NCBI GenBank assembly: GCA_039961735.1
Contig: JABRVX010000031.1
Span: forward strand, 1-64,000
Source: Fimbriimonadia bacterium
Lineage (GTDB): Bacteria > Armatimonadota > Fimbriimonadia > Fimbriimonadales > JABRVX01
Length of the DNA stretch: 64,000 nt
Direction of reading: 5' to 3'
Shown here: positions 1-64,000 of the stretch, piece by piece
Layout of the letters: each line of letters opens with the position of its first letter
Numbering within the stretch: position 1 is the first letter of the stretch
Translations under genes and position numbers: made by a program
Notes under the pieces: model-generated
Seen by the model: only the letters and a program-made list of their open reading frames with translations
Database searches by the model: none
What the model was told of the DNA's origin: nothing

Positions 1-36
1 CGTGGTGAAGACCATCGCCGGGACGGCGATGCCACG
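1..36. repeat. Partial copy of a double-hairpin intergenic repeat
   Basis: This is the right half of the repeat seen complete at 77-132. It holds the inverted repeat ATCGCCG-GGA-CGGCGAT followed by GCCACG. The left half would lie outside the window. A further fragment (ACCATCGCCGAGACGG) lies at about 53-69, so several copies are stacked here. Confidence 0.6.
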
Positions 37-76
37 ATGCCACGCACATCCACACCATCGCCGAGACGGGGGTCCT

Positions 77-132
77 CGTGGCACGGGCGTCCCGCCCGTG
101 ATGAAGACCATCGCCGAGACGGCGATGCCACG
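77..132. repeat. Complete double-hairpin (REP-like) repeat
   Basis: The outer ends CGTGGCA and TGCCACG are perfect inverted repeats. Inside sit two more palindromes, CGGGCG-TCC-CGCCCG and ATCGCCG-AGA-CGGCGAT, separated by about 11 bases. As RNA or single-stranded DNA this would fold into a three-stem, cloverleaf-like form. Related copies lie at 5608-5660 and, inverted, at 31441-31496. All are intergenic. Confidence 0.7.
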
Positions 133-144
133 GGTTGTGACCTC

Positions 145-1335
145 TTACTCCGGCTTGTAGGACCGCGGAACGCGCGATGTAGCATCCGGCAGCGGCGGGA
201 GAGGCTCCGACCGCTTAGTCTGATACCAATACGCCACGCTGGAGTAGTCGTTGGACTGCAGGTTCGCATGCCCGTGCTCGATGCTCATCCTTAGGCTCTT
301 CTCGAAGCACACCGGGTCTTCTATGTGGAAGCGATAGCTCGTACACATCTTGCGCGTGGGGCGGTCGGGGTCGTGTTCGTGAATGGAGGTACCGGAGTAG
401 GGATAGGCTTTGTCATGCATCCCCCACGCCTGGGAGAAGTAGTCCTCGGAGCCCGTTCCGTGCAGGCTGGGCGGCCACGTCTCGCCGTCTATGAAGAACA
501 TGTCGTCGCCCTCGCCCCACCAGGTCAGCTCGTACACGTCCACTTCCTTCGATCCGACCAGCTTCTTGGAGACCATGGGGTCTATATTGTCCACCGAGAT
601 GTTGCAGCCGACGAAGTGGCCCGCGCCCTTAGTGTCCAGCACGAGGTAGTTGCCATCGCCGCCGATGTTGGGCACATCCATGTGCTTCCAGTAGTTGAGG
701 CCCTTGCCGCTCAGATCACCCTGCTCGCCCTGGGTCGGATACTCTTGCCGGTAGTGCGCATGGAAGAGAAGGGCATCCTCGGGCACGTCCGTGTCCTCGT
801 AGTCCACGTAGTAGTAGAAGGACCCGATGTCTTCGGTGCATTCGCTCTGTACTTCGATACGAGCCGATTGGTGATAGGGCATGGCGAAGTAGCAGTTGAG
901 CGCGATCCCGCCTCCGAAAGCACCCTCGTTCGCTTTCTCCGTGACACAGGCGAACGGCAGGCAGGCGAAGCTCCGTGCGATGCCGTGGCCGAGGCAGAAG
1001 AAGTCGCCTAACGGCGCATGGATGCTGGGGGTCGTTTCGCTGTTCCAGTAGGCCCGTAGGACTGTCTTGCGAAGGTACATCTTGTCCTTTGCGCCCACCG
1101 TGATCCAGATATGGCGGATGCATCCTGGCTGGTCCATCTCGGCGAGAACTCTGGTCTCTCCGGGCGCGATGGTAAGGTAGTCACGGTTGCCACCCGTTCG
1201 ATCCCAGCTAGACTGGCGGCGGCTGCGTGCCTGACGTCGGTACACCAAGGCCGACAGAGCTCCGGGGCCGGGCAGATGAAGGTCCACTTGTTTCTCCTCC
1301 ATGCGATGCGTTGGGCTTAGCTTCCGCACCTCCAC
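145..1335 (-). CDS. DUF2961 family protein, probable carbohydrate-active enzyme
   Basis: A 396-residue protein with the typical DUF2961 layout: an N-terminal SSWDRTGGNRDY segment, then IAPGETRVLAEMDQPGCIRHIWIT, and a C-terminal GTGSEDYFSQAWGM segment. Family members lie in carbohydrate-active gene sets, and some have been shown to be glycosidases. No signal peptide is evident. The start is uncertain: the GTG at 1335 has a GGAGGG only 3 bases upstream, a GTG at 1329 has better spacing, and an ATG lies at 1302. The gene is divergent from the URO-D-like gene at 1384. Substrate unknown. Confidence 0.85.
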   Translation of the reverse strand: MEVRKLSPTHRMEEKQVDLHLPGPGALSALVYRRQARSRRQSSWDRTGGNRDYLTIAPGETRVLAEMDQPGCIRHIWITVGAKDKMYLRKTVLRAYWNSETTPSIHAPLGDFFCLGHGIARSFACLPFACVTEKANEGAFGGGIALNCYFAMPYHQSARIEVQSECTEDIGSFYYYVDYEDTDVPEDALLFHAHYRQEYPTQGEQGDLSGKGLNYWKHMDVPNIGGDGNYLVLDTKGAGHFVGCNISVDNIDPMVSKKLVGSKEVDVYELTWWGEGDDMFFIDGETWPPSLHGTGSEDYFSQAWGMHDKAYPYSGTSIHEHDPDRPTRKMCTSYRFHIEDPVCFEKSLRMSIEHGHANLQSNDYSSVAYWYQTKRSEPLPPLPDATSRVPRSYKPE

Positions 1336-1370
1336 CTTCCCTCCTGCGACGCCGGGACTTGGGACTGGGA

Positions 1371-1376
1371 TAGACT
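1371..1376 (+). promoter_or_regulatory. Possible -10 box (TAGACT) for a leaderless transcript
   Basis: TAGACT lies 7 bases before the ATG at 1384, and no Shine-Dalgarno sequence fits in between. This spacing matches leaderless genes with a TANNNT box. No convincing -35 is visible. Confidence 0.4.
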
Positions 1377-1383
1377 CGCACTC

Positions 1384-2340
1384 ATGGAGTACACCCCCCG
1401 GCAGCGAATGGTGGATGCGCTAGAGATGCGTCAGCCACGAGACAAAGTCCCGCACTTCGAGATGCAGTTTCAGCTCTGCGAGGAGGCGTTCGGCCGCGAC
1501 TTTCCCGAAGAGGAAGAGATTGCGGCGGCACAGGGAGCAGAGCGCGAGCGGCTGGTGGCGCAGGCAGCCGAGATGTCGCTGCTAGTGGCAGAAACCTTCG
1601 ACTGGTCGGCGTTGGCTATATGGAGGCCCTATGCAGGCGAGGCCTACCTGGAGACTGTTCGGCTCTTGAAGAAGGAAACGGGCGACCACTACATGATCAT
1701 GGCGTTCGCCGGCAACGGAACGCTTGGCATCCCGGACGGCCAAAGTATGGAGGACCTGGCGGTCAAGCTTTATGAGCGACCCGAGGAGATGCACGCGGAG
1801 TGCCGCAATATGTTGAGAGACGCCCTCGAGTGGGGCAAGCGCGCGTACGACGCAGGAGCGGAGTTGCTGATTCTGAACACCGACTACGCGCTGAACAAAG
1901 GACCGTTTCTGTCGCCGAAGCTGTTTGCGGAGTTCGTAACTCCGTATCTCCAAGAGAACGTACGGGTATTGCGCGAATACGGAGCGTACGTGATGCTGCA
2001 CACGGACGGGCAGATCATGCCGATCATGGATCAGCTGATGTCCTCCGAGCCCCATGCGCTCCAGTCCATTGACCCGATGGCCGGTATGGACATCGGGGAG
2101 GTCAAGCGCCTCTACGGGGATCGCCTGTGCCTGATGGGCAATGTGAACTGCGCCATGCTGCAGGACGCCACACCCGAGCAAGTGATCGAAGAGAGCCGCC
2201 GATGCATCGAGGTCGCAAAACCAGGAGGCGGCTACATTTTCAGTTCGAGTAACGTTATCTTCAAAGGGATGCCGCTGGAGAATTACTGGGCGATGCTGGA
2301 CGCCCTGAAGACCTACGGAGGGTATTCCGATTCGGAGTAG
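1384..2340 (+). CDS. Uroporphyrinogen decarboxylase-like (URO-D/MtaA superfamily) protein
   Basis: A 318-residue TIM-barrel protein of the URO-D/cobalamin methyltransferase superfamily. Family features include an N-terminal RQRMVDALEMRQPRDKVP segment, a central DAGAELLILNTDYA strand, HTDGQIMPIMDQL, and GNVNCAMLQDATPEQV near the C terminus. True HemE enzymes have an N-terminal FMRQAGR motif, which is missing, so I do not call it hemE. Related proteins often act in methyl transfer or sit in sugar-catabolic clusters. A second, distant member is at 39661. The neighbouring DUF2961 gene is divergent and could share its regulation. Substrate unknown. Confidence 0.8.
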   Translation: MEYTPRQRMVDALEMRQPRDKVPHFEMQFQLCEEAFGRDFPEEEEIAAAQGAERERLVAQAAEMSLLVAETFDWSALAIWRPYAGEAYLETVRLLKKETGDHYMIMAFAGNGTLGIPDGQSMEDLAVKLYERPEEMHAECRNMLRDALEWGKRAYDAGAELLILNTDYALNKGPFLSPKLFAEFVTPYLQENVRVLREYGAYVMLHTDGQIMPIMDQLMSSEPHALQSIDPMAGMDIGEVKRLYGDRLCLMGNVNCAMLQDATPEQVIEESRRCIEVAKPGGGYIFSSSNVIFKGMPLENYWAMLDALKTYGGYSDSE

Positions 2341-2353
2341 GTCTCGGTACAAT
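2325..2353 (+). promoter_or_regulatory. Candidate promoter for the pterin dehydratase gene
   Basis: TTCCGA (2325-2330), a 17-base spacer and TACAAT (2348-2353) form a plausible sigma-70-type promoter. It overlaps the end of the URO-D-like gene and would start a transcript near 2360, ahead of the ATG at 2388. Confidence 0.5.
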
Positions 2354-2387
2354 CGCATGTCTCGAGAGTACATGAGTGGGGGGTTGC

Positions 2388-2726
2388 ATGGAGTCTCTGG
2401 CTTCGAAGAAATGCGTGCCGTGTATGGGTGGGGTGCCGCCTCTAGAGCGAAGCAGAGTGGACGAACTACACGGCGAGGTAATTGACTGGCAGGTAGTGTC
2501 CTACAAGAAGCTGAGACGCAGCTATGATTTTCCGGACTTTCGCACTGCGCTGGAGTTCGTGAACCGGGTCGGTGAGATCGCGGAAGCCGAGGGGCACCAT
2601 CCGGACATCCTGCTAAGCTATGGCAAAGTGGAGATATCCATCTGGACGCACAAAATTGACGGGCTGACGGAGAGCGACTTCATCCTCGCAGCGAAGATTG
2701 ACAAGCTGAACAACGCCGAGTCATAG
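2388..2726 (+). CDS. phhB: 4a-hydroxytetrahydrobiopterin dehydratase (pterin carbinolamine dehydratase)
   Basis: A 112-residue protein with the dehydratase signature: E-A-E-G-H-H-P-D, then the aromatic and WTHKIDG segment and a downstream Asp. The catalytic His pair is intact. The enzyme dehydrates 4a-hydroxytetrahydropterin in pterin recycling, classically for phenylalanine hydroxylase. No hydroxylase gene is in view, so the physiological partner is unknown, and family members can also act as transcription cofactors. ATG 2388 is preferred over GTG 2376 because a G-rich Shine-Dalgarno (GTGGGGGG) precedes it. The 3' end overlaps the convergent SDR gene by 6 bases. Confidence 0.88.
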   Translation: MESLASKKCVPCMGGVPPLERSRVDELHGEVIDWQVVSYKKLRRSYDFPDFRTALEFVNRVGEIAEAEGHHPDILLSYGKVEISIWTHKIDGLTESDFILAAKIDKLNNAES

Positions 2727-3416
2727 GATACCGTCCGGCGGCATCACGACCAGTTCGTCTATGTTCATGGTGTCCGGTGCGCTCAGGATTTGAGCGATTG
2801 CGGCCCCAACGTCTTTGGCGGGAAGCATGCGGTCTCGCTTCGGCCTCCAGGTCTGGCTGTCCCAGAACGGGGTGTCTACGCTTCCCGGCAGGAGGGCCGT
2901 TATCTTGATTCCGCGCACTCGGTACTCGGCGGCGAGGGAGAGCGTCAGTCCGAGCGCACCCCATTTGGAGGCGCAGTAGGCTGCGCTCGCGGGAAATGGC
3001 ACCTTGGCGGCGATGGATAGGACATTGACGATCCGGCCCGAGCCTGCAGGCAGCATTCGGCGGACGGCGTGCTTGCAGCAGAGATAGACGCCTCGTAGGT
3101 TCACGGCTATGCAGCGGTCGAAGGTAGCGGTGTCCTCCTCCTCGGTAGGCCCGAACCTGCCGAAGCCGGCGCAGTTCACCAGCGCATCCACCCGCTCCAA
3201 CCCGTCGAAGAGCCCTTTGACGGCGGACTCGTCTTGCACGTCCAGGCAACGGACGAGCGTGCGCGCCCCGGCCGCCTCGCACTCGCCGCCGACCAGTTCG
3301 AGCGCAGGTCGGCGCCGGGCGACCAGCACCAGCTCACGGTCTTTGGCGGCGAGGGCCTGGGCGGCGGCACGACCGATGCCCTGGCTTGCGCCGGTGATTA
3401 CGATAACCACGCTCAT
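2721..3416 (-). CDS. Short-chain dehydrogenase/reductase (SDR)
   Basis: A classical SDR of 231 residues. The nucleotide-binding motif TGASQGIGRA is at about residues 8-17, the NCAGFG motif at about 81-86, a catalytic Ser follows NVLSIAA, and the YCASK motif supplies Tyr and Lys. It ends with GSVDTPFWDSQTW, common in SDRs that act on ketones or aldehydes. It uses NAD(H) or NADP(H); the substrate cannot be read from sequence. It is convergent with the pterin dehydratase gene and divergent from secE. Confidence 0.9.
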   Translation of the reverse strand: MSVVIVITGASQGIGRAAAQALAAKDRELVLVARRRPALELVGGECEAAGARTLVRCLDVQDESAVKGLFDGLERVDALVNCAGFGRFGPTEEEDTATFDRCIAVNLRGVYLCCKHAVRRMLPAGSGRIVNVLSIAAKVPFPASAAYCASKWGALGLTLSLAAEYRVRGIKITALLPGSVDTPFWDSQTWRPKRDRMLPAKDVGAAIAQILSAPDTMNIDELVVMPPDGIL

Positions 3417-3485
3417 CTTACTTCGAGATTCGCAGGTTCGGGCAGGCGTCCTTCGGCGGGGTAGCAGCTTTTTGCGGAGATGGTG

Positions 3486-3491
3486 TAGAAT
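3486..3491 (+). promoter_or_regulatory. Probable -10 box (TAGAAT) for secE-nusG-rplKA
   Basis: TAGAAT lies 57 bases before the secE ATG in the divergent SDR/secE gap. The -35 region is weak. The same hexamer recurs before hutH, hutU, the prepilin gene and the barrel protein gene. Confidence 0.45.
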
Positions 3492-3547
3492 ACGGAAGTT
3501 CCCCCATCTCTCCCGCGCGCAGCGCGCTGTTTAGGAGCGAGTGTCTT

Positions 3548-3820
3548 ATGGCAGAAACCGGCAACGAAGGTAGGGACCGACTACGCACGCCCAAGGTGGC
3601 GGTTAGCCGTGCCTTTCGTGGTTTCTTCAAGAGAGGTGGACCGAAGGCGGTCTATCTGGACGTGGCCAAGGAGATGCGACAGACGACTTGGCCCAGCTCA
3701 CAAGAGACATGGCGCCTGACTGGAGTCGTGCTCATCGTGATCGCGGTCTCCATGGGATATCTGTTTGCGATTGACACTATCCTGACGTGGTTGATGCGGT
3801 TCATCATGGGGGGTGCGTAG
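3548..3820 (+). CDS. secE: Preprotein translocase subunit SecE
   Basis: A 90-residue single-span SecE. The conserved cytoplasmic amphipathic helix (LDVAKEMRQTTWPSSQETWR, about residues 37-56) is followed by one transmembrane helix (LTGVVLIVIAVSMGYLFAI). The first 35 or so residues form a basic extension beyond the minimal SecE core. SecE clamps SecY in the Sec channel. It is the first gene of secE-nusG-rplK-rplA, with TAGGAG as its ribosome site and only 2 bases between its stop and the nusG start. Confidence 0.95.
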   Translation: MAETGNEGRDRLRTPKVAVSRAFRGFFKRGGPKAVYLDVAKEMRQTTWPSSQETWRLTGVVLIVIAVSMGYLFAIDTILTWLMRFIMGGA

Positions 3821-3822
3821 GG

Positions 3823-4350
3823 GTGTACCGAGCGTGGTACGCGGTGCACACGTTTGCGGGGCACGAGAACAAGGTTCGGCGCATCATCGAGCGCAGGGCC
3901 CAGATTCAGGGCCTGTGGGACCAGCGAATTTTCAAGATCCTGATCCCGACCGAACAGGAGCTTCGGACCCGAGGCGGGAAGCGCACGGTGGTGCAGCGGA
4001 ACGTGTTCCCAGGGTACATCCTGGTGGAGATGACGCTCGACGATGACACGTGGGCGCTGATCAAGTCCACGTCCGGGGTCACCGGCTTCGTGAGTTCGGG
4101 CGAGAAGCCAGTACCGCTGAGCGAGCGCGAGGTCAAGGACATTCTGGACAGCTTGGACACCGGCAAGGCGAAGCCGAGGGTTTCCTGGAAGCGAGCCGAC
4201 ACGGTGCGGGTCACCAACGGCCCGTTTGCAGACCTGACGGGCAAGATTGATGAAGTGGATGTGGATCGGGAGAAGTTGCGTGTGCTGATCAACATCTTTG
4301 GGCGTGACACTCCGGTAGAACTGGAGTTCACGGACGTGGAGAAGATATAG
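3823..4350 (+). CDS. nusG: Transcription termination/antitermination factor NusG
   Basis: A 175-residue NusG. The NGN domain starts with YRAWYAVHTFAGHENKVRR and contains VFPGYILVEM, and the C-terminal KOW domain contains VRVTNGPFADLTGKIDEVD. It binds RNA polymerase, and through KOW it contacts Rho or ribosomal S10. The GTG at 3823 is chosen because it gives the usual NusG N terminus and follows a GGGGGG ribosome site inside the end of secE. The longer in-frame start at 3787 would lie within secE. Confidence 0.96.
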   Translation: MYRAWYAVHTFAGHENKVRRIIERRAQIQGLWDQRIFKILIPTEQELRTRGGKRTVVQRNVFPGYILVEMTLDDDTWALIKSTSGVTGFVSSGEKPVPLSEREVKDILDSLDTGKAKPRVSWKRADTVRVTNGPFADLTGKIDEVDVDREKLRVLINIFGRDTPVELEFTDVEKI

Positions 4351-4380
4351 CGAGCACGCGGCGCCGGAACGAGGACGACA

Positions 4381-4815
4381 ATGGCAAAGAAGATCACCGG
4401 AGTAATCAAACTTCATATCGCAGCAGGAAAGGCGACTCCCGCACCGCCTGTCGGCCCGGCGCTGGGTCAGCACGGGATCAACATGATGGAGTTCATCAAG
4501 AAGTTCAATGAGGAGAGCGCGAGCCAGATCGGGATGAAGCTCCCGGTCGAAATCGTGGTGTACGAGGATCGTTCGTACAGCTACACGATCAAGCAGCCGC
4601 TTGCCGCCGACCTCCTGCGAACCGCAGCCGGCATAGACAAGGGCGCCGGCAACCCGAAGAACGAACGCGTGGGCAAGCTGACGCCCGACCAGCTTCGGCA
4701 AGTGGCGAAGCTGAAGATGAAAGACCTGAACGCCGAAGACGAAGAGGCCGCGATGAAGGTGCTGGCGGGAACGGCCCGCAGCATGGGCATCGAGATCGAA
4801 GGCTACACGCCCTAG
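4381..4815 (+). CDS. rplK: 50S ribosomal protein L11
   Basis: A 144-residue L11. It has [29 protein letters not shown] at the N terminus, and the C-terminal 23S rRNA-binding domain ends in [12 protein letters not shown]. It forms part of the GTPase-associated stalk base. It sits 30 bases after nusG in the conserved secE-nusG-rplK-rplA order. Confidence 0.97.
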
Positions 4816-4849
4816 ATGCGTGAGGCCCTGACACCGAGGGAGTGGCGCG

Positions 4850-5587
4850 ATGATCAAGCAAGAGCGAAAGAAACTGAAGACCAAACCGCACAGCGGGCGC
4901 TATGTCGAGCTGACGAAGAAGGTGGAACCGGACAAGTTTCTTCCAATGTCCGAAGCCATCGAGGTAGTCAAAGGTTTGGCCAACGCGAAGTTCGATGAGA
5001 CCATCGAACTGGCAGTTCGGCTGGGTGTGGACCCTCGCAAGTCCGATCAGGTGGTGCGCGGAATCACCAATCTGCCTCATGGGACGGGCAAGAAACGAAC
5101 CGTGGCCGTGCTAGCCCGAGGCAACCATGCCGAGGAGGCCAAGGCGGCGGGGGCGAGCCGCGTGGGCGCCGAAGACTTGATCGAGGAGATCCAGAACGGC
5201 TTTCGCGACTTCGACGTGCTGATCGCTCACACCGAGATGGCGCCGCTGGTGGGCAAGATCGGTCGCCTACTCGGCCCTCGCACACCCAACAAGCGAAACG
5301 GCACGGTGACGGACAACGTGGCGCAAGCGGTTCGCGAGATCACGATGGCCACGCGCGTGGAGTACCGCACGGAGAAGGCGGGCAACGTGCATCTGCCCAT
5401 CGGCAAGGTATCGTTCACGAACGAGCAGATCGAGGAGAACCTGGTGGCTGCCCTGACTGCCTTGATGAAGGCGAAGCCCGCGGGCGCGAAGGGACGCTAC
5501 TTCCGCTCCATCACCCTCTCCACCACGATGAGCCCTGGGGTGCCCGTGGACGTCGTTGCAACAGCCAAGGCGATAGGCGCGGCATAG
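4850..5587 (+). CDS. rplA: 50S ribosomal protein L1
   Basis: A 245-residue L1. It contains FDETIELAVRLGVDPRKSDQ, RGITNLPHGTGK and the signature VGKIGRLLGPRTPNKRNGTVT. It forms the L1 stalk that handles E-site tRNA, and in many bacteria it represses its own operon. The start MIKQERKKLKTKPHSGRY is followed by the usual L1 N terminus. The usual next genes, rplJ and rplL, do not follow; a REP-like repeat and the convergent ChaN-like gene come next. Confidence 0.97.
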   Translation: MIKQERKKLKTKPHSGRYVELTKKVEPDKFLPMSEAIEVVKGLANAKFDETIELAVRLGVDPRKSDQVVRGITNLPHGTGKKRTVAVLARGNHAEEAKAAGASRVGAEDLIEEIQNGFRDFDVLIAHTEMAPLVGKIGRLLGPRTPNKRNGTVTDNVAQAVREITMATRVEYRTEKAGNVHLPIGKVSFTNEQIEENLVAALTALMKAKPAGAKGRYFRSITLSTTMSPGVPVDVVATAKAIGAA

Positions 5588-5607
5588 GCGAAGGACCACT
5601 GACCTCT

Positions 5608-5660
5608 GTAGCTCCGGCGTCCCGCCGGTTCCGAACCCATCGCCGACACGGCGAAACCAC
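5608..5660. repeat. Double-hairpin intergenic repeat, degenerate copy
   Basis: Same plan as 77-132: outer end GTAGCT (mutated from GTGG) and CCAC, first palindrome CCGGCG-TCC-CGCCGG, second TCGCCG-ACA-CGGCGA. It lies between the convergent rplA and ChaN-like genes and could serve as a bidirectional terminator or transcript-end stabiliser. Confidence 0.65.
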
Positions 5661-5672
5661 TAGAGGAAGAGG

Positions 5673-6578
5673 CTACGGGCCTTCGGTGGACTGTGCACTA
5701 GAAGCGAACGAGAAGTCAGCTATGCTACGGGCGACGGTGGTTCCCGAAGGCGGTGCATCCAGGCAAAGTACGTTCAGGATTCGCTCGGGCGTGCGCAGCG
5801 AGAGACGGTAGTTGATCCCCAGACCATACATCATGTGCCCGCTTCCGGCGATGATCACCATCACCGTGTCCTTGGTTCGCGGGGTCCGGGACCAGTAGCG
5901 CAGTGCGTAGTGCGCCATCGCCGTGTCCCAAAGGACCTGACCAGCGTATACGTTGTCACCCATCCCGTGGCCCCCTGCCCCACCGATCATCGCGTTGAAG
6001 AGGGCGCGGTGTTCTGCGTTGGTCGTGTCTAGGTCCGGCATGTCCGCCTGGTCCTCTGGTGTGAGCGCCGCGGCTCCCCCACGCGAAACCTTCCTCACTA
6101 GCTCTCTCGGCACGTTCAGCCCGGTAAGCCGCAGCTTGTGTTCTCGAACGACGTCGAAGATGGGCTTGTACAGGGAGTAGTCGAAGCCCCAGACGGTCTT
6201 CCACTCCGAGCGTTCGATGAACTGCTCTTCGCTGAGCCGGCCCAGGCTCCAGAGGTCGAGGCTGGTCTGGGCGGTGTGTGGGAACATCTCCATACCGACG
6301 ATGACGCTGCGACCACGCTCCACGAGAGCCCGGATGACGTCGGCTTGGAAGCGGTGGTGTTCGGCCTTGTCGTGCGACTCACCGACGAACACGAAGGAGG
6401 CGCCGTCCGCCGCGGCTGCGATGTCGCGCAGTGTGGCGGACGACCCGCTTCGAAGGTCGTGCAGTGTGTTCGGCGAGACGGTGATGGTTTTGCCTCGAAG
6501 GTGAGCAGGTCCGAGGTCGAGCCGATACACGTCGGCCTGGGCAGTGATGAGGATGGGAAGAACGGCAAGCAGGTTCAT
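5673..6578 (-). CDS. ChaN-like (Tiki-superfamily) exported protein
   Basis: A 301-residue protein with an N-terminal hydrophobic export signal (MNLLAVLPILITAQA). The ChaN/DUF399 motifs are clear: FVFVGESHDKAEHHRFQ, VIVGMEMFPHTAQ, and VIAGSGHMMYGLGINYRL near the C terminus. ChaN proteins are envelope lipoproteins reported to bind haem, in a fold related to TraB/Tiki proteases with a conserved GE and two His. No lipobox Cys is visible, so it is probably secreted rather than lipidated. It overlaps pheA by 4 bases (ATGA), implying translational coupling, although no functional link with phenylalanine synthesis is known. Confidence 0.85.
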   Translation of the reverse strand: MNLLAVLPILITAQADVYRLDLGPAHLRGKTITVSPNTLHDLRSGSSATLRDIAAAADGASFVFVGESHDKAEHHRFQADVIRALVERGRSVIVGMEMFPHTAQTSLDLWSLGRLSEEQFIERSEWKTVWGFDYSLYKPIFDVVREHKLRLTGLNVPRELVRKVSRGGAAALTPEDQADMPDLDTTNAEHRALFNAMIGGAGGHGMGDNVYAGQVLWDTAMAHYALRYWSRTPRTKDTVMVIIAGSGHMMYGLGINYRLSLRTPERILNVLCLDAPPSGTTVARSIADFSFASSAQSTEGP

Positions 6579-7657
6579 CGGTCCAGTTGCTCCGCTTCGG
6601 GATAGCTGCCTAGCACCGTGAGCTCGAGGGCGTAGCTCTCCAGGGTCTCGACGGCGCGGCTGACATTGGTATCCTTCTGGTGGCCGAGGGTGTCCACGTA
6701 GAACAGGTACTCGAAGGTGCCTCGTGGGGCAGGACGGCTCTCGATCATGGAGAGGTTCACGCCGTGCCTCTCGAACGCGCCGAGGGCGCGATACAACTCG
6801 CCGGGACGGTTGCGCAGGTTGAATAGGATGGATGTCTTGTCCCGTCCGGTCGGCTGGGGCTCGTTGTAGCCGACGACGAGGAAACGCGTGCGGTTGTTAG
6901 GGTTATCCTGGATGCCGGGGAACAGGATGGGCAGGCCGACGAGCTCCGCGCCGAGGGCGTTCGCGATGGCTGCCCCCTTCGGGTCCTCGGCGGCCATCTC
7001 GGCGGCGCGCGAGGTCGGGACCGCGGGGATGATCTGGGCGTTCGGCACGTTCATGCGCAGCCAGCGCTTGCACTGGGCGGCGGGCTGCGGGCCCGCGTAG
7101 ACTCGCTCGATCTCCTTGATATCCGTCAGCTTGGTGCACAGGTGGTGTCGGATGCCGACATACACCTCGGCGCAGATTTTGACGTTGGTCTGCGGGAACA
7201 TATCGAGCGTCTCGGGCACCACGCCTGCGATGGAGTTCTCGATGGGGACCACGCCGTACTCCGCTTTGCCGTGCTCCACCGCCTCGAACACTTCTTGGAT
7301 GCTCTCCTTTTCCAGCAGCTCGGTGCTGGCGCCGAAACGCTCGATGGCGGCCATGTGGGTAAAGGTACCTGCGGGTCCCCAGAAAGCAGCCACCAACGGC
7401 TTCTCCAGCGATCGGGCGGCGCTGATGATCTCGCGAAAGATGGCCTTTACCTGGGCCCGCTGCAGAGGTCCGCTGTTGTCCTTTAGCAGGCGGCGGTAGA
7501 TGGCGAGTTCTCGTTCCGGGGTGAAGAAGGGCTTGCGCGAGCGGCCTTTCGTCTCGCCGATCTCCTTGGCCAGGCGCGCACGCTCGTTGAGCAGCTTCAG
7601 CAATTCGGAATCTAGGCGGTCAATCTCACGGCGGAGGGCCTCGATGTCCTTGCTCAT
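6575..7657 (-). CDS. pheA: Bifunctional chorismate mutase/prephenate dehydratase (P-protein)
   Basis: A 360-residue P-protein. The AroQ-type chorismate mutase domain is about residues 1-85 (IEALRREIDRLDSELLKLLNERARLAKEIG). The prephenate dehydratase domain is about 90-270, with the catalytic TRF motif in NNRTRFLVVG. The ACT domain follows, with the phenylalanine-binding motif ESRP. It converts chorismate to phenylpyruvate and is expected to be feedback-inhibited by phenylalanine. The ATG at 7657 gives the normal family N terminus; a GTG at 7675 would add MIHSPP. First gene of a pair with the ChaN-like gene. Confidence 0.95.
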   Translation of the reverse strand: MSKDIEALRREIDRLDSELLKLLNERARLAKEIGETKGRSRKPFFTPERELAIYRRLLKDNSGPLQRAQVKAIFREIISAARSLEKPLVAAFWGPAGTFTHMAAIERFGASTELLEKESIQEVFEAVEHGKAEYGVVPIENSIAGVVPETLDMFPQTNVKICAEVYVGIRHHLCTKLTDIKEIERVYAGPQPAAQCKRWLRMNVPNAQIIPAVPTSRAAEMAAEDPKGAAIANALGAELVGLPILFPGIQDNPNNRTRFLVVGYNEPQPTGRDKTSILFNLRNRPGELYRALGAFERHGVNLSMIESRPAPRGTFEYLFYVDTLGHQKDTNVSRAVETLESYALELTVLGSYPEAEQLDR

Positions 7658-7665
7658 GGGCGGAG

Positions 7666-7671
7666 AGTGTA
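7666..7671 (-). promoter_or_regulatory. Possible -10 box (TACACT) for leaderless pheA
   Basis: On the minus strand TACACT ends 8 bases before the pheA ATG, and no Shine-Dalgarno lies between. This suggests transcription starting at or next to the start codon. Confidence 0.35.
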
Positions 7672-7685
7672 TCACATAAAGCGGA

Positions 7686-7710
7686 GCGCTCCCCGGGAGT
7701 CGGGGAGCGC
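7686..7710. terminator. Strong hairpin between the VIT/vWA gene and pheA
   Basis: GCGCTCCCC and GGGGAGCGC form a perfect 9-bp stem with a 7-base loop. There is no clear T-run on either strand. It could insulate pheA from minus-strand read-through from the VIT/vWA gene, act as a Rho-independent-like pause, or be a protein-binding operator upstream of pheA. Confidence 0.45.
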
Positions 7711-7836
7711 GCCTGTCGTTGCAGGAATCGTATTCAGAGGCTTACAGAAACCGTTACCGGCTCAGCAAGCCACGAAGTTCCCGTAACGGCCACAGATCCT
7801 GGGAAGATCGGCTGAATTGGCCGCGAGCCCCTCGAC

Positions 7837-7870
7837 CCCTCCCTCTCCCTTGCGAAGGGGGAGGGAGGGA
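7837..7870 (-). terminator. Terminator-like hairpin after the VIT/vWA gene
   Basis: CCCTCCCTCTCCCTT faces AAGGGGGAGGGAGGG across a 4-base loop, just past the stop codon of the minus-strand gene ending at 7878. The stem is long with one mismatch or bulge. A T-run is lacking. Confidence 0.5.
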
Positions 7871-7877
7871 CAGGTTC

Positions 7878-10358
7878 TCATGCTCGGAGGCGAAGATGCA
7901 ACAGGGTGGCGCCGATGGAGGCTGCGGAGGCCGAGGCAATCAGCGGTGCCAGCGGCACACCGGGGTGGTCAGGATACTCGAGACTCGTCTGGACGTATTC
8001 CGGCGGAATCAGCCGCTTCAGTTCCTCTTCCGAGAGCTCCTCGGCGCCTGTCGAGCCGATGCGCACGGCTCCGCCGGGAAGCTGCACCACGACCGTATCC
8101 CCTACCTGGCTGTAGGACGCCAGCTTGCGGTAGCGTTCGATGAGCTGGATGTGCGCGCGGCTGAACGCCTGGACCTCCACCAGCTTGTCGCCCGGCTGCA
8201 GCATGCTGTCCACCATGGCGTTGCCTGCCTGGTAAAAGGTCTTGTCGGCGGCGTACACACCACCTTGTTGCCTCTGAGAGCGGGCCTCCCATCGGGCTTG
8301 CCCTTGTACCATCGGGCCGGCTTGGGCGATTCCTTCCGCGCCTTTCGGGCCGCCGACCTGATAGCCGCCGCCGTAGGCCTTGGACATCGGTGCGGCATCG
8401 GCATGCTGCTCGGTGCGGCCTACCCACTGGCCGAGGCGCTGGGTCGTGCCCTTCCTGTAAGCGTCGGCCGAGCGCTCCATCTCGGCATCGAGTTCTCGCA
8501 TCCCCTCTGGCGCTCGGATGTCCTCTCCCCAAGCCCGGCGGGCGCGCCACATTTGGGGTACCGGCCCGTCGTCGGCGATCAGGAAGGCAGTCAGGGGCGT
8601 AACGATTCCGTACTCGAGTGAAAGACGAACAATCTCCTTCTCCAGCTCAGAGCTGCGGCCCGATCCGTTCAACTCGGTGAGCAGGTAGCCAATCTTGCGG
8701 GTTGCCCAGATTCGTGGGATGAAGTCGTCGCGATCGTGTCTGCCGCCGAGGTCCAGACGCAGTTCGACTTTTTCCTCTCCGCTCGCGCCTCGGCCGGTGA
8801 CCATAATCCGGCCCGAACCCGTGCCACGATAGCGGCCGGCGATCACGAGTGCGCTGCCACGGAACAGGTCTCGCTGCTCGCGCGGGAAGATGTCGTAAGC
8901 GTCCATGCCCTCGTAGGTGATGCGGACGTCGCGGAGGGCCGGCACGCTGACCTTCTCGAAGAAGCCGGCCACTACGGGCTCGATGGCCTCGCCCTCGGTC
9001 ACGTAGTTGTCGTCGCCACCCGAATCCATGCTCAGTCTGTTGAGCAAGCGGCTATTCACGTCGCGCCCGACGCCGAACGAGTAGATGCGTACGCGGGCGG
9101 GGCGTCGCTCCTGTTTCTCCGGCGCGCCCGGCACAGGGGCATGGTTGATTATATGCTTCAGCTCTTGGTTCCGGTCGGCGATCTTGTCGGCAATGCGCTT
9201 AGGGTCGGTCTCGCCGACAGTCGGCTGGCCGTCGGTGAGGAAGACGATGGCGTCGAAGGGGCCCGTCGAGGTGCTAAGGGCATCGAGTGCCGCGTCCAGG
9301 GCGGCGAGGATGTTCGTGCCGCCGCGCGCTTCCATGCTCTCGGCAAAGCGAATGGCCTTCTCGATGTTCGCTCTGGTGGCCTCGACAGTTCCACGGAAGA
9401 GCGCATCGGGGGAGTCGTCGAAAGCGATCACCTTGAAGCGGTCCATCGGGCGCAGCTTTTCCAGGCAGTAGCGCAGGGCCGTGCGTGCCTGCACAATCTT
9501 CTGACCGCTCATGCTGCCGGTGCGGTCGAAGACGAACACGACGTTCTTGGGAATCTCGGCCTCCGGCGCGTGGAGCCGTGGTGAAAGGAAGAGCAGGAAG
9601 AAGCCATCGCCGAAGGTGCGATAAGTCATGGCACTGAGCCCCAGGTTCTCGCTACCGGAGCGAATCAGCAGTTGGAAGTCCACGGGCTGGTAGGGCCGTC
9701 CACTCTCCCACGAGACGGTCGCTCGGCTCGCACTTTCGACGCGGATTGCCGCGGTCGGATGGCTAGGCGAGGTGACCGTTTGCAGGGGCTGTGAGCTAGA
9801 GATATCGGCGCGAAGCGTCACGAGGTCGGGCGCGCCCTCCGAGCGGGCGTCCATGCGGAACGGATACACGTACCGGTAGGCGCCGCCTTCGCGCTGCATC
9901 GTTTCACTGTAGGTAAGCTGGATTCGGCGCGTGCCCTGCGGTGGGATTGGGAAGATGCGCAGACGGACGAGGCGGTTGCCCGCGAGCTCGAGCAGCGCCG
10001 GGTCGCGCAGACCGCGCACGATGCTCTCGTAGATGCGGCGCGCCTCGTCGGCGGGCATGATCTTGGCTTCCATCAGCTTGTCGCCGTCGGTCATGCTGAG
10101 GCGCGAGATGTTGGCGCTCGCGGGGATTGGAAATAGGTAGTCGGCTTCGAGCGGTCGCGTTCCTTTGTTGAGGAAGACCTGCTCTACCCGGGTTTCGGCA
10201 ACGCCATCCCGGATGCCGACCTCCACTCGATGCGACTGCAGGACCCAGGGGCCCCAACTGTCGGGGATGGGCGGCCGAATCTCCCTAGGAATGAGTGTTC
10301 CCTGGCTCCAGCAGGCCACCGACATGAGTCCCAACATGATGCTCAGCCATCGCCGCAT
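7878..10358 (-). CDS. Secreted VIT and von Willebrand factor A domain protein
   Basis: An 826-residue protein resembling bacterial inter-alpha-trypsin-inhibitor heavy-chain homologues. It has a signal peptide (MRRWLSIMLGLMSVACWSQG), then a VIT domain at about residues 30-160 (VEQVFLNKGTRPLEADYLFPIPASA). The vWA domain is at about 270-450, with the MIDAS motif D-R-T-G-S-M-S starting near D278 and the later FLTDGQPTVGE loop. A C-terminal region of low complexity follows. No LPXTG sorting motif or C-terminal transmembrane anchor is visible, unlike some sortase-linked relatives. The ATG at 10358 is chosen because GAGAGGTG precedes it and the signal peptide begins there. Role unknown; vWA implies metal-dependent adhesion or complex assembly outside the cell. 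Confidence 0.88.
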   Translation of the reverse strand: MRRWLSIMLGLMSVACWSQGTLIPREIRPPIPDSWGPWVLQSHRVEVGIRDGVAETRVEQVFLNKGTRPLEADYLFPIPASANISRLSMTDGDKLMEAKIMPADEARRIYESIVRGLRDPALLELAGNRLVRLRIFPIPPQGTRRIQLTYSETMQREGGAYRYVYPFRMDARSEGAPDLVTLRADISSSQPLQTVTSPSHPTAAIRVESASRATVSWESGRPYQPVDFQLLIRSGSENLGLSAMTYRTFGDGFFLLFLSPRLHAPEAEIPKNVVFVFDRTGSMSGQKIVQARTALRYCLEKLRPMDRFKVIAFDDSPDALFRGTVEATRANIEKAIRFAESMEARGGTNILAALDAALDALSTSTGPFDAIVFLTDGQPTVGETDPKRIADKIADRNQELKHIINHAPVPGAPEKQERRPARVRIYSFGVGRDVNSRLLNRLSMDSGGDDNYVTEGEAIEPVVAGFFEKVSVPALRDVRITYEGMDAYDIFPREQRDLFRGSALVIAGRYRGTGSGRIMVTGRGASGEEKVELRLDLGGRHDRDDFIPRIWATRKIGYLLTELNGSGRSSELEKEIVRLSLEYGIVTPLTAFLIADDGPVPQMWRARRAWGEDIRAPEGMRELDAEMERSADAYRKGTTQRLGQWVGRTEQHADAAPMSKAYGGGYQVGGPKGAEGIAQAGPMVQGQARWEARSQRQQGGVYAADKTFYQAGNAMVDSMLQPGDKLVEVQAFSRAHIQLIERYRKLASYSQVGDTVVVQLPGGAVRIGSTGAEELSEEELKRLIPPEYVQTSLEYPDHPGVPLAPLIASASAASIGATLLHLRLRA

Positions 10359-10587
10359 ATCCGCACCTCTCTCGCCGTCAGTGTGGCGCATTGTCTCTGC
10401 ACATTTGGATGCAAGGGACCCGGGGACGGTTACACCCCCTCGAAGTTTCACGGGTAAGATTTGCAGGTCGGTCATGGGTTCGATGCACCTTGGGTCGGAC
10501 TCGATGTGGCGGCGGGCTCCGGATGGGAGCCAGTGCAAAGCCGCCAAGAAATGCAAAGTATCCGGGTAGCTCTTCGGGGAGGTTCGA

Positions 10588-12243
10588 ATGCGGTTCATTC
10601 TCAGCTTTCTGATTGCCTTCGTCTCGCTGGCCGGGGGCGCGCAGGCTCCACTTCGGGAGGCGCTGCTCGCGGACAAGGGACCTCGGCTCGTGGTCCTTAT
10701 CGTCATTGACCAGTTTCGCGGGGACTATCTCACTCGTTTCAGCGACTTGTACCTACCCGCCCGTAAGGGGGGGACGCTCGGCGGCTTCCGATTCCTGATG
10801 GAAGAGGGAGCCTTTTTCACGAATGGGAGATTTGACCACATCCCGCTCGAGACGGGTGTCGGGCATTCGGTGATCGGTACCGGCGCGCCGCCGTTCTATA
10901 GCGGGATCGCAGGCAATGACTGGTTCGACCGCGCGACGCGCAAAGCCGTGTACTGCACGCAGGACCCACTCGATCCCAGCGAGATGTCACCTCGCAATCT
11001 GCTCAGCACTACGTTCGCGGATGAACTGAAGCTGGCGACCGGGGGCAAGGCGAAGGTGGTATCCATCTCGATCAAGGACCGAGCGGCGATTTTGCAGTCG
11101 GGTCACTTGCCGGATACCGTTGTTTGGTACGACTCGCGCACGGGACAAGCCAGAACCGGTAAGTACTACCATGGTGGCCGACTTCCGAAGTGGGCGCAGG
11201 AAGCGAACGAGCAAAAGCTCGCCGATAGTTACAAGGGCAAGGTGTGGGAGGCAGTCGTTCCGCAAGCGCACGACCGTTGCATACCGGTGCCAGCGGCGAA
11301 CGTCGGTGCACCCGCATCGTTTGGTGCGAGGTTCCCACACAAGTTGGACGGCTCGGACTCGGGGTACTACGGAATCCTGAGGATGACCCCTTGGGGCACG
11401 GAGTGGACCCTAGAGTTGGCGAAGCGCGCGGCGGTCACCGAGCAGATGGGAAAGGACGAGGTGGCCGACGCACTCCTTGTCAGTATCTCTACCAACGACT
11501 ACCTCGGTCATGCATTCGGACCGGACAGCCCCGAGGTGCTAGAGCTCTCGGTGGCGACTGACCGGATGCTATCGCAGTTCTTCAACTGGCTGAACACGCA
11601 CGTTCCGGGCGGGATCGATCGATGCCTCATTGCGTTGACCGGAGACCACGGGGTGGCACCAATCCCGGAGCAGGCGATGCGTTCCGGCATCGGCGCGGGC
11701 AGGCTGGACATGGGGTCGGTATACAAGAAGATCATTGCCGCTCTGGACGAACGCTTTCCCGGCGAGGGGGACTGGCGGCTGGGTGAATCGGCCCAGTGGG
11801 TCCACTATGATCCCGATACTGCGAAGGCGCGTAAGGCCGATCCGGAGGCTGTCGAGAAGGTGATCGCGGACGTGCTGAGTCAGGAGCCCGGGGTGTTCGC
11901 CGCATATACACGCACTCAGTACATGGAGGGTCGCCTGCCTATCACAGAGCTGGGTAAGACCCTTTATCGCAGCTTTCGACCCGACCGCTGCGGCGACGTG
12001 CACATCGTGCTACAACCATGGTGGATGTTGGGTGCGTATCCTTCCGGAACCACCCACGGTCAGCCGTTCGTGTACGACACGCATGTTCCGATTCTGTTTC
12101 GGGGCCCCGGCATTCAGCCGGGGGTGTACGTCGAGCGAGTGTCACCGGAAGACATCGCGCCGACGATTGCGACGGTGTTAGGTACCACCTTCCCCAGCGC
12201 ATGCACGGGGAAACCGATCGGCTTGAGCACCGTACGCAGGTAA
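10588..12243 (+). CDS. Exported PafA-like alkaline phosphatase/phosphodiesterase
   Basis: A 551-residue enzyme of the alkaline phosphatase superfamily (type I phosphodiesterase branch, PafA-like). The signal peptide is MRFILSFLIAFVSLAGGAQA. The first metal site is in VVLIVIDQFRGDYLTRF, the probable nucleophile Thr is in LETGVGHSVIGTG followed by GIAGNDWFD, and later metal ligands are in STNDYLGHAFGPDSPE, LTGDHGVAPIPE and GTTHGQPFVYDTHVP. PafA enzymes hydrolyse a wide range of phosphate monoesters in the periplasm, which would fit phosphate scavenging. A good GGGGAGG ribosome site precedes the ATG. It lies 52 bases before the RND adaptor gene. Confidence 0.9.
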   Translation: MRFILSFLIAFVSLAGGAQAPLREALLADKGPRLVVLIVIDQFRGDYLTRFSDLYLPARKGGTLGGFRFLMEEGAFFTNGRFDHIPLETGVGHSVIGTGAPPFYSGIAGNDWFDRATRKAVYCTQDPLDPSEMSPRNLLSTTFADELKLATGGKAKVVSISIKDRAAILQSGHLPDTVVWYDSRTGQARTGKYYHGGRLPKWAQEANEQKLADSYKGKVWEAVVPQAHDRCIPVPAANVGAPASFGARFPHKLDGSDSGYYGILRMTPWGTEWTLELAKRAAVTEQMGKDEVADALLVSISTNDYLGHAFGPDSPEVLELSVATDRMLSQFFNWLNTHVPGGIDRCLIALTGDHGVAPIPEQAMRSGIGAGRLDMGSVYKKIIAALDERFPGEGDWRLGESAQWVHYDPDTAKARKADPEAVEKVIADVLSQEPGVFAAYTRTQYMEGRLPITELGKTLYRSFRPDRCGDVHIVLQPWWMLGAYPSGTTHGQPFVYDTHVPILFRGPGIQPGVYVERVSPEDIAPTIATVLGTTFPSACTGKPIGLSTVRR

Positions 12244-12295
12244 GACTATCATCTACAAGAGCCAAGACGCTCTCCAGGATGGAGGTGAGAGCATC

Positions 12296-13705
12296 TTGAA
12301 GCGAGTGAGCATCTATCTCGGTGCGGTTCTCGTCGTGGGTGCGGTCGCTGCTTGGCTGTTGCGTCCGAGCGGCGACTCCCCGCTAGCCGTCAAAGCCTCG
12401 GCTGCGGAGTCGACGGAGAGTTTGTCGTTCGAGGCCTTCACGGTGGAAGAGCGGGACGTACCTATCACCCTCTCACTGCCCGGCACGTTGCGCCCGAAGA
12501 TGGAGGCATCGGTTTCCAGCAAGATTCTGGCACGCATCGAGAGCATCACGGTTCGCGAGGGTGACTTCGTTCGCAAGGGGCAGACACTGGTAGTGCTGGA
12601 CTCGCGCGATCTCGAAGCCGGCTTGCGACAGGCAGAAGCATCACTTGCCGCCGCGAAAAGCGGGAGTGCGGCTGCACAAACCGCAACCGACCTGGAGACG
12701 CGCCAGGCGGATGCGCGGGTCGCTGCTGCCACCGCACACTACGAGGCGGCAAAGGCACGGCTGGAACAAGCCCGTGCCGGGCTGAGGCAGCAAGAGAAGA
12801 GGCAAGCTTCGCTGGCCGTGCAGCAAGCGGAGGCGGACCTGCGGCTTGCCGAGGCGGACTATCAGCGGTACAAGTCACTCTATGACCAGAACGCGATCTC
12901 CAAGCAGGCACTCGACCAAGCGACCACACGCCGAGATGTGGCAGCCAGCCGCTTGGCAGCCGCGCGAGAGCAGGAGAGCCTGGCGATGGAGGGAACCCGC
13001 TCGGAGGAAGTTCGGGTTGCCGAGCAGGCCTTCGAGGCGGCGAAGGCCGAGTTGCAGGCGGCCAAATCGGCACGGCTCGGCGTGGATATCCGAAAAGCCG
13101 AGTCGATGGCCTCGCTCGCGCGCGTTTCGCAAGCCGGTGCAGCCACGCAGGCGGCCAAGGTCGCGATGAGTTACCGGACGGTGGCGGCACCGTTCGATGG
13201 TGTCGTAACCAAGCGGCTGGCCGACCCCGGCTCCACCGCTGCGCCGGGCATGCCGTTGTTGCAGATCGAGTCAGCGGGACCGCTGCGGCTAGAGGCTAGC
13301 ACCCCAGAGAGAGCGCTGCGGTACGTGCGATTGGGTGTGACCTCGGCCAGAGTCGTGTTGGATGCACTGGACGGCGAGCGGGTAGGCCGTGTCGTAGAGA
13401 TCGTGCCCAGCCTGCAGCCCAGCACGCGCACTGCCATCGTGCGGTTCGAGGTGGGGCGGGAACCCGGAATGTACTCCGGCATGTACGGTCGGGCCGACCT
13501 AACGACAGGTAGTAAGCGTGCAATCACCATCCCGGAGAGCGCGATATTGCGGCGCAGCGGCCTGGAATATGTGAGGGTGCTGGACGAACGGAATCGGACT
13601 AGGCTTCGGCTAATCACTACCGGCGAACGCATACAGGATGGTGTTATCGTGCTGACCGGGCTGCGGGCCGGTGAGCGCGTGCTAAGGAACGGCGAGGAAA
13701 GATAG
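12296..13705 (+). CDS. RND efflux periplasmic adaptor (membrane fusion protein)
   Basis: A 469-residue HlyD/AcrA-type adaptor. It has an N-terminal membrane anchor ([16 protein letters not shown]). The lipoyl half-motif ([30 protein letters not shown]) comes before an unusually long Ala/Gln/Glu-rich coiled-coil hairpin, about residues 100-290. The second lipoyl half ([26 protein letters not shown]) and beta-barrel follow. It bridges the inner-membrane pump to an outer-membrane channel. Translation starts at TTG 12296 behind a strong GGAGGTGAG. It is followed one base later by the pump gene. Confidence 0.93.
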
Positions 13706-13706
13706 C

Positions 13707-16700
13707 ATGCACCTCGGATTAGCAGGTCGGCTGGCGCGGGCGTTCGTGGATTCCAAGCTAACACCGATCTTGATTGCGGCGTCGGTCGCGCTCGGGATCT
13801 GGGCCGTATGGCGCACCCCTCGCGAAGAAGAACCGCAGATCATCGTGCCGATGGTGGACGTCATCGTGCAAGCGCCGGGCCTTTCTGCAGAGGAGGTGGT
13901 AGAGCGGGTCAGCAAGCCGATGGAGGCCCTGCTGTGGGAGATACCTGGTGTGGAGTACATCTACACCACCAGCAGCCCCGGCCAGTCACTGTGTGTGGTT
14001 CGCTTCTACGTGGGCCAGAACGAAGAAGACAGCATGGTACGGCTGCGCGAGAAGCTGCAGTCCAACTATGATCGTATCCCACAGGGAGTAACTCCTCCAA
14101 TTCTAAAACTACGGAGCATCGACGACATCCCGATCCTTGCGCTCACGCTACACGGTGGTGGTTATTCGGCGGACGAACTTCGCCTGATAGCAGCGCGTTT
14201 GGAGACCGAGCTCAAGCAGATACCGAAGGTGTCGGAGATAGCAATCATCGGCGGGCGTCCCAGAGAGATGTCGGTGGAGCTAGACGCTAACAGGATGGCA
14301 GGGCTGGGAGTCACGGTGCCGGATGTGGCCGGGGCGATACGAGGTGTCAATGAACGGCGAGAAACCGGCGCAGTCACTGCCTCCGACCAGTGGCTCGGTG
14401 TGCGCACCGGGCGCTTCTTGCCAGAGCCGTCGGCGATCGGCGAGGTCCCCGTTGCGGTGGCAGAGGGTAGTCCCGTGCGGCTGAGCGACGTGGCGGACGT
14501 GCGATTGGGGAGGGGCGATGCGGATCAGTACGTGTTCTTCGGCCGTCCCAATCGCGACGGCGGACCAGAGAACTTCGAAGAGGCAGTTACTCTGACACTC
14601 GCCAAGCGCAAGGGCACGAACGCGAGCGATTTAGCTCACGCAGTTCTTGCCAAAGTGGAGCACCTCAAGGGCACCCTGATCCCTTCCGACGTGCAGGTGA
14701 CGGTGACTCGCGATTACGGCGAGACGGCCAAGGAGAAGTCGAACGAGCTTCTGTTCCACATGGCCATTGCCGTGGTAGGAGTCACACTGCTGATTGCTCT
14801 TGCATTGGGCCTCAAGGAGTCGCTGGTAGTTCTCATCGCGATACCTGTCACCCTGGCGCTGACGATGGCAGTGATGTACTTTTACGGGTACACGCTGAAC
14901 CGTATCACGCTATTCGCGCTGATCTTCTCCATCGGTATCCTGGTGGACGATGCCATTGTGGTAGTGGAGAACATCGTCCGCCACATACGGATGAAGTCGA
15001 AGGACCAATCGCTGATAGATGTAGCGATCTACGCCGTGGACGAGGTCGGCAATCCGACGATTCTCGCCACCTTCGCGGTGATCGCGGCGATACTGCCCTT
15101 AGCGTTCGTCGGTGGTCTCATGGGGCCTTACATGAGGCCCATTCCCGTCAACGCTTCATCGGCGATGATGTGGTCGTTGCTCGTTGCATTCATTGTTACA
15201 CCCTGGGCCGCAGTCCGCATTTTGCGCAACCACGTAGGAGGCCACGATCACAGTTCTCATGACCGGAGGGGATTTCTAACACGGCTGTACCTGGTGGTGA
15301 TGGGATCGCTGCTTCGCAGCAGGTTGGCGCGGTTCGGGTTCTTCGCACTCGTTGGTTTGATGCTGCTGGGGTCAGTGGGCCTGATTGCCACGAAGTTCGT
15401 CGTCGTGAAGATGTTGCCGTTCGACAACAAGAGCGAGTTCCAGGTGATCGTAGACATGCCAGAAGGCTCTTCGTTGGAACAGACGGCAGCGGTGACCAAG
15501 GCGCTCGCCGACGTGATCGCCGAAGTGCCGGAGGTGACGGACTACCAGTTGTACGTTGGGACTGCAGGGCCCTATAACTTCAATGGTCTCGTGCGCCACT
15601 ACTTCCTACGGCGAGGGCCCCATGTGGCCGACATACAGGTTAACCTGGTTTCCAAGTCGGAACGCAAGGCCCAGAGTCATGACATTGCGAAGCGACTGCG
15701 CCCACAACTACTGAATGTCGGTAGACGCATGGGTGCCAACGTGAAGGTGGCCGAAGTGCCCCCTGGGCCACCGGTGCTGTCCACACTCGTTGCAGAAGTG
15801 TACGGCCCGACCGAGGAGAGCAGGATCGCAGTCGCGCGTCAGGTGCGCGAGATCATGGAGCGCACCGAGGGCGTCACCGACGTGGACTGGTACGTGGAGG
15901 CGGATCGCCCCGAGGTGCACATCGAGCCGGACTTCACCAAGGCTTCTCTGACGGGTGTGCGGACGGACGACATTCATGCCACTGTGACCGCGGCGCTTTC
16001 CGGCCTGCCAGTCGGACTGGCTCATCGCAGCGAAGAGGAAGAGGACGTGCGCATCATGCTTCGCTTCCCGCGCAAGCAGAGGAGCGATGCATATCATCTG
16101 GAGTCGTTTCATGTTCGTTCGGCAGGGGGACTATCGCCGCTGTCCACCGTCACGCGAACGATCGAGCGGCCTGCGGACAAGAGTCGTTACCACAAGAACC
16201 TGATGCCTGTGACCTACGTGATAGGTGATGTCACCGGCAGGCAGGAGTCGCCGGTGTACGCGATCCTGACGATGAACAAGGAACTTGACAAGCTGCGCAT
16301 GCCCGATGGCTCCAAGCTGAATGTTCTCTCTACGCGGCTGCCGGAAACCAGCGACAGGTTCTCGATGAAGTGGGATGGGGAGTGGCACATCACCTATGAG
16401 GTATTTCGCGATCTCGGCATAGCATTCGCTGCGGTGCTGATCATCATCTACATGCTGGTGGTGGCTAGCTTCCAGAACTTCATCACGCCGTTCGTCATCA
16501 TGGCACCCATTCCGCTGACGCTCATTGGCATATTGCCTGCACATGGATTGATGGGTGCGTTCTTCACTGCTACCTCCATGATCGGCTTCATTGCGGGAGC
16601 GGGCATCATCGTTCGGAACTCCATTATATTGGTAGATTTCATCGAGCTTCGACTTTCTCAAGGGCTAACGCTGGAGGAGGCGGTTCTGGACGCAGGGGTG

Positions 16701-16901
16701 ACGCGCTTCCGTCCCATGCTGCTAACGGCGGCGGCCGTCATCGTGGGGTCGTCGGTCATACTGTTCGACCCGATCTTTCAGGGTCTGGCGATTGCGTTAA
16801 TGGCGGGCGAGATTGCTTCTACGCTCATCTCGCGCCTCGCCGTGCCAGCGCTGTATTACATGACAAGGGGCAGACAGTTGCGCCGCTCCGGTGGTGCCTA
16901 G
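13707..16901 (+). CDS. RND family efflux pump, inner membrane permease
   Basis: A 1064-residue AcrB/MexB-type protein with about 12 transmembrane helices and two large periplasmic loops. The TM4 proton-relay motif [16 protein letters not shown] retains the Asp-Asp pair. The N-terminal [27 protein letters not shown] is typical of the family. The cell-envelope pump exports drugs, lipids or other amphiphiles by proton antiport; the substrate is unknown. It pairs with the adaptor at 12296, but no TolC-type outer-membrane factor gene is beside it, so one must be supplied from elsewhere. It is convergent with the SLH gene, with a one-base gap. Confidence 0.95.
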
Positions 16902-16902
16902 A

Positions 16903-17349
16903 TCAGTCCTCCGGCGGAGTGGAATGGAGGTAGGCGATGTGGGCGGCGATCTTACCGAGTGCCTCGCCCAGCTGCTTAGGAGTTAGCTGCTTGGTCTTTT
17001 CAGAGAAGATGGGAGAGCTGGGTGGTAGGTAGCCGGCTTCGAGTAGGTGTAGTAGCGAGCCGTACGCCCAATGGGTCGGCGCGACACCTACGTTCTTGTC
17101 CTTGACGTTCGGGCTCTTGGGAGCTTCCTTCAGCCCCTTCTCTACGTCACGTACGAAGCGATCCAGGGCGACCGCGAACTCGAATCGCGTGATAGGGCGC
17201 TCGCCTTGAAAGGTGCTGTCCGGGTAACCCGAGATGTAGCCTCGCGCGCTCATCGCCGTGACGGCTTCATACGCCCAGTGGTCCTTCGGCACATCACTGA
17301 ATCCACCGAACACCAGTGCGACAGAGAAACAGACACCAAACAGCCACAT
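16903..17349 (-). CDS. Small exported S-layer homology (SLH) domain protein
   Basis: A 148-residue protein with a signal peptide (MWLFGVCFSVALVFGG). One complete SLH domain follows (FSDVPKDHWAYEAVTAMSARGYISGYPDSTFQGERPITRFEFAVAL), then a second degenerate one (VAPTHWAYGSLLHLLEAGYLPP). SLH domains bind cell-wall-linked polysaccharide, often pyruvylated. ATG 17349 is preferred because AAGGAAGGAG precedes it and the signal peptide begins there. It is 17 bases downstream of mreB and so probably the last gene of a murA-mreB-SLH operon. There is no catalytic domain, so it may be an adaptor or wall-bound structural protein. Confidence 0.85.
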   Translation of the reverse strand: MWLFGVCFSVALVFGGFSDVPKDHWAYEAVTAMSARGYISGYPDSTFQGERPITRFEFAVALDRFVRDVEKGLKEAPKSPNVKDKNVGVAPTHWAYGSLLHLLEAGYLPPSSPIFSEKTKQLTPKQLGEALGKIAAHIAYLHSTPPED

Positions 17350-17366
17350 GGAAGTACTCCTTCCTT

Positions 17367-18386
17367 CTACCACAGATTGGCGGCGGGGGCGCCGGTTCTT
17401 CCGAGGTCCCGCATCTGCTCCAACGCTTTGCCCGTGCCGATGGCCACGCAACTCAGCGGGTTATCGGCGACGTGAATCGGGATGTCGGTCGCGACGTTCA
17501 GCAGCTCGTCGAGCCCGCGCAGCAACGCGCCACCGCCCGTCATCACGATTCCTCTCTCAATGATATCGGAGGAAAGCTCGGGTGGGGTCTCCTCCAGCAC
17601 TTTGCACACCTTCTCGACGATAGCGTTCACTGGCTCAGCGATGGCGTCCCGGATTTCCTCACTGGTGACTTCGACCGTCTTGGGGAGTCCGGCGACGAGG
17701 TCCCTGCCTCGCACTTCTAGGCGCATCTCTGGCTGCAGCGTGTAGGCCGAGCCGATCTTGATTTTGATCTCTTCGGCGGTGGCATTGCCGATCATCAGGT
17801 TGTAGGCGGTGCGGACGTGGCGGATGATAGCCTCATCCATCTTGTTGCCGCCGACGCGAATGCCCTGCGCTTTCACGATGCCACCGAGCGAGATCACTGC
17901 GATGTCGGTCGTTCCGCCCCCGATATCCACCACCATGTTGCCGCCCGGCATGGCGATGGGGAGCCCTGCCCCGATTGCGGCCGCCATTGGCTCTTCGATG
18001 GTATCGGCATCGCCTGCGCCCGCCTCCTTGGCTGCCTGCACCACTGCGCGACGCTCTACACTGGTACAGCCGCTGGGGACGCAGATCAGGACGCGCGGCT
18101 TCAGCCATCTTCGAGGGCCGCAACACTTGTCGAAAAGGTATTGCAGCATCTTGAGGGTCGTGGTGTAGTCGGCAATGACGCCGTCGCGCAGTGGCCGAAC
18201 TGCGGTGATGTTGCCCGGAGTGCGCCCCAGCATGAGTCTGGCCTCTTCGCCTACGGCCACGACCTTGCGGGACGGCATGCCGATGGCGACCACGGTCGGT
18301 TCGCGCAGCACGATGCCCTTTCCGCGCTGGTACACGAGGATATTGGCCGTGCCGAGATCAATGCCGAGTTCGGGCACGAGGTTCAT
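17367..18386 (-). CDS. mreB: Rod shape-determining protein MreB
   Basis: A 339-residue actin homologue. Phosphate-binding loops are IDLGTANILVYQRGKGI near the N terminus and VDIGGGTTDIAVISLGG in the middle, and the adenosine motif is MTGGGALLRGLDELL near the C terminus. MreB polymers organise lateral cell-wall synthesis at the inner membrane. The start overlaps the murA stop by 4 bases, so murA and mreB are translationally coupled. mreC and mreD are not adjacent. Confidence 0.97.
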   Translation of the reverse strand: MNLVPELGIDLGTANILVYQRGKGIVLREPTVVAIGMPSRKVVAVGEEARLMLGRTPGNITAVRPLRDGVIADYTTTLKMLQYLFDKCCGPRRWLKPRVLICVPSGCTSVERRAVVQAAKEAGAGDADTIEEPMAAAIGAGLPIAMPGGNMVVDIGGGTTDIAVISLGGIVKAQGIRVGGNKMDEAIIRHVRTAYNLMIGNATAEEIKIKIGSAYTLQPEMRLEVRGRDLVAGLPKTVEVTSEEIRDAIAEPVNAIVEKVCKVLEETPPELSSDIIERGIVMTGGGALLRGLDELLNVATDIPIHVADNPLSCVAIGTGKALEQMRDLGRTGAPAANLW

Positions 18387-19663
18387 TTGGCGACCACGTC
18401 CATGGGGTCGGGCACGGTGGCACGCTCGATGTCGGCTCCGAGCGAGCCGAGGATGGTATCCACGTGCTCGTACCCCCGTTCTACGTTCTGCAGGTTATGT
18501 AGTTCGGTTTCCCCTTCGGCACCCAGAGCGGCGACAATGAGCGACGCCCCCGCTCGAAGGTCGGTTGCCGTTACCTTTGCACCCGTCAGCCGCTCGACGC
18601 CGGTTATACTGATGTTGCGGCCGTCCACCCGGATGTCGGCCCCCATGCGACGCAGCTCGGCAACGTGGCCTATCCTAGCCTCATAGATGGTCTCACTGAT
18701 GAGAGAGGTGCCCGTTGCGGTAGCCAGGTAGGCGCACATGGGCTGCTGGAGGTCCGTCGGAAAGCCCGGATGGGGCATCGTGCGGACATCCACGGCTTTC
18801 GGGCGGTTCGGTTGGCTGACGCGCAGCCAATCGTGGCCTTCGGTGACCTGCGCGCCGGCCTCGCGCAGTTTGGCGATCAGCGAGTGCAGGTGCTCGGGCA
18901 CCATCGCGCGCACGGTTACATCGCCTCGAGAAGCCGCGCCGGCAAGCAAGTAGGTTCCCGCCTGTAGCCGGTCCGCCGGTACTGGGAACTCTCCGCCTCC
19001 CAGACGCTTCACCCCTTCGATAGTGACCGTACTCGTTCCCGCGCCGTCTATTCTGGCGCCGAGCCTGTTGAGGAAGTCGGCGAGGGCGACGACTTCGGGC
19101 TCGATGGCGCAGTTGTGAATGGATGTCGCGCCCTCGGCCAGCACGGCGGCCGTCATCAAGTGCTGGGTGGCCCCTGCGCTCGGGAAGTCGAGGTAGATGT
19201 CGCCGCCGATCAGCTTTTCGGCATTGGCGTGATAGCAGCCCTCGCGCAGCACGAGCGAGGCTCCGAGGGTCTTCAGACCGCGCACGTGGAAGTTCACCGG
19301 TCTCGCGCCGATGTTGCAACCGCCAGGTAGCGGCACTACGCACTCCCCCACTCGAGCCAGCAGCGGGCCGAGCAGGTAGAAAGCGGTTCGGATGCTGCGG
19401 CAACCCTCTGGTGGCACGATGCCGCTTCGCAGATGCTTCGCATTGAGCCACAGGCCATCGTCCGTCCAATCGGCCTTGACACCGATCTCGCGCAGAAGGT
19501 CAACCTTGATACGGACGTCGCGGACGTCCGGCAGGTTTCTGAGAAGGATGTCCTCTTCCGTGAGGATGCTCCCCGCGAGAAGGGCGAGTGCCGCGTTTTT
19601 GCTTCCTGCAACCTGCACCTCGCCCTCTAGGCGGAGGCCACCCCGAATCCGTAGTACTTCCAA
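18383..19663 (-). CDS. murA: UDP-N-acetylglucosamine 1-carboxyvinyltransferase
   Basis: A 426-residue MurA, catalysing the first committed step of peptidoglycan synthesis (enolpyruvyl transfer from PEP to UDP-GlcNAc). It has the catalytic KN pair in VAGSKNAALALLAGS and the catalytic Cys at about residue 116 in PLPGGCNIGARP, the fosfomycin-sensitive type. The PHPGFPTDLQQ motif carries the catalytic Asp. The TTG at 19663 is chosen because GGAGGG lies just upstream and the resulting MEVLRIRGGLRLEGEVQV is the normal N terminus; upstream in-frame ATGs would add about 41 unlikely residues. Confidence 0.95.
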   Translation of the reverse strand: MEVLRIRGGLRLEGEVQVAGSKNAALALLAGSILTEEDILLRNLPDVRDVRIKVDLLREIGVKADWTDDGLWLNAKHLRSGIVPPEGCRSIRTAFYLLGPLLARVGECVVPLPGGCNIGARPVNFHVRGLKTLGASLVLREGCYHANAEKLIGGDIYLDFPSAGATQHLMTAAVLAEGATSIHNCAIEPEVVALADFLNRLGARIDGAGTSTVTIEGVKRLGGGEFPVPADRLQAGTYLLAGAASRGDVTVRAMVPEHLHSLIAKLREAGAQVTEGHDWLRVSQPNRPKAVDVRTMPHPGFPTDLQQPMCAYLATATGTSLISETIYEARIGHVAELRRMGADIRVDGRNISITGVERLTGAKVTATDLRAGASLIVAALGAEGETELHNLQNVERGYEHVDTILGSLGADIERATVPDPMDVVAK

Positions 19664-19733
19664 CCGTCCCTCCAAGGCGCTCGCGGCGCGTACCGCGACT
19701 GAACTCCAGTGTAGCCGATTCGCGGGAACGCAG

Positions 19734-19739
19734 TATACT
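19734..19739. promoter_or_regulatory. Possible -10 box (TATACT) between divergent murA and lipoprotein genes
   Basis: CAGTATACTG is a palindrome, so the box reads on both strands (TATACT on each). It lies about 70 bases from either start codon. No good -35 is visible, so assignment to either gene is tentative. Confidence 0.3.
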
Positions 19740-19807
19740 GAGGTGCCCTCGTTTCCGCCCTCTGTTGTTGAAGGCGGGACAGGCACGCACCACTCACTCG
19801 AAGAACG

Positions 19808-20533
19808 ATGTTCGCCCGGTTCGCACTGCTATCCTGCGGTCTATTCGCGCTGGCCTTCAGCGGCTGTGCGCGGTTTCCGGACGTGTCCGACGGCACGCGA
19901 GCAAAGCGCCTCGTAATCACGATTACGCTTGCGGGCGAGGCGAGGCTGGGAATCGGCTCCGACCTTCGGGACCCGTATTACTACTTCTTCCTCATTCGCA
20001 ACGAAGGCGATCCGGCCGGGCAGACCGGGCCGCTGCCCGTGATTCAGCCGCCTTGGGGCAACGGGTATGCCGCGGGACGCTACACGCATATGGTGGCGCT
20101 GGGGCCGTTTCAGGCACAGCCGCTTGGGCAATACTTCCTGTACCGTTTCGATGATCCGGGGGTGCAGGTACAGGCCGTGCTGCTCGGAACACCGGTCGCC
20201 TTCACGGCTCCAGCAACCGGCGACCGCATTCTGCGGTTCGAGATCGACCTTGCGCAGATCAGTGCGACTCCGGCGGACGCGGCCAATATCACTCACCTTC
20301 AGGTGAACATCATCGCCACGGATTACCTGCCGACCAATCCGGACGAGCCCTCGAACAGCAAACGCTGGGATGCACTCGGAGCCGGGGCGGGAGACATCAA
20401 CCGATTCCTGAATCTCTCGGTGACGCAGGACACCACGTACGACAACTCGTACTTTGGGAACATCGAACCGCGAGGCGACGTTGCCGATCCGTCGCTGGAC
20501 ATCGTGGATTTCAGCATCGAGGTCCGGTCTTAG
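19808..20533 (+). CDS. Putative lipoprotein of unknown function
   Basis: A 241-residue protein with a lipoprotein signal: basic start, hydrophobic core and lipobox F-S-G-C with Cys20. The mature part is mostly beta-rich, with YYYFFLIRNEGDPAGQTGP and FLYRFDDPGVQVQAVLLG, and no recognised catalytic motif. It is 23 bases upstream of the solute-binding protein of an ABC importer and could be an accessory binding or envelope component. No family is recognised. The ATG lacks a good Shine-Dalgarno. Confidence 0.65.
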   Translation: MFARFALLSCGLFALAFSGCARFPDVSDGTRAKRLVITITLAGEARLGIGSDLRDPYYYFFLIRNEGDPAGQTGPLPVIQPPWGNGYAAGRYTHMVALGPFQAQPLGQYFLYRFDDPGVQVQAVLLGTPVAFTAPATGDRILRFEIDLAQISATPADAANITHLQVNIIATDYLPTNPDEPSNSKRWDALGAGAGDINRFLNLSVTQDTTYDNSYFGNIEPRGDVADPSLDIVDFSIEVRS

Positions 20534-20556
20534 ACGCCTCGCGCAAGGAGGACGGT

Positions 20557-21876
20557 ATGCGCCACGTATTGTTTCTGCTTGCTGCCCTGTCGCTATTGAC
20601 CTTCGCGGGTTGTGGAGGCCAGAAGGGATCTGCGGAAGACGAGCTGGTCATCGTCTGGGCGAAGTGGGAGCCCGCAGACGCCTTGGCCAAGCTGTGCGAG
20701 AAGTACACGGAGGAGACCGGAAAGAAGGTCGTAGTGGAGCAAATCCCTTGGCAGAACTTCGGCGACAAGATCCGCAACGTGGTTTGGGCCGGGAAGAGCG
20801 CCGAGTATGACATCATCATCGGCGACAGCCAGTGGCTCGGGCAGGCCGTGACGCAAGGCCACTACGTAGACCTCACCGAGTGGATGGCGAAGGCAATCCG
20901 GCTTCGCGACATCTCACCCGAGGCGCTGAAGCTGTATGGCGAGTACCCTGCCGGATCTGGCAAATACTACGCGCTGCCTTGCGAGTTCGACGCAATCGGC
21001 TTCGCGTATCGCAAGGACAAGTTCGAGGACCCGAAGGAGCGGGAAGCGTTCAAAGCGAAGTACGGCTATGATCTGGCCCCGCCGAAGACCTGGACCCAGC
21101 TTCGGGACATCGCCGAGTTCTTCACCCGCCCGCAGCAGAACCTGTGGGGCGTTGCAGCCTACTACTCGAAGGGCTACGACGCGTTGACGATGGGCTTCCA
21201 GCAGATACTGTGGTGCTGGGGTGCGGATTGGGCCGACCCGACCACGGGCGATCCGGTGGGCGCTATCAATTCCAACAAGGCCGTCGAGGCGCTGAAATTC
21301 TACATAGACTTGAAGCGCTTCAACCCGATCGGCGCGGAGGACTACTACTTCGACGAGACGAAGAACGCGTTCAAGGAAGGCCTGGTAGTGATGGCGATGG
21401 AGTGGTACGCCTTCATGCCAGGGTTTGCCGACAAGCAGTACAACCCCTATGCCGACGTGACAGGGTACTTCGTTAGCCCCGGTGAGGTCGCACACGCGGT
21501 GTCGCTGGGTGGTCAAGGGATGTCCATATCCACCTACTCGAAGCGGCAGAGCGAAGCGAAGGAGTTCATGCAATGGTTTGCGAAGGAGGAGACGCAGCGG
21601 AAGTGGGCACAGCTAGGCGGACTGACTGCTAACGTGGTAGTGCTGCAAAGCGACGACTTCAAGAACGCGAAGCCATACAATCAGGCATTCAGTGATACGG
21701 CCGGGCTCCTGCGGGACTTCACGAACAACCCGGTCTACCAAGAAATGCTGGACGTGTCGCAGGAGAAGCTGCACGCTGCGATTACCGGGCAGCTCTCGCC
21801 TAAGGAATCACTGGACGCCATCGCTACAGCGCATCGCAAGATATTGGTCGACGCGGATCTCCTGAAAGCGAAGTAG
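20557..21876 (+). CDS. ABC transporter sugar-type solute-binding lipoprotein
   Basis: A 439-residue family 1 extracellular solute-binding protein. The lipobox is F-A-G-C with Cys19, then ELVIVWAKWEPADALAKLCEKYTEETGKKVVVEQIPWQNFGDKI, the usual start of the first lobe. Later segments (GDSQWLGQAVTQGHYVDLTEWM, VSLGGQGMSISTYSKRQSEAKEFMQWF) match maltose/oligosaccharide-type binding proteins. The ribosome site AAGGAGGAC is strong. It works with the fused permease 7 bases downstream and the ATPase at 23836. Substrate unknown but probably a carbohydrate. Confidence 0.92.
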   Translation: MRHVLFLLAALSLLTFAGCGGQKGSAEDELVIVWAKWEPADALAKLCEKYTEETGKKVVVEQIPWQNFGDKIRNVVWAGKSAEYDIIIGDSQWLGQAVTQGHYVDLTEWMAKAIRLRDISPEALKLYGEYPAGSGKYYALPCEFDAIGFAYRKDKFEDPKEREAFKAKYGYDLAPPKTWTQLRDIAEFFTRPQQNLWGVAAYYSKGYDALTMGFQQILWCWGADWADPTTGDPVGAINSNKAVEALKFYIDLKRFNPIGAEDYYFDETKNAFKEGLVVMAMEWYAFMPGFADKQYNPYADVTGYFVSPGEVAHAVSLGGQGMSISTYSKRQSEAKEFMQWFAKEETQRKWAQLGGLTANVVVLQSDDFKNAKPYNQAFSDTAGLLRDFTNNPVYQEMLDVSQEKLHAAITGQLSPKESLDAIATAHRKILVDADLLKAK

Positions 21877-21883
21877 GACGGGC

Positions 21884-23833
21884 TTGGCGACGATTCGAGC
21901 GTTCCGGATGGGCTTGGGCGACCGAGGGGTCGCCAACCTGTTCCTTGCACCTACGCTCGTCTTGCTCATTGCCATGAACGTGTTCCCGCTGTTCTGGTCG
22001 CTGTATCTCAGCTTCACGAAGTACCGCGCGGCGGGTCAGGATGCACCTGTGTGGATCGGCGGCGAGAACTACCGCGCCGTGTTCACCGACCCCGAGATGT
22101 GGGGCTACTTCGTCACGACGGCACAGATTGTGGTGCTATCGGTCATCGCGCAGTTCGTGATCGGGTTCGGAGTTGCGCTTCTGCTGAACCGGAAGTTCCG
22201 GGGGAAGGGTCTTGTCACCACACTACTCCTGCTGCCTATGATGCTCTCACCCGTGTTGGTGGGGTTGTTCTGGCGTTTCTTGCTCGACCCTAACTGGGGG
22301 CTGATCAACGTCGTGGCGGGCGTGCTGGGATACGAACCTAGCCTGTGGCTAATGGACCCCACGCGCGCAGTATGGTCGGTGGTAGCGGTGGACACTTGGA
22401 TGTGGTCGCCGTTCATCATGCTGGTTTCGCTGGCAGGGCTCTCCTCGGTGCCACGGCACCTGTACGAGGCCGCAGAGGTGGATCGGGCGACTGGGTGGTT
22501 CAAGTTCCGCTACATAACACTGCCCATCATCATGCCGCTGCTGTTAGTGGCTCTTCTGTTCCGAACGATGGATGCGTTCAAGATGTTCGATCTCGTTTTC
22601 GTGCTTACGAGCGGCGGGCCTGGCAGTGCGACCGAGACCGTGGCAATGCAGCTGTGGCGCCTCGCCTTTTCGCGACTCGATACGGGGAAGGCGTGCGCGC
22701 TTGCATACGTGGTTCTACTGATGATCATAGGACTGGCGAACCTGTACATACGCATGCTGAACCGAACGAGGGGCGAATCCAAACCGGATGCACGACCGTT
22801 GGTGTCAATCCCGGAGCGCATTCTGAACAACGCCTGGTTTGCGCGCCTGGAAGCATCGTGGCCGATGCTGATCCTCGGTGTGCTAGTGTTGTGGAACCTT
22901 GATACCGTGCTCGGCGCAATCGCTGTGTTGTTCCGACAACCCGTGGTTGGTGTTGCGGTGCTAGCCGTCTTGGTGGTAGCAGTAGTGGGTGGAATGAAGA
23001 TCCGCAACGTGCTTGCGTTCTTCGGCATCGCATGTGCGTTAGTCGTGTTTCTGTTCCCTCTCTATTGGATCGGCATCACATCCTTCAAGAATGACAAGGA
23101 TATCGTTACCAAGCCGCCACGCCTGGTCGCGCCGCTGACGCTGCGCCAATATGACAAGCTGTTGTTTCAGGGCGAGGGACGAAACAGGGAGATGACCGCA
23201 TATGTGAAGCAGGTGAGCAACAGCCTGATCGTAGGCGTGACCGCCACGGTGCTGGCAGTAGGATTGGGCGCGATGGCTGCCTATGCCTTGGCACGATTCC
23301 GTATCAAGGGCAAGAGCGACTGGCTCTTTTTCATCCTATCCACGCGCATGTTGCCACCCGTAGTGGTCGCCATCCCGATCTACCTGATGTACCGTACGCT
23401 GGGTCTGTTGGACACCCACATAGGGCTCATCCTGCTGTACACGGTGTTCAACCTGGCGTTCGCGGTGTGGCTTCTGAAGGGGTTCTTCGAAGAGATACCG
23501 GCGGAGCTGGAAGAAGCGGCGCTGCTCGATGGGTACTCACGGCTGCGCGCTTTTCGACTGGTGACGATGCCTCAGGTGCTGCCCGGCATAGCGGCCACGG
23601 CGGTATTCTGCTTTATCACGGCATGGAACGAGTTCGCCTTCGCCCTGTTCCTCACCAGCCGGGCTGCGCTGACCGCTCCGCCGGGACTGCAGACCCGCGT
23701 CGGCTCGGGTGGGTTGGAATGGGGCGTGATCGCCGCGGGTACGCTGCTGTTCCTGCTGCCGGTGGCGATCTTCACGTTTCTGCTTCGGAATCACCTCCTA
23801 CGGGGGGTCACGTTCGGGGCGATCAAGAGGTAG
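21884..23833 (+). CDS. ABC importer permease, fusion of MalF-type and MalG-type subunits
   Basis: A 649-residue protein holding two complete carbohydrate ABC permeases in one chain. The first half has TM helices and an EAA loop (YEAAEVDRATGWFKFRYITLP, near residue 195). The second has a second set with EEAALLDGYSRLRAFRLVTMPQ near residue 542. The linker, about residues 280-400, carries extra hydrophobic segments (WPMLILGVLVLWNL, VVGVAVLAVLVVAVVGG), which put the second half in the right topology. Normally these are separate genes. There is no stop or frameshift between the halves. TTG 21884 has a weak GGACGGG site; ATG 21908 is an alternative start. Confidence 0.9.
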   Translation: MATIRAFRMGLGDRGVANLFLAPTLVLLIAMNVFPLFWSLYLSFTKYRAAGQDAPVWIGGENYRAVFTDPEMWGYFVTTAQIVVLSVIAQFVIGFGVALLLNRKFRGKGLVTTLLLLPMMLSPVLVGLFWRFLLDPNWGLINVVAGVLGYEPSLWLMDPTRAVWSVVAVDTWMWSPFIMLVSLAGLSSVPRHLYEAAEVDRATGWFKFRYITLPIIMPLLLVALLFRTMDAFKMFDLVFVLTSGGPGSATETVAMQLWRLAFSRLDTGKACALAYVVLLMIIGLANLYIRMLNRTRGESKPDARPLVSIPERILNNAWFARLEASWPMLILGVLVLWNLDTVLGAIAVLFRQPVVGVAVLAVLVVAVVGGMKIRNVLAFFGIACALVVFLFPLYWIGITSFKNDKDIVTKPPRLVAPLTLRQYDKLLFQGEGRNREMTAYVKQVSNSLIVGVTATVLAVGLGAMAAYALARFRIKGKSDWLFFILSTRMLPPVVVAIPIYLMYRTLGLLDTHIGLILLYTVFNLAFAVWLLKGFFEEIPAELEEAALLDGYSRLRAFRLVTMPQVLPGIAATAVFCFITAWNEFAFALFLTSRAALTAPPGLQTRVGSGGLEWGVIAAGTLLFLLPVAIFTFLLRNHLLRGVTFGAIKR

Positions 23834-23835
23834 CG

Positions 23836-24915
23836 ATGGCGGAAGTTCGGGTCGAGAACCTGACCAAGAGATTCGACAACGTGGTGGCGGTGAGAAACCT
23901 GTCGCTGACGGTGAACGACGGCGAGTTCGTGGTATTCCTCGGGCCGTCGGGATGCGGCAAGACGACTACCCTGCGCTGCATCGCCGGTCTCGAGATCCCG
24001 GACGGCGGGGAGATTCGCATCGGCGACGACGTGGTGACCAATCTGCCGCCCGCCATGAGGGACATCGCGTTCGTTTTCCAGCAGTATGCACTTTACCCAC
24101 ACCTCACGGTCTTCGACAATCTGGCATTCCCACTGCGGGCCACGCGAACGCCGAAGGACGTGATCGCGAGAAGAGTGCAAGAAGTAGCCAAAATCTTGCG
24201 CATTGAACGGGTCCTTGAGCGGCGACCTAGCAAGATCTCCGGCGGCGAGATGCAGCGAGTCGCTATAGGTCGAGCGATGGTGAGGCGGCCCAAGGTGTTC
24301 CTGATGGACGAGCCGCTGACGAACCTGGACGCAAAGCTGCGGATGGAGATGCGGACCGAGCTAAAGCGGCTTCAGGCGGATCAGCAGGCGACAACGGTGT
24401 ACGTGACCCACGACCAGGTGGAAGCGATGTCCATGGGCGACCGCGTGGCGGTCATCAATGAGGGGCGTCTGCTGCAGTTCGGGACGCCAGGCGAGGTATA
24501 CGACCACCCCCGAGACATGTTCGTTGCTGGCTTCATCGGCAGCCCCGCGATGAACATGATCCCCTGCAGCGTGGAGGACGGGCACATTGCGCTGTCGGGC
24601 GGCGAGGCAATGTCGCTGTCGAGCGCGCCATCACGCTTCCGCGACCTACCGCGCGAAGCAAACCTCGTGCTCGGGGCTCGGCCTGAGGACGTTGCTCTTT
24701 CCACCGAGCCGGCGAAGGAGTTCCTGCAAGGCGAGGTGTACGTCGTGGAGCCGCTCGGCTCGGAGAACATCATAGACGTTCGCCTCGCGGGGCACCTTCT
24801 GAAGGCGCGGACGCCGCCCACGTTCCTGGTCAAGACGGGGCAACCGATCTATGTTCGGGTGGACTTGGAACGGGCGCACATCTTCGACCCTACTACCCAA
24901 GAGGCGTTGTTCTAG
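23836..24915 (+). CDS. ABC transporter ATP-binding protein, MalK/UgpC type
   Basis: A 359-residue ATPase. Walker A GPSGCGKTT is at residues 36-44, a Q-loop in FVFQQYALYPHLTV, signature SGGEMQRVAIGRA, Walker B VFLMDEPLTNLD and switch His in VYVTHDQVEAMSMGD. A C-terminal TOBE-type domain contains LGARPEDV and YVVEPLGSENIIDVRL. It powers the importer encoded just upstream. MalK-type ATPases can serve several importers, so it may also energise the ATPase-less system at 57356-61164. ATG 23836 follows the permease stop by 2 bases. Confidence 0.95.
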   Translation: MAEVRVENLTKRFDNVVAVRNLSLTVNDGEFVVFLGPSGCGKTTTLRCIAGLEIPDGGEIRIGDDVVTNLPPAMRDIAFVFQQYALYPHLTVFDNLAFPLRATRTPKDVIARRVQEVAKILRIERVLERRPSKISGGEMQRVAIGRAMVRRPKVFLMDEPLTNLDAKLRMEMRTELKRLQADQQATTVYVTHDQVEAMSMGDRVAVINEGRLLQFGTPGEVYDHPRDMFVAGFIGSPAMNMIPCSVEDGHIALSGGEAMSLSSAPSRFRDLPREANLVLGARPEDVALSTEPAKEFLQGEVYVVEPLGSENIIDVRLAGHLLKARTPPTFLVKTGQPIYVRVDLERAHIFDPTTQEALF

Positions 24916-24917
24916 AG

Positions 24918-25094
24918 ATGCTCAGCGGACGATTCGCTCAGTGGATGGAGGCGCTTGCACTCGCGTTGATCGTAGTGGGCATCGTAGCCCTCTGCCAACC
25001 GTGGAGCTTCGCGTTGTACCGACACGGCTTCAAAGGGCTCTTCGCGGGCGTTCTGCTGTTCGTGCTTTTCTCCCATCGCCGACCTGTCCGGTAA
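24918..25094 (+). CDS. Small two-span membrane protein (58 residues)
   Basis: The ATG at 24918 lies 2 bases after the ATPase stop. The product has two hydrophobic helices: about residues 10-26 (MEALALALIVVGIVALC) and about 40-53 (GLFAGVLLFVLFSH), joined by a short polar turn QPWSFALYRHGFK and ending RRPVR. Tight linkage to the importer suggests an accessory subunit or a general small membrane protein. No family is recognised. The Shine-Dalgarno is weak, and translation may be coupled to the ATPase gene. Confidence 0.6.
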   Translation: MLSGRFAQWMEALALALIVVGIVALCQPWSFALYRHGFKGLFAGVLLFVLFSHRRPVR

Positions 25095-25120
25095 GAATGC
25101 CGGAACTGCGAATAAGCTTC

Positions 25121-25149
25121 TTGCCCGGCACGAGAGCCTGCGTTAGAAT
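25121..25149 (+). promoter_or_regulatory. Promoter upstream of the hutH leader
   Basis: TTGCCC (25121-25126), exactly 17 bases, then TAGAAT (25144-25149): one of the best sigma-70-like promoters in the window. Transcription would start near 25156, more than 200 bases before hutH. Confidence 0.65.
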
Positions 25150-25155
25150 GGGAGT

Positions 25156-25336
25156 GGGAGTCTTCCGGTGCAACTTGCACCACGTCCTTGCTCGGTGCGC
25201 CGTGTTCTTTACCTTCGAGGAGCCGTATCCGCTCGGGCTTAGGCGCGCGAGTAGTGTCATAGTCCCGGTCCCTGCCCTACCGGCTCCTCCATCCGGCCCC
25301 TCGCCTCGTGCGAGGGGCCGTTCTGGTCGTGCTTTT
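25156..25336 (+). ncRNA. Candidate structured leader or small RNA upstream of hutH
   Basis: Between the promoter and hutH the transcript can form a small hairpin (GGTGC/GCACC, 25167-25181). A long-range 9-bp stem GAGGAGCCG (25217-25225) with CGGCTCCTC (25281-25289) encloses about 55 bases. A strong terminator-like hairpin (25294-25320) follows at once. A competing stem CCGGT (25265-25269) with ACCGG (25279-25283) overlaps the long-range stem. This resembles an aptamer plus terminator, or a 180-nt independent RNA. No known riboswitch class was recognised. Confidence 0.4.
25294..25320 (+). terminator. Terminator-like hairpin in the hutH leader
   Basis: CGGCCCCTCGC and GCGAGGGGCCG form a perfect 11-bp stem with a CTCGT loop, followed by a T-rich stretch (TTCTGGTCGTGCTTTT). 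It lies between promoter and hutH, so it either ends an upstream short RNA or attenuates hut transcription. Confidence 0.6.
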
Positions 25337-25377
25337 GGATGCAGGACGTGTGCGGCAACGCGGTGAACTTAAGCCGC

Positions 25378-26925
25378 ATGTCTCACGCTTCGGCCGAGCC
25401 GCTCGAATTGAACGGCGCCGGGCTCACCCTCGGTGCCCTAGCCGAGGTGGTGGAGGGGCGACACGTGCGCCTATCGGCAGTCACGCTGGAGCGACTCGCG
25501 GCTGCGCGAGCGGCGGTGATTCAGGCGGCAGGCGGTTCGGAAGCCGTGTACGGCGTGAACACGGGCTTCGGGCCACTCCGGGATCGGCGCGTGGACGCAG
25601 CGCGGCTTGCCGAGCTCCAACTGAACCTTGTCCGCAGTCATGCCGCGGGAGTCGGTCCGCTCTTCTCTTCCGGGCAGGTGCGTGGAGCGATGGCGCTACT
25701 CATCAACTGCCTTGCCCACGGCAACTCGGGCATCAATCCGAGCATTGTGCAACTTATCGTTGATTTTTTGAACAATTCGATTCACCCAATCGTGCCCTCG
25801 CAGGGATCGCTCGGGGCGAGTGGGGACCTCGCGCCGCTCGCGCATGTCGCTCTCTGCCTGGTGGGCGAAGGCGATGTGGAGTTCGGCGGCGCGCGGATGC
25901 CGGTACACGAGGCACTCTCCAAAACCGGACTCAGTCCCGTTACTCTCGGCCCCAAGGACGGGCTCTCGCTGGTCAACGGCACGCACTTCCTTACCGCCGT
26001 CGGGGCGCTCGCGGCCGTTGAGGCTGCCGACGTGATCAAGTCGGCGGATATCGCTGCGGCGCTGCATGTGGAGGCCTCGCTCAGTTCCATCCGACCGTAC
26101 TCGGAAGAGGTCCTAATGTTACGTCCGCATCCCGGTGCGCTGCAGACGGCGGCCAACGTGCGAAGGCTGGTCGAAGGCAGCGGCCTGATGCGCTCGCACG
26201 AGAATTGCGGTGAGGTTCAGGACGCTTACAGCGTGCGGTGCGTGCCGCAAGTACACGGCGCAGTGCGACAGGCGTGGATGCATGCTGTACAGGTGCTGGA
26301 AGTCGAGATGAACGCGGTGACCGACAACCCGGTTTGGGTCGGGGGGCAGTTCGTGTCGGCAGGCAACTTCCACGGGGAGCCCTGCGCGCTGGCTCTCGAC
26401 TATCTCACGCTCGGTTTAGTCGAGCTGGGCAACATCTCGGAGAGACGCACGGAGCGCCTGCTCAATCCTGCGTTGTCCAGGGGTCTGTCCGCTTTCTTGG
26501 CGTCGGACCCCGGGGTGGAGTCGGGGCTGATGCTCGCGCACTACACGGCCGCCGCGCTGGCTTCGGAAAACAAGTCGCTCGCGTTCCCCCCTTCGGCGGA
26601 CACGATCCCCACTGGAGCCAACCAAGAGGATCACGTCTCGATGGGGGCGACCTCTGCCAGACGTCTCGATAGCGTGATCGGCAACCTGTCGAGCATCATT
26701 GCGGTCGAGTTGCTGGCGGGGGCGAGGGCCGTGCGCATGCGAGTGGAGGAGCGTGGCACCCAACCCGGCAGTGGCACCGCAGCAGCTCAGTCGGCCGTAG
26801 AATCCATTGCCCCACACCTACCGGGAGACCGCTCCCCGAGCGAAGACATCGAGCGTGTCAGCAGGGCCGTGCGCAGGGGCGAGTTGGCGAGATACGTAGA
26901 AGAGAGGATGGGAGAACTGGCATGA
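25378..26925 (+). CDS. hutH: Histidine ammonia-lyase
   Basis: A 515-residue lyase, histidine to trans-urocanate plus ammonia, the first step of histidine use. The Ala147-Ser148-Gly149 triad, which forms the MIO prosthetic group, sits in GSLGASGDLAPLAHVAL. Other family motifs are YGVNTGFGPL near the N terminus, and FHGEPCALALDYL and QEDHVSMGATSARRL near the C terminus. ATG 25378 gives the usual start; ATG 25339 would add 13 residues and begins close to the leader hairpin. The stop overlaps hutG by 4 bases. Confidence 0.96.
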   Translation: MSHASAEPLELNGAGLTLGALAEVVEGRHVRLSAVTLERLAAARAAVIQAAGGSEAVYGVNTGFGPLRDRRVDAARLAELQLNLVRSHAAGVGPLFSSGQVRGAMALLINCLAHGNSGINPSIVQLIVDFLNNSIHPIVPSQGSLGASGDLAPLAHVALCLVGEGDVEFGGARMPVHEALSKTGLSPVTLGPKDGLSLVNGTHFLTAVGALAAVEAADVIKSADIAAALHVEASLSSIRPYSEEVLMLRPHPGALQTAANVRRLVEGSGLMRSHENCGEVQDAYSVRCVPQVHGAVRQAWMHAVQVLEVEMNAVTDNPVWVGGQFVSAGNFHGEPCALALDYLTLGLVELGNISERRTERLLNPALSRGLSAFLASDPGVESGLMLAHYTAAALASENKSLAFPPSADTIPTGANQEDHVSMGATSARRLDSVIGNLSSIIAVELLAGARAVRMRVEERGTQPGSGTAAAQSAVESIAPHLPGDRSPSEDIERVSRAVRRGELARYVEERMGELA

Positions 26926-27911
26926 CCGTTGGCACCTTGCAGCAGGGCTTACAGCCCATATCGCCGGCGCTTCTGTATGGAAGGCAGGACGAAGACGATT
27001 GGCGGATCGGCGAAGTCGTTCGCGTTAGCACCTTGGAGCAGCTAGGAGATCACGAGACGGACCTGGTGGTGATAGGCGTGCCCGACGATCGAGCCGTGGT
27101 AGCTATCGGAGGTCGTCCCGGTGCCAACCGTGGGCCGTCCGAGATCCGGCGGGCGTGGTTCCGCATGACACTAGGCGACAAGAACCAACTCGGGCGCTTC
27201 CACATTGCCGACGTGGGCGACGTCCGGCTGCTGGATACCATCGAGGAGACGCATACACGGGTCGAGGCCATCGTGAAGTGGCTGTTTGCCAACACCTCGG
27301 CACGCGTCCTTCTGCTGGGGGGCGGGCATGACATCGCCTATCCACATTTCGCCGGATTGATTGACTGCTGCAAGCATCAGAAGCGTGTGGGGATCATCAA
27401 CGTAGACGCGCACTTCGACGTGCGCCCCGTGGTGGACGGGATTACCAGCGGCACTGCGTTCTGGAGGCTGCTGGAGAAGGGTGACGAACGTTTTCGCGGG
27501 CACGAGATGGTCTCGTTCGGAGTGCAGTATCACGCGACATCGAACGCTCACAGGCGTTATTTGGAACAGCGTGGCGCCACCATCGTGATGTTAGAGGAGT
27601 CCGGACCGACAGGCCATATACAGGCGTTCGCGAAGTCGCTCGATTCGCTAGGCAAGTGGGCGCACTCTATCGGTGTTAGTTTCGACATGGATGCAGTCCG
27701 AATGTCCGATGCGCACGGCGTAAGTGCGCCCAGTCCGGTGGGACTCTCGGCGGCGGATGCTTCGGCGATTGCCTTCCTCAGTGGGCGTGACAAGAGGATT
27801 CGCACGCTGGGCATTTACGAGGTCGCTCCGCCCCTCGACGATGGAACGGCGGTGCGCCTGGCGGCGCTGATGTGTCAGCAGTACGCTACCGGGATTGCCG
27901 CGAGCCGGTGA
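26922..27911 (+). CDS. hutG: Formimidoylglutamase (arginase/ureohydrolase family)
   Basis: A 329-residue ureohydrolase. The binuclear manganese ligands are in GGGHDIAYPHF, NVDAHFDVRP and SFDMDAVRMSDAHG. With hutH, hutI and hutU beside it, the best call is formimidoylglutamase, hydrolysing N-formimino-L-glutamate to glutamate and formamide as the last hut step. Agmatinase is the alternative on sequence alone. Translation is coupled to hutH (ATGA overlap). The 3' end overlaps the convergent hutI gene by 26 bases. Confidence 0.88.
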   Translation: MTVGTLQQGLQPISPALLYGRQDEDDWRIGEVVRVSTLEQLGDHETDLVVIGVPDDRAVVAIGGRPGANRGPSEIRRAWFRMTLGDKNQLGRFHIADVGDVRLLDTIEETHTRVEAIVKWLFANTSARVLLLGGGHDIAYPHFAGLIDCCKHQKRVGIINVDAHFDVRPVVDGITSGTAFWRLLEKGDERFRGHEMVSFGVQYHATSNAHRRYLEQRGATIVMLEESGPTGHIQAFAKSLDSLGKWAHSIGVSFDMDAVRMSDAHGVSAPSPVGLSAADASAIAFLSGRDKRIRTLGIYEVAPPLDDGTAVRLAALMCQQYATGIAASR

Positions 27912-29172
27912 ACGCTTGCACGCTTTGCGGATCGGGAAACACGAAGTTACCGCGCTTAATCACCATGGCGGGGATCGGTCGGGCGAACCTGGCCATGAGA
28001 TCGTTCAGACTGTTGCACTCCCACACGACAGCGTCCCCCCAGTAGCCTGGGGCGAGCTGGCCGTGGGTGGCCTCCAGCCCGATGGCCGCGGCTGCGTTCA
28101 CGGTTGCGGCGCCCAACGCCTCCGCTGGCGTCAGGCTCATGCGGAGGCAGGCAAGACCCATGATGAAGTGCATGGATGAGATGTTGCAGGAACCTGGGTT
28201 GAAGTCGGAGCCGAGCGCGACGATGCACCCCGCCTCGATCATCTTGCGGGCGGGCGCCGAGTGGGGCAGGTTCAAGTAGAAGCACGTGCCGGGAAGCAGC
28301 ACGGCGGCGGTGTTGGAGGCGGCCAGCGCCTCGATATCGTCGTCCGTCGCCTGCAGCAGGTGCTCGGCGCTGGCCGCACCCATATCCACGGCGAGACGAG
28401 CGGCCCCGGTGTGCGCGAACTCCTCGGCGTGCACCTTTGGCTGGAGGAAGTATTGCTGTCCGGCCTCGAGAATGGCGCGCGTCTGTGCCAGGTCGAACGC
28501 GCCTTCGTCGCAAAACACATCGTTGAAGCGGGGAGCCGCCGGATGTTGAGCCGCCAATGGAATCAAGTTTTCAGCCAAATCCTTTACATAACTATCCGCG
28601 TCTCGGTCGGGATCGGGCATGTGGGCACCCATGAAGGTGGGGATCACCTCAACTGGAGACTCATTGGAGAGCGAGTAGATCACGTCCAGCATCTTCATTT
28701 CGGCATCGCGGTTCAACCCGTAGCCGGTCTTGACTTCCACGGTGGTGGTGCCGGTCATGACCATCACCTCGAGCCGGTCGCGCGCGGTTTCCAGTAGTTC
28801 CTCGAAGGGCGCACGGCGCGTCTGCTCGACCGTTCTTCGAATACCGCCGCCCGCCGCGGCGATCTGGGCATAGCTTGCGCCTGCGCAGCGCATCGCGAAC
28901 TCGTCACCCCTGTGACCGGCGAACACGGTATGGGTGTGTGGATCAATCAGACCCGGTGTAACGAGTCTCTTGCCTACGGAGAACTCAGGAAAGTCGAAGC
29001 GGTTCCGCATCTCCTCGGTGCGCCCTACGGCGACGACCTTGCCGCGCGCTATGGCGATCGCATCTGCGTCGGATTCGGTTAGTCCGGAGAGCGCCGCGCC
29101 CCTGAGGGGCCTGGGGCCCGCGCAGGTCCAGAGCTCGCCGATCTCGGTCAGAAGCAGGTTGCCGTCATTCAC
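27886..29172 (-). CDS. hutI: Imidazolonepropionase
   Basis: A 428-residue amidohydrolase-fold enzyme that opens imidazolone-5-propionate to N-formimino-L-glutamate. The metal motif is [16 protein letters not shown], with [17 protein letters not shown] and [19 protein letters not shown] following, and the late Asp in [12 protein letters not shown]. It overlaps hutU by 4 bases and is the second gene of that operon. Confidence 0.96.
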
Positions 29173-30875
29173 TCGATGTCTTCTCGCATTGGGATGCGCA
29201 GTCCGTGCTTCTCGGCCACGGCAATCGCCTCCTCGTATCCCGCATCGGCGTGACGCAGAATGCCGAGGCCTGGGTCGGTGTCCAGCACACGGCTGAGGCG
29301 GCGTGCTGCATCGGGAGTGCCGTCTGCCACGATCACCATTCCGGCATGGAGCGAGTACCCCATGCCGACTCCACCGCCGTGGTGCACGGACACCCAGCTC
29401 GCGCCGCCGACTGCGTTGATGAGTGCGTTGAGCGCCACCCAGTCGGCAACCACGTCCGAGCCGTCCTTCATCCCTTCGGTTTCGCGGTTCGGCGAAGCTA
29501 CGCTACCGGTGTCCAGGTGATCCCGCCCTATAACCACCGGCGCAGTCACACGCCCCGATGCGACGAGGTCATTGATGATGAGCCCCAGCTTCTTTCGATC
29601 ACCGTAGCCGAGCCAACAGATGCGCGCGGGCAGGCCTTGGTAGCTCACTTTGTCCGCTGCCATGCGGATCCACCTGCAGAGCGCCTCATCCTGTGCGAAG
29701 TGCTGGAGGATCGCGTCGTCTATCGCTGCAATGTCGTTTGGATCGCCGGAGAGCGCTGCCCAACGGAAGGGCCCTTTGCCTACACAGAAGAGCGGACGGA
29801 TGAAAGCGGGAACGAAGCCAGGGAAGTCGAAAGCACGGTCCACACCGTGGTCCTTTGCGACTTGCCTAATGTTGTTGCCGTAGTCGAAGACCACGGAGCC
29901 GCGCTGTTGGAACTCCAGCATCGTGCGAACGTGAGTGCAGATGGAGCCATAGACGTCCTCGAGGTAACGCTCGGGTGTTTCTTTCCGAGCCAGTGCTGCC
30001 TGCTCCAAAGTGTAACCTGCCGCGATGTAACCGTTGAGCGGATCGTGGGCCGAGGTCTGGTCGGTCACCGCGTCCGGTATCACGCCAGACTGGAGCAGCA
30101 TGGGGTGCACTTCGGCTGCGTTGCCTAGCAGCGCGATAGACTTCGCTACCTTGCGCTCGACCGCATCCCGCACCCACGTGAGCGCTCGATCCAGGTTGTC
30201 GGTCCACACGTCGCAGTATCGCGTCTGAATACGCCGCTCAATGCGCGCGGGGTCCACCTCTACACATAGTGCCACGCCCCCGTTCATAGTGACGGCCAGG
30301 GGCTGCGCTCCACCCATCCCGCCGAGTCCCGCCGTTAGTACTAACCGACCTGCCAGCGAGCCGCCGAAGTGCTTGCGTGCGAGTTCTGCGAATGTCTCAT
30401 AGGTTCCTTGCAGAATGCCCTGCGAGCCGATATAGATCCACGAGCCCGCAGTCATCTGTCCATACATGATCAGGCCCTTGCGGTCCAGCTCGCGGAACAC
30501 CTCCCACGTCGCCCATGCGGGCACTAACAAGCTGTTAGCTATGAGCACGCGAGGCGCATCAGGGTGGCTAGAGAGCACACCCACGGGCTTGCCGGACTGC
30601 ACTAGCAGAGTCTCTTCGTCCCCGAGGTCGAGCAGGCAACGAACGATGTGACGCAGACAGTCCCAGTTGCGCGCTGCTTTGCCGATGCCGCCGTACACCA
30701 CCAGGTCCAGGGGGCGCTCGGCCACCTCGGGGTCCAGGTTATTCAGCAGCATGCGGAGGGCGGCCTCTTGCACCCACCCGCGGGCGTTCCGCGCAGTGCC
30801 GCGCGGGCTGCGGACGTGAATGGGTCTCTCGGCGGCCAGTATCTCGCGAAGCATCTCGGATTGCGTGACGGTCAT
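29169..30875 (-). CDS. hutU: Urocanate hydratase
   Basis: A 568-residue NAD-dependent urocanase, converting urocanate to imidazolonepropionate. Clear family segments are [88 protein letters not shown] and [11 protein letters not shown]. The length is normal. The ribosome site AGGAGG precedes the ATG at 30875. It is followed by hutI with a 4-base overlap; tag lies just upstream on the same strand. Confidence 0.97.
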
Positions 30876-30900
30876 CGTCGACCTCCTGCGGTTCAGTGGG

Positions 30901-30906
30901 ATTCTA
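30901..30906 (-). promoter_or_regulatory. Possible -10 box (TAGAAT) for hutU-hutI
   Basis: On the minus strand TAGAAT begins with the TAG stop codon of the tag gene and lies about 25 bases before the hutU ATG. The -35 is weak, so hutU-hutI may be transcribed from here or by read-through from tag. Confidence 0.4.
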
Positions 30907-31407
30907 CCGTGCGCCCGTCTGGCAGTGGGGGTCGTGCGGGGGCGGAACCCGTCCGCAACCCATCACGAACATTCGCGTTATCTCGGGTCCGCAGAATCGG
31001 AAGGTTTTGCGAAACACCTTCTGATAGTTGGCCAGGTCGCTGTTCGGCAGGCTGTCCAGCCAGCCGGCGAAGGAGCCGCTCTCCCTCGCCAGGTCTCGGA
31101 TGATCCTTGCGTTCTCGATAGTGGACTCGATCTTCTTGCGATTGCGGATGATGCCCGCGTCGGCCATCAGCCGCTCGACGTCCGAGGGACCGAAGGTGGC
31201 CACCCGCTCGATGTCGAAGCCCTCGAACGCCCTGCGGAACGCCTCGCGGCGCACCAGCACGGAGCGCCAGCTCAGGCCGGCCTGGAACACCTCGAGGGTA
31301 AGGAGCTCGAAGAGGGCGGTGTCGTCGTCGCTTCGGACTCCCCACTCGTTGTCGTGGTAGTCCTCCATCAGAGGGTCGCCTGCGCACCAGTCGCATCTCG
31401 TGAGCAT
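30904..31407 (-). CDS. tag: DNA-3-methyladenine glycosylase I
   Basis: A 167-residue Tag glycosylase that removes 3-methyladenine from DNA. The zinc-snap ligands are Cys5 (TRCDWC), His18 (YHDNEWG), and near the C terminus His158 and Cys162 (PHDPHC), spaced as in Escherichia coli Tag. [10 protein letters not shown] and [17 protein letters not shown] are typical. It is about 20 residues shorter than the E. coli enzyme, missing part of the region before the last helix. ATG 31407 gives the proper N terminus; longer frames run into the repeat at 31441. Confidence 0.92.
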
Positions 31408-31440
31408 GGCGGCAAGTGTACCGCTCGCAACCCTTGCGTC

Positions 31441-31496
31441 CGTGGTTTCGCCGTCTCGGCGATTCGGATTCTGACCGGCGGGACGCCGGAACCACG
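31441..31496. repeat. Double-hairpin intergenic repeat, inverted complete copy
   Basis: The outer ends CGTGGTT and AACCACG are perfect inverted repeats. Inside are TCGCCG-TCT-CGGCGA and CCGGCG-GGA-CGCCGG. The order is reversed relative to 77-132. It lies between divergent tag and guaB, just upstream of the guaB promoter. Confidence 0.7.
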
Positions 31497-31550
31497 ATGC
31501 AAGAACCACGGACCAAACCGAAAAGGGGCCCGGTGGGCCGGCACCCCTGA

Positions 31551-31580
31551 TTGATCCGTGCGGGGCTCGGGGGCTACAAT
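31551..31580 (+). promoter_or_regulatory. Promoter of guaB
   Basis: TTGATC (31551-31556), 18 bases, TACAAT (31575-31580). The transcript would start near 31587, downstream of the ATG at 31584, which supports the GTG at 31605 as the true start. Confidence 0.6.
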
Positions 31581-31604
31581 GTGATGAAAAGCCTGGAGGG
31601 CCTC

Positions 31605-33083
31605 GTGGCTAGGGATTTCCCGCTCGGCCTAAGCTTCGACGACGTACTTCTTCAACCTCGAGACACCGAGGTGCTTCCTAGCGAAGTCAGCACGGCGACG
31701 ACTCTTGCCGGAAGCATCCGCTTGCACCTCCCGATCGTCAGCAGCCCGATGGACACCGTGACCGAGAGCCGCATGGCCATCGCCCTGGCACGAGAGGGGG
31801 GCGTGGGGGTCATTCACCGTAATCTTCCGCCCGACGTGCAAGCCCAAGAGGTGGACCGGGTGAAGCGTTCGGAGTCGGGCGTCATCGTTGACCCGTTCCA
31901 TCTCTCTCCCGACCAGCCACTGCGAGAGGCCAAGGAGATGATGGAGCGCTATCACATCTCCGGCGTGCCCGTGACCGACGAGAGCGGCAGGTTGGTCGGC
32001 ATTCTGACCAACCGCGACATTCGCTTCGAGACCGACTTCAGCGGGCCCATCCGCTCGCGCATGACCACCGAGAACCTGATCACCGCACCCGTAGGCACCA
32101 CTCTGGAGCAGGCTCAGCAGATGCTGCAGGAGCACCGTATCGAGAAGCTGCCCATCGTGGACGAGTCGTTCCGGCTATGCGGGCTGATCACCATCAAGGA
32201 CCTGTTGAAGCTGCGGCAATTCCCGAATGCGACGAAGGACGCGAAGGGGCGGTTGTGCGTGGGGGCTGCGGTCGGGCCGATGTCGGCACCCGTCGAGCGG
32301 GCGCGCGCGCTGGCAGAGGCGGGAGTGGACTTCATCGTAGTGGACGCCGCGCACGGGCACTCGCGCGGCGTCCTGGATGCAGTCGCCGCAATCAAGCGCG
32401 CGCTGCCGGACATGCTGGTCATCGGCGGGAACGTGGCAACCGGAGAGGCAACGCACGCACTAATCGAACGGGGCGCCGACGCGATACGAGTCGGGATCGG
32501 CGCCGGCTCCATCTGCACTACGCGCATCGTGGCGGGCGTGGGGGTACCACAGCTTTCGGCGTTGCTGGAATGCGCGGAGGCCGCGGCCAAGCTGGGCGTG
32601 CCCATCATCGCAGACGGAGGCGTGCGCTCCAGCGGCGACATCGTGAAGAGCCTAGCGGCGGGTGCGTCCAGCGTCATGCTGGGCAACATGCTCGCCGGTT
32701 GCGACGAATCGCCGGGCGAGATCGAGATGTACCGCAACAGAGCGTACAAGGTGTATCGCGGCATGGGCTCGATCGGAGCCATGCGGCAAGGCGGCATGGA
32801 CCGCTACGGACAGACGGCCGGCGGAAAGATCGTACCGGAGGGTGTGGAGGGCCGAGTGCCCTACCGCGGCCCTATGTCCGAGACTATCGCGCAACTCGCG
32901 GGCGGCATCCGCTCCGGCATGGGATACGTGGGGGCCAGGGACTTGAACGAACTGAGAGAGCGCGCCGTGTTCACCCGGATCACCAACGCGGGCCTTCGCG
33001 AGAGCCACGTACACGACGTGTGGGTGACGAAGGAGCCGCCGAACTACTCGGCTTGGTGGACCGGCGCCGAGACCGGCGAGTAG
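31605..33083 (+). CDS. guaB: Inosine-5'-monophosphate dehydrogenase
   Basis: A 492-residue IMPDH, catalysing IMP to XMP with NAD, the committed step to GMP. Two CBS domains interrupt the TIM barrel at about residues 90-210. The catalytic Cys304 sits in GAGSICTTRIVAGVGVPQ, the flap contains YRGMGSIGAM, and the GGIRSGMGYVGA segment is near the end. GTG 31605 is preferred: GGAGGG sits 5 bases ahead, the promoter implies a start near 31587, and MARDFPLGLSFDDVLL is the standard N terminus. ATG 31584 is the alternative. Confidence 0.96.
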   Translation: MARDFPLGLSFDDVLLQPRDTEVLPSEVSTATTLAGSIRLHLPIVSSPMDTVTESRMAIALAREGGVGVIHRNLPPDVQAQEVDRVKRSESGVIVDPFHLSPDQPLREAKEMMERYHISGVPVTDESGRLVGILTNRDIRFETDFSGPIRSRMTTENLITAPVGTTLEQAQQMLQEHRIEKLPIVDESFRLCGLITIKDLLKLRQFPNATKDAKGRLCVGAAVGPMSAPVERARALAEAGVDFIVVDAAHGHSRGVLDAVAAIKRALPDMLVIGGNVATGEATHALIERGADAIRVGIGAGSICTTRIVAGVGVPQLSALLECAEAAAKLGVPIIADGGVRSSGDIVKSLAAGASSVMLGNMLAGCDESPGEIEMYRNRAYKVYRGMGSIGAMRQGGMDRYGQTAGGKIVPEGVEGRVPYRGPMSETIAQLAGGIRSGMGYVGARDLNELRERAVFTRITNAGLRESHVHDVWVTKEPPNYSAWWTGAETGE

Positions 33084-33095
33084 CAGGTTGTGGTA

Positions 33096-33125
33096 ACGGG
33101 GCCGCTCAAGCCAGGGCGGCCCCGT
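33096..33125 (+). terminator. Terminator-like hairpin after guaB
   Basis: ACGGGGCCGC and GCGGCCCCGT form a perfect 10-bp stem with a 10-base loop, 12 bases past the guaB stop. No strong T-run follows. Confidence 0.55.
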
Positions 33126-33614
33126 TGGGCGGTTAGAGTGGCGTCGTTGCCTCTTGCGATGCGCAGAGCGCATCACGGCGCCCTTCGTAGGACTGCGGAC
33201 CTCCCCGCTCTCTGAAGGCTTGGCGAAAGAGGGTGGACCGACGGGGACGGCATGGACACACACGAGGGCGCGGATCGGCCAAGGAGGGGATTGCGGGGCG
33301 ATACGCGGCTCCGCGCGGTACTCTCTCCTTACTAACCTGCGTGGCAAACAAGTCCAACTCCGCATCGTCGGTCCACCCAGGTCAAACAGAGGCACAGGTA
33401 GCGGGCTATGGCAAATGCTAACCGCAAAGGTCCTGATCCGACAATCGTAGGTGTACCTGGTTGGGGCTCTTTTAGACAGAACCCGGCGATCTTGGTAGGG
33501 CTGGATAGGTGTGCGAAGCGTTTTCACGCGAGTGCCCCGAGTTCCTCCTCCGTGATGTCGAGCCTGTCGGAGCATACAGCCGAGTGCCCCAATGGACCAC
33601 TTTGAGCCGACAGC
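33126..33614. other. Unassigned 490-bp intergenic region
   Basis: No convincing gene is seen between guaB and the GH38 gene. A small perfect hairpin GATGCGC-AGA-GCGCATC lies at 33158-33174. A 65-codon reading frame at 33408-33605 has codon use unlike its neighbours and no family features. The decamer CGAGTGCCCC occurs twice at about 33530-33590. It may hold regulatory DNA for the GH38 gene or a decayed gene. Confidence 0.5.
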
Positions 33615-36600
33615 ATGGGATTGATGGAACTGATAGCAGCGATGGTAGTAGTACCTGCACTTTGGAGTATCGGCGTTTCGGACGACACTTCCATGGGGCT
33701 AGCACATGCCCCCTCGGCCTATAGGGAGTTCTCAGGCGATGCCTACTACGTAGTGGGTACCTCCCGCCCAGAACGTGACTGGCCTTATGTGCACCCAGGC
33801 CCCTCGGATGCTTGGGCAGGTAGTACCAGCCACACCTTCACGGTCTGGTTTGGGCTCGAAGCGAGGCCGGCCCTCGATTGCACTCTGGTACTGGACCTGC
33901 TCGACACGCACGGATCTGTGCCCCCGCAGTTGCTGGTGGATCTCAACGGCGTGCGCATAGCCGATGTTCAGACGCCACACGGATCGGGTGACGAGCGCGC
34001 ATTGGAAGGGGATTTCGGGCGCGGCAAGTCGTTCGTGTCCGAGGTCAGGCTACCGCACGAGCACCTGACGGAGGGCGACAACGTGCTGACGATCACGAAC
34101 GCTAAGGGGAGTTGGGTGGTATATGACAGTTTGCGAATGGAGGCACCCGATGGGACGACGCTGAAGCAGGTGACTCCCCACCTAAGTGTGGAAGTCCTGC
34201 CGACCCGAGCGGTCATCTATAGAACGCCGGAAGGGCCACGCCAACAGGTGGCGGTGCGAGTGACCTATCGTGGCGAGCCTACCAAAGCATACATCTCGGT
34301 GGACGGAGCGACTCCCATGACGGCCGACATCCACTCGGGGGCGCAGACGCTGCGGGCGATGATCTCCGCGGCAGCATCTCCACGCACAGTGGGCATCGAG
34401 ATCCGAACGGAGTCGGGCATGGCAGCCGACCAACAGGCCGACATCGAGCCAGTCCGCCAATGGGACGTGTACATTCTTCCCCACTCCCACGTGGACGTCG
34501 GTTATACGAGCCACCAAAGTGTTGCACTGAAGACCCATCAGAAGAACATATTAGACGCGGCCCTGCTGGCAAAGGCTACGAGCAATTATCCCGAAGGCGC
34601 GCGCTTCCGATGGAACTGCGAGACCTTTTGGGCGCTGGACGACCTGCTTCACACGACCGGCGACTCGGAGTGGCAGGAGATCGCGCCGTGGCTATGGAAC
34701 GGGTCCATCCACCCCGACGCCTCCTATGCCCATCTGCTCTCCGGTCTGGCTCGGCCCGAGGAGCTGCTGAGGAGCTTCCGCATGTCCCGTATGCCTGGCC
34801 CGAGGAGCGTGCCTCATTCGGATGCAGCGATGCTGGTGGACGTGCCCGGCGCGAGCTGGGGCATGGTAACCGCAATGGCACACGCGGGTATCCGGTACCT
34901 GCTCTTAGCACCTAACAACTCGGATCGCATAGGACGTGTTAGGGTAGCGTGGGAGAACAAGCCCTTCTACTGGGTGTCGCCCTCCGGCAAAGAAGAGGTG
35001 CTGGTTTGGCAGACGGAACCCTATTCGCTCGGGACTTTTCTGAAGACGGGACCCAACGGGTGGGGGTACTCCAACGTGGACACGCCACCCGAGCCCATCC
35101 GTAGCCACGACCCGATGAAGCACTTCCTCGAGCCGTGGCTGTTTGAGAAGCTGTCGGCCCTCGAGCGGGAGCAATTCCCTTATGACATGCTACTGATAAC
35201 GTGGGCTTTAGCCGACAACTCACCGATTGACCCCGATCTCCCCGATGCCGTACGCCGCTGGAACGAGATGTATGAGTCGCCTAGGCTGGTGATTGCCACC
35301 ACCTCCGAAGCGATGCGTGCATTCGAGCGTCGGCATGGGAGCCGGGTACCCCACATCAGCGGTGACTATTCGCCTTACTGGGAGGAGGGTGCGGCATCCA
35401 GCGCACGTGAGACCGCTCTCAACCGGGCCTCCGCCGACCGGTTAGTGCAAGCCGAGACGCTGTGGGCGATGCTCGACCCGGACAAGTACCCTTCCCACGA
35501 CTTCCTGGATGCGTGGCGCAATGTACTACTATACACCGAACACACGTGGGGGGCGCACTCCAGCGTGTGGGATCCTGACAGTGACTTCGTGCGAAAGCAG
35601 TGGGAGACGAAGCAGCGGTTTGCGCTGGACGCGGACGAGCAGTCTCGTCGTTTGCTGAGCCAGGCGCTTAGTGAAAGGGATGGTAACGACCGGCGTGAGA
35701 TCGATGTGTTCAATACCTCGTCCTGGGCACGCACGGATCTCGTATCACTCCCTCGCGACTGGTCGCTCGCGAGGGACCGCGTGGAAGATGCCGATGGCAA
35801 GCCAGTTCCCTCCCAGCGCCTTTCGAGCGGCGAGCTGGTGTTCATCGCCTCGGACGTGCCGGCCTTAGGTGCGAAGCGCTTCCGAGTCGTAGCGGGCGAG
35901 CCTTACGTGGCGCAGACTGCTACCGCCGAGGGTCTCTCCGTCCAGAACGACACCTACCGTGTCACCTTGGACGAAGTCACCGGAGACATTGCCAGCATCC
36001 TGCGGATTGAAGACGGACGGGAGCTGGTGGACGGCTCACAGCCGTATCGTTTCAACCAATACCTGTACGTTCGAGGAGCAGATATCGAGGGTGCGAGCAC
36101 CTCCGGCACTCCCAAGATCGAGGTGGTCGAGCGCGGCCCACTGGTTGCCACATTGCGCGTCATCTCAGCCGCGCCCGGAGCCAGGTACCTGGTGCGAGAA
36201 GTGCGTGTAATGGCGGGCATGGACCGCGTGGACATCATGAACAAGGTCTGGAAGCGACCGGTGCGCGAGAAGGAGGGCGTGCACTTCGCATTCCCTTTCT
36301 CGGTCGAAGGTGGGCAAGTACGCTTCGACACGGCATGGGCCGTCGTGACGCCGGAGACGGTTCAGCTTCCGGGTGCTAACAAGAACTTCCTCAGCGTGCA
36401 GCGCTGGGTAGACGTGTCGAATACCTCGCACGGCATCACGTTAACGACCTCCGACGCCCCGCTGATCGAGCTCGGCGGCCTGTGGGGGAATCTGATCGGG
36501 AGCCAGACCAATCCGGAAGCGTGGCTCGAGAAGCTGACACCGACGCAGACGATCTACTCGTGGGTGATGAACAACCACTGGCACACGAATTATCGGGCAG

Positions 36601-36983
36601 ACCAGGAAGGAGAAGTCACATTCCGCTACTCGCTTCGCGCCCATGACGCCTACGACTCCGCCGCCGCAACGCGCTTCGGTGTCGAAGCAAGCAGCCCGCT
36701 GATTGTTGCGCCCGCGGCTCCGGGCAAGCGTCTCTCTCTGCCCTTCGGAGTCCAGGCGGAGGGGACGATCGTAACGGCCCTCAAACCGAGCGACATCGGC
36801 AGGGGGTGGATCCTGCGATTGTACGCTGCGTCGGGACAAGACGAGAAGGTGAGAATCCTCTGGAAGGACGGACGGGCGCGCGGCGTGTGGACGACGGACG
36901 CGTGCGAGATGCCCATGGGCCCATCCTCCGGCGAGATCACGGTACCGGCGTGGGGCGTGCGAACCCTTTACATCGAACGCTAG
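33615..36983 (+). CDS. Exported GH38 alpha-mannosidase-like glycoside hydrolase
   Basis: A 1122-residue protein. A hydrophobic N terminus may serve for export. Residues about 35-180 resemble the beta-sandwich (domain III) of family 4 polysaccharide lyases, with YREFSGDAYYVVGTSRPERDW and LTITNAKGSWVVYDSLRMEAP. The GH38 catalytic domain begins at HSHVDVGYT (290-298), whose His and Asp bind zinc. The probable nucleophile is Asp409 in LVDVPGASWG, where classical enzymes have a DPFG motif. The large C-terminal beta-domain runs to the end. It probably acts on alpha-mannosides or related glycans outside the cytoplasm; the exact substrate is uncertain. Confidence 0.85.
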   Translation: MGLMELIAAMVVVPALWSIGVSDDTSMGLAHAPSAYREFSGDAYYVVGTSRPERDWPYVHPGPSDAWAGSTSHTFTVWFGLEARPALDCTLVLDLLDTHGSVPPQLLVDLNGVRIADVQTPHGSGDERALEGDFGRGKSFVSEVRLPHEHLTEGDNVLTITNAKGSWVVYDSLRMEAPDGTTLKQVTPHLSVEVLPTRAVIYRTPEGPRQQVAVRVTYRGEPTKAYISVDGATPMTADIHSGAQTLRAMISAAASPRTVGIEIRTESGMAADQQADIEPVRQWDVYILPHSHVDVGYTSHQSVALKTHQKNILDAALLAKATSNYPEGARFRWNCETFWALDDLLHTTGDSEWQEIAPWLWNGSIHPDASYAHLLSGLARPEELLRSFRMSRMPGPRSVPHSDAAMLVDVPGASWGMVTAMAHAGIRYLLLAPNNSDRIGRVRVAWENKPFYWVSPSGKEEVLVWQTEPYSLGTFLKTGPNGWGYSNVDTPPEPIRSHDPMKHFLEPWLFEKLSALEREQFPYDMLLITWALADNSPIDPDLPDAVRRWNEMYESPRLVIATTSEAMRAFERRHGSRVPHISGDYSPYWEEGAASSARETALNRASADRLVQAETLWAMLDPDKYPSHDFLDAWRNVLLYTEHTWGAHSSVWDPDSDFVRKQWETKQRFALDADEQSRRLLSQALSERDGNDRREIDVFNTSSWARTDLVSLPRDWSLARDRVEDADGKPVPSQRLSSGELVFIASDVPALGAKRFRVVAGEPYVAQTATAEGLSVQNDTYRVTLDEVTGDIASILRIEDGRELVDGSQPYRFNQYLYVRGADIEGASTSGTPKIEVVERGPLVATLRVISAAPGARYLVREVRVMAGMDRVDIMNKVWKRPVREKEGVHFAFPFSVEGGQVRFDTAWAVVTPETVQLPGANKNFLSVQRWVDVSNTSHGITLTTSDAPLIELGGLWGNLIGSQTNPEAWLEKLTPTQTIYSWVMNNHWHTNYRADQEGEVTFRYSLRAHDAYDSAAATRFGVEASSPLIVAPAAPGKRLSLPFGVQAEGTIVTALKPSDIGRGWILRLYAASGQDEKVRILWKDGRARGVWTTDACEMPMGPSSGEITVPAWGVRTLYIER

Positions 36984-37048
36984 AGCGAGATTCCTCGTCC
37001 AGCAGTCAGATAAGATCGAAGGAAAGCACCATTGGAACGTAAGATTCG

Positions 37049-37120
37049 GATCGGCCCCAGTGTTAGCGGGTAGGGGTGCGAACCCGCGCGGTACGTGGGA
37101 CGTAGTTCCGATCAGGAGGA
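37049..37120 (+). promoter_or_regulatory. Possible structured leader of htpX
   Basis: GATCGG (37049-37054) can pair with CCGATC (37108-37113), which directly abuts the Shine-Dalgarno AGGAGGA (37114-37120). Inside, GCGGGT (37066-37071) pairs with ACCCGC (37082-37087). A fold touching the ribosome site of a heat-stress gene could be temperature-sensitive, but the transcription start is unknown. Confidence 0.3.
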
Positions 37121-37124
37121 GAAT

Positions 37125-37976
37125 GTGAACACTCTGAAGGTTGGTGTTCTGTTGGTGGTGCTGACCGCGCTGCTGATGTGGATCGGCAGCCTGGTCGGCG
37201 GAATGAGCGGGGTCCTGGTGGCCTTCGCCGTGGCGATGGCCCTCAACTTCGGCAGCTACTGGTTCAGCGATCGGATCGTGCTGAGCATTCACCGTGCGCG
37301 ACCAGTGAGCAGGGCTGACGCTCCTGAGCTCTACGCGATGCTGGACCGAATCTGTGCCCGGGCCGGAATCCCGACTCCGCGGCTGTACATCCTACCGGAG
37401 CAGCAGCCGAACGCGTTTGCCACCGGTAGGAACCCCCACCACGCAGCCGTAGCCGTGACCGAGGGTCTGCTGCGCAGTCTCCAGCCGCATGAGGTCGAGG
37501 GCGTGATCGCCCACGAGGTCGCCCACATCAAACACCGCGACACTCTCACCATGACTATCGTCGCGACCATTGCGGGCGCGGTGATGATGCTGTCTTATGT
37601 GGGCCGATGGGCTCTCATCTTCTCGGGGCGGGATGACCGCAACGGGGGCGGCTTGGCTCTGCTTCTGGCGCTCATCGTTGCACCGATTGCCGCAACGCTG
37701 GTCCAGCTCGCCATCTCGCGGGCACGGGAGTTCGAGGCCGATGCCACTGGCGCGAGGCTTGCAGGCTCTCCGACTGGGCTGGCGAGCGCGTTGGCGAACC
37801 TGGAGCGGTCGGCCAGGCTCATGCCCGCGGAGACCGTGCCGAGCGCGGCGCACCTGTTCATTGTCAATCCGTTCGGCGGTGTGGGCTCCGCCATGCTCAA
37901 TCTGTTCCGGACGCACCCACCGACCGAACAGCGGATCGCGCGGCTCCGGGCCATGGAAGCCGGTCACAGGTCGTAG
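37125..37976 (+). CDS. htpX: HtpX-type membrane zinc metalloprotease
   Basis: A 283-residue M48 protease that degrades damaged membrane proteins. Two N-terminal transmembrane helices (about residues 4-50) come before the zinc motif HEVAH at 130-134. Two more hydrophobic segments follow, and the third ligand Glu is in SRAREFEADATGA. The C-terminal FRTHPPTEQRIARLRAM is typical of HtpX. GTG 37125 follows AGGAGGA by 4 bases. A good terminator follows at 37997. Confidence 0.94.
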   Translation: MNTLKVGVLLVVLTALLMWIGSLVGGMSGVLVAFAVAMALNFGSYWFSDRIVLSIHRARPVSRADAPELYAMLDRICARAGIPTPRLYILPEQQPNAFATGRNPHHAAVAVTEGLLRSLQPHEVEGVIAHEVAHIKHRDTLTMTIVATIAGAVMMLSYVGRWALIFSGRDDRNGGGLALLLALIVAPIAATLVQLAISRAREFEADATGARLAGSPTGLASALANLERSARLMPAETVPSAAHLFIVNPFGGVGSAMLNLFRTHPPTEQRIARLRAMEAGHRS

Positions 37977-37996
37977 CTTCCACAATTCACTTTACG

Positions 37997-38034
37997 GGGT
38001 GGGTCCCGCCATCTGGGCAGTGACCCGCCCTTTT
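37997..38034 (+). terminator. Intrinsic terminator after htpX
   Basis: GGGTGGGTC and GACCCGCCC form a 9-bp stem with one G-T pair, followed directly by TTTT. It lies about 20 bases after the htpX stop. Confidence 0.75.
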
Positions 38035-38061
38035 GCGTTAGACTCTGGGCTGCATGTCGTC

Positions 38062-39075
38062 TTGGAGGTATCCGCGCTGTCGCCCGAATTGATTGGTTGG
38101 CTCATCTTCGCCGCCATCATCCTGTCTCTGCTTTATCTGGACCTAGGCGTTCTTCACCGCCATGCCCACGAGGTCAAGGTGAAGGAGGCGCTGATATGGA
38201 GTGGCGTGTGGGTCCTTATCGCTTTGGCCTTCAACGTCGGCATCTACCTGTGGAAGGGCCACGGCCCAGCCATCGAGTTCCTCACGGGCTACGTGATCGA
38301 GCGTTCCCTCTCGATAGACAACGTCTTCGTGTTTCTCGTCGTCTTCCGCTACTTCCAGGTTCCTGCGAAGTACCAGCACCGTGTGCTGTTCTGGGGAGTG
38401 TTCGGCGCGGTGGTGCTGAGGATCCTGATGATTCTTGCGGGCATCTCGCTGCTAAACCGGTTTGCCTGGATGGTTTACGTGTTCGGCGTCCTGCTGATCG
38501 CTACCGGCATCCGCATGGCATTCGAGAAGGACAAGAAGGCCGACATCGAGGGGAACGTGGTCATCAAGTTGACTCGCCGCCTCCTACCCATAACGAACCA
38601 GTATCACGGGGCTAGGTTCTTGGTCCGCCAATCGGGCAAGCTGTTCGCCACGCCCTTACTCGTCACGCTCATTTTCGTCGAGGTGAGCGACGTGGTTTTC
38701 GCGATCGATTCCATCCCCGCCATCCTGGCCATCACCCGCGACCCCTTCATCGTGTACACGTCGAACGTCTTTGCCATCCTCGGTCTCCGCGCGCTTTACT
38801 TCGCGATGGCCGGGGTGATGGACATGTTCCATTACCTGCACTACGGCCTGTCGCTCATTTTGGTGTTCGTGGGCGTGAAAATGCTCTTAGCGGAGTCGCC
38901 CTATGAGATTCCGACCGAAGCGTCGCTGATCGTGGTGTGCGCGGTGCTCACGGTGTCCGTCCTCGCTTCGGTGTGGCGACCGCGGCGAACACCGAGGACC
39001 ACGGAACCATCACCCGACGGTGTAGCGGACGCATCCGAAGTGCAGTCGGTGCAGGCCACCCCTACGCCGAAGTAG
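38062..39075 (+). CDS. TerC/Alx family integral membrane protein
   Basis: About 330 residues with some nine transmembrane helices and the TerC signatures: YVIERSLSIDNVFVFLVVFRYFQVP, with its conserved Glu and Asp, and FVEVSDVVFAIDSIPAILAITRDPFIVYTSNVFAILGLRALYF. The family is linked to tellurite resistance and manganese efflux; Alx-like members export Mn at high pH. The start is uncertain: TTG 38062, CTG 38077 (8 bases after GGAGG) and TTG 38089 are all in frame, and no ATG or GTG fits. Confidence 0.9.
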   Translation: MEVSALSPELIGWLIFAAIILSLLYLDLGVLHRHAHEVKVKEALIWSGVWVLIALAFNVGIYLWKGHGPAIEFLTGYVIERSLSIDNVFVFLVVFRYFQVPAKYQHRVLFWGVFGAVVLRILMILAGISLLNRFAWMVYVFGVLLIATGIRMAFEKDKKADIEGNVVIKLTRRLLPITNQYHGARFLVRQSGKLFATPLLVTLIFVEVSDVVFAIDSIPAILAITRDPFIVYTSNVFAILGLRALYFAMAGVMDMFHYLHYGLSLILVFVGVKMLLAESPYEIPTEASLIVVCAVLTVSVLASVWRPRRTPRTTEPSPDGVADASEVQSVQATPTPK

Positions 39076-39118
39076 CGCTCGCAGCCGCGGGACGCGAGCC
39101 AGGGCATAGGGGCTTTTT

Positions 39119-39158
39119 CAACGGGTCCCTCCGCGGGAACGGCAACCCGTTGCGGAGG
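39119..39158. repeat. Overlapping inverted repeats downstream of terC
   Basis: CAACGGGT (39119-39126) pairs with ACCCGTTG (39145-39152), and CCTCCGC (39128-39134) pairs with GCGGAGG (39152-39158). The two stems interleave, so they could form a pseudoknot or compete. It lies in the gap between convergent terC and ferredoxin. Confidence 0.4.
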
Positions 39159-39171
39159 AGCGCCAGTAATT

Positions 39172-39200
39172 GTCGTTCCCGCGAAGGCGGGGATTCCAGG
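39172..39200. repeat. Short palindromic repeat of the CCCGCGAAGGCGGG type
   Basis: CCCGC-GAAG-GCGGG is flanked by GTCGTT and GATTCCAGG. This matches, from memory, a palindromic motif dispersed through many bacterial genomes. Only one copy is seen here. Confidence 0.5.
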
Positions 39201-39278
39201 AAACTCAGACAAGCCCGCACGCTCGGCTCTTGCCCGGAGAGTCGGGCGCTGTCTCCCCCCAAAATGTGTAGCAGTGCC

Positions 39279-39503
<225 letters not shown>

Positions 39504-39660
39504 TCACCGATTGCGTCATTATGCACAAAGCGCCAGTCTCATCATAGCACACTTCGTGCCGCTAAGGATCGTCGGAGTCTTCGGGTCCTAGGCAGACTCA
39601 GCCTATTGCCGGGTCCCTATCTCCAGAGGATCATGGCGCCGGCAGCGAATCCTGAGCACG

Positions 39661-40746
39661 ATGTCAGAGTTCGTTCTGGAGTCAAAACCCGACGCTGGGA
39701 TGGCTATCTGCCGCATGGAAGCCTGGTGGGAGGGTGCAATCCTCGACCGGCCTGCCGTCCAAGTCCGGGCGCCCAAGCCACGGCAGGTCACCGCACCCGA
39801 GAGCCGCCACGCCTCTTTGCGCGAGCGATGGATGGACGCGGAGTACGCGGTGCGATGCGCCGAGGCCTGGGTCGCTTCGACTTATTGGTGCGGCGAGACG
39901 TTACCGACTTTCGTTCCCAACCTCGGGCCTGAACTGCTTGCGGCAGCGTACGGCGCTGAGTTGGAGTTCGGTGAGGACACCTCCTGGTCCGTACCGGTCC
40001 TGCGCGATTGGGATGGGCTCGACCGCCTGAGCTTCAACCAGTTCAATCCCTACATCCAGAAGATCCTGGAGATGACGCGGCTGGGGCTGGACGTCGGACG
40101 CGGCAAGTTCCTCGTCGGCATCACCGACCTGCATCCCGGCGCGGACCTAGCGGCATCCCTCCGAGACCCGCAGCAGCTCTGTGTGGATCTCGTCGAGGCT
40201 CCCGAGCATGTGCACCAGTTGATGGACCGCATCCGGCCTGCATTCTACGAGATGTACGGCCTGCAGGAGACCATCCTGAAGGAGGCGGGACAAGAGATCG
40301 CTGTGAGTTGGCACCCGCTGTTCGCGCGAGGCCGCTACTACATCCCATCCGCCGACTTCTCGTGCATGGTGTCGGAGAGGATGTTTCGCGATTTCTTCCT
40401 GCAAGAGATCGTGGAGGAGGTCGAGTGGCTAGACCGTTCGGTGTACCACCTGGACGGTCCCGGAGCGCTTCACCTCTTGGACGCGATCCTGGAGATTCCG
40501 AAGCTGGACGCTTTGGAGTTCGTGTATGGCGCCGGCAACGGGCCGGCATCCAAGTGGATGGATGTGTATCGCCGCGTACTGGCCGCCGGGAAGAACATCC
40601 ACATCTCGGCGGAGCCGGACGACCTCGATCCGTTTTTCGAGGCTCTCGATCCTGAAGGCGTGATGCTCTGCACTTGGGCGAACGATGTGGAGCACGCGGA
40701 TGCGATCGTGCGAAGGGTGTCGAAGTGGTCTAGGCGCGGGCGCTAG
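39661..40746 (+). CDS. URO-D-superfamily-like protein
   Basis: A 361-residue protein distantly related to uroporphyrinogen decarboxylase-like proteins. It has an N-terminal MEAWWEGAILDRPAVQVRAP segment, a central GKFLVGITDLHPGADLAASLRDPQQLCVDLVEAPEHV, SVYHLDGPGALHLLDAIL, and a late HISAEPDDLDPFFEALDPEGVMLCTW strand. The layout (Asp/His after the barrel strands) is that of the superfamily, but no HemE motif is present. The N terminus may be shorter, as no Shine-Dalgarno precedes 39661. The stop overlaps the convergent prepilin gene by 4 bases. Substrate unknown. Confidence 0.7.
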   Translation: MSEFVLESKPDAGMAICRMEAWWEGAILDRPAVQVRAPKPRQVTAPESRHASLRERWMDAEYAVRCAEAWVASTYWCGETLPTFVPNLGPELLAAAYGAELEFGEDTSWSVPVLRDWDGLDRLSFNQFNPYIQKILEMTRLGLDVGRGKFLVGITDLHPGADLAASLRDPQQLCVDLVEAPEHVHQLMDRIRPAFYEMYGLQETILKEAGQEIAVSWHPLFARGRYYIPSADFSCMVSERMFRDFFLQEIVEEVEWLDRSVYHLDGPGALHLLDAILEIPKLDALEFVYGAGNGPASKWMDVYRRVLAAGKNIHISAEPDDLDPFFEALDPEGVMLCTWANDVEHADAIVRRVSKWSRRGR

Positions 40747-41447
40747 TCTACGAAGTCCTCGCCCTCGTAGGCACGGTCCTCGCCGACGCCGGGGAACAGG
40801 AACATCAGGTCTGGCCCATCACCGAACACCGCGGTCGTAGTGCGGGACAGTTTCTTGTACTTGGTGCTGCCGTCTGCGAACAGCACGTTCAAGGTTGCCC
40901 GATCATCGCGCGAGCTCTCTCGCCCGGCTTGATGGAATGCCCACTGCTCCCAGAGCACCGCCACCTTCGAAGGAACGATCAACCGTGCAAGGTCTCCGTC
41001 ATAGGCGAGGTCCAGCTTGTACTCGTAGGACGTCGAGTAACGGGAGCGATCATCTCCGCGGTCAGCCGGGCAAAACAGGTTGGTTAGGCGCAAGTAGGAG
41101 TGAATGTCGTCGAGCCAGCAATATCTGTCGACTGCCGGGCGGCTGGCGCAGAGGCAGTAGGAGCGGTGTACGAACTGCTCGGCGTACGTGTACTGAAAGG
41201 CCTCGGCCAGTAAGTTGTGCTCTGGAAGCACGCCCGCGTGGTCGTCGCTGTACATCGCCAGTGCACTTCCCGCCTGACGCAGGTTAGAAAGGCACGACGA
41301 TCCCATCCCGGAGCGCTTTGCCGCCGACACAACCGGAAACAGCAGTGCGGCGAGCGTGGATAGGATAGCCACAACGGTGAGAAGTTCGATGAGGCTAAAG
41401 CCTCTCACGAGTTCACCATTTGTCTTCGCAGCAGGCGAGCAAACCAT
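40743..41447 (-). CDS. Type IV prepilin-like protein with H-X9-DG C-terminal motif (DUF1559-like)
   Basis: A 234-residue pseudopilin-type protein. The prepilin peptidase site is Gly16-Phe17 (RGFSLIELLTVVAIL), with the conserved Glu at mature position 5 and a single hydrophobic helix. NLRQAGSALAMYSDDHAGVLPE and the late LNVLFADGSTKYKK match the H-X9-DG group found in large numbers in Planctomycetota and Armatimonadota. It is probably exported and assembled or displayed by a type II secretion or type IV pilus-like machine. No such machine is in the window. Confidence 0.88.
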   Translation of the reverse strand: MVCSPAAKTNGELVRGFSLIELLTVVAILSTLAALLFPVVSAAKRSGMGSSCLSNLRQAGSALAMYSDDHAGVLPEHNLLAEAFQYTYAEQFVHRSYCLCASRPAVDRYCWLDDIHSYLRLTNLFCPADRGDDRSRYSTSYEYKLDLAYDGDLARLIVPSKVAVLWEQWAFHQAGRESSRDDRATLNVLFADGSTKYKKLSRTTTAVFGDGPDLMFLFPGVGEDRAYEGEDFVD

Positions 41448-41476
41448 AGGACCTTTGGACCTTACACCGATAATCT

Positions 41477-41482
41477 ATTCTA
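41477..41482 (-). promoter_or_regulatory. Possible -10 box (TAGAAT) of the prepilin gene
   Basis: On the minus strand TAGAAT lies about 30 bases before the prepilin ATG, in a locally A+T-richer gap. The -35 is weak. Confidence 0.4.
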
Positions 41483-41652
41483 ACGCGAATCCTGCGAAAC
41501 TTGCCGCTGCCGTTTATGGTTTTGAGTCGATTTCTTGCGTGTTGAGCCCGAATCCCCCAGAAAACCGGTATCGGATCGCTTGCCAATGCGATCTTACTTT
41601 CGAGTCGAATTCCCTATAATGCGAACGTACCAACCTGCACGAGACGGAGAGC

Positions 41653-43113
41653 CTACCCGGACATGTCGATCGGCACGATTCCGAGGTAGCGGCACGCCGC
41701 TTCCAACTCGGCGAGCCAGTCTCCTTCGATGGCGTGGATGTGATTGCACGAGAACTGCATCGCCAGGTCGCGCTCCGAGCAGTCGAACTTGGCATACGCA
41801 TGGGGCCACTCATAGCTGGTCTGCTTCGCGAGCCGCTCATTCTCCTCCCAACCGTAATCCACGAACGAACCCGTGAAGAAGTGCATTCGATACGTTCCGC
41901 TTGCCCGCGTGATCCGCGCGAAGGTCACCTTTTCGGCGGGTGCGGCATAGAACTGCACCGACGCGCCGCCGCACGGGAAGTACATCGGGTCGCTGGGGAA
42001 TAGGCGTACTTTGGACCAGTTCTCTGCGAACTCGTCGGTTCGAGTGGCGAACCACGGGGCGTGTTGGCCGGAGTTGACCAAGTCGTAGATGCCCTGCTCC
42101 TTGTGGTAGTGGCGCAGGTCGGCGAACAGCACGGGGGTCCCCGAAAGGTGATGCAGGAGTTGCATCGTGAGAGCACCGTTCGAGTCGCACTCGGTGGCCG
42201 TGATGATGGGCTTTTTGCGGGGGTTCTCCCAGTCGGCCGTATCGTTTAGGAGCGCCTCCGGGAGGTCCATCGTGATGCCGTGCGGCCACTCCGTGTAATC
42301 GAGTTGCCCGGTGAGCCCGAGGAAGTCTATTCCCTCCTCTGCGCAGTAGTCTTTGATGGCCAGGTAGAGCCGCACCTGCCGACCGAGCTGCCCATCAACG
42401 CCCCTCGGCAACCGCTCGTTGTCCCAAAGTATCTCCTTTGCATGACGCTCCAGCCACTGCAGACCGGCTTCGACGCGGTCATTGGGGATTTTCTCGGCGA
42501 GCCAAGCGAGCGTGAGCTGGCTCCGATGGAACACGTGAACGCCGAACTCCTCCATCCACTGGCTGGGGTCGATGTGACCTGTGTACATTCCCATGGACGG
42601 ACCGTCGAACTCGCCGTATCGCAGTCCACTCAAGCGCTCGGCAGCGTGCTCTCCGCGATGAATCCGGTCAGGCTCGTGCATGGCCAAGAATCGCCGAATA
42701 TCCGCTGCAACTTCGGGCTCGTCCACGTCGCCCAAAGCTCTGCCGTATGGGATGCCGATCTCGTCGAGTGCTCCTGCCGCCGCGAAGAAGGCAACCCAAC
42801 CCGGATACGACGGATTGATGTTGCCGACGAAGAGAATGGGGCAGTCCACGTCGCGCGCAGCCTGTGCCGTGAAATCCGGATACGCCCAGACACAATAGTT
42901 GAAGACGACGACGTCGCAGCCACCCTCGTTCATTCGAGTGGCCTCGTCCCGAGCGGTGCTCCAGTTCCAGACGGCCTGCGCGCCTTCGATCACTTCATGC
43001 CCTTCCTTGCGGAAGAACTCGGCGATCTTGGTCTGGAATCGTGTGGTGGACTCCTTCCCTCGCTCGGCCACTCGCCTGCGGCCATCGGTAAAGGTGATGA
43101 TGCCGATTCGCAT
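41653..43113 (-). CDS. L-fucose/L-arabinose isomerase-like protein
   Basis: A 486-residue protein of the FucI/AraA-like isomerase fold. The N-terminal domain is Rossmann-like (MRIGIITFTDGRRRVAERG, GCDVVVFNYCVWAYPDF, CPILFVGNINPSYPGW). The later region has ITATECDSNGALTMQLLHHLSG, with the Glu and Asp expected of metal ligands in such enzymes, and FSCNHIHAIEGDW near the end. Family members interconvert aldoses and ketoses, but many of these distant ones are untested. The ribosome site GAGGGAGTGAG is strong. Divergent from gpsA. Confidence 0.75.
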   Translation of the reverse strand: MRIGIITFTDGRRRVAERGKESTTRFQTKIAEFFRKEGHEVIEGAQAVWNWSTARDEATRMNEGGCDVVVFNYCVWAYPDFTAQAARDVDCPILFVGNINPSYPGWVAFFAAAGALDEIGIPYGRALGDVDEPEVAADIRRFLAMHEPDRIHRGEHAAERLSGLRYGEFDGPSMGMYTGHIDPSQWMEEFGVHVFHRSQLTLAWLAEKIPNDRVEAGLQWLERHAKEILWDNERLPRGVDGQLGRQVRLYLAIKDYCAEEGIDFLGLTGQLDYTEWPHGITMDLPEALLNDTADWENPRKKPIITATECDSNGALTMQLLHHLSGTPVLFADLRHYHKEQGIYDLVNSGQHAPWFATRTDEFAENWSKVRLFPSDPMYFPCGGASVQFYAAPAEKVTFARITRASGTYRMHFFTGSFVDYGWEENERLAKQTSYEWPHAYAKFDCSERDLAMQFSCNHIHAIEGDWLAELEAACRYLGIVPIDMSG

Positions 43114-43151
43114 AGCTCACTCCCTCGAATACCGGCCCGGGGGGGGTCACG

Positions 43152-43172
43152 GCGACCCGCGGCGCGGGTCGC
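43152..43172. other. Perfect hairpin in the fucI-like/gpsA divergent gap
   Basis: GCGACCCGC-GGC-GCGGGTCGC, a 9-bp stem with a 3-base loop, about 40 bases upstream of the isomerase ATG. It is also a perfect inverted repeat and so a candidate operator. Confidence 0.4.
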
Positions 43173-43269
43173 AGCCGAGTGGGTCTCCGCGGAGGCGCCG
43201 GGCCGCGCTTGCCATCGTCCACTATTCGTGGTTCGCGCGGTCCTCCCTTCCCGTAAAGGAGTAGGAATG

Positions 43270-43275
43270 TATACT
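43270..43275 (+). promoter_or_regulatory. Possible -10 box (TATACT) of the gpsA operon
   Basis: TATACT lies 53 bases before the gpsA start. The -35 region (CTTCCC) is poor. Confidence 0.4.
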
Positions 43276-43328
43276 TGCGCTCGCGCCTGTGCTGACGGGC
43301 AGGCGACGCGAGAAAGGGATCGATTTGC

Positions 43329-44324
43329 TTGAGTGAGGCGGTGATTGTCGGAGCAGGAAGCTGGGGAACGGCTCTGGCCCTAGTGCTCGGTCGCAAGGAA
43401 GTACCCGTCTCTCTGTGGGGGCGAGATGGCGCTGAAATTGCACGCCTGCGAGCCTCGCGGGTGAACGAAAAGTACCTTCCCGGCCACCCACTGCCAGAGT
43501 GCGTACAAGCGTTCGACGACCTCGAAGAGGCCGCCGACGCTGCGAGAGTTGCGATACTAGCCGTGCCTAGTGGTGCGGCGCGCGAGGTGCTGCAGAGGTG
43601 CGTTGCGGTGCCGCGACTGCGCGATCTTCCTTGGGTTATGGCCGCCAAGGGTCTCGAAGGCGCTACAGGAAGGCTGATGAGCGAGTTGGCCCTAGAGGTT
43701 CTCGGACCGCAGGCTAGGGTGGCCGCTCTATCAGGTCCCAATCTCGCCAAGGAGTTGGCCGCGGGCCTTCCGACAGCTACCGTGATTGCCTCCCGGGTCA
43801 GCGGGCTAGCCGCCGACCTGCAGACGCTGTTCATGTCGCCGACGCTACGGGTTTACACGGGCGAAGACGTCGTCGGCGTCGAGCTTGCCGGCGCGCTCAA
43901 GAACGTGCTCGCCATCGGCGGCGGAATGACCGACGGGTTGGGCTTCCGTGACAACACCAAAGCCGCGGTGCTAACACGGGGGCTTGCCGAGATGGCGAGG
44001 TTGGGCGAGGCGATGGGTGCGGAGCCGAGAACGTTCATGGGGCTGGCAGGCGTCGGAGACCTGTTCGCTACCGCCGTCAGCACCTATAGCCGCAACTATC
44101 GAGTGGGCCATGCGGTCGGACGCGGCGTCCCGCTGGAAGATGCCATCCGAGAGGTGCAGCAGGTGGCCGAAGGAGTGCCGACGGCACACGCCGCGGTGCT
44201 ACTGTCTGAACGATATCATGTCGAGATGCCGCTTTTCCATGCGATTCACCGCGTGTTATCGGGAACGCTAGCACCGATGGACGCGGTACGCGAGCTGATG
44301 CATCGCACGCCCAAAGGAGAGTGA
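43329..44324 (+). CDS. gpsA: NAD(P)-dependent glycerol-3-phosphate dehydrogenase
   Basis: A 331-residue enzyme reducing dihydroxyacetone phosphate to sn-glycerol-3-phosphate for phospholipid synthesis. The dinucleotide motif GAGSWGTA is at residues 7-14, ALSGPNLAKELA in the middle, and the catalytic Lys in ELAGALKNVLAIGGG with the following DNTKAAVLTRGLAEM helix. It starts at TTG 43329 behind GAAAGGGAT. First gene of a tightly packed six-gene run to fmdB; one base separates it from the DUF4127 gene. Confidence 0.96.
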   Translation: MSEAVIVGAGSWGTALALVLGRKEVPVSLWGRDGAEIARLRASRVNEKYLPGHPLPECVQAFDDLEEAADAARVAILAVPSGAAREVLQRCVAVPRLRDLPWVMAAKGLEGATGRLMSELALEVLGPQARVAALSGPNLAKELAAGLPTATVIASRVSGLAADLQTLFMSPTLRVYTGEDVVGVELAGALKNVLAIGGGMTDGLGFRDNTKAAVLTRGLAEMARLGEAMGAEPRTFMGLAGVGDLFATAVSTYSRNYRVGHAVGRGVPLEDAIREVQQVAEGVPTAHAAVLLSERYHVEMPLFHAIHRVLSGTLAPMDAVRELMHRTPKGE

Positions 44325-44325
44325 C

Positions 44326-46026
44326 TTGCTGTCCGTATTCGGTCTGATCGTCGCCGTTTGCCTGCACCAGGCTACGCCAGTCCAAGAGTCGCCACCGCCG
44401 AGGATGCATGGCCGGATTGCACTCTTGCCGCTGGACTCCCGCCCGGCGTGCACCCAGATGCCCACGATGATGGGCCAGATCGCCGGAGTGTCGGTGCTGA
44501 CCCCACCCGAGGACATGTTGGGCGTGTTTCGCACACCCGGGAAGTGCGACGAGCTGGCCGTCTGGCTGAAGGAGATCGCCCGATCCGACGTGGGTGCGAT
44601 CATTGTCTCTGCGGACATGCTGTGCTACGGTGGTCTCGTCGCGTCGCGCACGGATTCCGTCTCTCAGGACAAGGCCGAACAGCGACTGGAGCTGCTGCGC
44701 ATCATCCGTGCGGACCGACCGAACCTTCCAATCTACGTCTTCAGCACCATTATGCGTACAGCACCCACCGCCACCAAGGAGGCGGCTTCGTGGCGAATTG
44801 AGCTCGCGAAGTACCTGTACTACCGAGACCGATACCGAGTGACCGGCAGCAAGGGGGCAGCGGACAAGGCGAAGGAGCATCTCGAAAACGTGCCCAAGGG
44901 CGAGTTGGACAGATACGAGCGGACGCGAGCGAGGAACGCACAAGTGCAGCGCCACCTCGTACGACTGCTGAAGGACGGGGCGATCGATTTCCTCATTTTC
45001 GGGCAGGACGACGCTGAGCCTTACGGTCCTCATCGGCTGGAGCGGGCTTCTCTCAAGTCGCTGCTGGAACGCGAGGGCATCGCCGGCAAGGCGATGATTT
45101 GCGGGGGGATAGACCAAACCGCATGTGTCCTTCTCGCACGTGCCTTGGTGCGGGCCGAGCGCCTGACACCACGCATCTGGGTACAGTGGTCCAGTGAAGC
45201 CGGCAAGGCCGTCGTTGCACCGAACGAGGGCCAGACCACGGAGAAGGCGGTCCAGATGCAGGTGTTCGGTGCCGGCGCACGTCCCGCGACATCCAAGGAT
45301 CAGGCAGATGTCGTTCTGTCCATCAACAGCTATGGCCGAAGCGAAGAGGACCTGGCCGAGTTTCTGCGCACGCTGCGGGAAGACTTGGCGGCCGGGCGGC
45401 TCGTCGCGCTAGCGGACTTGAACCTCGATGCAGGGGGCACCGCAGACCCCGCCTTGGTCCGTTTCTTGTTGGACAGCAAGCTCTGTGGCTACCTGGCAGG
45501 ATATGCAGGGTGGAACACCGTGAGCAACACGCTAGGCACTTCCCTACCGCAAGCGATCGTGTACTGGCTCGCTCTACGCAACCCTCGGCTCGATGCGCGG
45601 GCGCGAGAGCTGAGTCAGCGCGCGTTCATCTTGCAGCGCCTGGCGGGGGAGTATGGATACCACAACTACATCCGTCCGCAGGCCTACTCCTACCTGACGA
45701 GCGACCTAAAGGGGCACAAGGAAGAGGTTGACGGCATGGACCTGGCTCTTCTCAACCGCTTCGTCGCAAAGCACACCGCGAAGATGCTCGAGTCGTTCTT
45801 CCGGCTGGGGTTCCTGGGCACGAAGGTCGCGTCCGATGGGGAAAACGGTTGGGAGATTCTCACCGATCTCGTGGATGTCAATATTGGCCTACCCTGGCCA
45901 CGCGCTTATGAGGTACGAATCTCCTTTGGGTTCGCTACTTCGCCAATCGCGCGCACCCACTCCGAGGCGAACGGTGCCGAACCCGAATCGGAGGGAGAAG
46001 AGGATGGCACGAAGACGCCAAGCTGA
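44326..46026 (+). CDS. DUF4127 family protein
   Basis: A 566-residue protein with family motifs: IALLPLDSRPACTQMP near the N terminus, IIVSADMLCYGGLVASR, LIFGQDDAEPYGPHRLE, and LADLNLDAGGTADPALVRFL. The N terminus (MLSVFGLIVAVCLHQATP) looks like an export signal. Function unknown, though conserved Asp, Arg and His suggest an enzyme. The last 23 bases overlap the hsp20 start in another frame. The TTG start at 44326 is one base after gpsA and needs coupling. Confidence 0.82.
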   Translation: MLSVFGLIVAVCLHQATPVQESPPPRMHGRIALLPLDSRPACTQMPTMMGQIAGVSVLTPPEDMLGVFRTPGKCDELAVWLKEIARSDVGAIIVSADMLCYGGLVASRTDSVSQDKAEQRLELLRIIRADRPNLPIYVFSTIMRTAPTATKEAASWRIELAKYLYYRDRYRVTGSKGAADKAKEHLENVPKGELDRYERTRARNAQVQRHLVRLLKDGAIDFLIFGQDDAEPYGPHRLERASLKSLLEREGIAGKAMICGGIDQTACVLLARALVRAERLTPRIWVQWSSEAGKAVVAPNEGQTTEKAVQMQVFGAGARPATSKDQADVVLSINSYGRSEEDLAEFLRTLREDLAAGRLVALADLNLDAGGTADPALVRFLLDSKLCGYLAGYAGWNTVSNTLGTSLPQAIVYWLALRNPRLDARARELSQRAFILQRLAGEYGYHNYIRPQAYSYLTSDLKGHKEEVDGMDLALLNRFVAKHTAKMLESFFRLGFLGTKVASDGENGWEILTDLVDVNIGLPWPRAYEVRISFGFATSPIARTHSEANGAEPESEGEEDGTKTPS

Positions 46027-46462
46027 CTGGTTCTGGCAGATCGGCACCGAGTTGCAGTCCCTGTCGGAGGAACTGCTACACGGCGCGTTGAACTCCCCCG
46101 TTACAGCACGAAGGTTCTGGGAACCTCGGGTGGACGTGTGTGAGACGGAAGATGCCATCATGGTAGTCGCAGAGATCGCCGGTATGGACCCGAATGCAAT
46201 CTCGGTGTCCTTCTCACCGGACCGAAAGTCGCTCATACTGCGTGGGTCCCGAACGGAGCACGAGGCCGAGGAGTCCAAACGTACTCGGTGCTTCCAGTTG
46301 GAGATTTACTACGGGGACTTCTTGCGGGAGGTACCGTTGCCCAACATCCCGATCGACGTGGATCGGATTACGGCCAACTACCGAAGCGGGATGCTCACGA
46401 TCACCGTGCCGAAGAGTGACCTGCCTGTCGAAGCGCGCACGATCCCAGTAGTCGAAGGATAG
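46004..46462 (+). CDS. Small heat-shock protein, Hsp20/alpha-crystallin family
   Basis: A 152-residue small heat-shock protein. The alpha-crystallin domain is about residues 42-140, starting with WEPRVDVCETEDAIMVVAEIAGMD and ending with the ANYRSGMLTITVPK strand, the family's G-x-L motif. It holds unfolding proteins for refolding or for degradation, which fits lon directly downstream (4-base gap). The ribosome site is GGGAGAAGAGG inside the DUF4127 end. Confidence 0.94.
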   Translation: MARRRQADWFWQIGTELQSLSEELLHGALNSPVTARRFWEPRVDVCETEDAIMVVAEIAGMDPNAISVSFSPDRKSLILRGSRTEHEAEESKRTRCFQLEIYYGDFLREVPLPNIPIDVDRITANYRSGMLTITVPKSDLPVEARTIPVVEG

Positions 46463-46466
46463 TCGC

Positions 46467-48914
46467 ATGGAACTGCCCACGCTGGGCGACCAACAGATTG
46501 AGGAAGAGGAGCCGAGACCGGATATCCCGGCGGAACTGAACCTCCTGCCCCTTCGGGACGCCGTGGTGTTCCCGATGCTGATTGCTCCGCTCGCTGTGGG
46601 GCGCGAGCACTCGATCCAGTTGGTGGACGACAGTATTCTGGGCAACAAGCGCATCATCGGCGTGGTCGCTCAGCGCGACCCCAGTACGGAGAAACCTTCT
46701 TTCGAAGAGGTGTACGAGTACGGCTGCGCCGTGATCATCCGCACCATGGTCAAGATGGCCGACGGGGTGCGCCTCATCGTTCAGGGTCTCTCGCGTTTCC
46801 GCGTAGTCGAGCCGATACAGGAGGACCCTTACCTCCGGGCTCGCATCGAGCAGCTCGCGGAACCACCGCAACCGGAGGGTGAAGAGGCCATCGAGATCGA
46901 AGCCCTCCGGCGCGGAGTGGCCACGTTGTTCGAGCGTGCGGTCTCCCTCTCGCCCCAACTGCCTGACGAGCTGAGGTCGCTGACCCAGTCGGTTGCAGAG
47001 CCCAACGTGCTTGCCGACCTCGTCGCGGCCCACATGCCGCTGAGCGTGGTGGACAAGCAGAAGATCCTGGAGACCGTGCAACTGGGTCCGCGCCTGCGGG
47101 CGCTTATGGCCATCCTGGGCCGCGAAGTGCGTGTGCTGGAGCTGTCCAGCAAAGTGCAGAGTGAAGTCACCACCGAGTTGAGCAAGTCGCAGCGCGAGTA
47201 CTACCTGCGCGAGCAGCTTCGAGCCATCCAAAGGGAGCTGGGCGAGGGCGACGACCAGCAGATGGAGATCGAGGAGCTGGAGGCGAAGATTCGCGAAGCG
47301 GGCATGAGCGAAGAAGCCGAGAAGGAGTGTCGCAGAGAGCTCGACCGTCTTCGCCGCATGTCCGCTGGCTCGCCAGAGTACTCGGTCGCCCGCACCTACA
47401 TAGATTGGATGGTGGCACTGCCCTGGTCCGTCAGCACCGAGGACAACCTCGACCTGCATCGCGTGAAGCGGGTCTTGGACCGCGACCACCACGGTCTCGA
47501 GAAGATCAAGGAGCGCATCATCGAGTTCCTTGCGGTGAGGCGTGTCAAGGGCGGTCCGGTGAGGCAGCCCATCCTCGCCTTCGTCGGCCCTCCGGGAACC
47601 GGTAAGACTTCCCTGGGCCGCTCGATCGCCGAGGCGCTCGGACGGAAGTTCGTGCGCATCTCTCTCGGCGGCATGAGGGACGAAGCCGAGATCCGGGGTC
47701 ACCGCAGAACCTACATCGGCGCGCTCCCCGGCCAGATCATGCAAGGGCTTCGCCGAGCAGGTTCCAACAACCCCGTGTTCATGCTGGACGAGATTGACAA
47801 ACTGGGCTCGGACTTTCGGGGCGACCCGTCCTCGGCAATGTTGGAAGTACTCGATCCGGAACAGAACAACGCCTTTCGGGACCACTACTTCGACGTGAAC
47901 TTCGACCTTAGCCGCGTCTTCTTCATCACGACAGCGAATCTCCTCGAGACCATTCCGCCGCCTCTGCGCGACCGCATGGAGATGATCGAGCTGTCGGGAT
48001 ACACAGACGAAGAGAAGGTGGCCATCGCTCGAAAGCACCTCGTGCCCAAGCAGCTTGCCGAACACGGCCTGGCTACGGCCAAGCTGAAGTTCCATCAGAG
48101 CGCGCTGCGGCACATCATCGCCAACTACACTCGCGAAGCGGGCGTGCGCAATCTCGAGCGACGGATCGCCGCCGTCTGCCGCAAGGCCGCCCGACGCATC
48201 GCAGAGGGGAACGAGGAACCTCTGACGGTCACTTCAGCGAACCTAAGCGAATTCCTAGGCCCACCCGTGTTCCTCCGCGAGGCCGTGATGGAACGCAAGA
48301 TGGAACCTGGTGTCGCCGTTGGGCTCGCGTGGACCCCTGCCGGCGGAGACATCCTGTTCATCGAGAGCACGAAGATGCCGGGGGGTAAGAACTTGGTGCT
48401 GACCGGGCAGCTCGGTGAAGTCATGCGCGAGTCGGCGCAGGCCGCCCTGAGCTTCCTACGGACCAACGCCGAAGCATACGGGATCCCGCCCGACTTTTTC
48501 GAGAAGAACGACATCCATGTTCACGTGCCCGCCGGAGCCACCCCGAAAGACGGTCCGAGTGCCGGCGTCGCCATCCTCGCATCCCTAGCAGGATTGTTGT
48601 CCGGCAGATCCTTCCGCTCCCGGCTTGCCTTGACCGGAGAGATCACGCTTCGCGGACAGGTGCTTCCGGTTGGAGGCATCAAGGAGAAGGTACTTGCGGC
48701 TTATCGGGCCGGGGTGCGCACGGTGCTGCTCCCGGAACGCAACGAAAAGGACATCTTGGAGGACATCCCTCCCGAGATCCGTGAGGAGATGACGATCCAC
48801 TACGTCTCGCGGGCCGAAGAGGTGCTGCGCCTGGCTTTGGAGGACGCTCCCTCGCGCAACGAACGGCACCAGAAGTCGAAGCGTGTGGCGAGGAGACCGG
48901 TGGTAAAATCCTGA
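46467..48914 (+). CDS. lon: ATP-dependent Lon protease
   Basis: An 815-residue LonA. The N-terminal substrate-binding domain begins NLLPLRDAVVFPMLIAPLAVGR, followed by a coiled-coil region to about residue 300. The AAA+ module has Walker A GPPGTGKT at 374-381 and Walker B FMLDEIDKL. The Ser-Lys protease domain has catalytic Ser698 in PKDGPSAG and Lys741 in GGIKEK. It degrades misfolded and regulatory proteins in the cytoplasm. Its position behind hsp20 suggests joint stress control. Confidence 0.97.
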   Translation: MELPTLGDQQIEEEEPRPDIPAELNLLPLRDAVVFPMLIAPLAVGREHSIQLVDDSILGNKRIIGVVAQRDPSTEKPSFEEVYEYGCAVIIRTMVKMADGVRLIVQGLSRFRVVEPIQEDPYLRARIEQLAEPPQPEGEEAIEIEALRRGVATLFERAVSLSPQLPDELRSLTQSVAEPNVLADLVAAHMPLSVVDKQKILETVQLGPRLRALMAILGREVRVLELSSKVQSEVTTELSKSQREYYLREQLRAIQRELGEGDDQQMEIEELEAKIREAGMSEEAEKECRRELDRLRRMSAGSPEYSVARTYIDWMVALPWSVSTEDNLDLHRVKRVLDRDHHGLEKIKERIIEFLAVRRVKGGPVRQPILAFVGPPGTGKTSLGRSIAEALGRKFVRISLGGMRDEAEIRGHRRTYIGALPGQIMQGLRRAGSNNPVFMLDEIDKLGSDFRGDPSSAMLEVLDPEQNNAFRDHYFDVNFDLSRVFFITTANLLETIPPPLRDRMEMIELSGYTDEEKVAIARKHLVPKQLAEHGLATAKLKFHQSALRHIIANYTREAGVRNLERRIAAVCRKAARRIAEGNEEPLTVTSANLSEFLGPPVFLREAVMERKMEPGVAVGLAWTPAGGDILFIESTKMPGGKNLVLTGQLGEVMRESAQAALSFLRTNAEAYGIPPDFFEKNDIHVHVPAGATPKDGPSAGVAILASLAGLLSGRSFRSRLALTGEITLRGQVLPVGGIKEKVLAAYRAGVRTVLLPERNEKDILEDIPPEIREEMTIHYVSRAEEVLRLALEDAPSRNERHQKSKRVARRPVVKS

Positions 48915-48918
48915 CGCA

Positions 48919-49677
48919 GTGACCTCGGTTCAACTAGCGAGCGGACCTACCCCTGCCGGCACGGTACTGGGAATTCCCATCCACGTAACCACCATGTCGG
49001 ACGCATTGCGGCGGGTGCAAGAGTTCATCCGCGAGGGCGTGCCGCGATTGGTGGTCACACTGGATGCGGGGGGACTCGTGCTCGCCGCGAGGGACCCCGA
49101 GTGGGCCAAGCTACTCGAGTCCGCGGACCTGATCACGCCGGACAGCAGCGGCATCGTTTGGGCTCTGCGCCGGAGTGGTCTGGCGATCGGGGGGCGCGTG
49201 GCCGGGTGTGACATGGCGGGGGAGCTGTGCAGGCTGAGTCAGCAGCACGGGTACCGCGTATATCTGCTGGGGGGCGCGCCGGGTGTCGCGGAGAAGGCAG
49301 CCTGTGCACTGACCGCCACCTATCCCGGATGCAGCATCGTCGGCTTCGACCATGGGTACTTCCAAGAAGCGGAAGAGCCCGAAGTACTGTCAAGGATTGC
49401 CAACGCGAAACCGGACATCTTGCTGGTTGCGATGGGCATGCCTCGTCAGGAGAAATGGATCGCGCGGCATCGGGAACGGCTAGGCGTCCCCGTGTCTATC
49501 GGCGTTGGGGGAACGCTGGACGTGTTCGCGGGCGTGGCCAAACGGGCTCCCCGAGCCTTTCAGCGGCTAGGGCTGGAGTGGCTGTGGCGGGTGGCCCGAA
49601 ATCCACGGAAGATGCGGAAGGTTCTCTCGCTTCCTACGTTTGTACTGATGGTGCTACGAAACCAAAGCGTTGTGTAA
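48919..49677 (+). CDS. WecG/TagA/CpsF family glycosyltransferase
   Basis: A 252-residue GT26 enzyme. Typical segments are VTLDAGGLVLAARDPEWAKLLESADLITPDSSGIVWALR, GYRVYLLGGAPGVAEKAA, and LVAMGMPRQEKWIARHRERL. Members transfer N-acetylmannosaminuronate, N-acetylmannosamine or other sugars to lipid-linked intermediates in wall teichoic acid, enterobacterial common antigen or exopolysaccharide. GTG 48919 follows the lon stop by 4 bases. A TAAAAT at 48904 could add a local promoter. Confidence 0.93.
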   Translation: MTSVQLASGPTPAGTVLGIPIHVTTMSDALRRVQEFIREGVPRLVVTLDAGGLVLAARDPEWAKLLESADLITPDSSGIVWALRRSGLAIGGRVAGCDMAGELCRLSQQHGYRVYLLGGAPGVAEKAACALTATYPGCSIVGFDHGYFQEAEEPEVLSRIANAKPDILLVAMGMPRQEKWIARHRERLGVPVSIGVGGTLDVFAGVAKRAPRAFQRLGLEWLWRVARNPRKMRKVLSLPTFVLMVLRNQSVV

Positions 49678-49689
49678 GGAGGGATTGGA

Positions 49690-49956
49690 TTGCCGACCTA
49701 CGGTTACATCTGCACAGAGTGCGACCACGAGTTCGAGGTGTTCCAGAGCGCGACCGCCCCACCCGTCTCCACCTGCGAGCGATGCGGAGGCAAGGTCCGG
49801 AAGCAGATTCACGCTGTGGGCATAGCCTTCAAGGGCGCTGGCTTTCACATCAACGACTACTCGTCGCGCCCCAGCACACCCCCTGCATGCGAGGCAAGCT
49901 CTAAGTCCGAGACCCCCTGCGCATCCGGGGGCTGTTGCCCCCTGAACTCGGACTAG
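49690..49956 (+). CDS. FmdB-type zinc-ribbon protein
   Basis: An 88-residue protein. The CxxC...CxxC zinc ribbon (PTYGYICTECDHEFEVFQ ... CERCGGKVRK, about residues 2-40) is typical of FmdB regulators. The C-terminal tail carries further Cys (CEASSKSETPCASGGCC) that may bind metal or be disordered. FmdB was named in the formamidase operon of Methylophilus, and formamide is the product of the HutG reaction here, but the two are not linked in position. TTG 49690 with AAGGAGGGA upstream. Last gene of the gpsA operon. Confidence 0.88.
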   Translation: MPTYGYICTECDHEFEVFQSATAPPVSTCERCGGKVRKQIHAVGIAFKGAGFHINDYSSRPSTPPACEASSKSETPCASGGCCPLNSD

Positions 49957-49998
49957 CCGACTTTCTGCCCGTGGGGCAGACACACGCTCGGAAAGAGA

Positions 49999-50029
49999 TA
50001 CGCCCCGCCAGTCCATGTGGCGGGGCGTA
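49999..50029. terminator. Bidirectional terminator between fmdB and the DUF3352 gene
   Basis: TACGCCCCGCC and GGCGGGGCGTA form a perfect 11-bp stem with a 9-base loop, lying between two convergent genes. T-runs are short on both sides. Confidence 0.65.
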
Positions 50030-50051
50030 GAGCAATTTCTGGCCTACCTTC

Positions 50052-51761
50052 TTAGAACGCCATGTCGGCGGATGGGCCGGGGGCGTTGCGGTTCTTCTTC
50101 GCTTCCGCGCCGATGCGGTGCACCAACTCCACCCAGTCCAGCGGCACGAAGAGCTCGGCCGTGGTCGTCTTCCCGTCATAGGAGGCGCTGAAAGTCAGCC
50201 CGTCGTCCCCGAACAGCTTGTGCCAATCCCAAGCGGGTCCTCTATCCTTCTCGGCAGCGTCCTTCATGAGGGTTGGTAGGTCTGCCATCAGCGTGAAGCG
50301 ACCTGCCTTCAGCCCACGGTCCACCATTCGCTTGAAACGAGGGTCGGACCGCAGCGCATTCGCATCGCTCCCCGAAGAGTCCACCACTTGCTTCAGCAAA
50401 GTCAGCGAAGTGGAGGCGACGACGGTTTTCCCGAGTATCGCATAGCACGGCGTCTTGCCCTTCGCGTTCGGGTCGCCGGACACGTCGAGCAGATGAATCG
50501 TGGTGGTGCCATACGGTTGCGACGAGAACCTTGCCTTCGGCCCCCCCTTGTCGAAGCGGCCGGAGTCGATGGCCAACCGCAGCTTCTCGATGAAGGTGGC
50601 CGGGTCGGCACCGTTCGCATCATCCGCGATGAACAGCGCATCGGGGTCGTCGTTACCGGGCACCTGAGACGGGTAAAGGGCGACCGTGAACTCCCCTCGG
50701 AACGCGGGGACAACGTCCTTCTCGAGGTCGAAGCCCGTCTCGGACCGGAACTTCGCCAACCCTTCCTCCATCTCGCGCTTCGACTCGGGCTTGGCGAGTG
50801 CGAAGTTGCGTAACGTGTCATAGATAGCGGCGGGCTGTGACAGCGCCGCGAGTCCATAGGCCCCGCGCGGCAGCAAGCCGAGTGAATCGAGGCTCAGGAC
50901 CGGCAGATTCGCTAGGGGCTGCATCTCCTTCACCTCGTCGGCGCTGAACGGCGCACGCACGGAGCAGAGCAACCCATCGTTGCGAATGGCGAGGCCCGCG
51001 GCGAACCACCCGTTATGGCGGAAGGGGTTCGCGCCCTTCAACTCACGCTCGGCTTCCTTGCCCGCCTCGCGCAGCAACGAGTTGGAAACGAACAGCATTG
51101 CGTTCGCGTCGTCGGGGAGCGCCTTTCTGGCTTCCTGGTAGGCGGCGAGGTCGGCGGCGGAAGGCGACTTGCCCGCTTTCACGGCAATCACCCGACGCAT
51201 CGACTCCTCGTTGGGTGAGATGATCAGGTAGTTCCCGAGGACAGCAGCCGTAGACTTCTTGTCAATCACGTAGGCTTGCTCGCCCTCGAGTCTGTAGCCC
51301 CGCAGGTGCTTCTCCAGCGACGAGCTCACGGCCCCGGGGTTGCCGACCGCCATCAGGAGCGCGGCATACTTCGGCTCCTTGCCCTCCTCGATGCCCCACA
51401 CTCCCACGGCGAAGCTATTCTTGATGTGCGGGCGGATCTCTCGAACTAGCTCGTTCTGAGCGGCAGCCTCGGCAATCTCCTTCTCGAGTTCGTCCAGCAG
51501 GCCTTCTTGCTTGAGTGCATCGCCTATGGCCTTGAAGGTCTGCGCCTGAGCCGGGCTGGGCGACAGGTCTACCGTGATGATGGCCTGGGCGTCAGCAGGC
51601 ATGAAGCCGATTGCTAACTCCCCTGGGCGGTCGAATAGGACCTTGTAGCCGACTGCGCCAGCCCCAACGACCGCGGCGATGGCCGCCACTCCCCACCAGG
51701 ACGCACCACCACGAAGCCCGCGCGGGCGGGCACCGGCAGCATGTGAACGCAGGTTCCCCAC
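50052..51761 (-). CDS. DUF3352 family membrane-anchored protein
   Basis: About 569 residues. One transmembrane helix near the N terminus (WWGVAAIAAVVGAGAVGYKVLF) leaves a long extracytoplasmic domain typical of DUF3352: AIGFMPADAQAIITVDLSPSPAQAQTFKAIGD, AYVIDKKSTAAVLGNYLIISPNEESMRRVI, FRGEFTVALYPS, and CYAILGKTVVASTSLTLLKQVVD. Function unknown. GTG 51761 is preferred because GGAGGG precedes it by 6 bases; ATG 51767 and an upstream GTG at 51836 are alternatives. The C terminus is hydrophilic with no anchor. Confidence 0.78.
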   Translation of the reverse strand: MGNLRSHAAGARPRGLRGGASWWGVAAIAAVVGAGAVGYKVLFDRPGELAIGFMPADAQAIITVDLSPSPAQAQTFKAIGDALKQEGLLDELEKEIAEAAAQNELVREIRPHIKNSFAVGVWGIEEGKEPKYAALLMAVGNPGAVSSSLEKHLRGYRLEGEQAYVIDKKSTAAVLGNYLIISPNEESMRRVIAVKAGKSPSAADLAAYQEARKALPDDANAMLFVSNSLLREAGKEAERELKGANPFRHNGWFAAGLAIRNDGLLCSVRAPFSADEVKEMQPLANLPVLSLDSLGLLPRGAYGLAALSQPAAIYDTLRNFALAKPESKREMEEGLAKFRSETGFDLEKDVVPAFRGEFTVALYPSQVPGNDDPDALFIADDANGADPATFIEKLRLAIDSGRFDKGGPKARFSSQPYGTTTIHLLDVSGDPNAKGKTPCYAILGKTVVASTSLTLLKQVVDSSGSDANALRSDPRFKRMVDRGLKAGRFTLMADLPTLMKDAAEKDRGPAWDWHKLFGDDGLTFSASYDGKTTTAELFVPLDWVELVHRIGAEAKKNRNAPGPSADMAF

Positions 51762-51999
51762 TCTCATCCCTCCACGAGGCACCACCGTGCGACGGACGGT
51801 GCCTGCATCTACGCTACTTACCTTCCACGTCTGCACCGGGTTGCACCTCGCACGGAGTCGAGGGAGATTCGATCGATTTGACAGGTCGTTACACTAGCTG
51901 AGACGGATACATACAAAACAATCCGCTGTCTTGATCGTCAGAATGGCCGAGAAGGACCTAACCGGAAGGTCGGTCCCCCGAAATTAAAGGAGTTTGTGT

Positions 52000-52479
52000 A
52001 TGAAGAGGCTGTTGATTGGCCTGCTAGGAGTAGCCCTTTTCGCCGCGATGGCGTTGGCCGTTGGCGAGGGAGTCGCATTCGGAAGCGGCACGATCCAGAT
52101 GCCCAATCGCGCCTTGGGAGTGTTCAGCTTCCACGCGGGCTCGTTCGATGGCAACATCAGAGGGTTTCTGAACTTCCGAGAGGTGCTTCGGTCCAACACC
52201 GGGCGCGAGAAGACGATCCACACCGTTCGCCTTAAAGTCGAGAAGTTCGAGTGCCGGGATAAGAACGCCGTGTTCTCTGGGCCAGCTTTGTTCGACGGCA
52301 GGCAGGCCTACGCCGAGGTGTTCGTATCGGATCGCTGGTACCCCGGCAGCCCCCTCGACGTCTTGGATCATTTCGAGATGAAGGTGTTCTCGCCGGACGG
52401 CAACGCAGTGTATCGGGCCGGCGGTCCGGTGCGCGGCGACATCGTCGTACGCTGTGGCCCTCCTCCCGGGCGTCTGTAG
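52000..52479 (+). CDS. Secreted protein of unknown function
   Basis: A 159-residue protein with a clear signal peptide (MKRLLIGLLGVALFAAMALAVG). The mature part is beta-rich and polar, with VFSFHAGSFDGNIRGFLNFREV, TIHTVRLKVEKFECRDKNAVFSGPALF and VSDRWYPGSPLDVLDHFEMKV. Two Cys (in KFECRD and VRCGPP) could form a disulfide. No family was recognised. AAAGGAG sits upstream of ATG 52000. Monocistronic, with its own terminator. Confidence 0.75.
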   Translation: MKRLLIGLLGVALFAAMALAVGEGVAFGSGTIQMPNRALGVFSFHAGSFDGNIRGFLNFREVLRSNTGREKTIHTVRLKVEKFECRDKNAVFSGPALFDGRQAYAEVFVSDRWYPGSPLDVLDHFEMKVFSPDGNAVYRAGGPVRGDIVVRCGPPPGRL

Positions 52480-52514
52480 TTCGTAGAGTTCTCACCTCTG
52501 CCTGTCTACCGTAC

Positions 52515-52540
52515 CAGGGCCGCTCATCGCAGCGGCCCTG
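52515..52540 (+). terminator. Terminator-like hairpin
   Basis: CAGGGCCGCT and AGCGGCCCTG form a perfect 10-bp stem with a CATCGC loop, about 35 bases past the secreted protein gene. The tail CTTCATAGCTGTTCT is moderately T-rich. Confidence 0.65.
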
Positions 52541-52639
52541 CTTCATAGCTGTTCTCCCAAGGAACTGGCATGGCGAAGTCGAAAGTACAAAAGCAGTACG
52601 CAGTGCCGGGTGCCCAAGGCCCGGCGTTCGAGGTGGGGG

Positions 52640-53272
52640 ATGAGCGAGGAAAAGAAGCCCGAGCTCAGTCGAAGGCAATTCCTAAAGTCGGTAGGTGCAG
52701 CGGCGGCCGTTGCGACCGTAGGTGGAGCCGCTGGGCTGCACAAAGGTCACCCCGAGACCGTGGGAAGCCCGGCGAGCGTGACACCACAGGGTGTCGGCGA
52801 GCGGACGGTCAGTCTGAATGTGAACGGCGAAGTCCATCGGCTGCTCCTGGAGCCACGCATGACTTTGTTGGACGCGATTCGTGATAGGCTGGGCCTCACT
52901 GGATCCAAACGAGTGTGCGACCGAGGCACCTGCGGCGCTTGCACCGTATACCTCGACGGCAAACCCATCTATGCGTGCCTGAAACTCGCCGTCGACTGCG
53001 AGGGCCACAAGGTCGAGACGGTTGAAAGCCTCGCGCCCGACGGCAAGCTGAATGCTGTTCAGCAGGCGTTCGTGAACCACGACTCGCTGCAATGCGGGTT
53101 TTGCACGCCCGGCTTCGTGATGTGTGTGAATCATCTGTTGAAGACGAACAAAAGCCCGAGTTTGGCGGATATCAAGAACGCTTGCTCGGGCAACGTGTGC
53201 CGATGCGGCACGTACACACGCATCTTCGAGGCCGCCGAGAGCGCAGCGAAGGCGATGAGGGAGGGAGCCTAA
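52640..53272 (+). CDS. Aldehyde oxidoreductase [2Fe-2S] subunit, Tat-exported (PaoA/YagT-like)
   Basis: A 210-residue xanthine oxidase-family iron-sulfur subunit. The twin-arginine signal SRRQFLK is at residues 10-16, followed by a hydrophobic Ala/Gly/Val stretch. The plant-type [2Fe-2S] ligands are C93, C98, C101 and C113. The second cluster uses C152-x2-C155 and C187-x-C189 (CGFC and CRC). It passes electrons from the molybdenum subunit to FAD. A Tat signal on this small subunit is the hallmark of periplasmic PaoABC. ATG 52640 follows GAGGTGGGGG. The large-subunit gene starts one base after the stop. Confidence 0.92.
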   Translation: MSEEKKPELSRRQFLKSVGAAAAVATVGGAAGLHKGHPETVGSPASVTPQGVGERTVSLNVNGEVHRLLLEPRMTLLDAIRDRLGLTGSKRVCDRGTCGACTVYLDGKPIYACLKLAVDCEGHKVETVESLAPDGKLNAVQQAFVNHDSLQCGFCTPGFVMCVNHLLKTNKSPSLADIKNACSGNVCRCGTYTRIFEAAESAAKAMREGA

Positions 53273-53273
53273 C

Positions 53274-55355
53274 ATGTCGGAGTGGAACGACCGCTCGAAG
53301 ACCAAGTATGTCGGTCAGCGGGTGACGCGCGTCGAGGGGCCCCTCAAGGTGTCGGGGCGGGCGAAATACACGTACGACATTCAGCTCCCCGACATGCTAT
53401 ACGGTGCCATCCTTGGCTCGCCCCACGCCGCGGCGCAGGTTAAGTCCGTGGATATCTCGGAGGCGGAACGAATGCCCGGGGTGAAGGCCGTGCACGTGGT
53501 TGCAGGGCCGGGAACCAACCTCAGGCACCAGGGGCAGGACGTCGCGGCAGTGGCGGCGACAACGGAGCAGCAAGCACGCGATGCGCTGCGGGCAATCCGG
53601 GTCGAGTACGAGGTTCGCCCCCATCGAGTCATTACACAAGTCGCCTCTCAAGACCCGGAGCGGATGGAGCCCTTCCCTGCTCTTTCCGACGAAGCGCAGA
53701 CCGCACTCCGTGCGGCCGACGCGACCATTGAGGGCTCCTACAGCGTCCCTGTCCGCATTCACACCTGCCTGGAGACTCATGGTTGCGTGGTGCGTTGGGA
53801 CGGAGATGACCGATTCACCATGTGGTGCTCCACCCAGGCCGTACACGGCGTGCGTGGCGGCATGGCGCAGAACCAAGGCGTGCCCGCGGGGAACGTCCGC
53901 GTGATCTGCGAGCATATGGGTGGGGGGTTCGGCAGCAAGCTGGGACCGGGCAGCGAGTTCGCCGTCTGCGCCGCGCTGGCGAAGAAGGCGAAGGCTCCTG
54001 TCAAGTTGATGCGCGACCGCCACACCGAGCAGTTGACCACGGGCAACGGTCCGGATGCCCATGCTCGCGTGAGGGCGGGCGCTCGCAAGGACGGAAAGCT
54101 GGCAGTGATTGCGGCGGATTGCTTCGGCACCTCCGGCTACAGTGCGCAATGGGGAATGCCCTTTCCGTACGTGTACCGAGCGGAGACACGGGCGGTGAGA
54201 TCTCGGCCCGTTCGCACCAATTGCGGGTCCGATGCGCCACTTCGCGCACCCATGCATCCGCAGGCTTGCGCGATCACCGAGCAAGTGGTGGATGAGCTGG
54301 CCTATGCTCTGGGCATGGATCCGCTGGAGCTGCGGCTGGCAAACACCGACGGGGTACGCAAACAGCAGTTCGAGTTGGGAGCAAAACTCTTCGGGTGGGA
54401 GAAGCGGAACCCGAAGCCTGGGTCGGACGGCGGGCGCTTCCGGCGCGGCATGGGGGTGGGAACGTCCGCGTGGGGTGGCGGCGGGGGCCCCGGCTCTCGA
54501 GTAGAGCTCACGATTCACCGAGACGCCACGATCGAGGTTAAGCTAGGCACCCAGGACCTCGGCACCGGTACCCGCACCTACGTGGCTTCCATCGTTGCGG
54601 AAGATCTCGGGGTGGATATCTCTCAGGTTCGCGCCATGATCGGTGACAGCGACTTCGGCTACTCCGGTGCGAGCGGGGGGTCCACCACTACGGCATCGGT
54701 AGCACCTGCGGTGAAAACGGCGTCGCTCGAAGCGAGGAGGCAGCTTTTCGAGAAGGCTGCCGAGATGGTCGGCCAGCCCGCCGAGGAACTCGACGCTCGC
54801 GACGGCAAGGTGTTCGTTTCGAGCGACCCGTCGAAGAGCATCACGTTTGCCGAAGTCTGCTCTAGGCTCGGTGTCGCGGGGATCGTGGCGAACGGGACCT
54901 TCGATGCTTCGTTGCAGCAGGGCGGCGTCGCGGGGGTGCAGTTCGCGGAGGTGGAAGTGGACATGTGGACCGGCCGTGTGCGGCCCATTCGCGTTCTGGC
55001 AGTCCATGACTGCGGCTACTGGATGAACCGACTGACCACCGAGAGCCAGATCATCGGCGGCGTCATTCAAGGCATTGGCATGGCGCTACTCGAAGAGCGC
55101 AAGATGGACGAGAACACGGGCCGATGCCTGAACCCGGACCTGGAGCAGTACAAGTTGCCCGGACCGTGGGAGATGCCCGAGATTGTGCCACACCTTTTCG
55201 AGACGCACCAGAAAGTGGCGGGCATAGGCGAGCCGCCGGTCATCCCAACTGCAGGCGCCATTGCCAACGCCGTGTTCCACGCGTCGGGCCTGCGCATTCG
55301 GCACCTACCTATCACCCCGCGGAAGCTCTTGGAGGCGATGGATGAACGCGTTTGA
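53274..55355 (+). CDS. Aldehyde oxidoreductase molybdenum-binding subunit (PaoC/YagR-like)
   Basis: A 693-residue xanthine oxidase-family large subunit. Domain start YVGQRVTRVEGPLKVSGRAKYTYDIQLPDMLYGAI; molybdopterin-binding segments GGGFGSKLGPGSEFAVCAALAKKAKAPVKLMRDR, and GGSTTTASVAPAV. The catalytic Glu is in GIGEPPVIPTAGAI, at about residue 653. It hydroxylates aldehydes or N-heterocycles with water as oxygen source. PaoC has no signal of its own and is co-exported with the Tat-bearing subunit. The order here is A-C-B, unlike E. coli paoABC. Substrate unknown; aldehydes are the family expectation. Confidence 0.92.
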   Translation: MSEWNDRSKTKYVGQRVTRVEGPLKVSGRAKYTYDIQLPDMLYGAILGSPHAAAQVKSVDISEAERMPGVKAVHVVAGPGTNLRHQGQDVAAVAATTEQQARDALRAIRVEYEVRPHRVITQVASQDPERMEPFPALSDEAQTALRAADATIEGSYSVPVRIHTCLETHGCVVRWDGDDRFTMWCSTQAVHGVRGGMAQNQGVPAGNVRVICEHMGGGFGSKLGPGSEFAVCAALAKKAKAPVKLMRDRHTEQLTTGNGPDAHARVRAGARKDGKLAVIAADCFGTSGYSAQWGMPFPYVYRAETRAVRSRPVRTNCGSDAPLRAPMHPQACAITEQVVDELAYALGMDPLELRLANTDGVRKQQFELGAKLFGWEKRNPKPGSDGGRFRRGMGVGTSAWGGGGGPGSRVELTIHRDATIEVKLGTQDLGTGTRTYVASIVAEDLGVDISQVRAMIGDSDFGYSGASGGSTTTASVAPAVKTASLEARRQLFEKAAEMVGQPAEELDARDGKVFVSSDPSKSITFAEVCSRLGVAGIVANGTFDASLQQGGVAGVQFAEVEVDMWTGRVRPIRVLAVHDCGYWMNRLTTESQIIGGVIQGIGMALLEERKMDENTGRCLNPDLEQYKLPGPWEMPEIVPHLFETHQKVAGIGEPPVIPTAGAIANAVFHASGLRIRHLPITPRKLLEAMDERV

Positions 55356-56319
55356 GTGGGTAACACCCAAAGACCTGAAGGGAGCCGTCTCCGCACTGAG
55401 TGGCGACAGCGCCAAAGTGCTCGCGGGTGGGATTGACCTGCTATGCGAGATGAAAGAGGGGCTTGTCACCCCCTCGCACGTCGTCAACCTGAAATCCATC
55501 GCCGGGCTGAACCAGATGGTGGGAAGAGACGACCTGCGGATCGGCGCTCTGGTCACGCTGACGGAGCTTGCCGAATCGGAGTCTGTCAGGTCGCAGTACA
55601 AGGCGGTGGCGGAGGCCGCATTGTCCGTCGGTTCGCCGCAGATCCGGAACGTGGGGACGGTGGGCGGGAACCTGTGCCAACGGCCCCGCTGTTGGTATTA
55701 CCGCGACGTCGCAATCGAGTGCTTGAAAAAGGGCGGCGACCGCTGCTTTGCGGAGGACGGCGAGAACGAGTACCACGCGATCTTGGGCGGGGGGCCTTGC
55801 CACATCGTGCATCCTTCGGACCTCGCCCCGGCTCTGATCGCCTTCGACGCCAAGGTGGAGATTCAGGGCACGTCAGCGCGCTCGCTTCCGTTGCTCGACT
55901 TCTTCGTGCTGCCTGCGGTGAACTGGGGGCAAGAGAACGTTCTGGCCCCGAACGAGATCGTGACCGCCGTGACGCTGCCCAAGGCGACGGCGGGCTGGAA
56001 GAGCGCCTACTACAAGTTCCGCGAGCGGGAGTCTTTCGATTGGGCGTTGGCGAGCGCAGCCGTAACGCTGCGAATGTCGGGCAACACCGTCCAGGACTGT
56101 CGGGTAGTGCTCGGCGGGGTGGCGCCAATTCCATGGCGGTCCAAGGAAGCGGAATCGGCCTTGAAAGGCAAGACTATAAGCCCCGCCCTAGCCGAAGCTG
56201 CGGGCAAGGCCGCGGTCACGGGGGCGAAGCCGCTGAAGCACAACGGCTACAAGGTGCGGTTGGCAGCCAACGTGGTTCGAATCGCGTTGCTTCGCGCCGC
56301 AGGGTTAGAGGAGGCCTAG
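55342..56319 (+). CDS. Aldehyde oxidoreductase FAD and [4Fe-4S] subunit (PaoB/YagS-like)
   Basis: A 325-residue FAD-binding subunit. FAD motifs are AGGIDLL (28-34) and GTVGGN (105-110). A Cys-rich insertion, C112, C117, C127 and C135, matches the extra [4Fe-4S] cluster of PaoB and distinguishes it from ordinary xanthine dehydrogenase subunits. C153 is further on. It sends electrons from flavin to an acceptor. The ATG at 55342 overlaps the end of the large-subunit gene by 14 bases. No PaoD/XdhC maturation gene is visible nearby. Confidence 0.92.
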   Translation: MNAFEWVTPKDLKGAVSALSGDSAKVLAGGIDLLCEMKEGLVTPSHVVNLKSIAGLNQMVGRDDLRIGALVTLTELAESESVRSQYKAVAEAALSVGSPQIRNVGTVGGNLCQRPRCWYYRDVAIECLKKGGDRCFAEDGENEYHAILGGGPCHIVHPSDLAPALIAFDAKVEIQGTSARSLPLLDFFVLPAVNWGQENVLAPNEIVTAVTLPKATAGWKSAYYKFRERESFDWALASAAVTLRMSGNTVQDCRVVLGGVAPIPWRSKEAESALKGKTISPALAEAAGKAAVTGAKPLKHNGYKVRLAANVVRIALLRAAGLEEA

Positions 56320-56321
56320 GG

Positions 56322-56552
56322 ATGGAGCAAGCCGAACGCGTCCGCTGCATCTACCTGTACTGCAAGAACGAGCAATACGAGGAGATCCCGCCGCCCGAGT
56401 TGGACCCCGATCACGTCTCCCCTCCGAAGCACTACTGGTGCGGGAGGACCTTGAGCTCCTTTGGGCCGGACGGCGAGGAAGCGTGCCTGGAGGCGTGTGG
56501 TCCGGGCCGCTCCTGCCACGCCGCCCACACGGCTGTGCAACAGGGAACCTGA
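56322..56552 (+). CDS. Small Cys-rich protein downstream of the aldehyde oxidoreductase
   Basis: A 76-residue protein starting 2 bases after the FAD subunit gene, with GAGGCCTAGGG as ribosome site. Six Cys: C9, C14, C40, C55, C59 and C65, with several His (H31, H37, H66, H69). The pattern could bind a metal or iron-sulfur cluster or form disulfides. It has no signal peptide. No family is recognised. Because it is the last gene of the operon, it might be an electron acceptor, a maturation helper or a chaperone for the molybdenum enzyme. Confidence 0.6.
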   Translation: MEQAERVRCIYLYCKNEQYEEIPPPELDPDHVSPPKHYWCGRTLSSFGPDGEEACLEACGPGRSCHAAHTAVQQGT

Positions 56553-56672
56553 GACATACGCGGTCAGTTACCGTCAATTTAACGGGTGGCCGACTCTGCG
56601 CTTGGGGCGTGGCTGCGTGCCCATCCAGCTGTGGTGGCTGGGTAGAGGTCGCTTGCTGAGCACGCACAAGGG

Positions 56673-56678
56673 TAGAAT
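56673..56678 (+). promoter_or_regulatory. Possible -10 box (TAGAAT) of the barrel protein gene
   Basis: TAGAAT lies 36 bases before the ATG at 56715. TTGCTG at 56653 is only 14 bases away, too close for a standard -35. Confidence 0.4.
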
Positions 56679-56714
56679 GGCTGCGAATAACCCCGTACAA
56701 GGGAGGGTCATTAG

Positions 56715-57245
56715 ATGCGAAATTGGATTTCGCTGTTGGCGGTCGCCGTACTGGTCGGTTCGTTTGCGTTCGGAACCATGGCAAGAGCGCAGGACGTCCA
56801 GCCGGTCGGCCTGACCGTCCGAGCGGGTGCGTTCTTCCCCACGGAGAGTGAGACGCGCGACGCTACGGAAGACGTCTGGTTCACTGCGGGTCTGGAGTAC
56901 AAGCTCGGGAACCTCGGCGAGCCCGACTACAGCAACAACTACCGCGCGGAGTACTCGGTCAGCGGGGACTACTACGGCTCCGGTGACTTCACCGCCATTC
57001 CCGTGCTGGTGAACTATGTCGGCCGCGTGGACACGTTCCGGTACAGCCTGGGCCTCGGCGTCACATTCGCCGATACGCCTGACGACAACAACAAGACCGT
57101 GTTCGGCTACCGGTTCGCCGTGGGTTACGAGTTCGCGACGGGCTCGACCCCGTTCTTTATCGAGGGCGGCTATATGGGCGCCTCCGGTTCGGGCATCGGA
57201 TCGAAGCTCAACGGGTTCTTCGCTGGAGTGGGCTTCCGCTTCTAG
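56715..57245 (+). CDS. Small outer-membrane beta-barrel-like protein
   Basis: A 176-residue protein with a signal peptide (MRNWISLLAVAVLVGSFAFGTMARA) and alternating-hydrophobic beta-strands: GLTVRAGAFFP, VWFTAGLEYKLG, FTAIPVLVNYV, FRYSLGLGVTFAD, YRFAVGYEFAT, and a final strand FFAGVGFRF. The terminal aromatic Phe is the classic signal for outer-membrane insertion. Probably an eight-stranded OmpA/OmpX-like barrel. Function unknown. It has its own promoter and terminator; the ribosome site is AAGGGAGGG. Confidence 0.8.
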   Translation: MRNWISLLAVAVLVGSFAFGTMARAQDVQPVGLTVRAGAFFPTESETRDATEDVWFTAGLEYKLGNLGEPDYSNNYRAEYSVSGDYYGSGDFTAIPVLVNYVGRVDTFRYSLGLGVTFADTPDDNNKTVFGYRFAVGYEFATGSTPFFIEGGYMGASGSGIGSKLNGFFAGVGFRF

Positions 57246-57270
57246 GCGGAGACCCGTTCTCTGACATATA

Positions 57271-57297
57271 GGGCTCGCCCCTCGACGGGGCGAGCCC
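57271..57297 (+). terminator. Terminator hairpin after the barrel protein gene
   Basis: GGGCTCGCCCC and GGGGCGAGCCC form a perfect 11-bp stem with a TCGAC loop, followed by GTTGTCTTT. Confidence 0.75.
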
Positions 57298-57341
57298 GTT
57301 GTCTTTACGCTGTATTTAGCGACAAAAGGCACGGTCGCGGA

Positions 57342-57347
57342 TACAAT
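57342..57347 (+). promoter_or_regulatory. -10 box (TACAAT) for a leaderless ABC fusion transcript
   Basis: TACAAT ends 8 bases before ATG 57356 with no Shine-Dalgarno between. Transcription would start at or next to the A of the start codon. No strong -35. Confidence 0.45.
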
Positions 57348-57355
57348 CACAGGCG

Positions 57356-59797
57356 ATGAAATGGCTGCTGCTCGCCGGTGGGCTGTTGGTCGCCTTCTGG
57401 ATCACGGCTATGGCGTTGCGACCGCCGGAAGCTGGCCCTGGTGTAATCAAGCTGCGCGTATGGGGCATGAGCCTGGGGGAGGAAGACAAGGGCTTCGCGG
57501 CGCAGATCCGCGAGTTCGAACGCAGAAACCCCGGCATCGAGGTCTCGGTGCTCTCGATGGGCGCGGGGGCCATGAACCCCCAGAAGCTCCTGACGGCCAT
57601 CGTCGGCAAGTCGCCCCCTGATCTCGTCTTCCAAGACCGCTTCACCATCGGCGACTGGGCAAGTCGTGGCGCGTTCGAACCTCTCGATGACCTGTTGGAA
57701 AGAGACCGAGACGACCCAATGTGCCCGCGGCAGGAAGACTACTACCCGGCGACCTGGAGTGAAGCCGTCTACAGGGGCAAGGTGTACGCGATCCCGGCGG
57801 GGACGGACGACCGGGCGCTCTACTGGAATCGAGAGGTCTTTCGACAAGCCGCTCCGAGGCTGCGTAAAGCCGGGCTGGACCCGACCCGCCCACCGAGAAC
57901 CTGGTCCGAGCTCAAAGCCTACGCGCTGGCGCTGACCGAGCGGCGACCGGACGGCACGTTCAAGCGCATCGGCTTCATCCCGAACTTCGGGAACTCGTGG
58001 CTGTACCTCTACTCGTGGCAGATGAACGGAGAGTTCATGTCGCCGGACGGGAAGACGTGCACGCTGGACAATCCACGCACGCGGAAGGCCCTGGAGTTCA
58101 TGGTCGAGATGTATGACATGCTCGGCGGTATCGAGCGAATCGAGGGCTTCGTATCGGGCTTTCAAGGGAACGAGTTGGACCCTTTCCTCACGGGCAAGCT
58201 GGCGATGAAGATCGACGGGAGCTGGTCGCTTGGGCACATCGCACGATATCGTCCCACGCTCGATTTCGGTGTCGCGCCCGCGCCGGTACCGGACGATCGC
58301 TATTACCGACGCGGCGAGTTCCGCGATGAGAAGGACACCTTCATCACCTGGGGCGGCGGCTTCTCCTACGCGATCCCCACTGGCTCGAAGAATGTAGAGG
58401 CCGCTTGGAAGTTCATCAAGTGGATGACCAGCCCGGAGTCGGCTGTGCTGGACGTGCGGGTGCAGGGTGAGTACTACGCGAGCCTCGGACGCATCAATGT
58501 GATGACGTTCCGCGCCAACCGGATTGCCACCGAACGCCTCTACCGTGAGTTCCGGCCCGAGTCGGAGAACCTGGCTGCGGGCCTGCGACAGTTTATCGAT
58601 CTGCTGCCGACCGCGCGGTTCCGCCCCGTGACATTCGTCGGGCAGAAGCTATGGGATGAGCATGTGCGCGCGTTCGACCAAGCCGTGCGCCACGTGCAGA
58701 CACCCGAGGACGCATTGCGCAACGGCCGTCTCGCCGTGCAGAGAGAGCTGGACAGGGTGTCGGAGATCGAGCGGTATCCAGAGGTGCCCGCTGCAGCGAT
58801 AGACTTGGTGGCGGGTCTCGTGATCGGCGGCGTGCTGGGTGGGATCGTGTTCGCGTTGTTGAGGGTTCGTCGAATGAGCCGACTCGCGCGGGGAGAGGCG
58901 CTGGCGGGCTATGCGTTTATCACCCCTTGGGTGCTCGGGTTCGTGTGTTTCACGGCGGGGCCGATTCTCGTCTCCATCCTACTCAGCTTCTGTCACTACG
59001 ATGCGATGCACCCTGCCAGGTGGGTGGGTACGGCCAACTACTCCGAGCTGTTCACTTCGGATTGGGCGAAGTTCGGGAAGGCGGCATATAACGTCTTCTA
59101 CCTGGCAGTGATCGGCGTGCCGCTCAACCTCGTGACGGGGCTCGCGATTGCCATGCTGTTGAACACCGGCGTGCGTGGCATGACGGTGTATCGCACGGGG
59201 TTCTACATCCCGGCGGTAGCACCCATCGTGGCTGCCGGCGTGCTGTGGGCGTGGGTGCTCTCGGGCGATCCGGAGAAGGGGCTCCTGAATGCAGCACTGA
59301 GAGTGGTATGGTCGGGTGAACTGCCAGGGTGGCTTTCTTCTGCGACGTGGTCGAAGCCGGCTCTGATCGTGATGGGCCTGTGGGGTGCGGGCGGTGGAAT
59401 GGTGCTGTGGTTGGCGGGACTTCAGGGCGTACCGAAGCAGTTGTACGAAGCCGCCCGCATAGACGGAGCGAACTCCTGGCAATGCTTCCGAAAGATCACT
59501 CTCCCACAGATATCGCCCTATCTGTTCTTCAATGTGATCATGGGTTCCATCGGTGCGCTGCAGGAATTCGACAGAATCTACATCATGCGCCCTCCCGGCT
59601 CCGAGGGTGTGGGGCCGGTGGACAGCCTACTGGTGCCGGTGTTCTATCTGTTCGACAACGGCTTCAAGTACTTTCGCATGGGGTATGCGTCCTCGATTGC
59701 GTGGGTGCTGTTCGTGGTAGTTCTGGCGCTCACGGTGATCCAACTCAAGCTCGCGCCGCGCTGGGTGTACTATGAGGGGGCGAGGGCTAAGGAATGA
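57356..59797 (+). CDS. ABC importer: solute-binding protein fused to MalF-type permease
   Basis: An 813-residue fusion. An uncleaved-looking N-terminal anchor (WLLLAGGLLVAFWITAMAL) is followed by a complete family 1 solute-binding domain, about residues 30-460 (VIKLRVWGMSLGEEDKGFAAQIREFERRNPGIEV ... VEAAWKFIKWMTSPES). Then come a helix at about 482-503 and a permease from about 515 with some six TM helices and the EAA loop YEAARIDGANSWQCFRKITLPQ near residue 698. The two parts are normally separate proteins. The stop overlaps the next permease by 4 bases. Sugar import is likely. Confidence 0.9.
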   Translation: MKWLLLAGGLLVAFWITAMALRPPEAGPGVIKLRVWGMSLGEEDKGFAAQIREFERRNPGIEVSVLSMGAGAMNPQKLLTAIVGKSPPDLVFQDRFTIGDWASRGAFEPLDDLLERDRDDPMCPRQEDYYPATWSEAVYRGKVYAIPAGTDDRALYWNREVFRQAAPRLRKAGLDPTRPPRTWSELKAYALALTERRPDGTFKRIGFIPNFGNSWLYLYSWQMNGEFMSPDGKTCTLDNPRTRKALEFMVEMYDMLGGIERIEGFVSGFQGNELDPFLTGKLAMKIDGSWSLGHIARYRPTLDFGVAPAPVPDDRYYRRGEFRDEKDTFITWGGGFSYAIPTGSKNVEAAWKFIKWMTSPESAVLDVRVQGEYYASLGRINVMTFRANRIATERLYREFRPESENLAAGLRQFIDLLPTARFRPVTFVGQKLWDEHVRAFDQAVRHVQTPEDALRNGRLAVQRELDRVSEIERYPEVPAAAIDLVAGLVIGGVLGGIVFALLRVRRMSRLARGEALAGYAFITPWVLGFVCFTAGPILVSILLSFCHYDAMHPARWVGTANYSELFTSDWAKFGKAAYNVFYLAVIGVPLNLVTGLAIAMLLNTGVRGMTVYRTGFYIPAVAPIVAAGVLWAWVLSGDPEKGLLNAALRVVWSGELPGWLSSATWSKPALIVMGLWGAGGGMVLWLAGLQGVPKQLYEAARIDGANSWQCFRKITLPQISPYLFFNVIMGSIGALQEFDRIYIMRPPGSEGVGPVDSLLVPVFYLFDNGFKYFRMGYASSIAWVLFVVVLALTVIQLKLAPRWVYYEGARAKE

Positions 59798-61164
59798 CGC
59801 TCCACAGCGCCCTTATACCCGTAACCTCGCTGTTCCTCGTGTTCGCTCTTTGGTTGACGGGGTGGGCCGGCATCGGGTGTAGGGGAATTATCGGCCGATG
59901 GAGTTGGGTGTTCCTCGTCTTCGGGTCGATGGGAGTCGTGCTGGTGACAGCGGCGCTAGGGGTATTAGTATCATCGCCGCCAGGCGAGCCTGCTCGGTTC
60001 GGATACTCGATCCACACACAAGGAAAGAGCTACGCGATCCTCGTGGCGGTCGGTTCGTTGATGCTGTTAGGCACACTCTTCGGCGCACTCTTTGCGGGCA
60101 TGAGGTCGCGCAGGGGCTTGCATGCGACCCGGGGCGCTGCGAGAGACAGCCTGCTGCATATCGTACTCACGGCCGGTTTGGTAGTCTTCGGTATCCCCTT
60201 CGCATGGCTGGTCGTTACGTCGTTCAAGGAAGACGTGGACATGGCGAAAGTACCCCCGGTGTGGGTGCCTCGCGTTCAGCAGTACGTACAGATCGAGGGA
60301 CGCCGGGCGGCGCTCGTAACAGGCGAGTACCGGGGTACGAAGTTCAAGGGCGCAGCGGTCCGTGAGTTTGCGGACGGACGTCGTACCATCCAGATTCTCG
60401 AGCCGGAAAGGCTTGCGGGAACGCGATTCACTGCGCGCACCGGAGACACCGAGAACGTTCGCGAAGTGGGCTTGAAGTGGGAGAACTACGCTCGCGCGGT
60501 TCGCAGCCTGCCAGAGGAGACCGTATACGGCACCGTGTACGTGTTCAACACACTTCTCCTAGTTGCGTTGAACATGGCAGGTACATTGCTTTCCAGCTCC
60601 ATCGTGGGCTATGCCTTCGCACGACTGCGCTTTCCAGGACGGGATGCCATCTTTCTCATGTTACTGGCGACGCTGATGTTGCCGGGGGCAGTGACTATGC
60701 TACCCGTGTTCCTCATCTTCCGTTCGCTCGGATGGGTGGATACGCTGTATCCGCTATGGGTGCCATCGCTGTTCGGTTCGGCGTTCAACATCTTCCTGCT
60801 ACGGCAGTTCTTCCTAACCGTGCCTATGGAGTTGGAGGAGGCCGCGAGGATTGATGGGTGCGGCTACGTACAGACGTACTGGTCTATCATGCTGCCACAG
60901 GTGCGGCCCGCGCTGGCAGCCGTAGCCATCTGGACGTTCACGGGGACGTGGAACAACTTCATGGGGCCGCTGATCTACATCAACTCACCGGAGCGAATGC
61001 CCGTCTCCTATGCGCTGCAGCTCTTCCAGAGTGCCCACGGAGGGGACCCTGGCGCTCTCATGGCTGCTACTACCATGGTCATGCTACCGGTCGTGCTGGT
61101 GTTCTTCTTTGCTCAGCGATACTTCATCGAGGGTGTTACCCTCACGGGCATGGGGGGGCGGTAG
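59794..61164 (+). CDS. MalG-type ABC permease with long N-terminal and periplasmic extensions
   Basis: A 456-residue permease, well above the usual 270-300. About 110 residues of extra TM helices (TSLFLVFALWLTGWAGIG, VFLVFGSMGVVLVTAALGVLV, SYAILVAVGSLMLLGTLFGALF) precede the canonical first helix. An 85-residue soluble insertion (WVPRVQQYVQIEGRRAALVTGEYRG ... LKWENYARAVRSLP) sits before the core, which has the EAA loop EEAARIDGCGYVQTYWSIMLPQ near residue 348. Partner of the fused subunit at 57356. No ATPase gene follows. Confidence 0.9.
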   Translation: MTLHSALIPVTSLFLVFALWLTGWAGIGCRGIIGRWSWVFLVFGSMGVVLVTAALGVLVSSPPGEPARFGYSIHTQGKSYAILVAVGSLMLLGTLFGALFAGMRSRRGLHATRGAARDSLLHIVLTAGLVVFGIPFAWLVVTSFKEDVDMAKVPPVWVPRVQQYVQIEGRRAALVTGEYRGTKFKGAAVREFADGRRTIQILEPERLAGTRFTARTGDTENVREVGLKWENYARAVRSLPEETVYGTVYVFNTLLLVALNMAGTLLSSSIVGYAFARLRFPGRDAIFLMLLATLMLPGAVTMLPVFLIFRSLGWVDTLYPLWVPSLFGSAFNIFLLRQFFLTVPMELEEAARIDGCGYVQTYWSIMLPQVRPALAAVAIWTFTGTWNNFMGPLIYINSPERMPVSYALQLFQSAHGGDPGALMAATTMVMLPVVLVFFFAQRYFIEGVTLTGMGGR

Positions 61165-61344
61165 CAAGATGCGCCCGACACCGATAAGACGAAGTAGGAG
61201 CCGCGCGAAGCCGCAGGTGGTGGTGCCACCGATCATGGGCGCTGGCCAGGGCATAGGTCCGAGTCCGCTCGACGCCCTTCCAGATCCACGTCTTGCGTGC
61301 ACGCCTCGGTAACGGTGCCGGGCGACGACATACGGGTAGGTCGC

Positions 61345-62121
61345 CTACAGGTAGCCCAGCACCTTGTGCAACTGGGGGATGACGCGGACGTCTGCGCCGT
61401 GGCGGGAGAGGTGTACAGCCCACGCGAGCAGTTGGCCAGCACCGGGGGGCTTCTGCTCGGGCGCTACCGATGTCACCGGTTGCAGAATCAGCGTCACCGT
61501 GTGCCGCATACACAGCTCCGCAGCCCGCTCGAGATCCTCTTCCTGCGTGTCGGCCGCCACCACGCACTTTGCGAACACCTGCGCGCGCGACGCACACGCG
61601 ACCTCCAAGAAGGCATCGTGCCGCTCGAAAAGGTCGGTGTCATGCGAGACCGAGGGCAGCTTGATATCCGCGGCGATCCAGTCCACCCATAGCACCACGC
61701 GCGAGAGTTGCCGCACGAGATCGCCCGCCGTCTCCAGATACACACGCAGCCCGCGCTCGCGCAGTAGGGGGAAAAGATCCACCAGCCCTTCGGCCTGGAG
61801 CAGCGGCTCGCCCCCCGTGATGGCGATCGAGTGGTGCGGTCCAAACCGCCGGTCGAGGTCCACTATCAAGTCGCGTACGGCTTCCGGCTCTACCGGGTTG
61901 GCCTCCGAACGAAACGTCTGCGATCCCGGCGGGTCTTCGATGCGGAAGCGGGGCGGCAGGAAGCCCTTAGGCTGAAGCACCGACTTGGTCTCCGGGGTGT
62001 CGCAGTACACGCAGTCCAAGTGGCATCCGAACAGCCGGACGAAGACCTGGCGCACGCCGACCAACAGCCCCTCGCCCTGGATGGAGGAGAATACCTCCTG
62101 CAGAACGAGCGGGCGGCTCAT
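61345..62121 (-). CDS. queE: 7-carboxy-7-deazaguanine synthase
   Basis: A 258-residue radical SAM enzyme that turns 6-carboxytetrahydropterin into 7-carboxy-7-deazaguanine on the way to queuosine. The cluster motif is C33-x3-C37-x2-C40 (FGCHLDCVYCDT) and the SAM-binding GGEP motif is in ITGGEPLLQ. The substrate region has SSIQGEG near the N terminus. ATG 62121 is chosen because it gives this N terminus and overlaps the queD stop by 4 bases. Confidence 0.94.
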   Translation of the reverse strand: MSRPLVLQEVFSSIQGEGLLVGVRQVFVRLFGCHLDCVYCDTPETKSVLQPKGFLPPRFRIEDPPGSQTFRSEANPVEPEAVRDLIVDLDRRFGPHHSIAITGGEPLLQAEGLVDLFPLLRERGLRVYLETAGDLVRQLSRVVLWVDWIAADIKLPSVSHDTDLFERHDAFLEVACASRAQVFAKCVVAADTQEEDLERAAELCMRHTVTLILQPVTSVAPEQKPPGAGQLLAWAVHLSRHGADVRVIPQLHKVLGYL

Positions 62122-62462
62122 TGGGGAGAATATCGGCAGGCGCAGTCGGCGGTCTCCCACACGGTAACCGCGCTCACCGGCAAGCCTCGCTCGGCCAGCC
62201 TGCCGAACAGCCACTCAGCGATTGCCTCGGCGGTAGTGGGCCCCGGAAGCACATCGTTGAGGTAGCTATGATCGGGGACGACTTCCGCGAGGGCACGTTT
62301 GAGGTCGCCGAAGTCCACCACCATGCCGAGACCATCCAGCTCCCGACCCGTAAACTCGGCTTCGACCTCGTATCGGTGGCCGTGCAACCGACTGCAGGCG
62401 CCCGGGTGATCCGGAATGCAGTGCGCGGCCTCGAACTGCGTCCTTACACGGAGCGTGTACAT
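62118..62462 (-). CDS. queD: 6-carboxy-5,6,7,8-tetrahydropterin synthase
   Basis: A 114-residue QueD/PTPS-fold protein. The zinc ligands are His14, His27 and His29 (FEAAHCIP ... CSRLHGHRY) and the catalytic Cys is C23. MVVDFGDLK and a final VWETADCACRY with the conserved Glu complete the site. It makes 6-carboxytetrahydropterin from dihydroneopterin triphosphate for QueE. queC and queF are not in the window. The regulator gene lies 30 bases upstream on the same strand. Confidence 0.94.
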   Translation of the reverse strand: MYTLRVRTQFEAAHCIPDHPGACSRLHGHRYEVEAEFTGRELDGLGMVVDFGDLKRALAEVVPDHSYLNDVLPGPTTAEAIAEWLFGRLAERGLPVSAVTVWETADCACRYSPQ

Positions 62463-62492
62463 CGTGGATATCTTAGCACGCGCGAGGCGGGC

Positions 62493-62912
62493 TCAGGTGC
62501 CGAGCATGACGTCCGTCTCGCGGACGAACGCGAGCACACGGGAACCGGGCTGCAATCCCATGCGCCGGGCGGAGGCTGCTGGAATGAGAGCGGCCATCTC
62601 CTGTCCGCCATCGAGTATCAGCGTGACTTCGGCGATGGTCTTGTCTACGTTGACCTGCTTCACCGTTCCCATCAGGCGGTTGCGCGTGCTTACCTCCAGG
62701 GCTAGCGGGAGCTCTGGCTCGACGACCACCTTCGGTCCGAGAAGCTCGGCGCGGATGACCGCGACCTGCTCGGGCGAATACCAGCGCCAGTTGCGCCAGT
62801 CGCGTTCTGGCGCGGGGATTTTGCCCGTGCGCTCCCACATGTAGAGCGTCTTCGGGGTCACCCCGAGCGCCGCGGCGGCTTCCGAACGGCTGAGCTTGCC
62901 TTGCTTCTCCAT
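62493..62912 (-). CDS. MerR-type helix-turn-helix protein fused to a Mop (molybdate-binding) domain
   Basis: A 139-residue protein. Residues about 5-60 form a MerR/excisionase-like winged helix (KLSRSEAAAALGVTPKTLYMWERTGKIPAPERD, WRWYSPEQVAVIRAEL). Residues about 72-139 form a single Mop/TOBE domain (STRNRLMGTVKQVNVDKTIAEVTLILDGG), the fold that binds molybdate or tungstate in ModE, ModC and molbindins. Mop domains need to dimerise or oligomerise to bind the ligand. It is probably a molybdate-responsive repressor or activator. It precedes queD by 30 bases and faces the redox gene at 63000. ATG 62912; no clear Shine-Dalgarno. Confidence 0.8.
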   Translation of the reverse strand: MEKQGKLSRSEAAAALGVTPKTLYMWERTGKIPAPERDWRNWRWYSPEQVAVIRAELLGPKVVVEPELPLALEVSTRNRLMGTVKQVNVDKTIAEVTLILDGGQEMAALIPAASARRMGLQPGSRVLAFVRETDVMLGT

Positions 62913-62999
62913 GGCCTGACAGCTTTTGATTCGACGGTGGTTAACGAGTCCTGCAGCGGAGCAGGATTCCCTTTCGCGCCGGGGAAGGCAATCGGTGAG

Positions 63000-64000
63000 A
63001 TGGATGCACCGACTCGAACCGAGTTCCTTCACATTCCACCTGGCGGACAACTGCTTTTCTACGCCCTATCCGCCTTGGTGGTGCTGACGATGGTTTTCTG
63101 CATCTGGCGGCGGATGCGCCTCTGGATGCAGGGGAAGCCGACGCCATACTCGCTGCGGCCGGATTGGGCGCGGTTGCGTGCCATTCTGCGCGACGTGGTG
63201 CTGCAGCGAAAGGTGACGCGCTCACGCAAGACGTTCGGCGCGCCCATGCACTTGCTGCTATTCAGCGGCTTCGTGATCCTGCTGATCGGCACCACGTTGC
63301 TTGCTATTCACCACTGGGCCCCTGAGGGACTGAAGTTTCACCGCGGCACCTACTACCTAGTGTACGAGGTAACGCTGGACGTCTTCGGGGTGGTATTGCT
63401 CGTCGGGCTGTTAGGAGCTATCGGGAGGCGGTACTTCGCCAAGCCGAAGTCGCTAGGCAGGGAGCCATCGGACCTATGGCTGCTAGGTTCGCTGCTGGCG
63501 ATCACTGTGACGGGGTTCCTCGTCGAAGGCGGACGCATCGAATTGGAGCCGAAGCAGTACGACATCTACTCCCCCGTAGGATTGGGCGTGTCCCTGTGGA
63601 TGGACTGGATCGATCCAGTATCTTACCAGGTGCTATGGTGGGTGCATGCGAGCCTGGTGTTCGGATTCCTAGCTTCTCTTCCCTTCACGCGCATTCGTCA
63701 CATAGTGTACGCACTCTTCTCCACCTACATGGCGCCGGCACGGGCGATGGGTGCCCTAGCGCCTGTTTCGATGGAGGAGGTCGAGAAGACGGGCAAGGTG
63801 GGCGCGATCGAATGGCGCGATTATGATAGGTATCAACTCGCCTCACTGGATGCTTGTATGGAGTGTGGTCGCTGTACAGATGTGTGTCCTGCCACGGGAG
63901 TGGGCAAGACACTCGACCCGCAGCGCATCGTGCAAGACCTACGGCACATCGTGGGTAACGGCAAGCCGGTCGCCGAAGCGCTGACCGAGGAGGCTCTGTG
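63000..64000 (+). CDS. Membrane iron-sulfur oxidoreductase, NarI/HdrD-like (partial, runs off the right edge)
   Basis: The first 333 codons of a longer gene. About five TM helices lie in residues 15-240 (LLFYALSALVVLTMVFCIW, MHLLLFSGFVILLIGTTLLAIHHW, VTLDVFGVVLLVGLLGAIG), with conserved His (HLLLF, IHHW, WVHASLVFGF) that may bind haem b. A 4Fe-4S motif follows: CMECGRCTDVCPATG at about residue 287. This arrangement matches NarI-type membrane domains joined to HdrD/GlpC-type iron-sulfur domains. Probably moves electrons between menaquinone and a cytoplasmic partner. The ATG at 63000 follows GGTGAG; the gene is divergent from the MerR-Mop gene. Confidence 0.85.
   Translation, partial: MDAPTRTEFLHIPPGGQLLFYALSALVVLTMVFCIWRRMRLWMQGKPTPYSLRPDWARLRAILRDVVLQRKVTRSRKTFGAPMHLLLFSGFVILLIGTTLLAIHHWAPEGLKFHRGTYYLVYEVTLDVFGVVLLVGLLGAIGRRYFAKPKSLGREPSDLWLLGSLLAITVTGFLVEGGRIELEPKQYDIYSPVGLGVSLWMDWIDPVSYQVLWWVHASLVFGFLASLPFTRIRHIVYALFSTYMAPARAMGALAPVSMEEVEKTGKVGAIEWRDYDRYQLASLDACMECGRCTDVCPATGVGKTLDPQRIVQDLRHIVGNGKPVAEALTEEAL

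Follow-up and report, generated by a model that had tools for sequence, protein, structure and literature searches.

The window, a 64,000-nucleotide stretch of an Armatimonadota contig, carries toward its end two overlapping genes that encode the membrane part of a putative carbohydrate ABC importer, in which a solute-binding domain and a MalF-type permease form one polypeptide and a MalG-type permease follows as a separate protein. The features of this pair, together with the gene of a MalK-type ATPase elsewhere in the window, are as follows:

23836..24915, +, MalK-type ATPase from the complete importer nearby, disfavoured as partner of the fusion (Pfam, identity comparison)
57271..57297, +, terminator-like hairpin (11 pairs) separating the fusion from the gene upstream of it
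57356..59797, +, MalE-MalF fusion protein, 813 aa (open reading frame, Pfam, orthologs, AlphaFold2 model)
57356..57415, +, hydrophobic helix at the N-terminus, aa 1-20, either a signal anchor or a signal peptide (model helix 2-20; N-termini of 80 orthologs)
57446..58774, +, solute-binding domain, aa 31-473, CUT1-type SBP_bac_1 (Pfam, structure and profile matches)
58790..58870, +, linker transmembrane helix, aa 479-505 (AlphaFold2 model; seen in 80/80 aligned orthologs)
58880..59764, +, MalF-type permease domain, aa 509-803 (Pfam, homologs, AlphaFold2 model)
59447..59506, +, EAA (ATPase-coupling) loop of the MalF half, EAARIDGANSWQCFRKITLP (sequence)
59794..61164, +, MalG-type permease that partners the fusion, 456 aa (its start and the fusion stop overlap by ATGA)
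59794..60102, +, extended N-terminus of MalG, aa 1-103, with additional helices; relatives have it in variable form or lack it (alignment and model)
60271..60468, +, insertion beta-domain of MalG, aa 160-225, in the periplasmic loop between core TM1 and TM2 (AlphaFold2 model; modular in orthologs)
60838..60897, +, EAA (ATPase-coupling) loop of MalG, EAARIDGCGYVQTYWSIMLP (sequence)

Architecture of the fusion and its relation to known importers

The open reading frame at 57356-59797 runs on the plus strand for 813 aa with no internal stop, and Pfam placed within it an SBP_bac_1 domain at aa 44-363 (E = 1.4e-43) and a BPD_transp_1 domain at aa 593-802 (E = 5e-14); the 456-aa partner, encoded on the same strand at 59794-61164, has BPD_transp_1 at aa 270-445 (E = 3e-18). 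This domain search of both proteins and the AlphaFold2 models, for which ortholog alignments of the fusion and of MalG served as input, agree with a first-pass annotation made from the letters of the DNA, which had described a solute-binding domain joined to a MalF-type permease by one transmembrane helix. In the model of the fusion, the binding domain is folded (pLDDT >90 in most blocks) and ends in a helix at aa 450-473, the linker transmembrane helix occupies aa 479-505, and the MalF helices start at 509. As the gap between the last helix of the binding domain and the linker helix amounts to ~5 residues, the tether is short, and the view that the binding domain is tethered in one copy per MalF was upheld. 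We looked for an RNA element around the two genes and found none, and the count of terminator-like hairpin sites in the region was not above that in shuffled sequences.

The best structural matches of the binding domain are sugar-binding proteins: its closest solved relatives are the oligosaccharide-binding proteins CpMnBP1 (4R9F), a mannan-binding protein and the nearest solved structure, and GacH, and those of the permease are of the SugA/MalF/UgpA type. With an SBP_bac_1-type binding domain and a MalF/MalG-type permease pair whose EAA loops are complete in both halves, the mechanism is, judging from these sequences, most likely that of an ordinary CUT1-type (MalFGK2-type) carbohydrate importer.

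Comparison with known importers brings out what sets this one apart. E. coli MalFGK2-MalE has, like the window, a MalF/MalG heterodimer with EAA loops, and it works with a MalK-type ATPase, as the window pair probably does, but MalE is there a free periplasmic protein, whereas the binding domain of the window is fused. In structure comparison, the MalG model came closest to the mycobacterial trehalose importer LpqY-SugABC, which is also the source of the best solved relative of the MalF half; unlike in the window, LpqY is a separate lipoprotein and no fusion occurs. Binding domains fused to a permease are found in the amino-acid and osmolyte importers GlnPQ and OpuA, which carry two or more of them per transporter. 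These belong to other importer families, whereas the window encodes a heterodimer with one binding domain.

Conservation and origin of the fusion in Armatimonadota

The first-pass annotation had proposed a survey of related genomes for the same fusion, and at least 139 of 251 Armatimonadota genomes, from many families and with Chthonomonas and Fimbriimonadaceae among the named relatives, proved positive. Their orthologs are in a single frame and of full or near-full length (E at most 4e-216), mostly 48-63% identical to the window protein, and present in two or three copies in some genomes. Because of these single-frame matches, we consider the fusion real, and a frameshift or assembly error is ruled out. 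The notion that it arose from faulty assembly or sequencing, or by accident in a single strain, for which we found no supporting point, has a practically negligible probability in view of this breadth and of the linker helix, which is there in every aligned ortholog.

In an alignment of 80 orthologs, the binding domain had a mean pairwise identity of 55% and MalF one of 61%. The linker helix reached ~18% but varied little in length, with 43-48 residues over a fixed 46-column span and a best 19-residue hydropathy of 1.5-3.0. The binding domain is conserved almost as much as the channel, which suggests a single substrate type throughout the phylum. As the alignment presents it, a linker helix of fixed length and free sequence is new here, as is the phylum-wide conservation of the MalE-MalF fusion. 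The N-termini vary: a lipobox pattern search gave matches in 30 of the 80, some of them false, and the others have plain signal peptides or, the window protein included, an apparent uncleaved anchor. In one genome (G081; L074:6713-12370), a stop interrupts the fusion ortholog, and nearby lies a MalF/MalG pair without fusion, with 48% and 40% identity to its window counterparts and no binding protein adjoining.

Among the structural matches is PDB 6FFL, by its title a MalE domain from Bdellovibrio bacteriovorus, an entry that presumably belongs to the work of Licht and colleagues. That work (Licht et al. 2019, Res Microbiol 170:1-12), as cited in PMC7756565 and PMC9045158, concerns a maltose/maltodextrin importer in which a single MalE domain is fused to MalF, and in PMC7756565 it is cited for the transport competence of the fused protein. 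Insofar as these citations and 6FFL describe it, the Bdellovibrio-type fusion provides a precedent for an architecture that had been taken as undescribed, since it likewise has a family-1 binding domain N-terminal to MalF, one per transporter; the domain layout is known but rare. Set beside it, the window system has a MalG with a modular extra domain and an ATPase encoded elsewhere. The fusion studied here looks independent of that in Bdellovibrio, because its binding domain is closer to the free-standing CpMnBP1 (1.9e-35) and many others than to 6FFL (1.6e-10), which is absent from the profile matches of the binding domain at 1e-20. Common descent of the two fusions is unsupported on the same comparison.

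The MalF tree unites the orthologs with the fusion of a second system in the same genome, C18, in one group (98/97) that has the unfused MalF of G081 inside it, and in the tree of binding domains the one from C18 joins the separate C42 protein (99/99). From this different grouping of the C18 fusion in the two trees, repeated fusion or domain exchange is probable; the C41 fusion, a long branch, is of unsure placement. We also considered a wide occurrence outside Armatimonadota and rejected it, as MalE and MalF are encoded by separate genes in the closest outside matches (Paenibacillus, Ignavibacteria, Kosmotogales), and in the plasmid records examined the genes are likewise separate, with no MalE-MalF fusion. 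The fusion can be regarded as a core, phylum-wide importer design rather than a curiosity, and one apparently reached more than once.

Two further loci of the same genome deserve mention. The C18 fusion importer (L066:4225-10882) lies beside a LacI-type regulator and a protein in which rhamnosidase/amyloglucosidase-like and carbohydrate-binding domains are weakly recognisable, and these neighbours make it, in contrast to the window pair, a probable dedicated sugar locus. C41 (L065:6208-8649) is a third MalE-MalF-type fusion with no MalG adjoining, and C3 (L069:7727-9898) is a lone MalG with a large soluble insertion of ~300 aa after the first membrane helix; the two may be a split pair.

Candidate ATPases for the importer

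No ABC ATPase gene adjoins the fusion/MalG pair, which upheld the earlier conclusion that the ATPase is encoded elsewhere. The genome encodes two ATPases with an OB_MalK domain, one at 23836 in the window and one on contig C30. The latter is an orphan, with a RidA-like gene adjoining, no permease near and no linkage to the fusion in this genome, and its orthologs occur in 208 of the 251 Armatimonadota genomes, mostly one per genome. Relatives in which a MalK gene lies next to the fusion permitted a comparison of the two candidates. In L097 (genome G216), MalK belongs to the same operon as the fusion and MalG, and no other MalK match was obtained from this genome at E<=1e-50; in L070 (genome G019), MalK lies just upstream of the fusion, with an apparent frameshift near residue 294. 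Both fusion-linked MalKs are 60-65% identical to the C30 MalK and 45-50% to the ATPase at 23836. In the MalK tree, the C30-type group is weakly held (85/81) and 23836 is a long branch. At the same threshold, the fusion-bearing genomes G239, G006 and G035 (93, 80 and 69% complete) gave no MalK match, which could be due to assembly gaps or to another ATPase.

Shared sugar ATPases are established in MsmX (PMC7658222) and in MsmK of A. bescii (PMC11212667), which, like the C30 MalK, are orphan MalK-type ATPases, and which serve several sugar importers without one of their own. We scored the four MsmX signature residues D77, R104, E110 and K154 (positions from PMC7658222). The C30 MalK has three of the four (D77, R104, K154), with Ser in place of E110, a position at which one Asp exception is noted in the multitask signature (PMC7658222), and the ATPase at 23836 has two. 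Three further sugar importers of the genome, C18 (fusion and MalG), C41 (fusion alone) and C42, have no MalK adjoining; from these several CUT1 systems lacking their own MalK, we infer that the C30 MalK may be a multitasking ATPase.

The first-pass annotation had put forward the ATPase at 23836 as the motor, and in favor of this it is a MalK-type protein with OB/TOBE domains, it is encoded on the same contig as the fusion, and multitask ATPases do exist (PMC7658222). Its operon, however, already supplies it with a binding protein of its own (20557) and with a permease in which MalF and MalG are fused (21884), and both its identity to the fusion-linked MalKs and its count of signature residues are lower than those of the C30 orphan, making it improbable that 23836 drives the fusion importer. 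The orphan C30 MalK is the likelier ATPase, a pairing that we base on the gene neighborhoods and sequence comparisons above. The importer at 20557-24915 is complete, with MalF and MalG fused as a 649-aa protein in addition to its own binding protein and MalK, and 3' of it lie genes of the aromatic amino acid lyase family (25339) and the arginase family (26922).

The missing ATPase gene could also be read as a sign that the fusion/MalG pair is a sugar sensor or another non-transport device that needs no ATPase, a reading with which the very conserved binding domain would agree, as would the relatives inspected, in which no catabolic genes are evident beside the pair. Yet the EAA loops, which are known to dock the ATPase, are intact in both halves, and the fusion operon of L097 includes a MalK, so that we regard a non-transport device as very improbable.

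We are fairly confident of a working model in which the locus encodes a CUT1-type sugar importer whose binding domain is tethered and whose MalK is shared and encoded elsewhere, most likely on C30, with the complex, the identity of the ATPase, the substrate and the role of the loop deduced rather than observed. In this model, the periplasmic N-terminal domain of MalF would capture the sugar, one helix would hold this domain directly over the MalF/MalG channel, and each transporter would have exactly one binding domain. The EAA loops of both permease halves would dock a MalK dimer encoded elsewhere, most likely that from contig C30, which would also serve the other ATPase-less sugar importers of the genome. 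The beta-domain in the first MalG loop, judging by its position and by structure prediction, would probably contact or orient the tethered domain. With a probable shared ATPase named, sugar uptake in Armatimonadota becomes testable with one gene knockout.

The modular loop of MalG

In the AlphaFold2 model of MalG, the core TM1 helix (108-143) is preceded by a pair of additional helices at the N-terminus (8-60 and 77-103, of low confidence), and residues 160-225 form a confident all-beta domain of 66 residues (pLDDT ~94-98), to which a Pfam scan assigned no family. Extra helices and an 85-residue insertion had been reported at first reading; the insertion is real, but its size is better described as a ~66-residue beta-domain plus flanks.

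The loop takes several forms among 64 orthologs: it is absent in 4 (L005, L102, L104, L127), consists of one unit in 29, the window included, and of two tandem units in 25, and is occupied by an unrelated domain of ~290 aa in the remaining 6. The unit measures ~60 aa, with ~25% identity of the orthologs to that of the window. A profile of the one-unit loops matched each two-unit loop twice, at 10 to 52 bits per domain (best shuffled score in the control, 8.4), and did not match the ~290-aa domain. The insertion is missing from the MalG of separate-gene relatives and from that of the C18 fusion system. We found no description of such a modular MalG loop, which is new here.

That the beta-domain is neutral filler and contributes nothing to transport would fit its absence in 4 of the 64 orthologs, its replacement by an unrelated domain in 6 and its weak conservation. 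We nevertheless consider this unlikely, as the domain folds confidently in the model, is retained in most orthologs and is doubled as a recognisable tandem repeat in 25 of them. A more specific proposal, possible though somewhat doubtful at present, extends the suggested contact with the tethered domain: the loop would be a dedicated, exchangeable docking or gating module for that domain, a mirror of the P2 loop of E. coli MalF, and would have arisen through duplication in tandem and replacement of entire domains. E. coli has its large P2 loop in MalF, whereas the extra domain of the window sits at the mirror position in MalG; we claim no homology between the two. If true, such a docking module would be a new way to control an importer with a tethered binding domain, in Armatimonadota. 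Well over 100 natural orthologs, in which the loop has no unit, one unit, two units or another domain, provide material to test the cooperation between a tethered binding domain and the permease loops. The unrelated ~290-aa domain, to which Pfam assigned no family in L115, L116, L123 and L128, occupies the loop in these four and in L011 and L124.

Follow-up and report, generated by a model that had tools for sequence, protein, structure and literature searches.

The gene at 62493..62912 (minus strand) of the DNA analysed here, a stretch of 64,000 nucleotides from a Fimbriimonadia bacterium that we call the window, raises a question about signal and target: what does a regulator sense, and which genes does it control, when a MerR-type helix-turn-helix (HTH) is joined to a single Mop domain and placed ahead of queD and queE? 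An earlier note on this DNA had read the gene as a possible molybdate or tungstate sensor controlling redox or deazapurine genes. We lean, at slightly better than even confidence, to the reading that its product, P0001 (139 aa), is a ModE-like repressor in which molybdate sensing has been lost or weakened and which autoregulates its operon.

Architecture of the regulator and its setting

The open reading frame starts with an ATG at 62912 and its stop codon ends at 62493. Translation, Pfam and the relatives described below agree on two domains: a MerR-type HTH (residues 10-45; 62778..62885, minus strand; PF00376, E 8.9e-10, 38.7 bits against a Pfam cut-off of 28.2) and a Mop/TOBE domain (residues 73-138; 62499..62696, minus strand; PF03459, E 8.5e-11, 42.4 bits against a cut-off of 22.3). 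The latter forms the only TOBE stretch that Pfam recognises in the protein, and it scores 55 bits against the NCBIfam Mop model TIGR00638, equal to the cut-off of 55 as printed. Pfam matches up to E 1 included MerR, MerR_1, HTH_3, HTH_17 and other HTH models, with HTH_1 absent from them. The fusion is not a product of chance, since relatives carrying both domains, with 38-51% identity to P0001, were found in 11 other genomes without internal stops. The MerR-like head with a single Mop domain, first noticed from the letters of the window, was therefore borne out both by Pfam matches above the cut-offs and by the relatives.

An AlphaFold2 model built from 12 aligned sequences (mean pLDDT 79.7, pTM 0.43) comprises the HTH, a linker with pLDDT below 50 (residues 61-74) and an OB-type domain (residues 81-139, mean pLDDT 82-93 per block). 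The long dimerisation helix of MerR style is missing from the model, in which helix 47-58 is followed by the low-pLDDT linker. The best PDB matches of the model in Foldseek were ModE, MopII, ModG and Tub (including 1gug, 1h9m and 9beb), the proteins to which the Mop domain is alike both by sequence and by fold; RacA, NmlR and BldC, matching the HTH, stood further down the list (E 0.01-0.03).

ModE of Escherichia coli (PDB 1o7l, 1b9m) was the top match, with a TM-score of 0.44 and an rmsd of 12.7 that restrict the likeness to a domain-by-domain one; common to both proteins are a DNA-binding head and a Mop sensor, and some relatives of P0001 also share the company of mod genes. The differences are that ModE has a LysR-type head and two Mop domains, whereas P0001 has a MerR-type head, one Mop domain and two changed ligand residues. 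In TunR of sulfate reducers, a non-LysR, integrase-type DNA-binding domain is joined to TOBE domains. Regulators of the ModE kind with a single TOBE domain are already described in PMC11980592, as are regulators of the order HTH_17, PBP-like, TOBE. The TudE/ModE-like single-TOBE regulators resemble P0001 in combining an HTH with one TOBE domain, but their HTH is named helix-turn-helix-9 in a legend of that paper, whereas that of P0001 is MerR-type; the TaoR-like regulators, as presented in the same text, share with it an HTH of the excisionase/MerR-like class and a TOBE domain in one protein, and differ in their PBP-like domain, for which P0001 gave no Pfam match. In a literature search, with most subscription journals outside its coverage, none of the papers listed was on a MerR-type HTH directly joined to one Mop domain.

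On its 3' side the regulator is followed, after 30 nt (62463-62492), by queD (62118..62462, minus strand), a PTPS-family gene with PF01242 at E 1.1e-31 and with TIGR03367 below the NCBIfam cut-off (86.6 bits against 89.25), and then by the radical SAM gene queE (61345..62121, minus strand), matched by several QueE models, all below their cut-offs, and with a possible ATG at 62121 that overlaps the queD stop codon as ATGA. On its 5' side a divergent intergenic region of 87 nt (62913..62999), a likely promoter site for both directions, leads to a gene on the plus strand (63000..63998) that continues past the window. The whole product of this gene (652 aa) has a QmoC/NarI-like N-terminus and a TfrB-like C-terminus, with family scores that reach none of the curated cut-offs. 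The range 62493-63000, singled out by the earlier note, corresponds to the regulator gene plus the intergenic region, and the spacings of 30 and 87 bases that it gave are correct; from its description of the divergent gene as NarI/HdrD-type we retain the NarI-like N-terminus, at sub-cut-off scores, HdrD-type being that note's own label.

The molybdenum aldehyde oxidoreductase that had been placed near 52640 is a real set of three subunit genes: a 2Fe-2S subunit (52610-53272) and a Mo subunit (53274-55355), both by Pfam, and a FAD subunit in frame at 55261-56319. Also in the window, an 813-aa frame (57356-59797, plus strand) joins a binding protein of the extracellular sugar type (SBP_bac_1, residues 44-363) to an ABC permease domain (BPD_transp_1, residues 593-802), and a second permease comes after it (59794-61164). 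Beyond the window (L053:4656-9381), the divergent redox gene is followed by genes for a xylulokinase, a 386-aa product that matches no NCBIfam model, and an AcsV-like corrinoid-activation protein.

Relatives of the fusion and their molybdate transporter genes

The source genome of the window (G000; 3.24 Mb, 98.9% complete) is the sole genome of its family in the comparison. Any match to P0001 was found in 29 of the 291 Armatimonadota genomes searched, and a match to both domains in 12, the source genome included; the remaining 17 were left out of the fusion counts because the match did not span both domains. None of the other frames that were analysed or read turned out to be a fusion of this kind: Mop alone in G209 and G026; a double-TOBE protein with a SCO4226-like part in G008; eight frames at seven loci (L020, L021, L025, L027, L029, L030 and L032, the last being the second match of G058) with no TOBE at E 0.001, by Pfam or as read; and the minus-strand frames of L017-L019, L022, L023, L026, L028 and L031, in which no Mop was seen by eye. 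The G008 protein (L052:5775-6467), with its SCO4226-like domain and two TOBE stretches, is an unusual Mop fusion in its own right.

In wider genome contigs the search with the single P0001 protein returned no relatives, and an alignment-based search returned 28 loci, 9 of them matched over both domains, including one in a Candidatus Eisenbacteria genome (L087), and 19 (L092-L110) over all or part of the HTH half. Among the 20 of 35 records listed from a plasmid collection, HTH_17/MerR plus TOBE proteins came from the actinobacteria Nonomuraea (L034), Nocardia (L036) and Rhodococcus (L033); these have the domain order of P0001 and about equal length, and differ from it in an identity of about 30% and a different wing. 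Among the same 20 listed records, L037 and L038 are double-TOBE proteins, and L035 is a MerR protein with no Mop visible by eye. The fusion was thus found across several phyla and the architecture is not peculiar to this window; the search for it in other genomes, which the earlier note had put forward as a check, yielded 11 further Armatimonadota genomes, L087 and the actinobacterial records.

The linkage to molybdate transport genes known from ModE is absent at the fusion of the source genome. Five of the 12 fusion genomes show it, with modA-modB coming directly after the fusion: G021, G022, G023 and G025, which belong to one family, and G058, from a different one. A TIGR01256 match follows the fusion immediately in all five; for ModB, a model match identifies the protein in G021 and G058, and similarity does so in G022, G023 and G025. 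The G058 locus adds a ModC with TOBE, and the fusions of L034 and L036 adjoin genes matching the ModA, ModB and ModC of G058. No annotated mod gene was found within 6 kb of the L033 fusion, on a Rhodococcus opacus plasmid, and in the sister family f2 the fusion was not beside mod genes in the loci read. ModA is present and the fusion absent in G069 and G070, indicating that the fusion is not needed for uptake. The position upstream of molybdate-transporter genes in 5 of the 12 makes it plausible that the family senses molybdate or tungstate, and the mod-linked relatives appear to be autoregulators of molybdate uptake that resemble ModE but use a different DNA-binding head.

Other neighbours recur in f2. 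A gene of an ASCH group (115-132 aa, grouped by BLAST) stands beside the fusion in 5 of the 6 genomes of this family (L039, L040, L042, L044, L049), convergent in four and co-directional in G068; it is ASCH by Pfam in G067, G072 and G068. In G067 (L039:10163-10621; identified by Pfam) and G073 (L041:7277-7741; identified by similarity) the fusion is preceded, at a distance of 21-28 nt, by smpB in the same orientation.

Upstream of the fusion in four of the five mod-linked genomes, all four of one family and two of one genus, there is a palindrome, RGGTA-N5-TACCC, that overlaps a -10-like box (GGGTA-N5-TACCC exactly in G021, G022 and G025; one mismatch in G023). The -10-like hexamers under it are TATAAT, TATACT, TACAAC and TATAAC, and the palindrome ends 12-30 nt before the presumed fusion start; TTGACT precedes the hexamer by 18 nt in G023 and G025, and none was seen in G021 and G022. 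Operators of the MerR superfamily lie between the -35 and -10 elements, with a spacer of 19-20 nt. A related half-site, GACCGGGTAA, is present in G058 and L087.

Because the palindrome was found in these very promoters, its presence there is no independent test, and its rarity elsewhere is one. When 12 whole genomes were scanned, the exact palindrome occurred once in the 7.6-Mb G021 genome, at the fusion promoter; twice each in G022 and G025, with one of the two sites at the fusion promoter; twice each in G058 and G068, with neither site at the fusion; and nowhere in the other seven, the source genome with its zero sites among them. The pattern read backwards, used as control, occurred 10 times in G021 and 5 times in the source genome. 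At the exact sites away from fusion promoters (one in G022, one in G025, two in G058, two in G068) no Mo gene was recognised in the ORF lists. By analogy with ModE, an autorepressed mod operon would be expected to carry such a palindrome over its promoter, and the mod-linked fusions may act as repressors at this candidate operator.

The molybdate pocket and molybdate import

According to PMC11980592, the buried sites of Tub from Eubacterium limosum use Ser4 and Lys60 through their side chains, Arg6 and Ala61 through the backbone, and Ser40 through side chain and backbone alike. Through a gap-free HMMER alignment to MopII, Tub positions 4, 6, 40, 60 and 61 correspond to 75, 77, 111, 131 and 132 of P0001. 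Ser75 and Arg77 are kept, and two of the three side-chain ligands are changed: Ser/Thr40 to Pro111 (codon 62580..62582, minus strand) and Lys60 to Arg131 (codon 62520..62522, minus strand); the Ala61 position holds Glu132. The earlier note had named the loss of Mop ligand residues on alignment as evidence that would count against a sensor, and with Pro111, Arg131 and Glu132 this is at least partly what was found. To judge from the residues present, Arg131 may still hold an anion, and P0001 could bind weakly.

Positions 111 and 131 are both changed in exactly three of the 12 fusions: P0001 itself, that of G066 (Pro and Asn) and that of G068 (Pro and Arg, plus Ala75 and Pro77). Ser/Thr and Lys are kept in the other 9, and also in L087, L034 and L036. 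The HTH_17-TOBE protein of Rhodococcus opacus (L033:5977-6384) has Gly and Glu at the two ligand positions, and is possibly a further case of a sensor without molybdate.

ModA is absent in exactly the same three among the 12 fusion genomes, none of which has SBP_bac_11 either; G068 is 88% complete, and its missing genes could lie in gaps. Searches of the source genome for ModA (TIGR01256), SBP_bac_11 and TupB gave no match; for ModB the highest score was 50.8 bits, at the level of a generic permease, where the cut-off is 182.6. Apart from P0001, PF03459 matched a single protein of this genome, a UgpC/MalK-like ABC ATPase, so that no further Mop sensor came to light. The genome does encode MoaA and a xanthine-dehydrogenase-type enzyme with its three subunits, indicating that Mo is seemingly still used and that molybdate presumably enters the cell and could be sensed. 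MoaA and a Mo enzyme of this type, yet no ModA-family protein, were found in G066 as well as in the source genome. Among genomes with the ligands kept, that of L087 has SBP_bac_11 proteins (best 176.8 bits) and G067 has a ModA-like protein (L147:5391-6221), with no ModB above 43.6 bits or beside it; in G209 (88% completeness) Thr and Lys are intact in what seems to be a Mop standing alone, although no ModA was found.

In the tree, from which L033 was omitted, P0001 and the G068 protein form two long end branches and 5 of the 12 inner branches are well supported. Parsimony gives three losses of the ligands on the best tree, and the independent-pairs test had one supported pair, a number with which significance is unreachable. 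With one supported pair, 5 of 12 supported branches and three genomes, the association of ligand change with missing ModA is not statistically established; it is suggestive.

The two halves of P0001 have diverged to different degrees. Compared with five f11/f15 rows, the HTH of P0001 has 55.6% identity and its Mop half 41.9%; the four f2 siblings with a ModA-family protein have 53.6-59.2% and 53.8-63.1%, respectively. The Mop half of P0001 thus lies 12-21 points below the siblings, and its HTH at their level. In the G068 protein both halves are lowered against the same rows (HTH 49.6%, Mop 33.4%); in that of G066 neither is lowered overall (62.4% and 56.6%), only the ligand positions being changed.

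Two changed ligands, together with the finding of no transporter, indicate that P0001 probably no longer senses molybdate well. The proposal of a molybdate or tungstate sensor consequently keeps its plausibility for the family, through the mod-linked relatives, and is not supported for P0001, in which ligands are changed and whose genome showed no ModA.

Possible control of the queDE promoter

No sigma-70-like promoter was recognised by consensus in 62440-63060. The divergent intergenic region contains an imperfect inverted repeat, GAGTCCTGC-N6-GCAGGATTC (62946..62969), as a weak operator candidate, the core of which occurs at two places in the source genome; as an operator it did no better than chance, since 149 of 2000 window pieces and 123 of 2000 shuffles contain a repeat of equal quality. 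With neither an exact mod-operon palindrome nor a significant repeat, no operator could be assigned in the source genome. With up to two mismatches, the mod-operon palindrome has 22 sites in the window against 15.2 expected, and 5 of 100 shuffles reach 22. An action of P0001 on the aldehyde oxidoreductase genes, about 10 kb away, had also been suggested; it found no support, as 52401-52640 and the 87-nt intergenic region have no 8-mer (and no 9-mer) in common. The Rfam matches up to E 1 in 61000-64000 are two weak ones, both under the gathering score, with no preQ1 riboswitch among them. A weak match to Ms_AS-4, an actinobacterial sRNA (62493-62572, plus strand; 29.5 bits against a gathering score of 50), is antisense to the 3' end of the Mop region and likely due to chance.

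QueD, QueE and the divergent redox protein gave no tblastn match at E 1e-3 in the 15 other fusion loci, several of which are short at contig ends. The deazapurine or redox link therefore rests on one genome, and the free variation of neighbours between genomes, which the earlier note had said would weigh against its proposal, was at least partly observed.

Three other explanations of P0001 were weighed against these results. A working molybdate or tungstate sensor of altered affinity, controlling redox or deazapurine genes, would be in keeping with the retention of Ser75 and Arg77 and the basic character of residue 131, with the Mop model score that reaches its cut-off, with MoaA and a xanthine-dehydrogenase-type Mo enzyme in the same genome, and with the mod operons headed by 5 of the 12 relatives; we hold it to be doubtful, however, in view of a proline in place of the serine that in Tub contributes its side chain as well as its backbone, of the ModA-family importer that was not found, of a Mop half less conserved than in the siblings and of neighbours that were not found at the relatives' loci. 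The long end branch of P0001, its lowered Mop identity and the lack of a recognised transporter are what might be expected of a regulator gene drifting after the loss of molybdate import, with no important regulatory role now. This explanation is very improbable, because drift alone would not keep a 139-codon frame intact and HTH identity in the range of the siblings.

The intact frame despite ligand loss also fits a Mop pocket re-tuned to another oxyanion or to a pterin/deazapurine intermediate, which would make P0001 a feedback regulator of the queDE operon. The regulator probably heads an operon that continues, after 30 nt, with queD-queE, and the Rfam matches in 61000-64000 include no preQ1 riboswitch; but the queDE neighbourhood comes from one genome only and the sequence points to no specific new ligand, and we consider this explanation improbable. 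Its wider form, according to which the MerR-Mop protein became, after import loss, a feedback regulator of queDE and of the divergent redox gene that senses a pterin/deazapurine intermediate or another anion, appears quite improbable.

The reading that we prefer, a ModE-like repressor with molybdate sensing lost or weakened, suggests the following course. The ancestor would have been a one-component molybdate-responsive regulator, with a MerR-type HTH in the place of the LysR-type head of ModE and with one Mop domain as sensor. In the mod-linked relatives the Mop domains would pair and bind molybdate at their interface, and the protein, sitting on the promoter palindrome, would shut its own regulator-modAB operon. 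In the lineage of the source genome the importer may have been lost and the pocket have followed, the DNA-binding half being kept. P0001 would then bind DNA largely or wholly independently of molybdate. By regulating its own promoter it would control the operon that it forms with queD and queE, and perhaps the divergent redox gene as well.

For the family, these results describe a ModE-like control module in which the head is MerR-type; it is linked to mod operons both in Armatimonadota and in actinobacteria and comes with a specific candidate operator. The three relatives with a changed pocket and no importer found, together with an HTH that in P0001 is conserved at the level of its siblings, constitute a natural experiment, one that may help to show how the signal of a one-component sensor is lost or altered.
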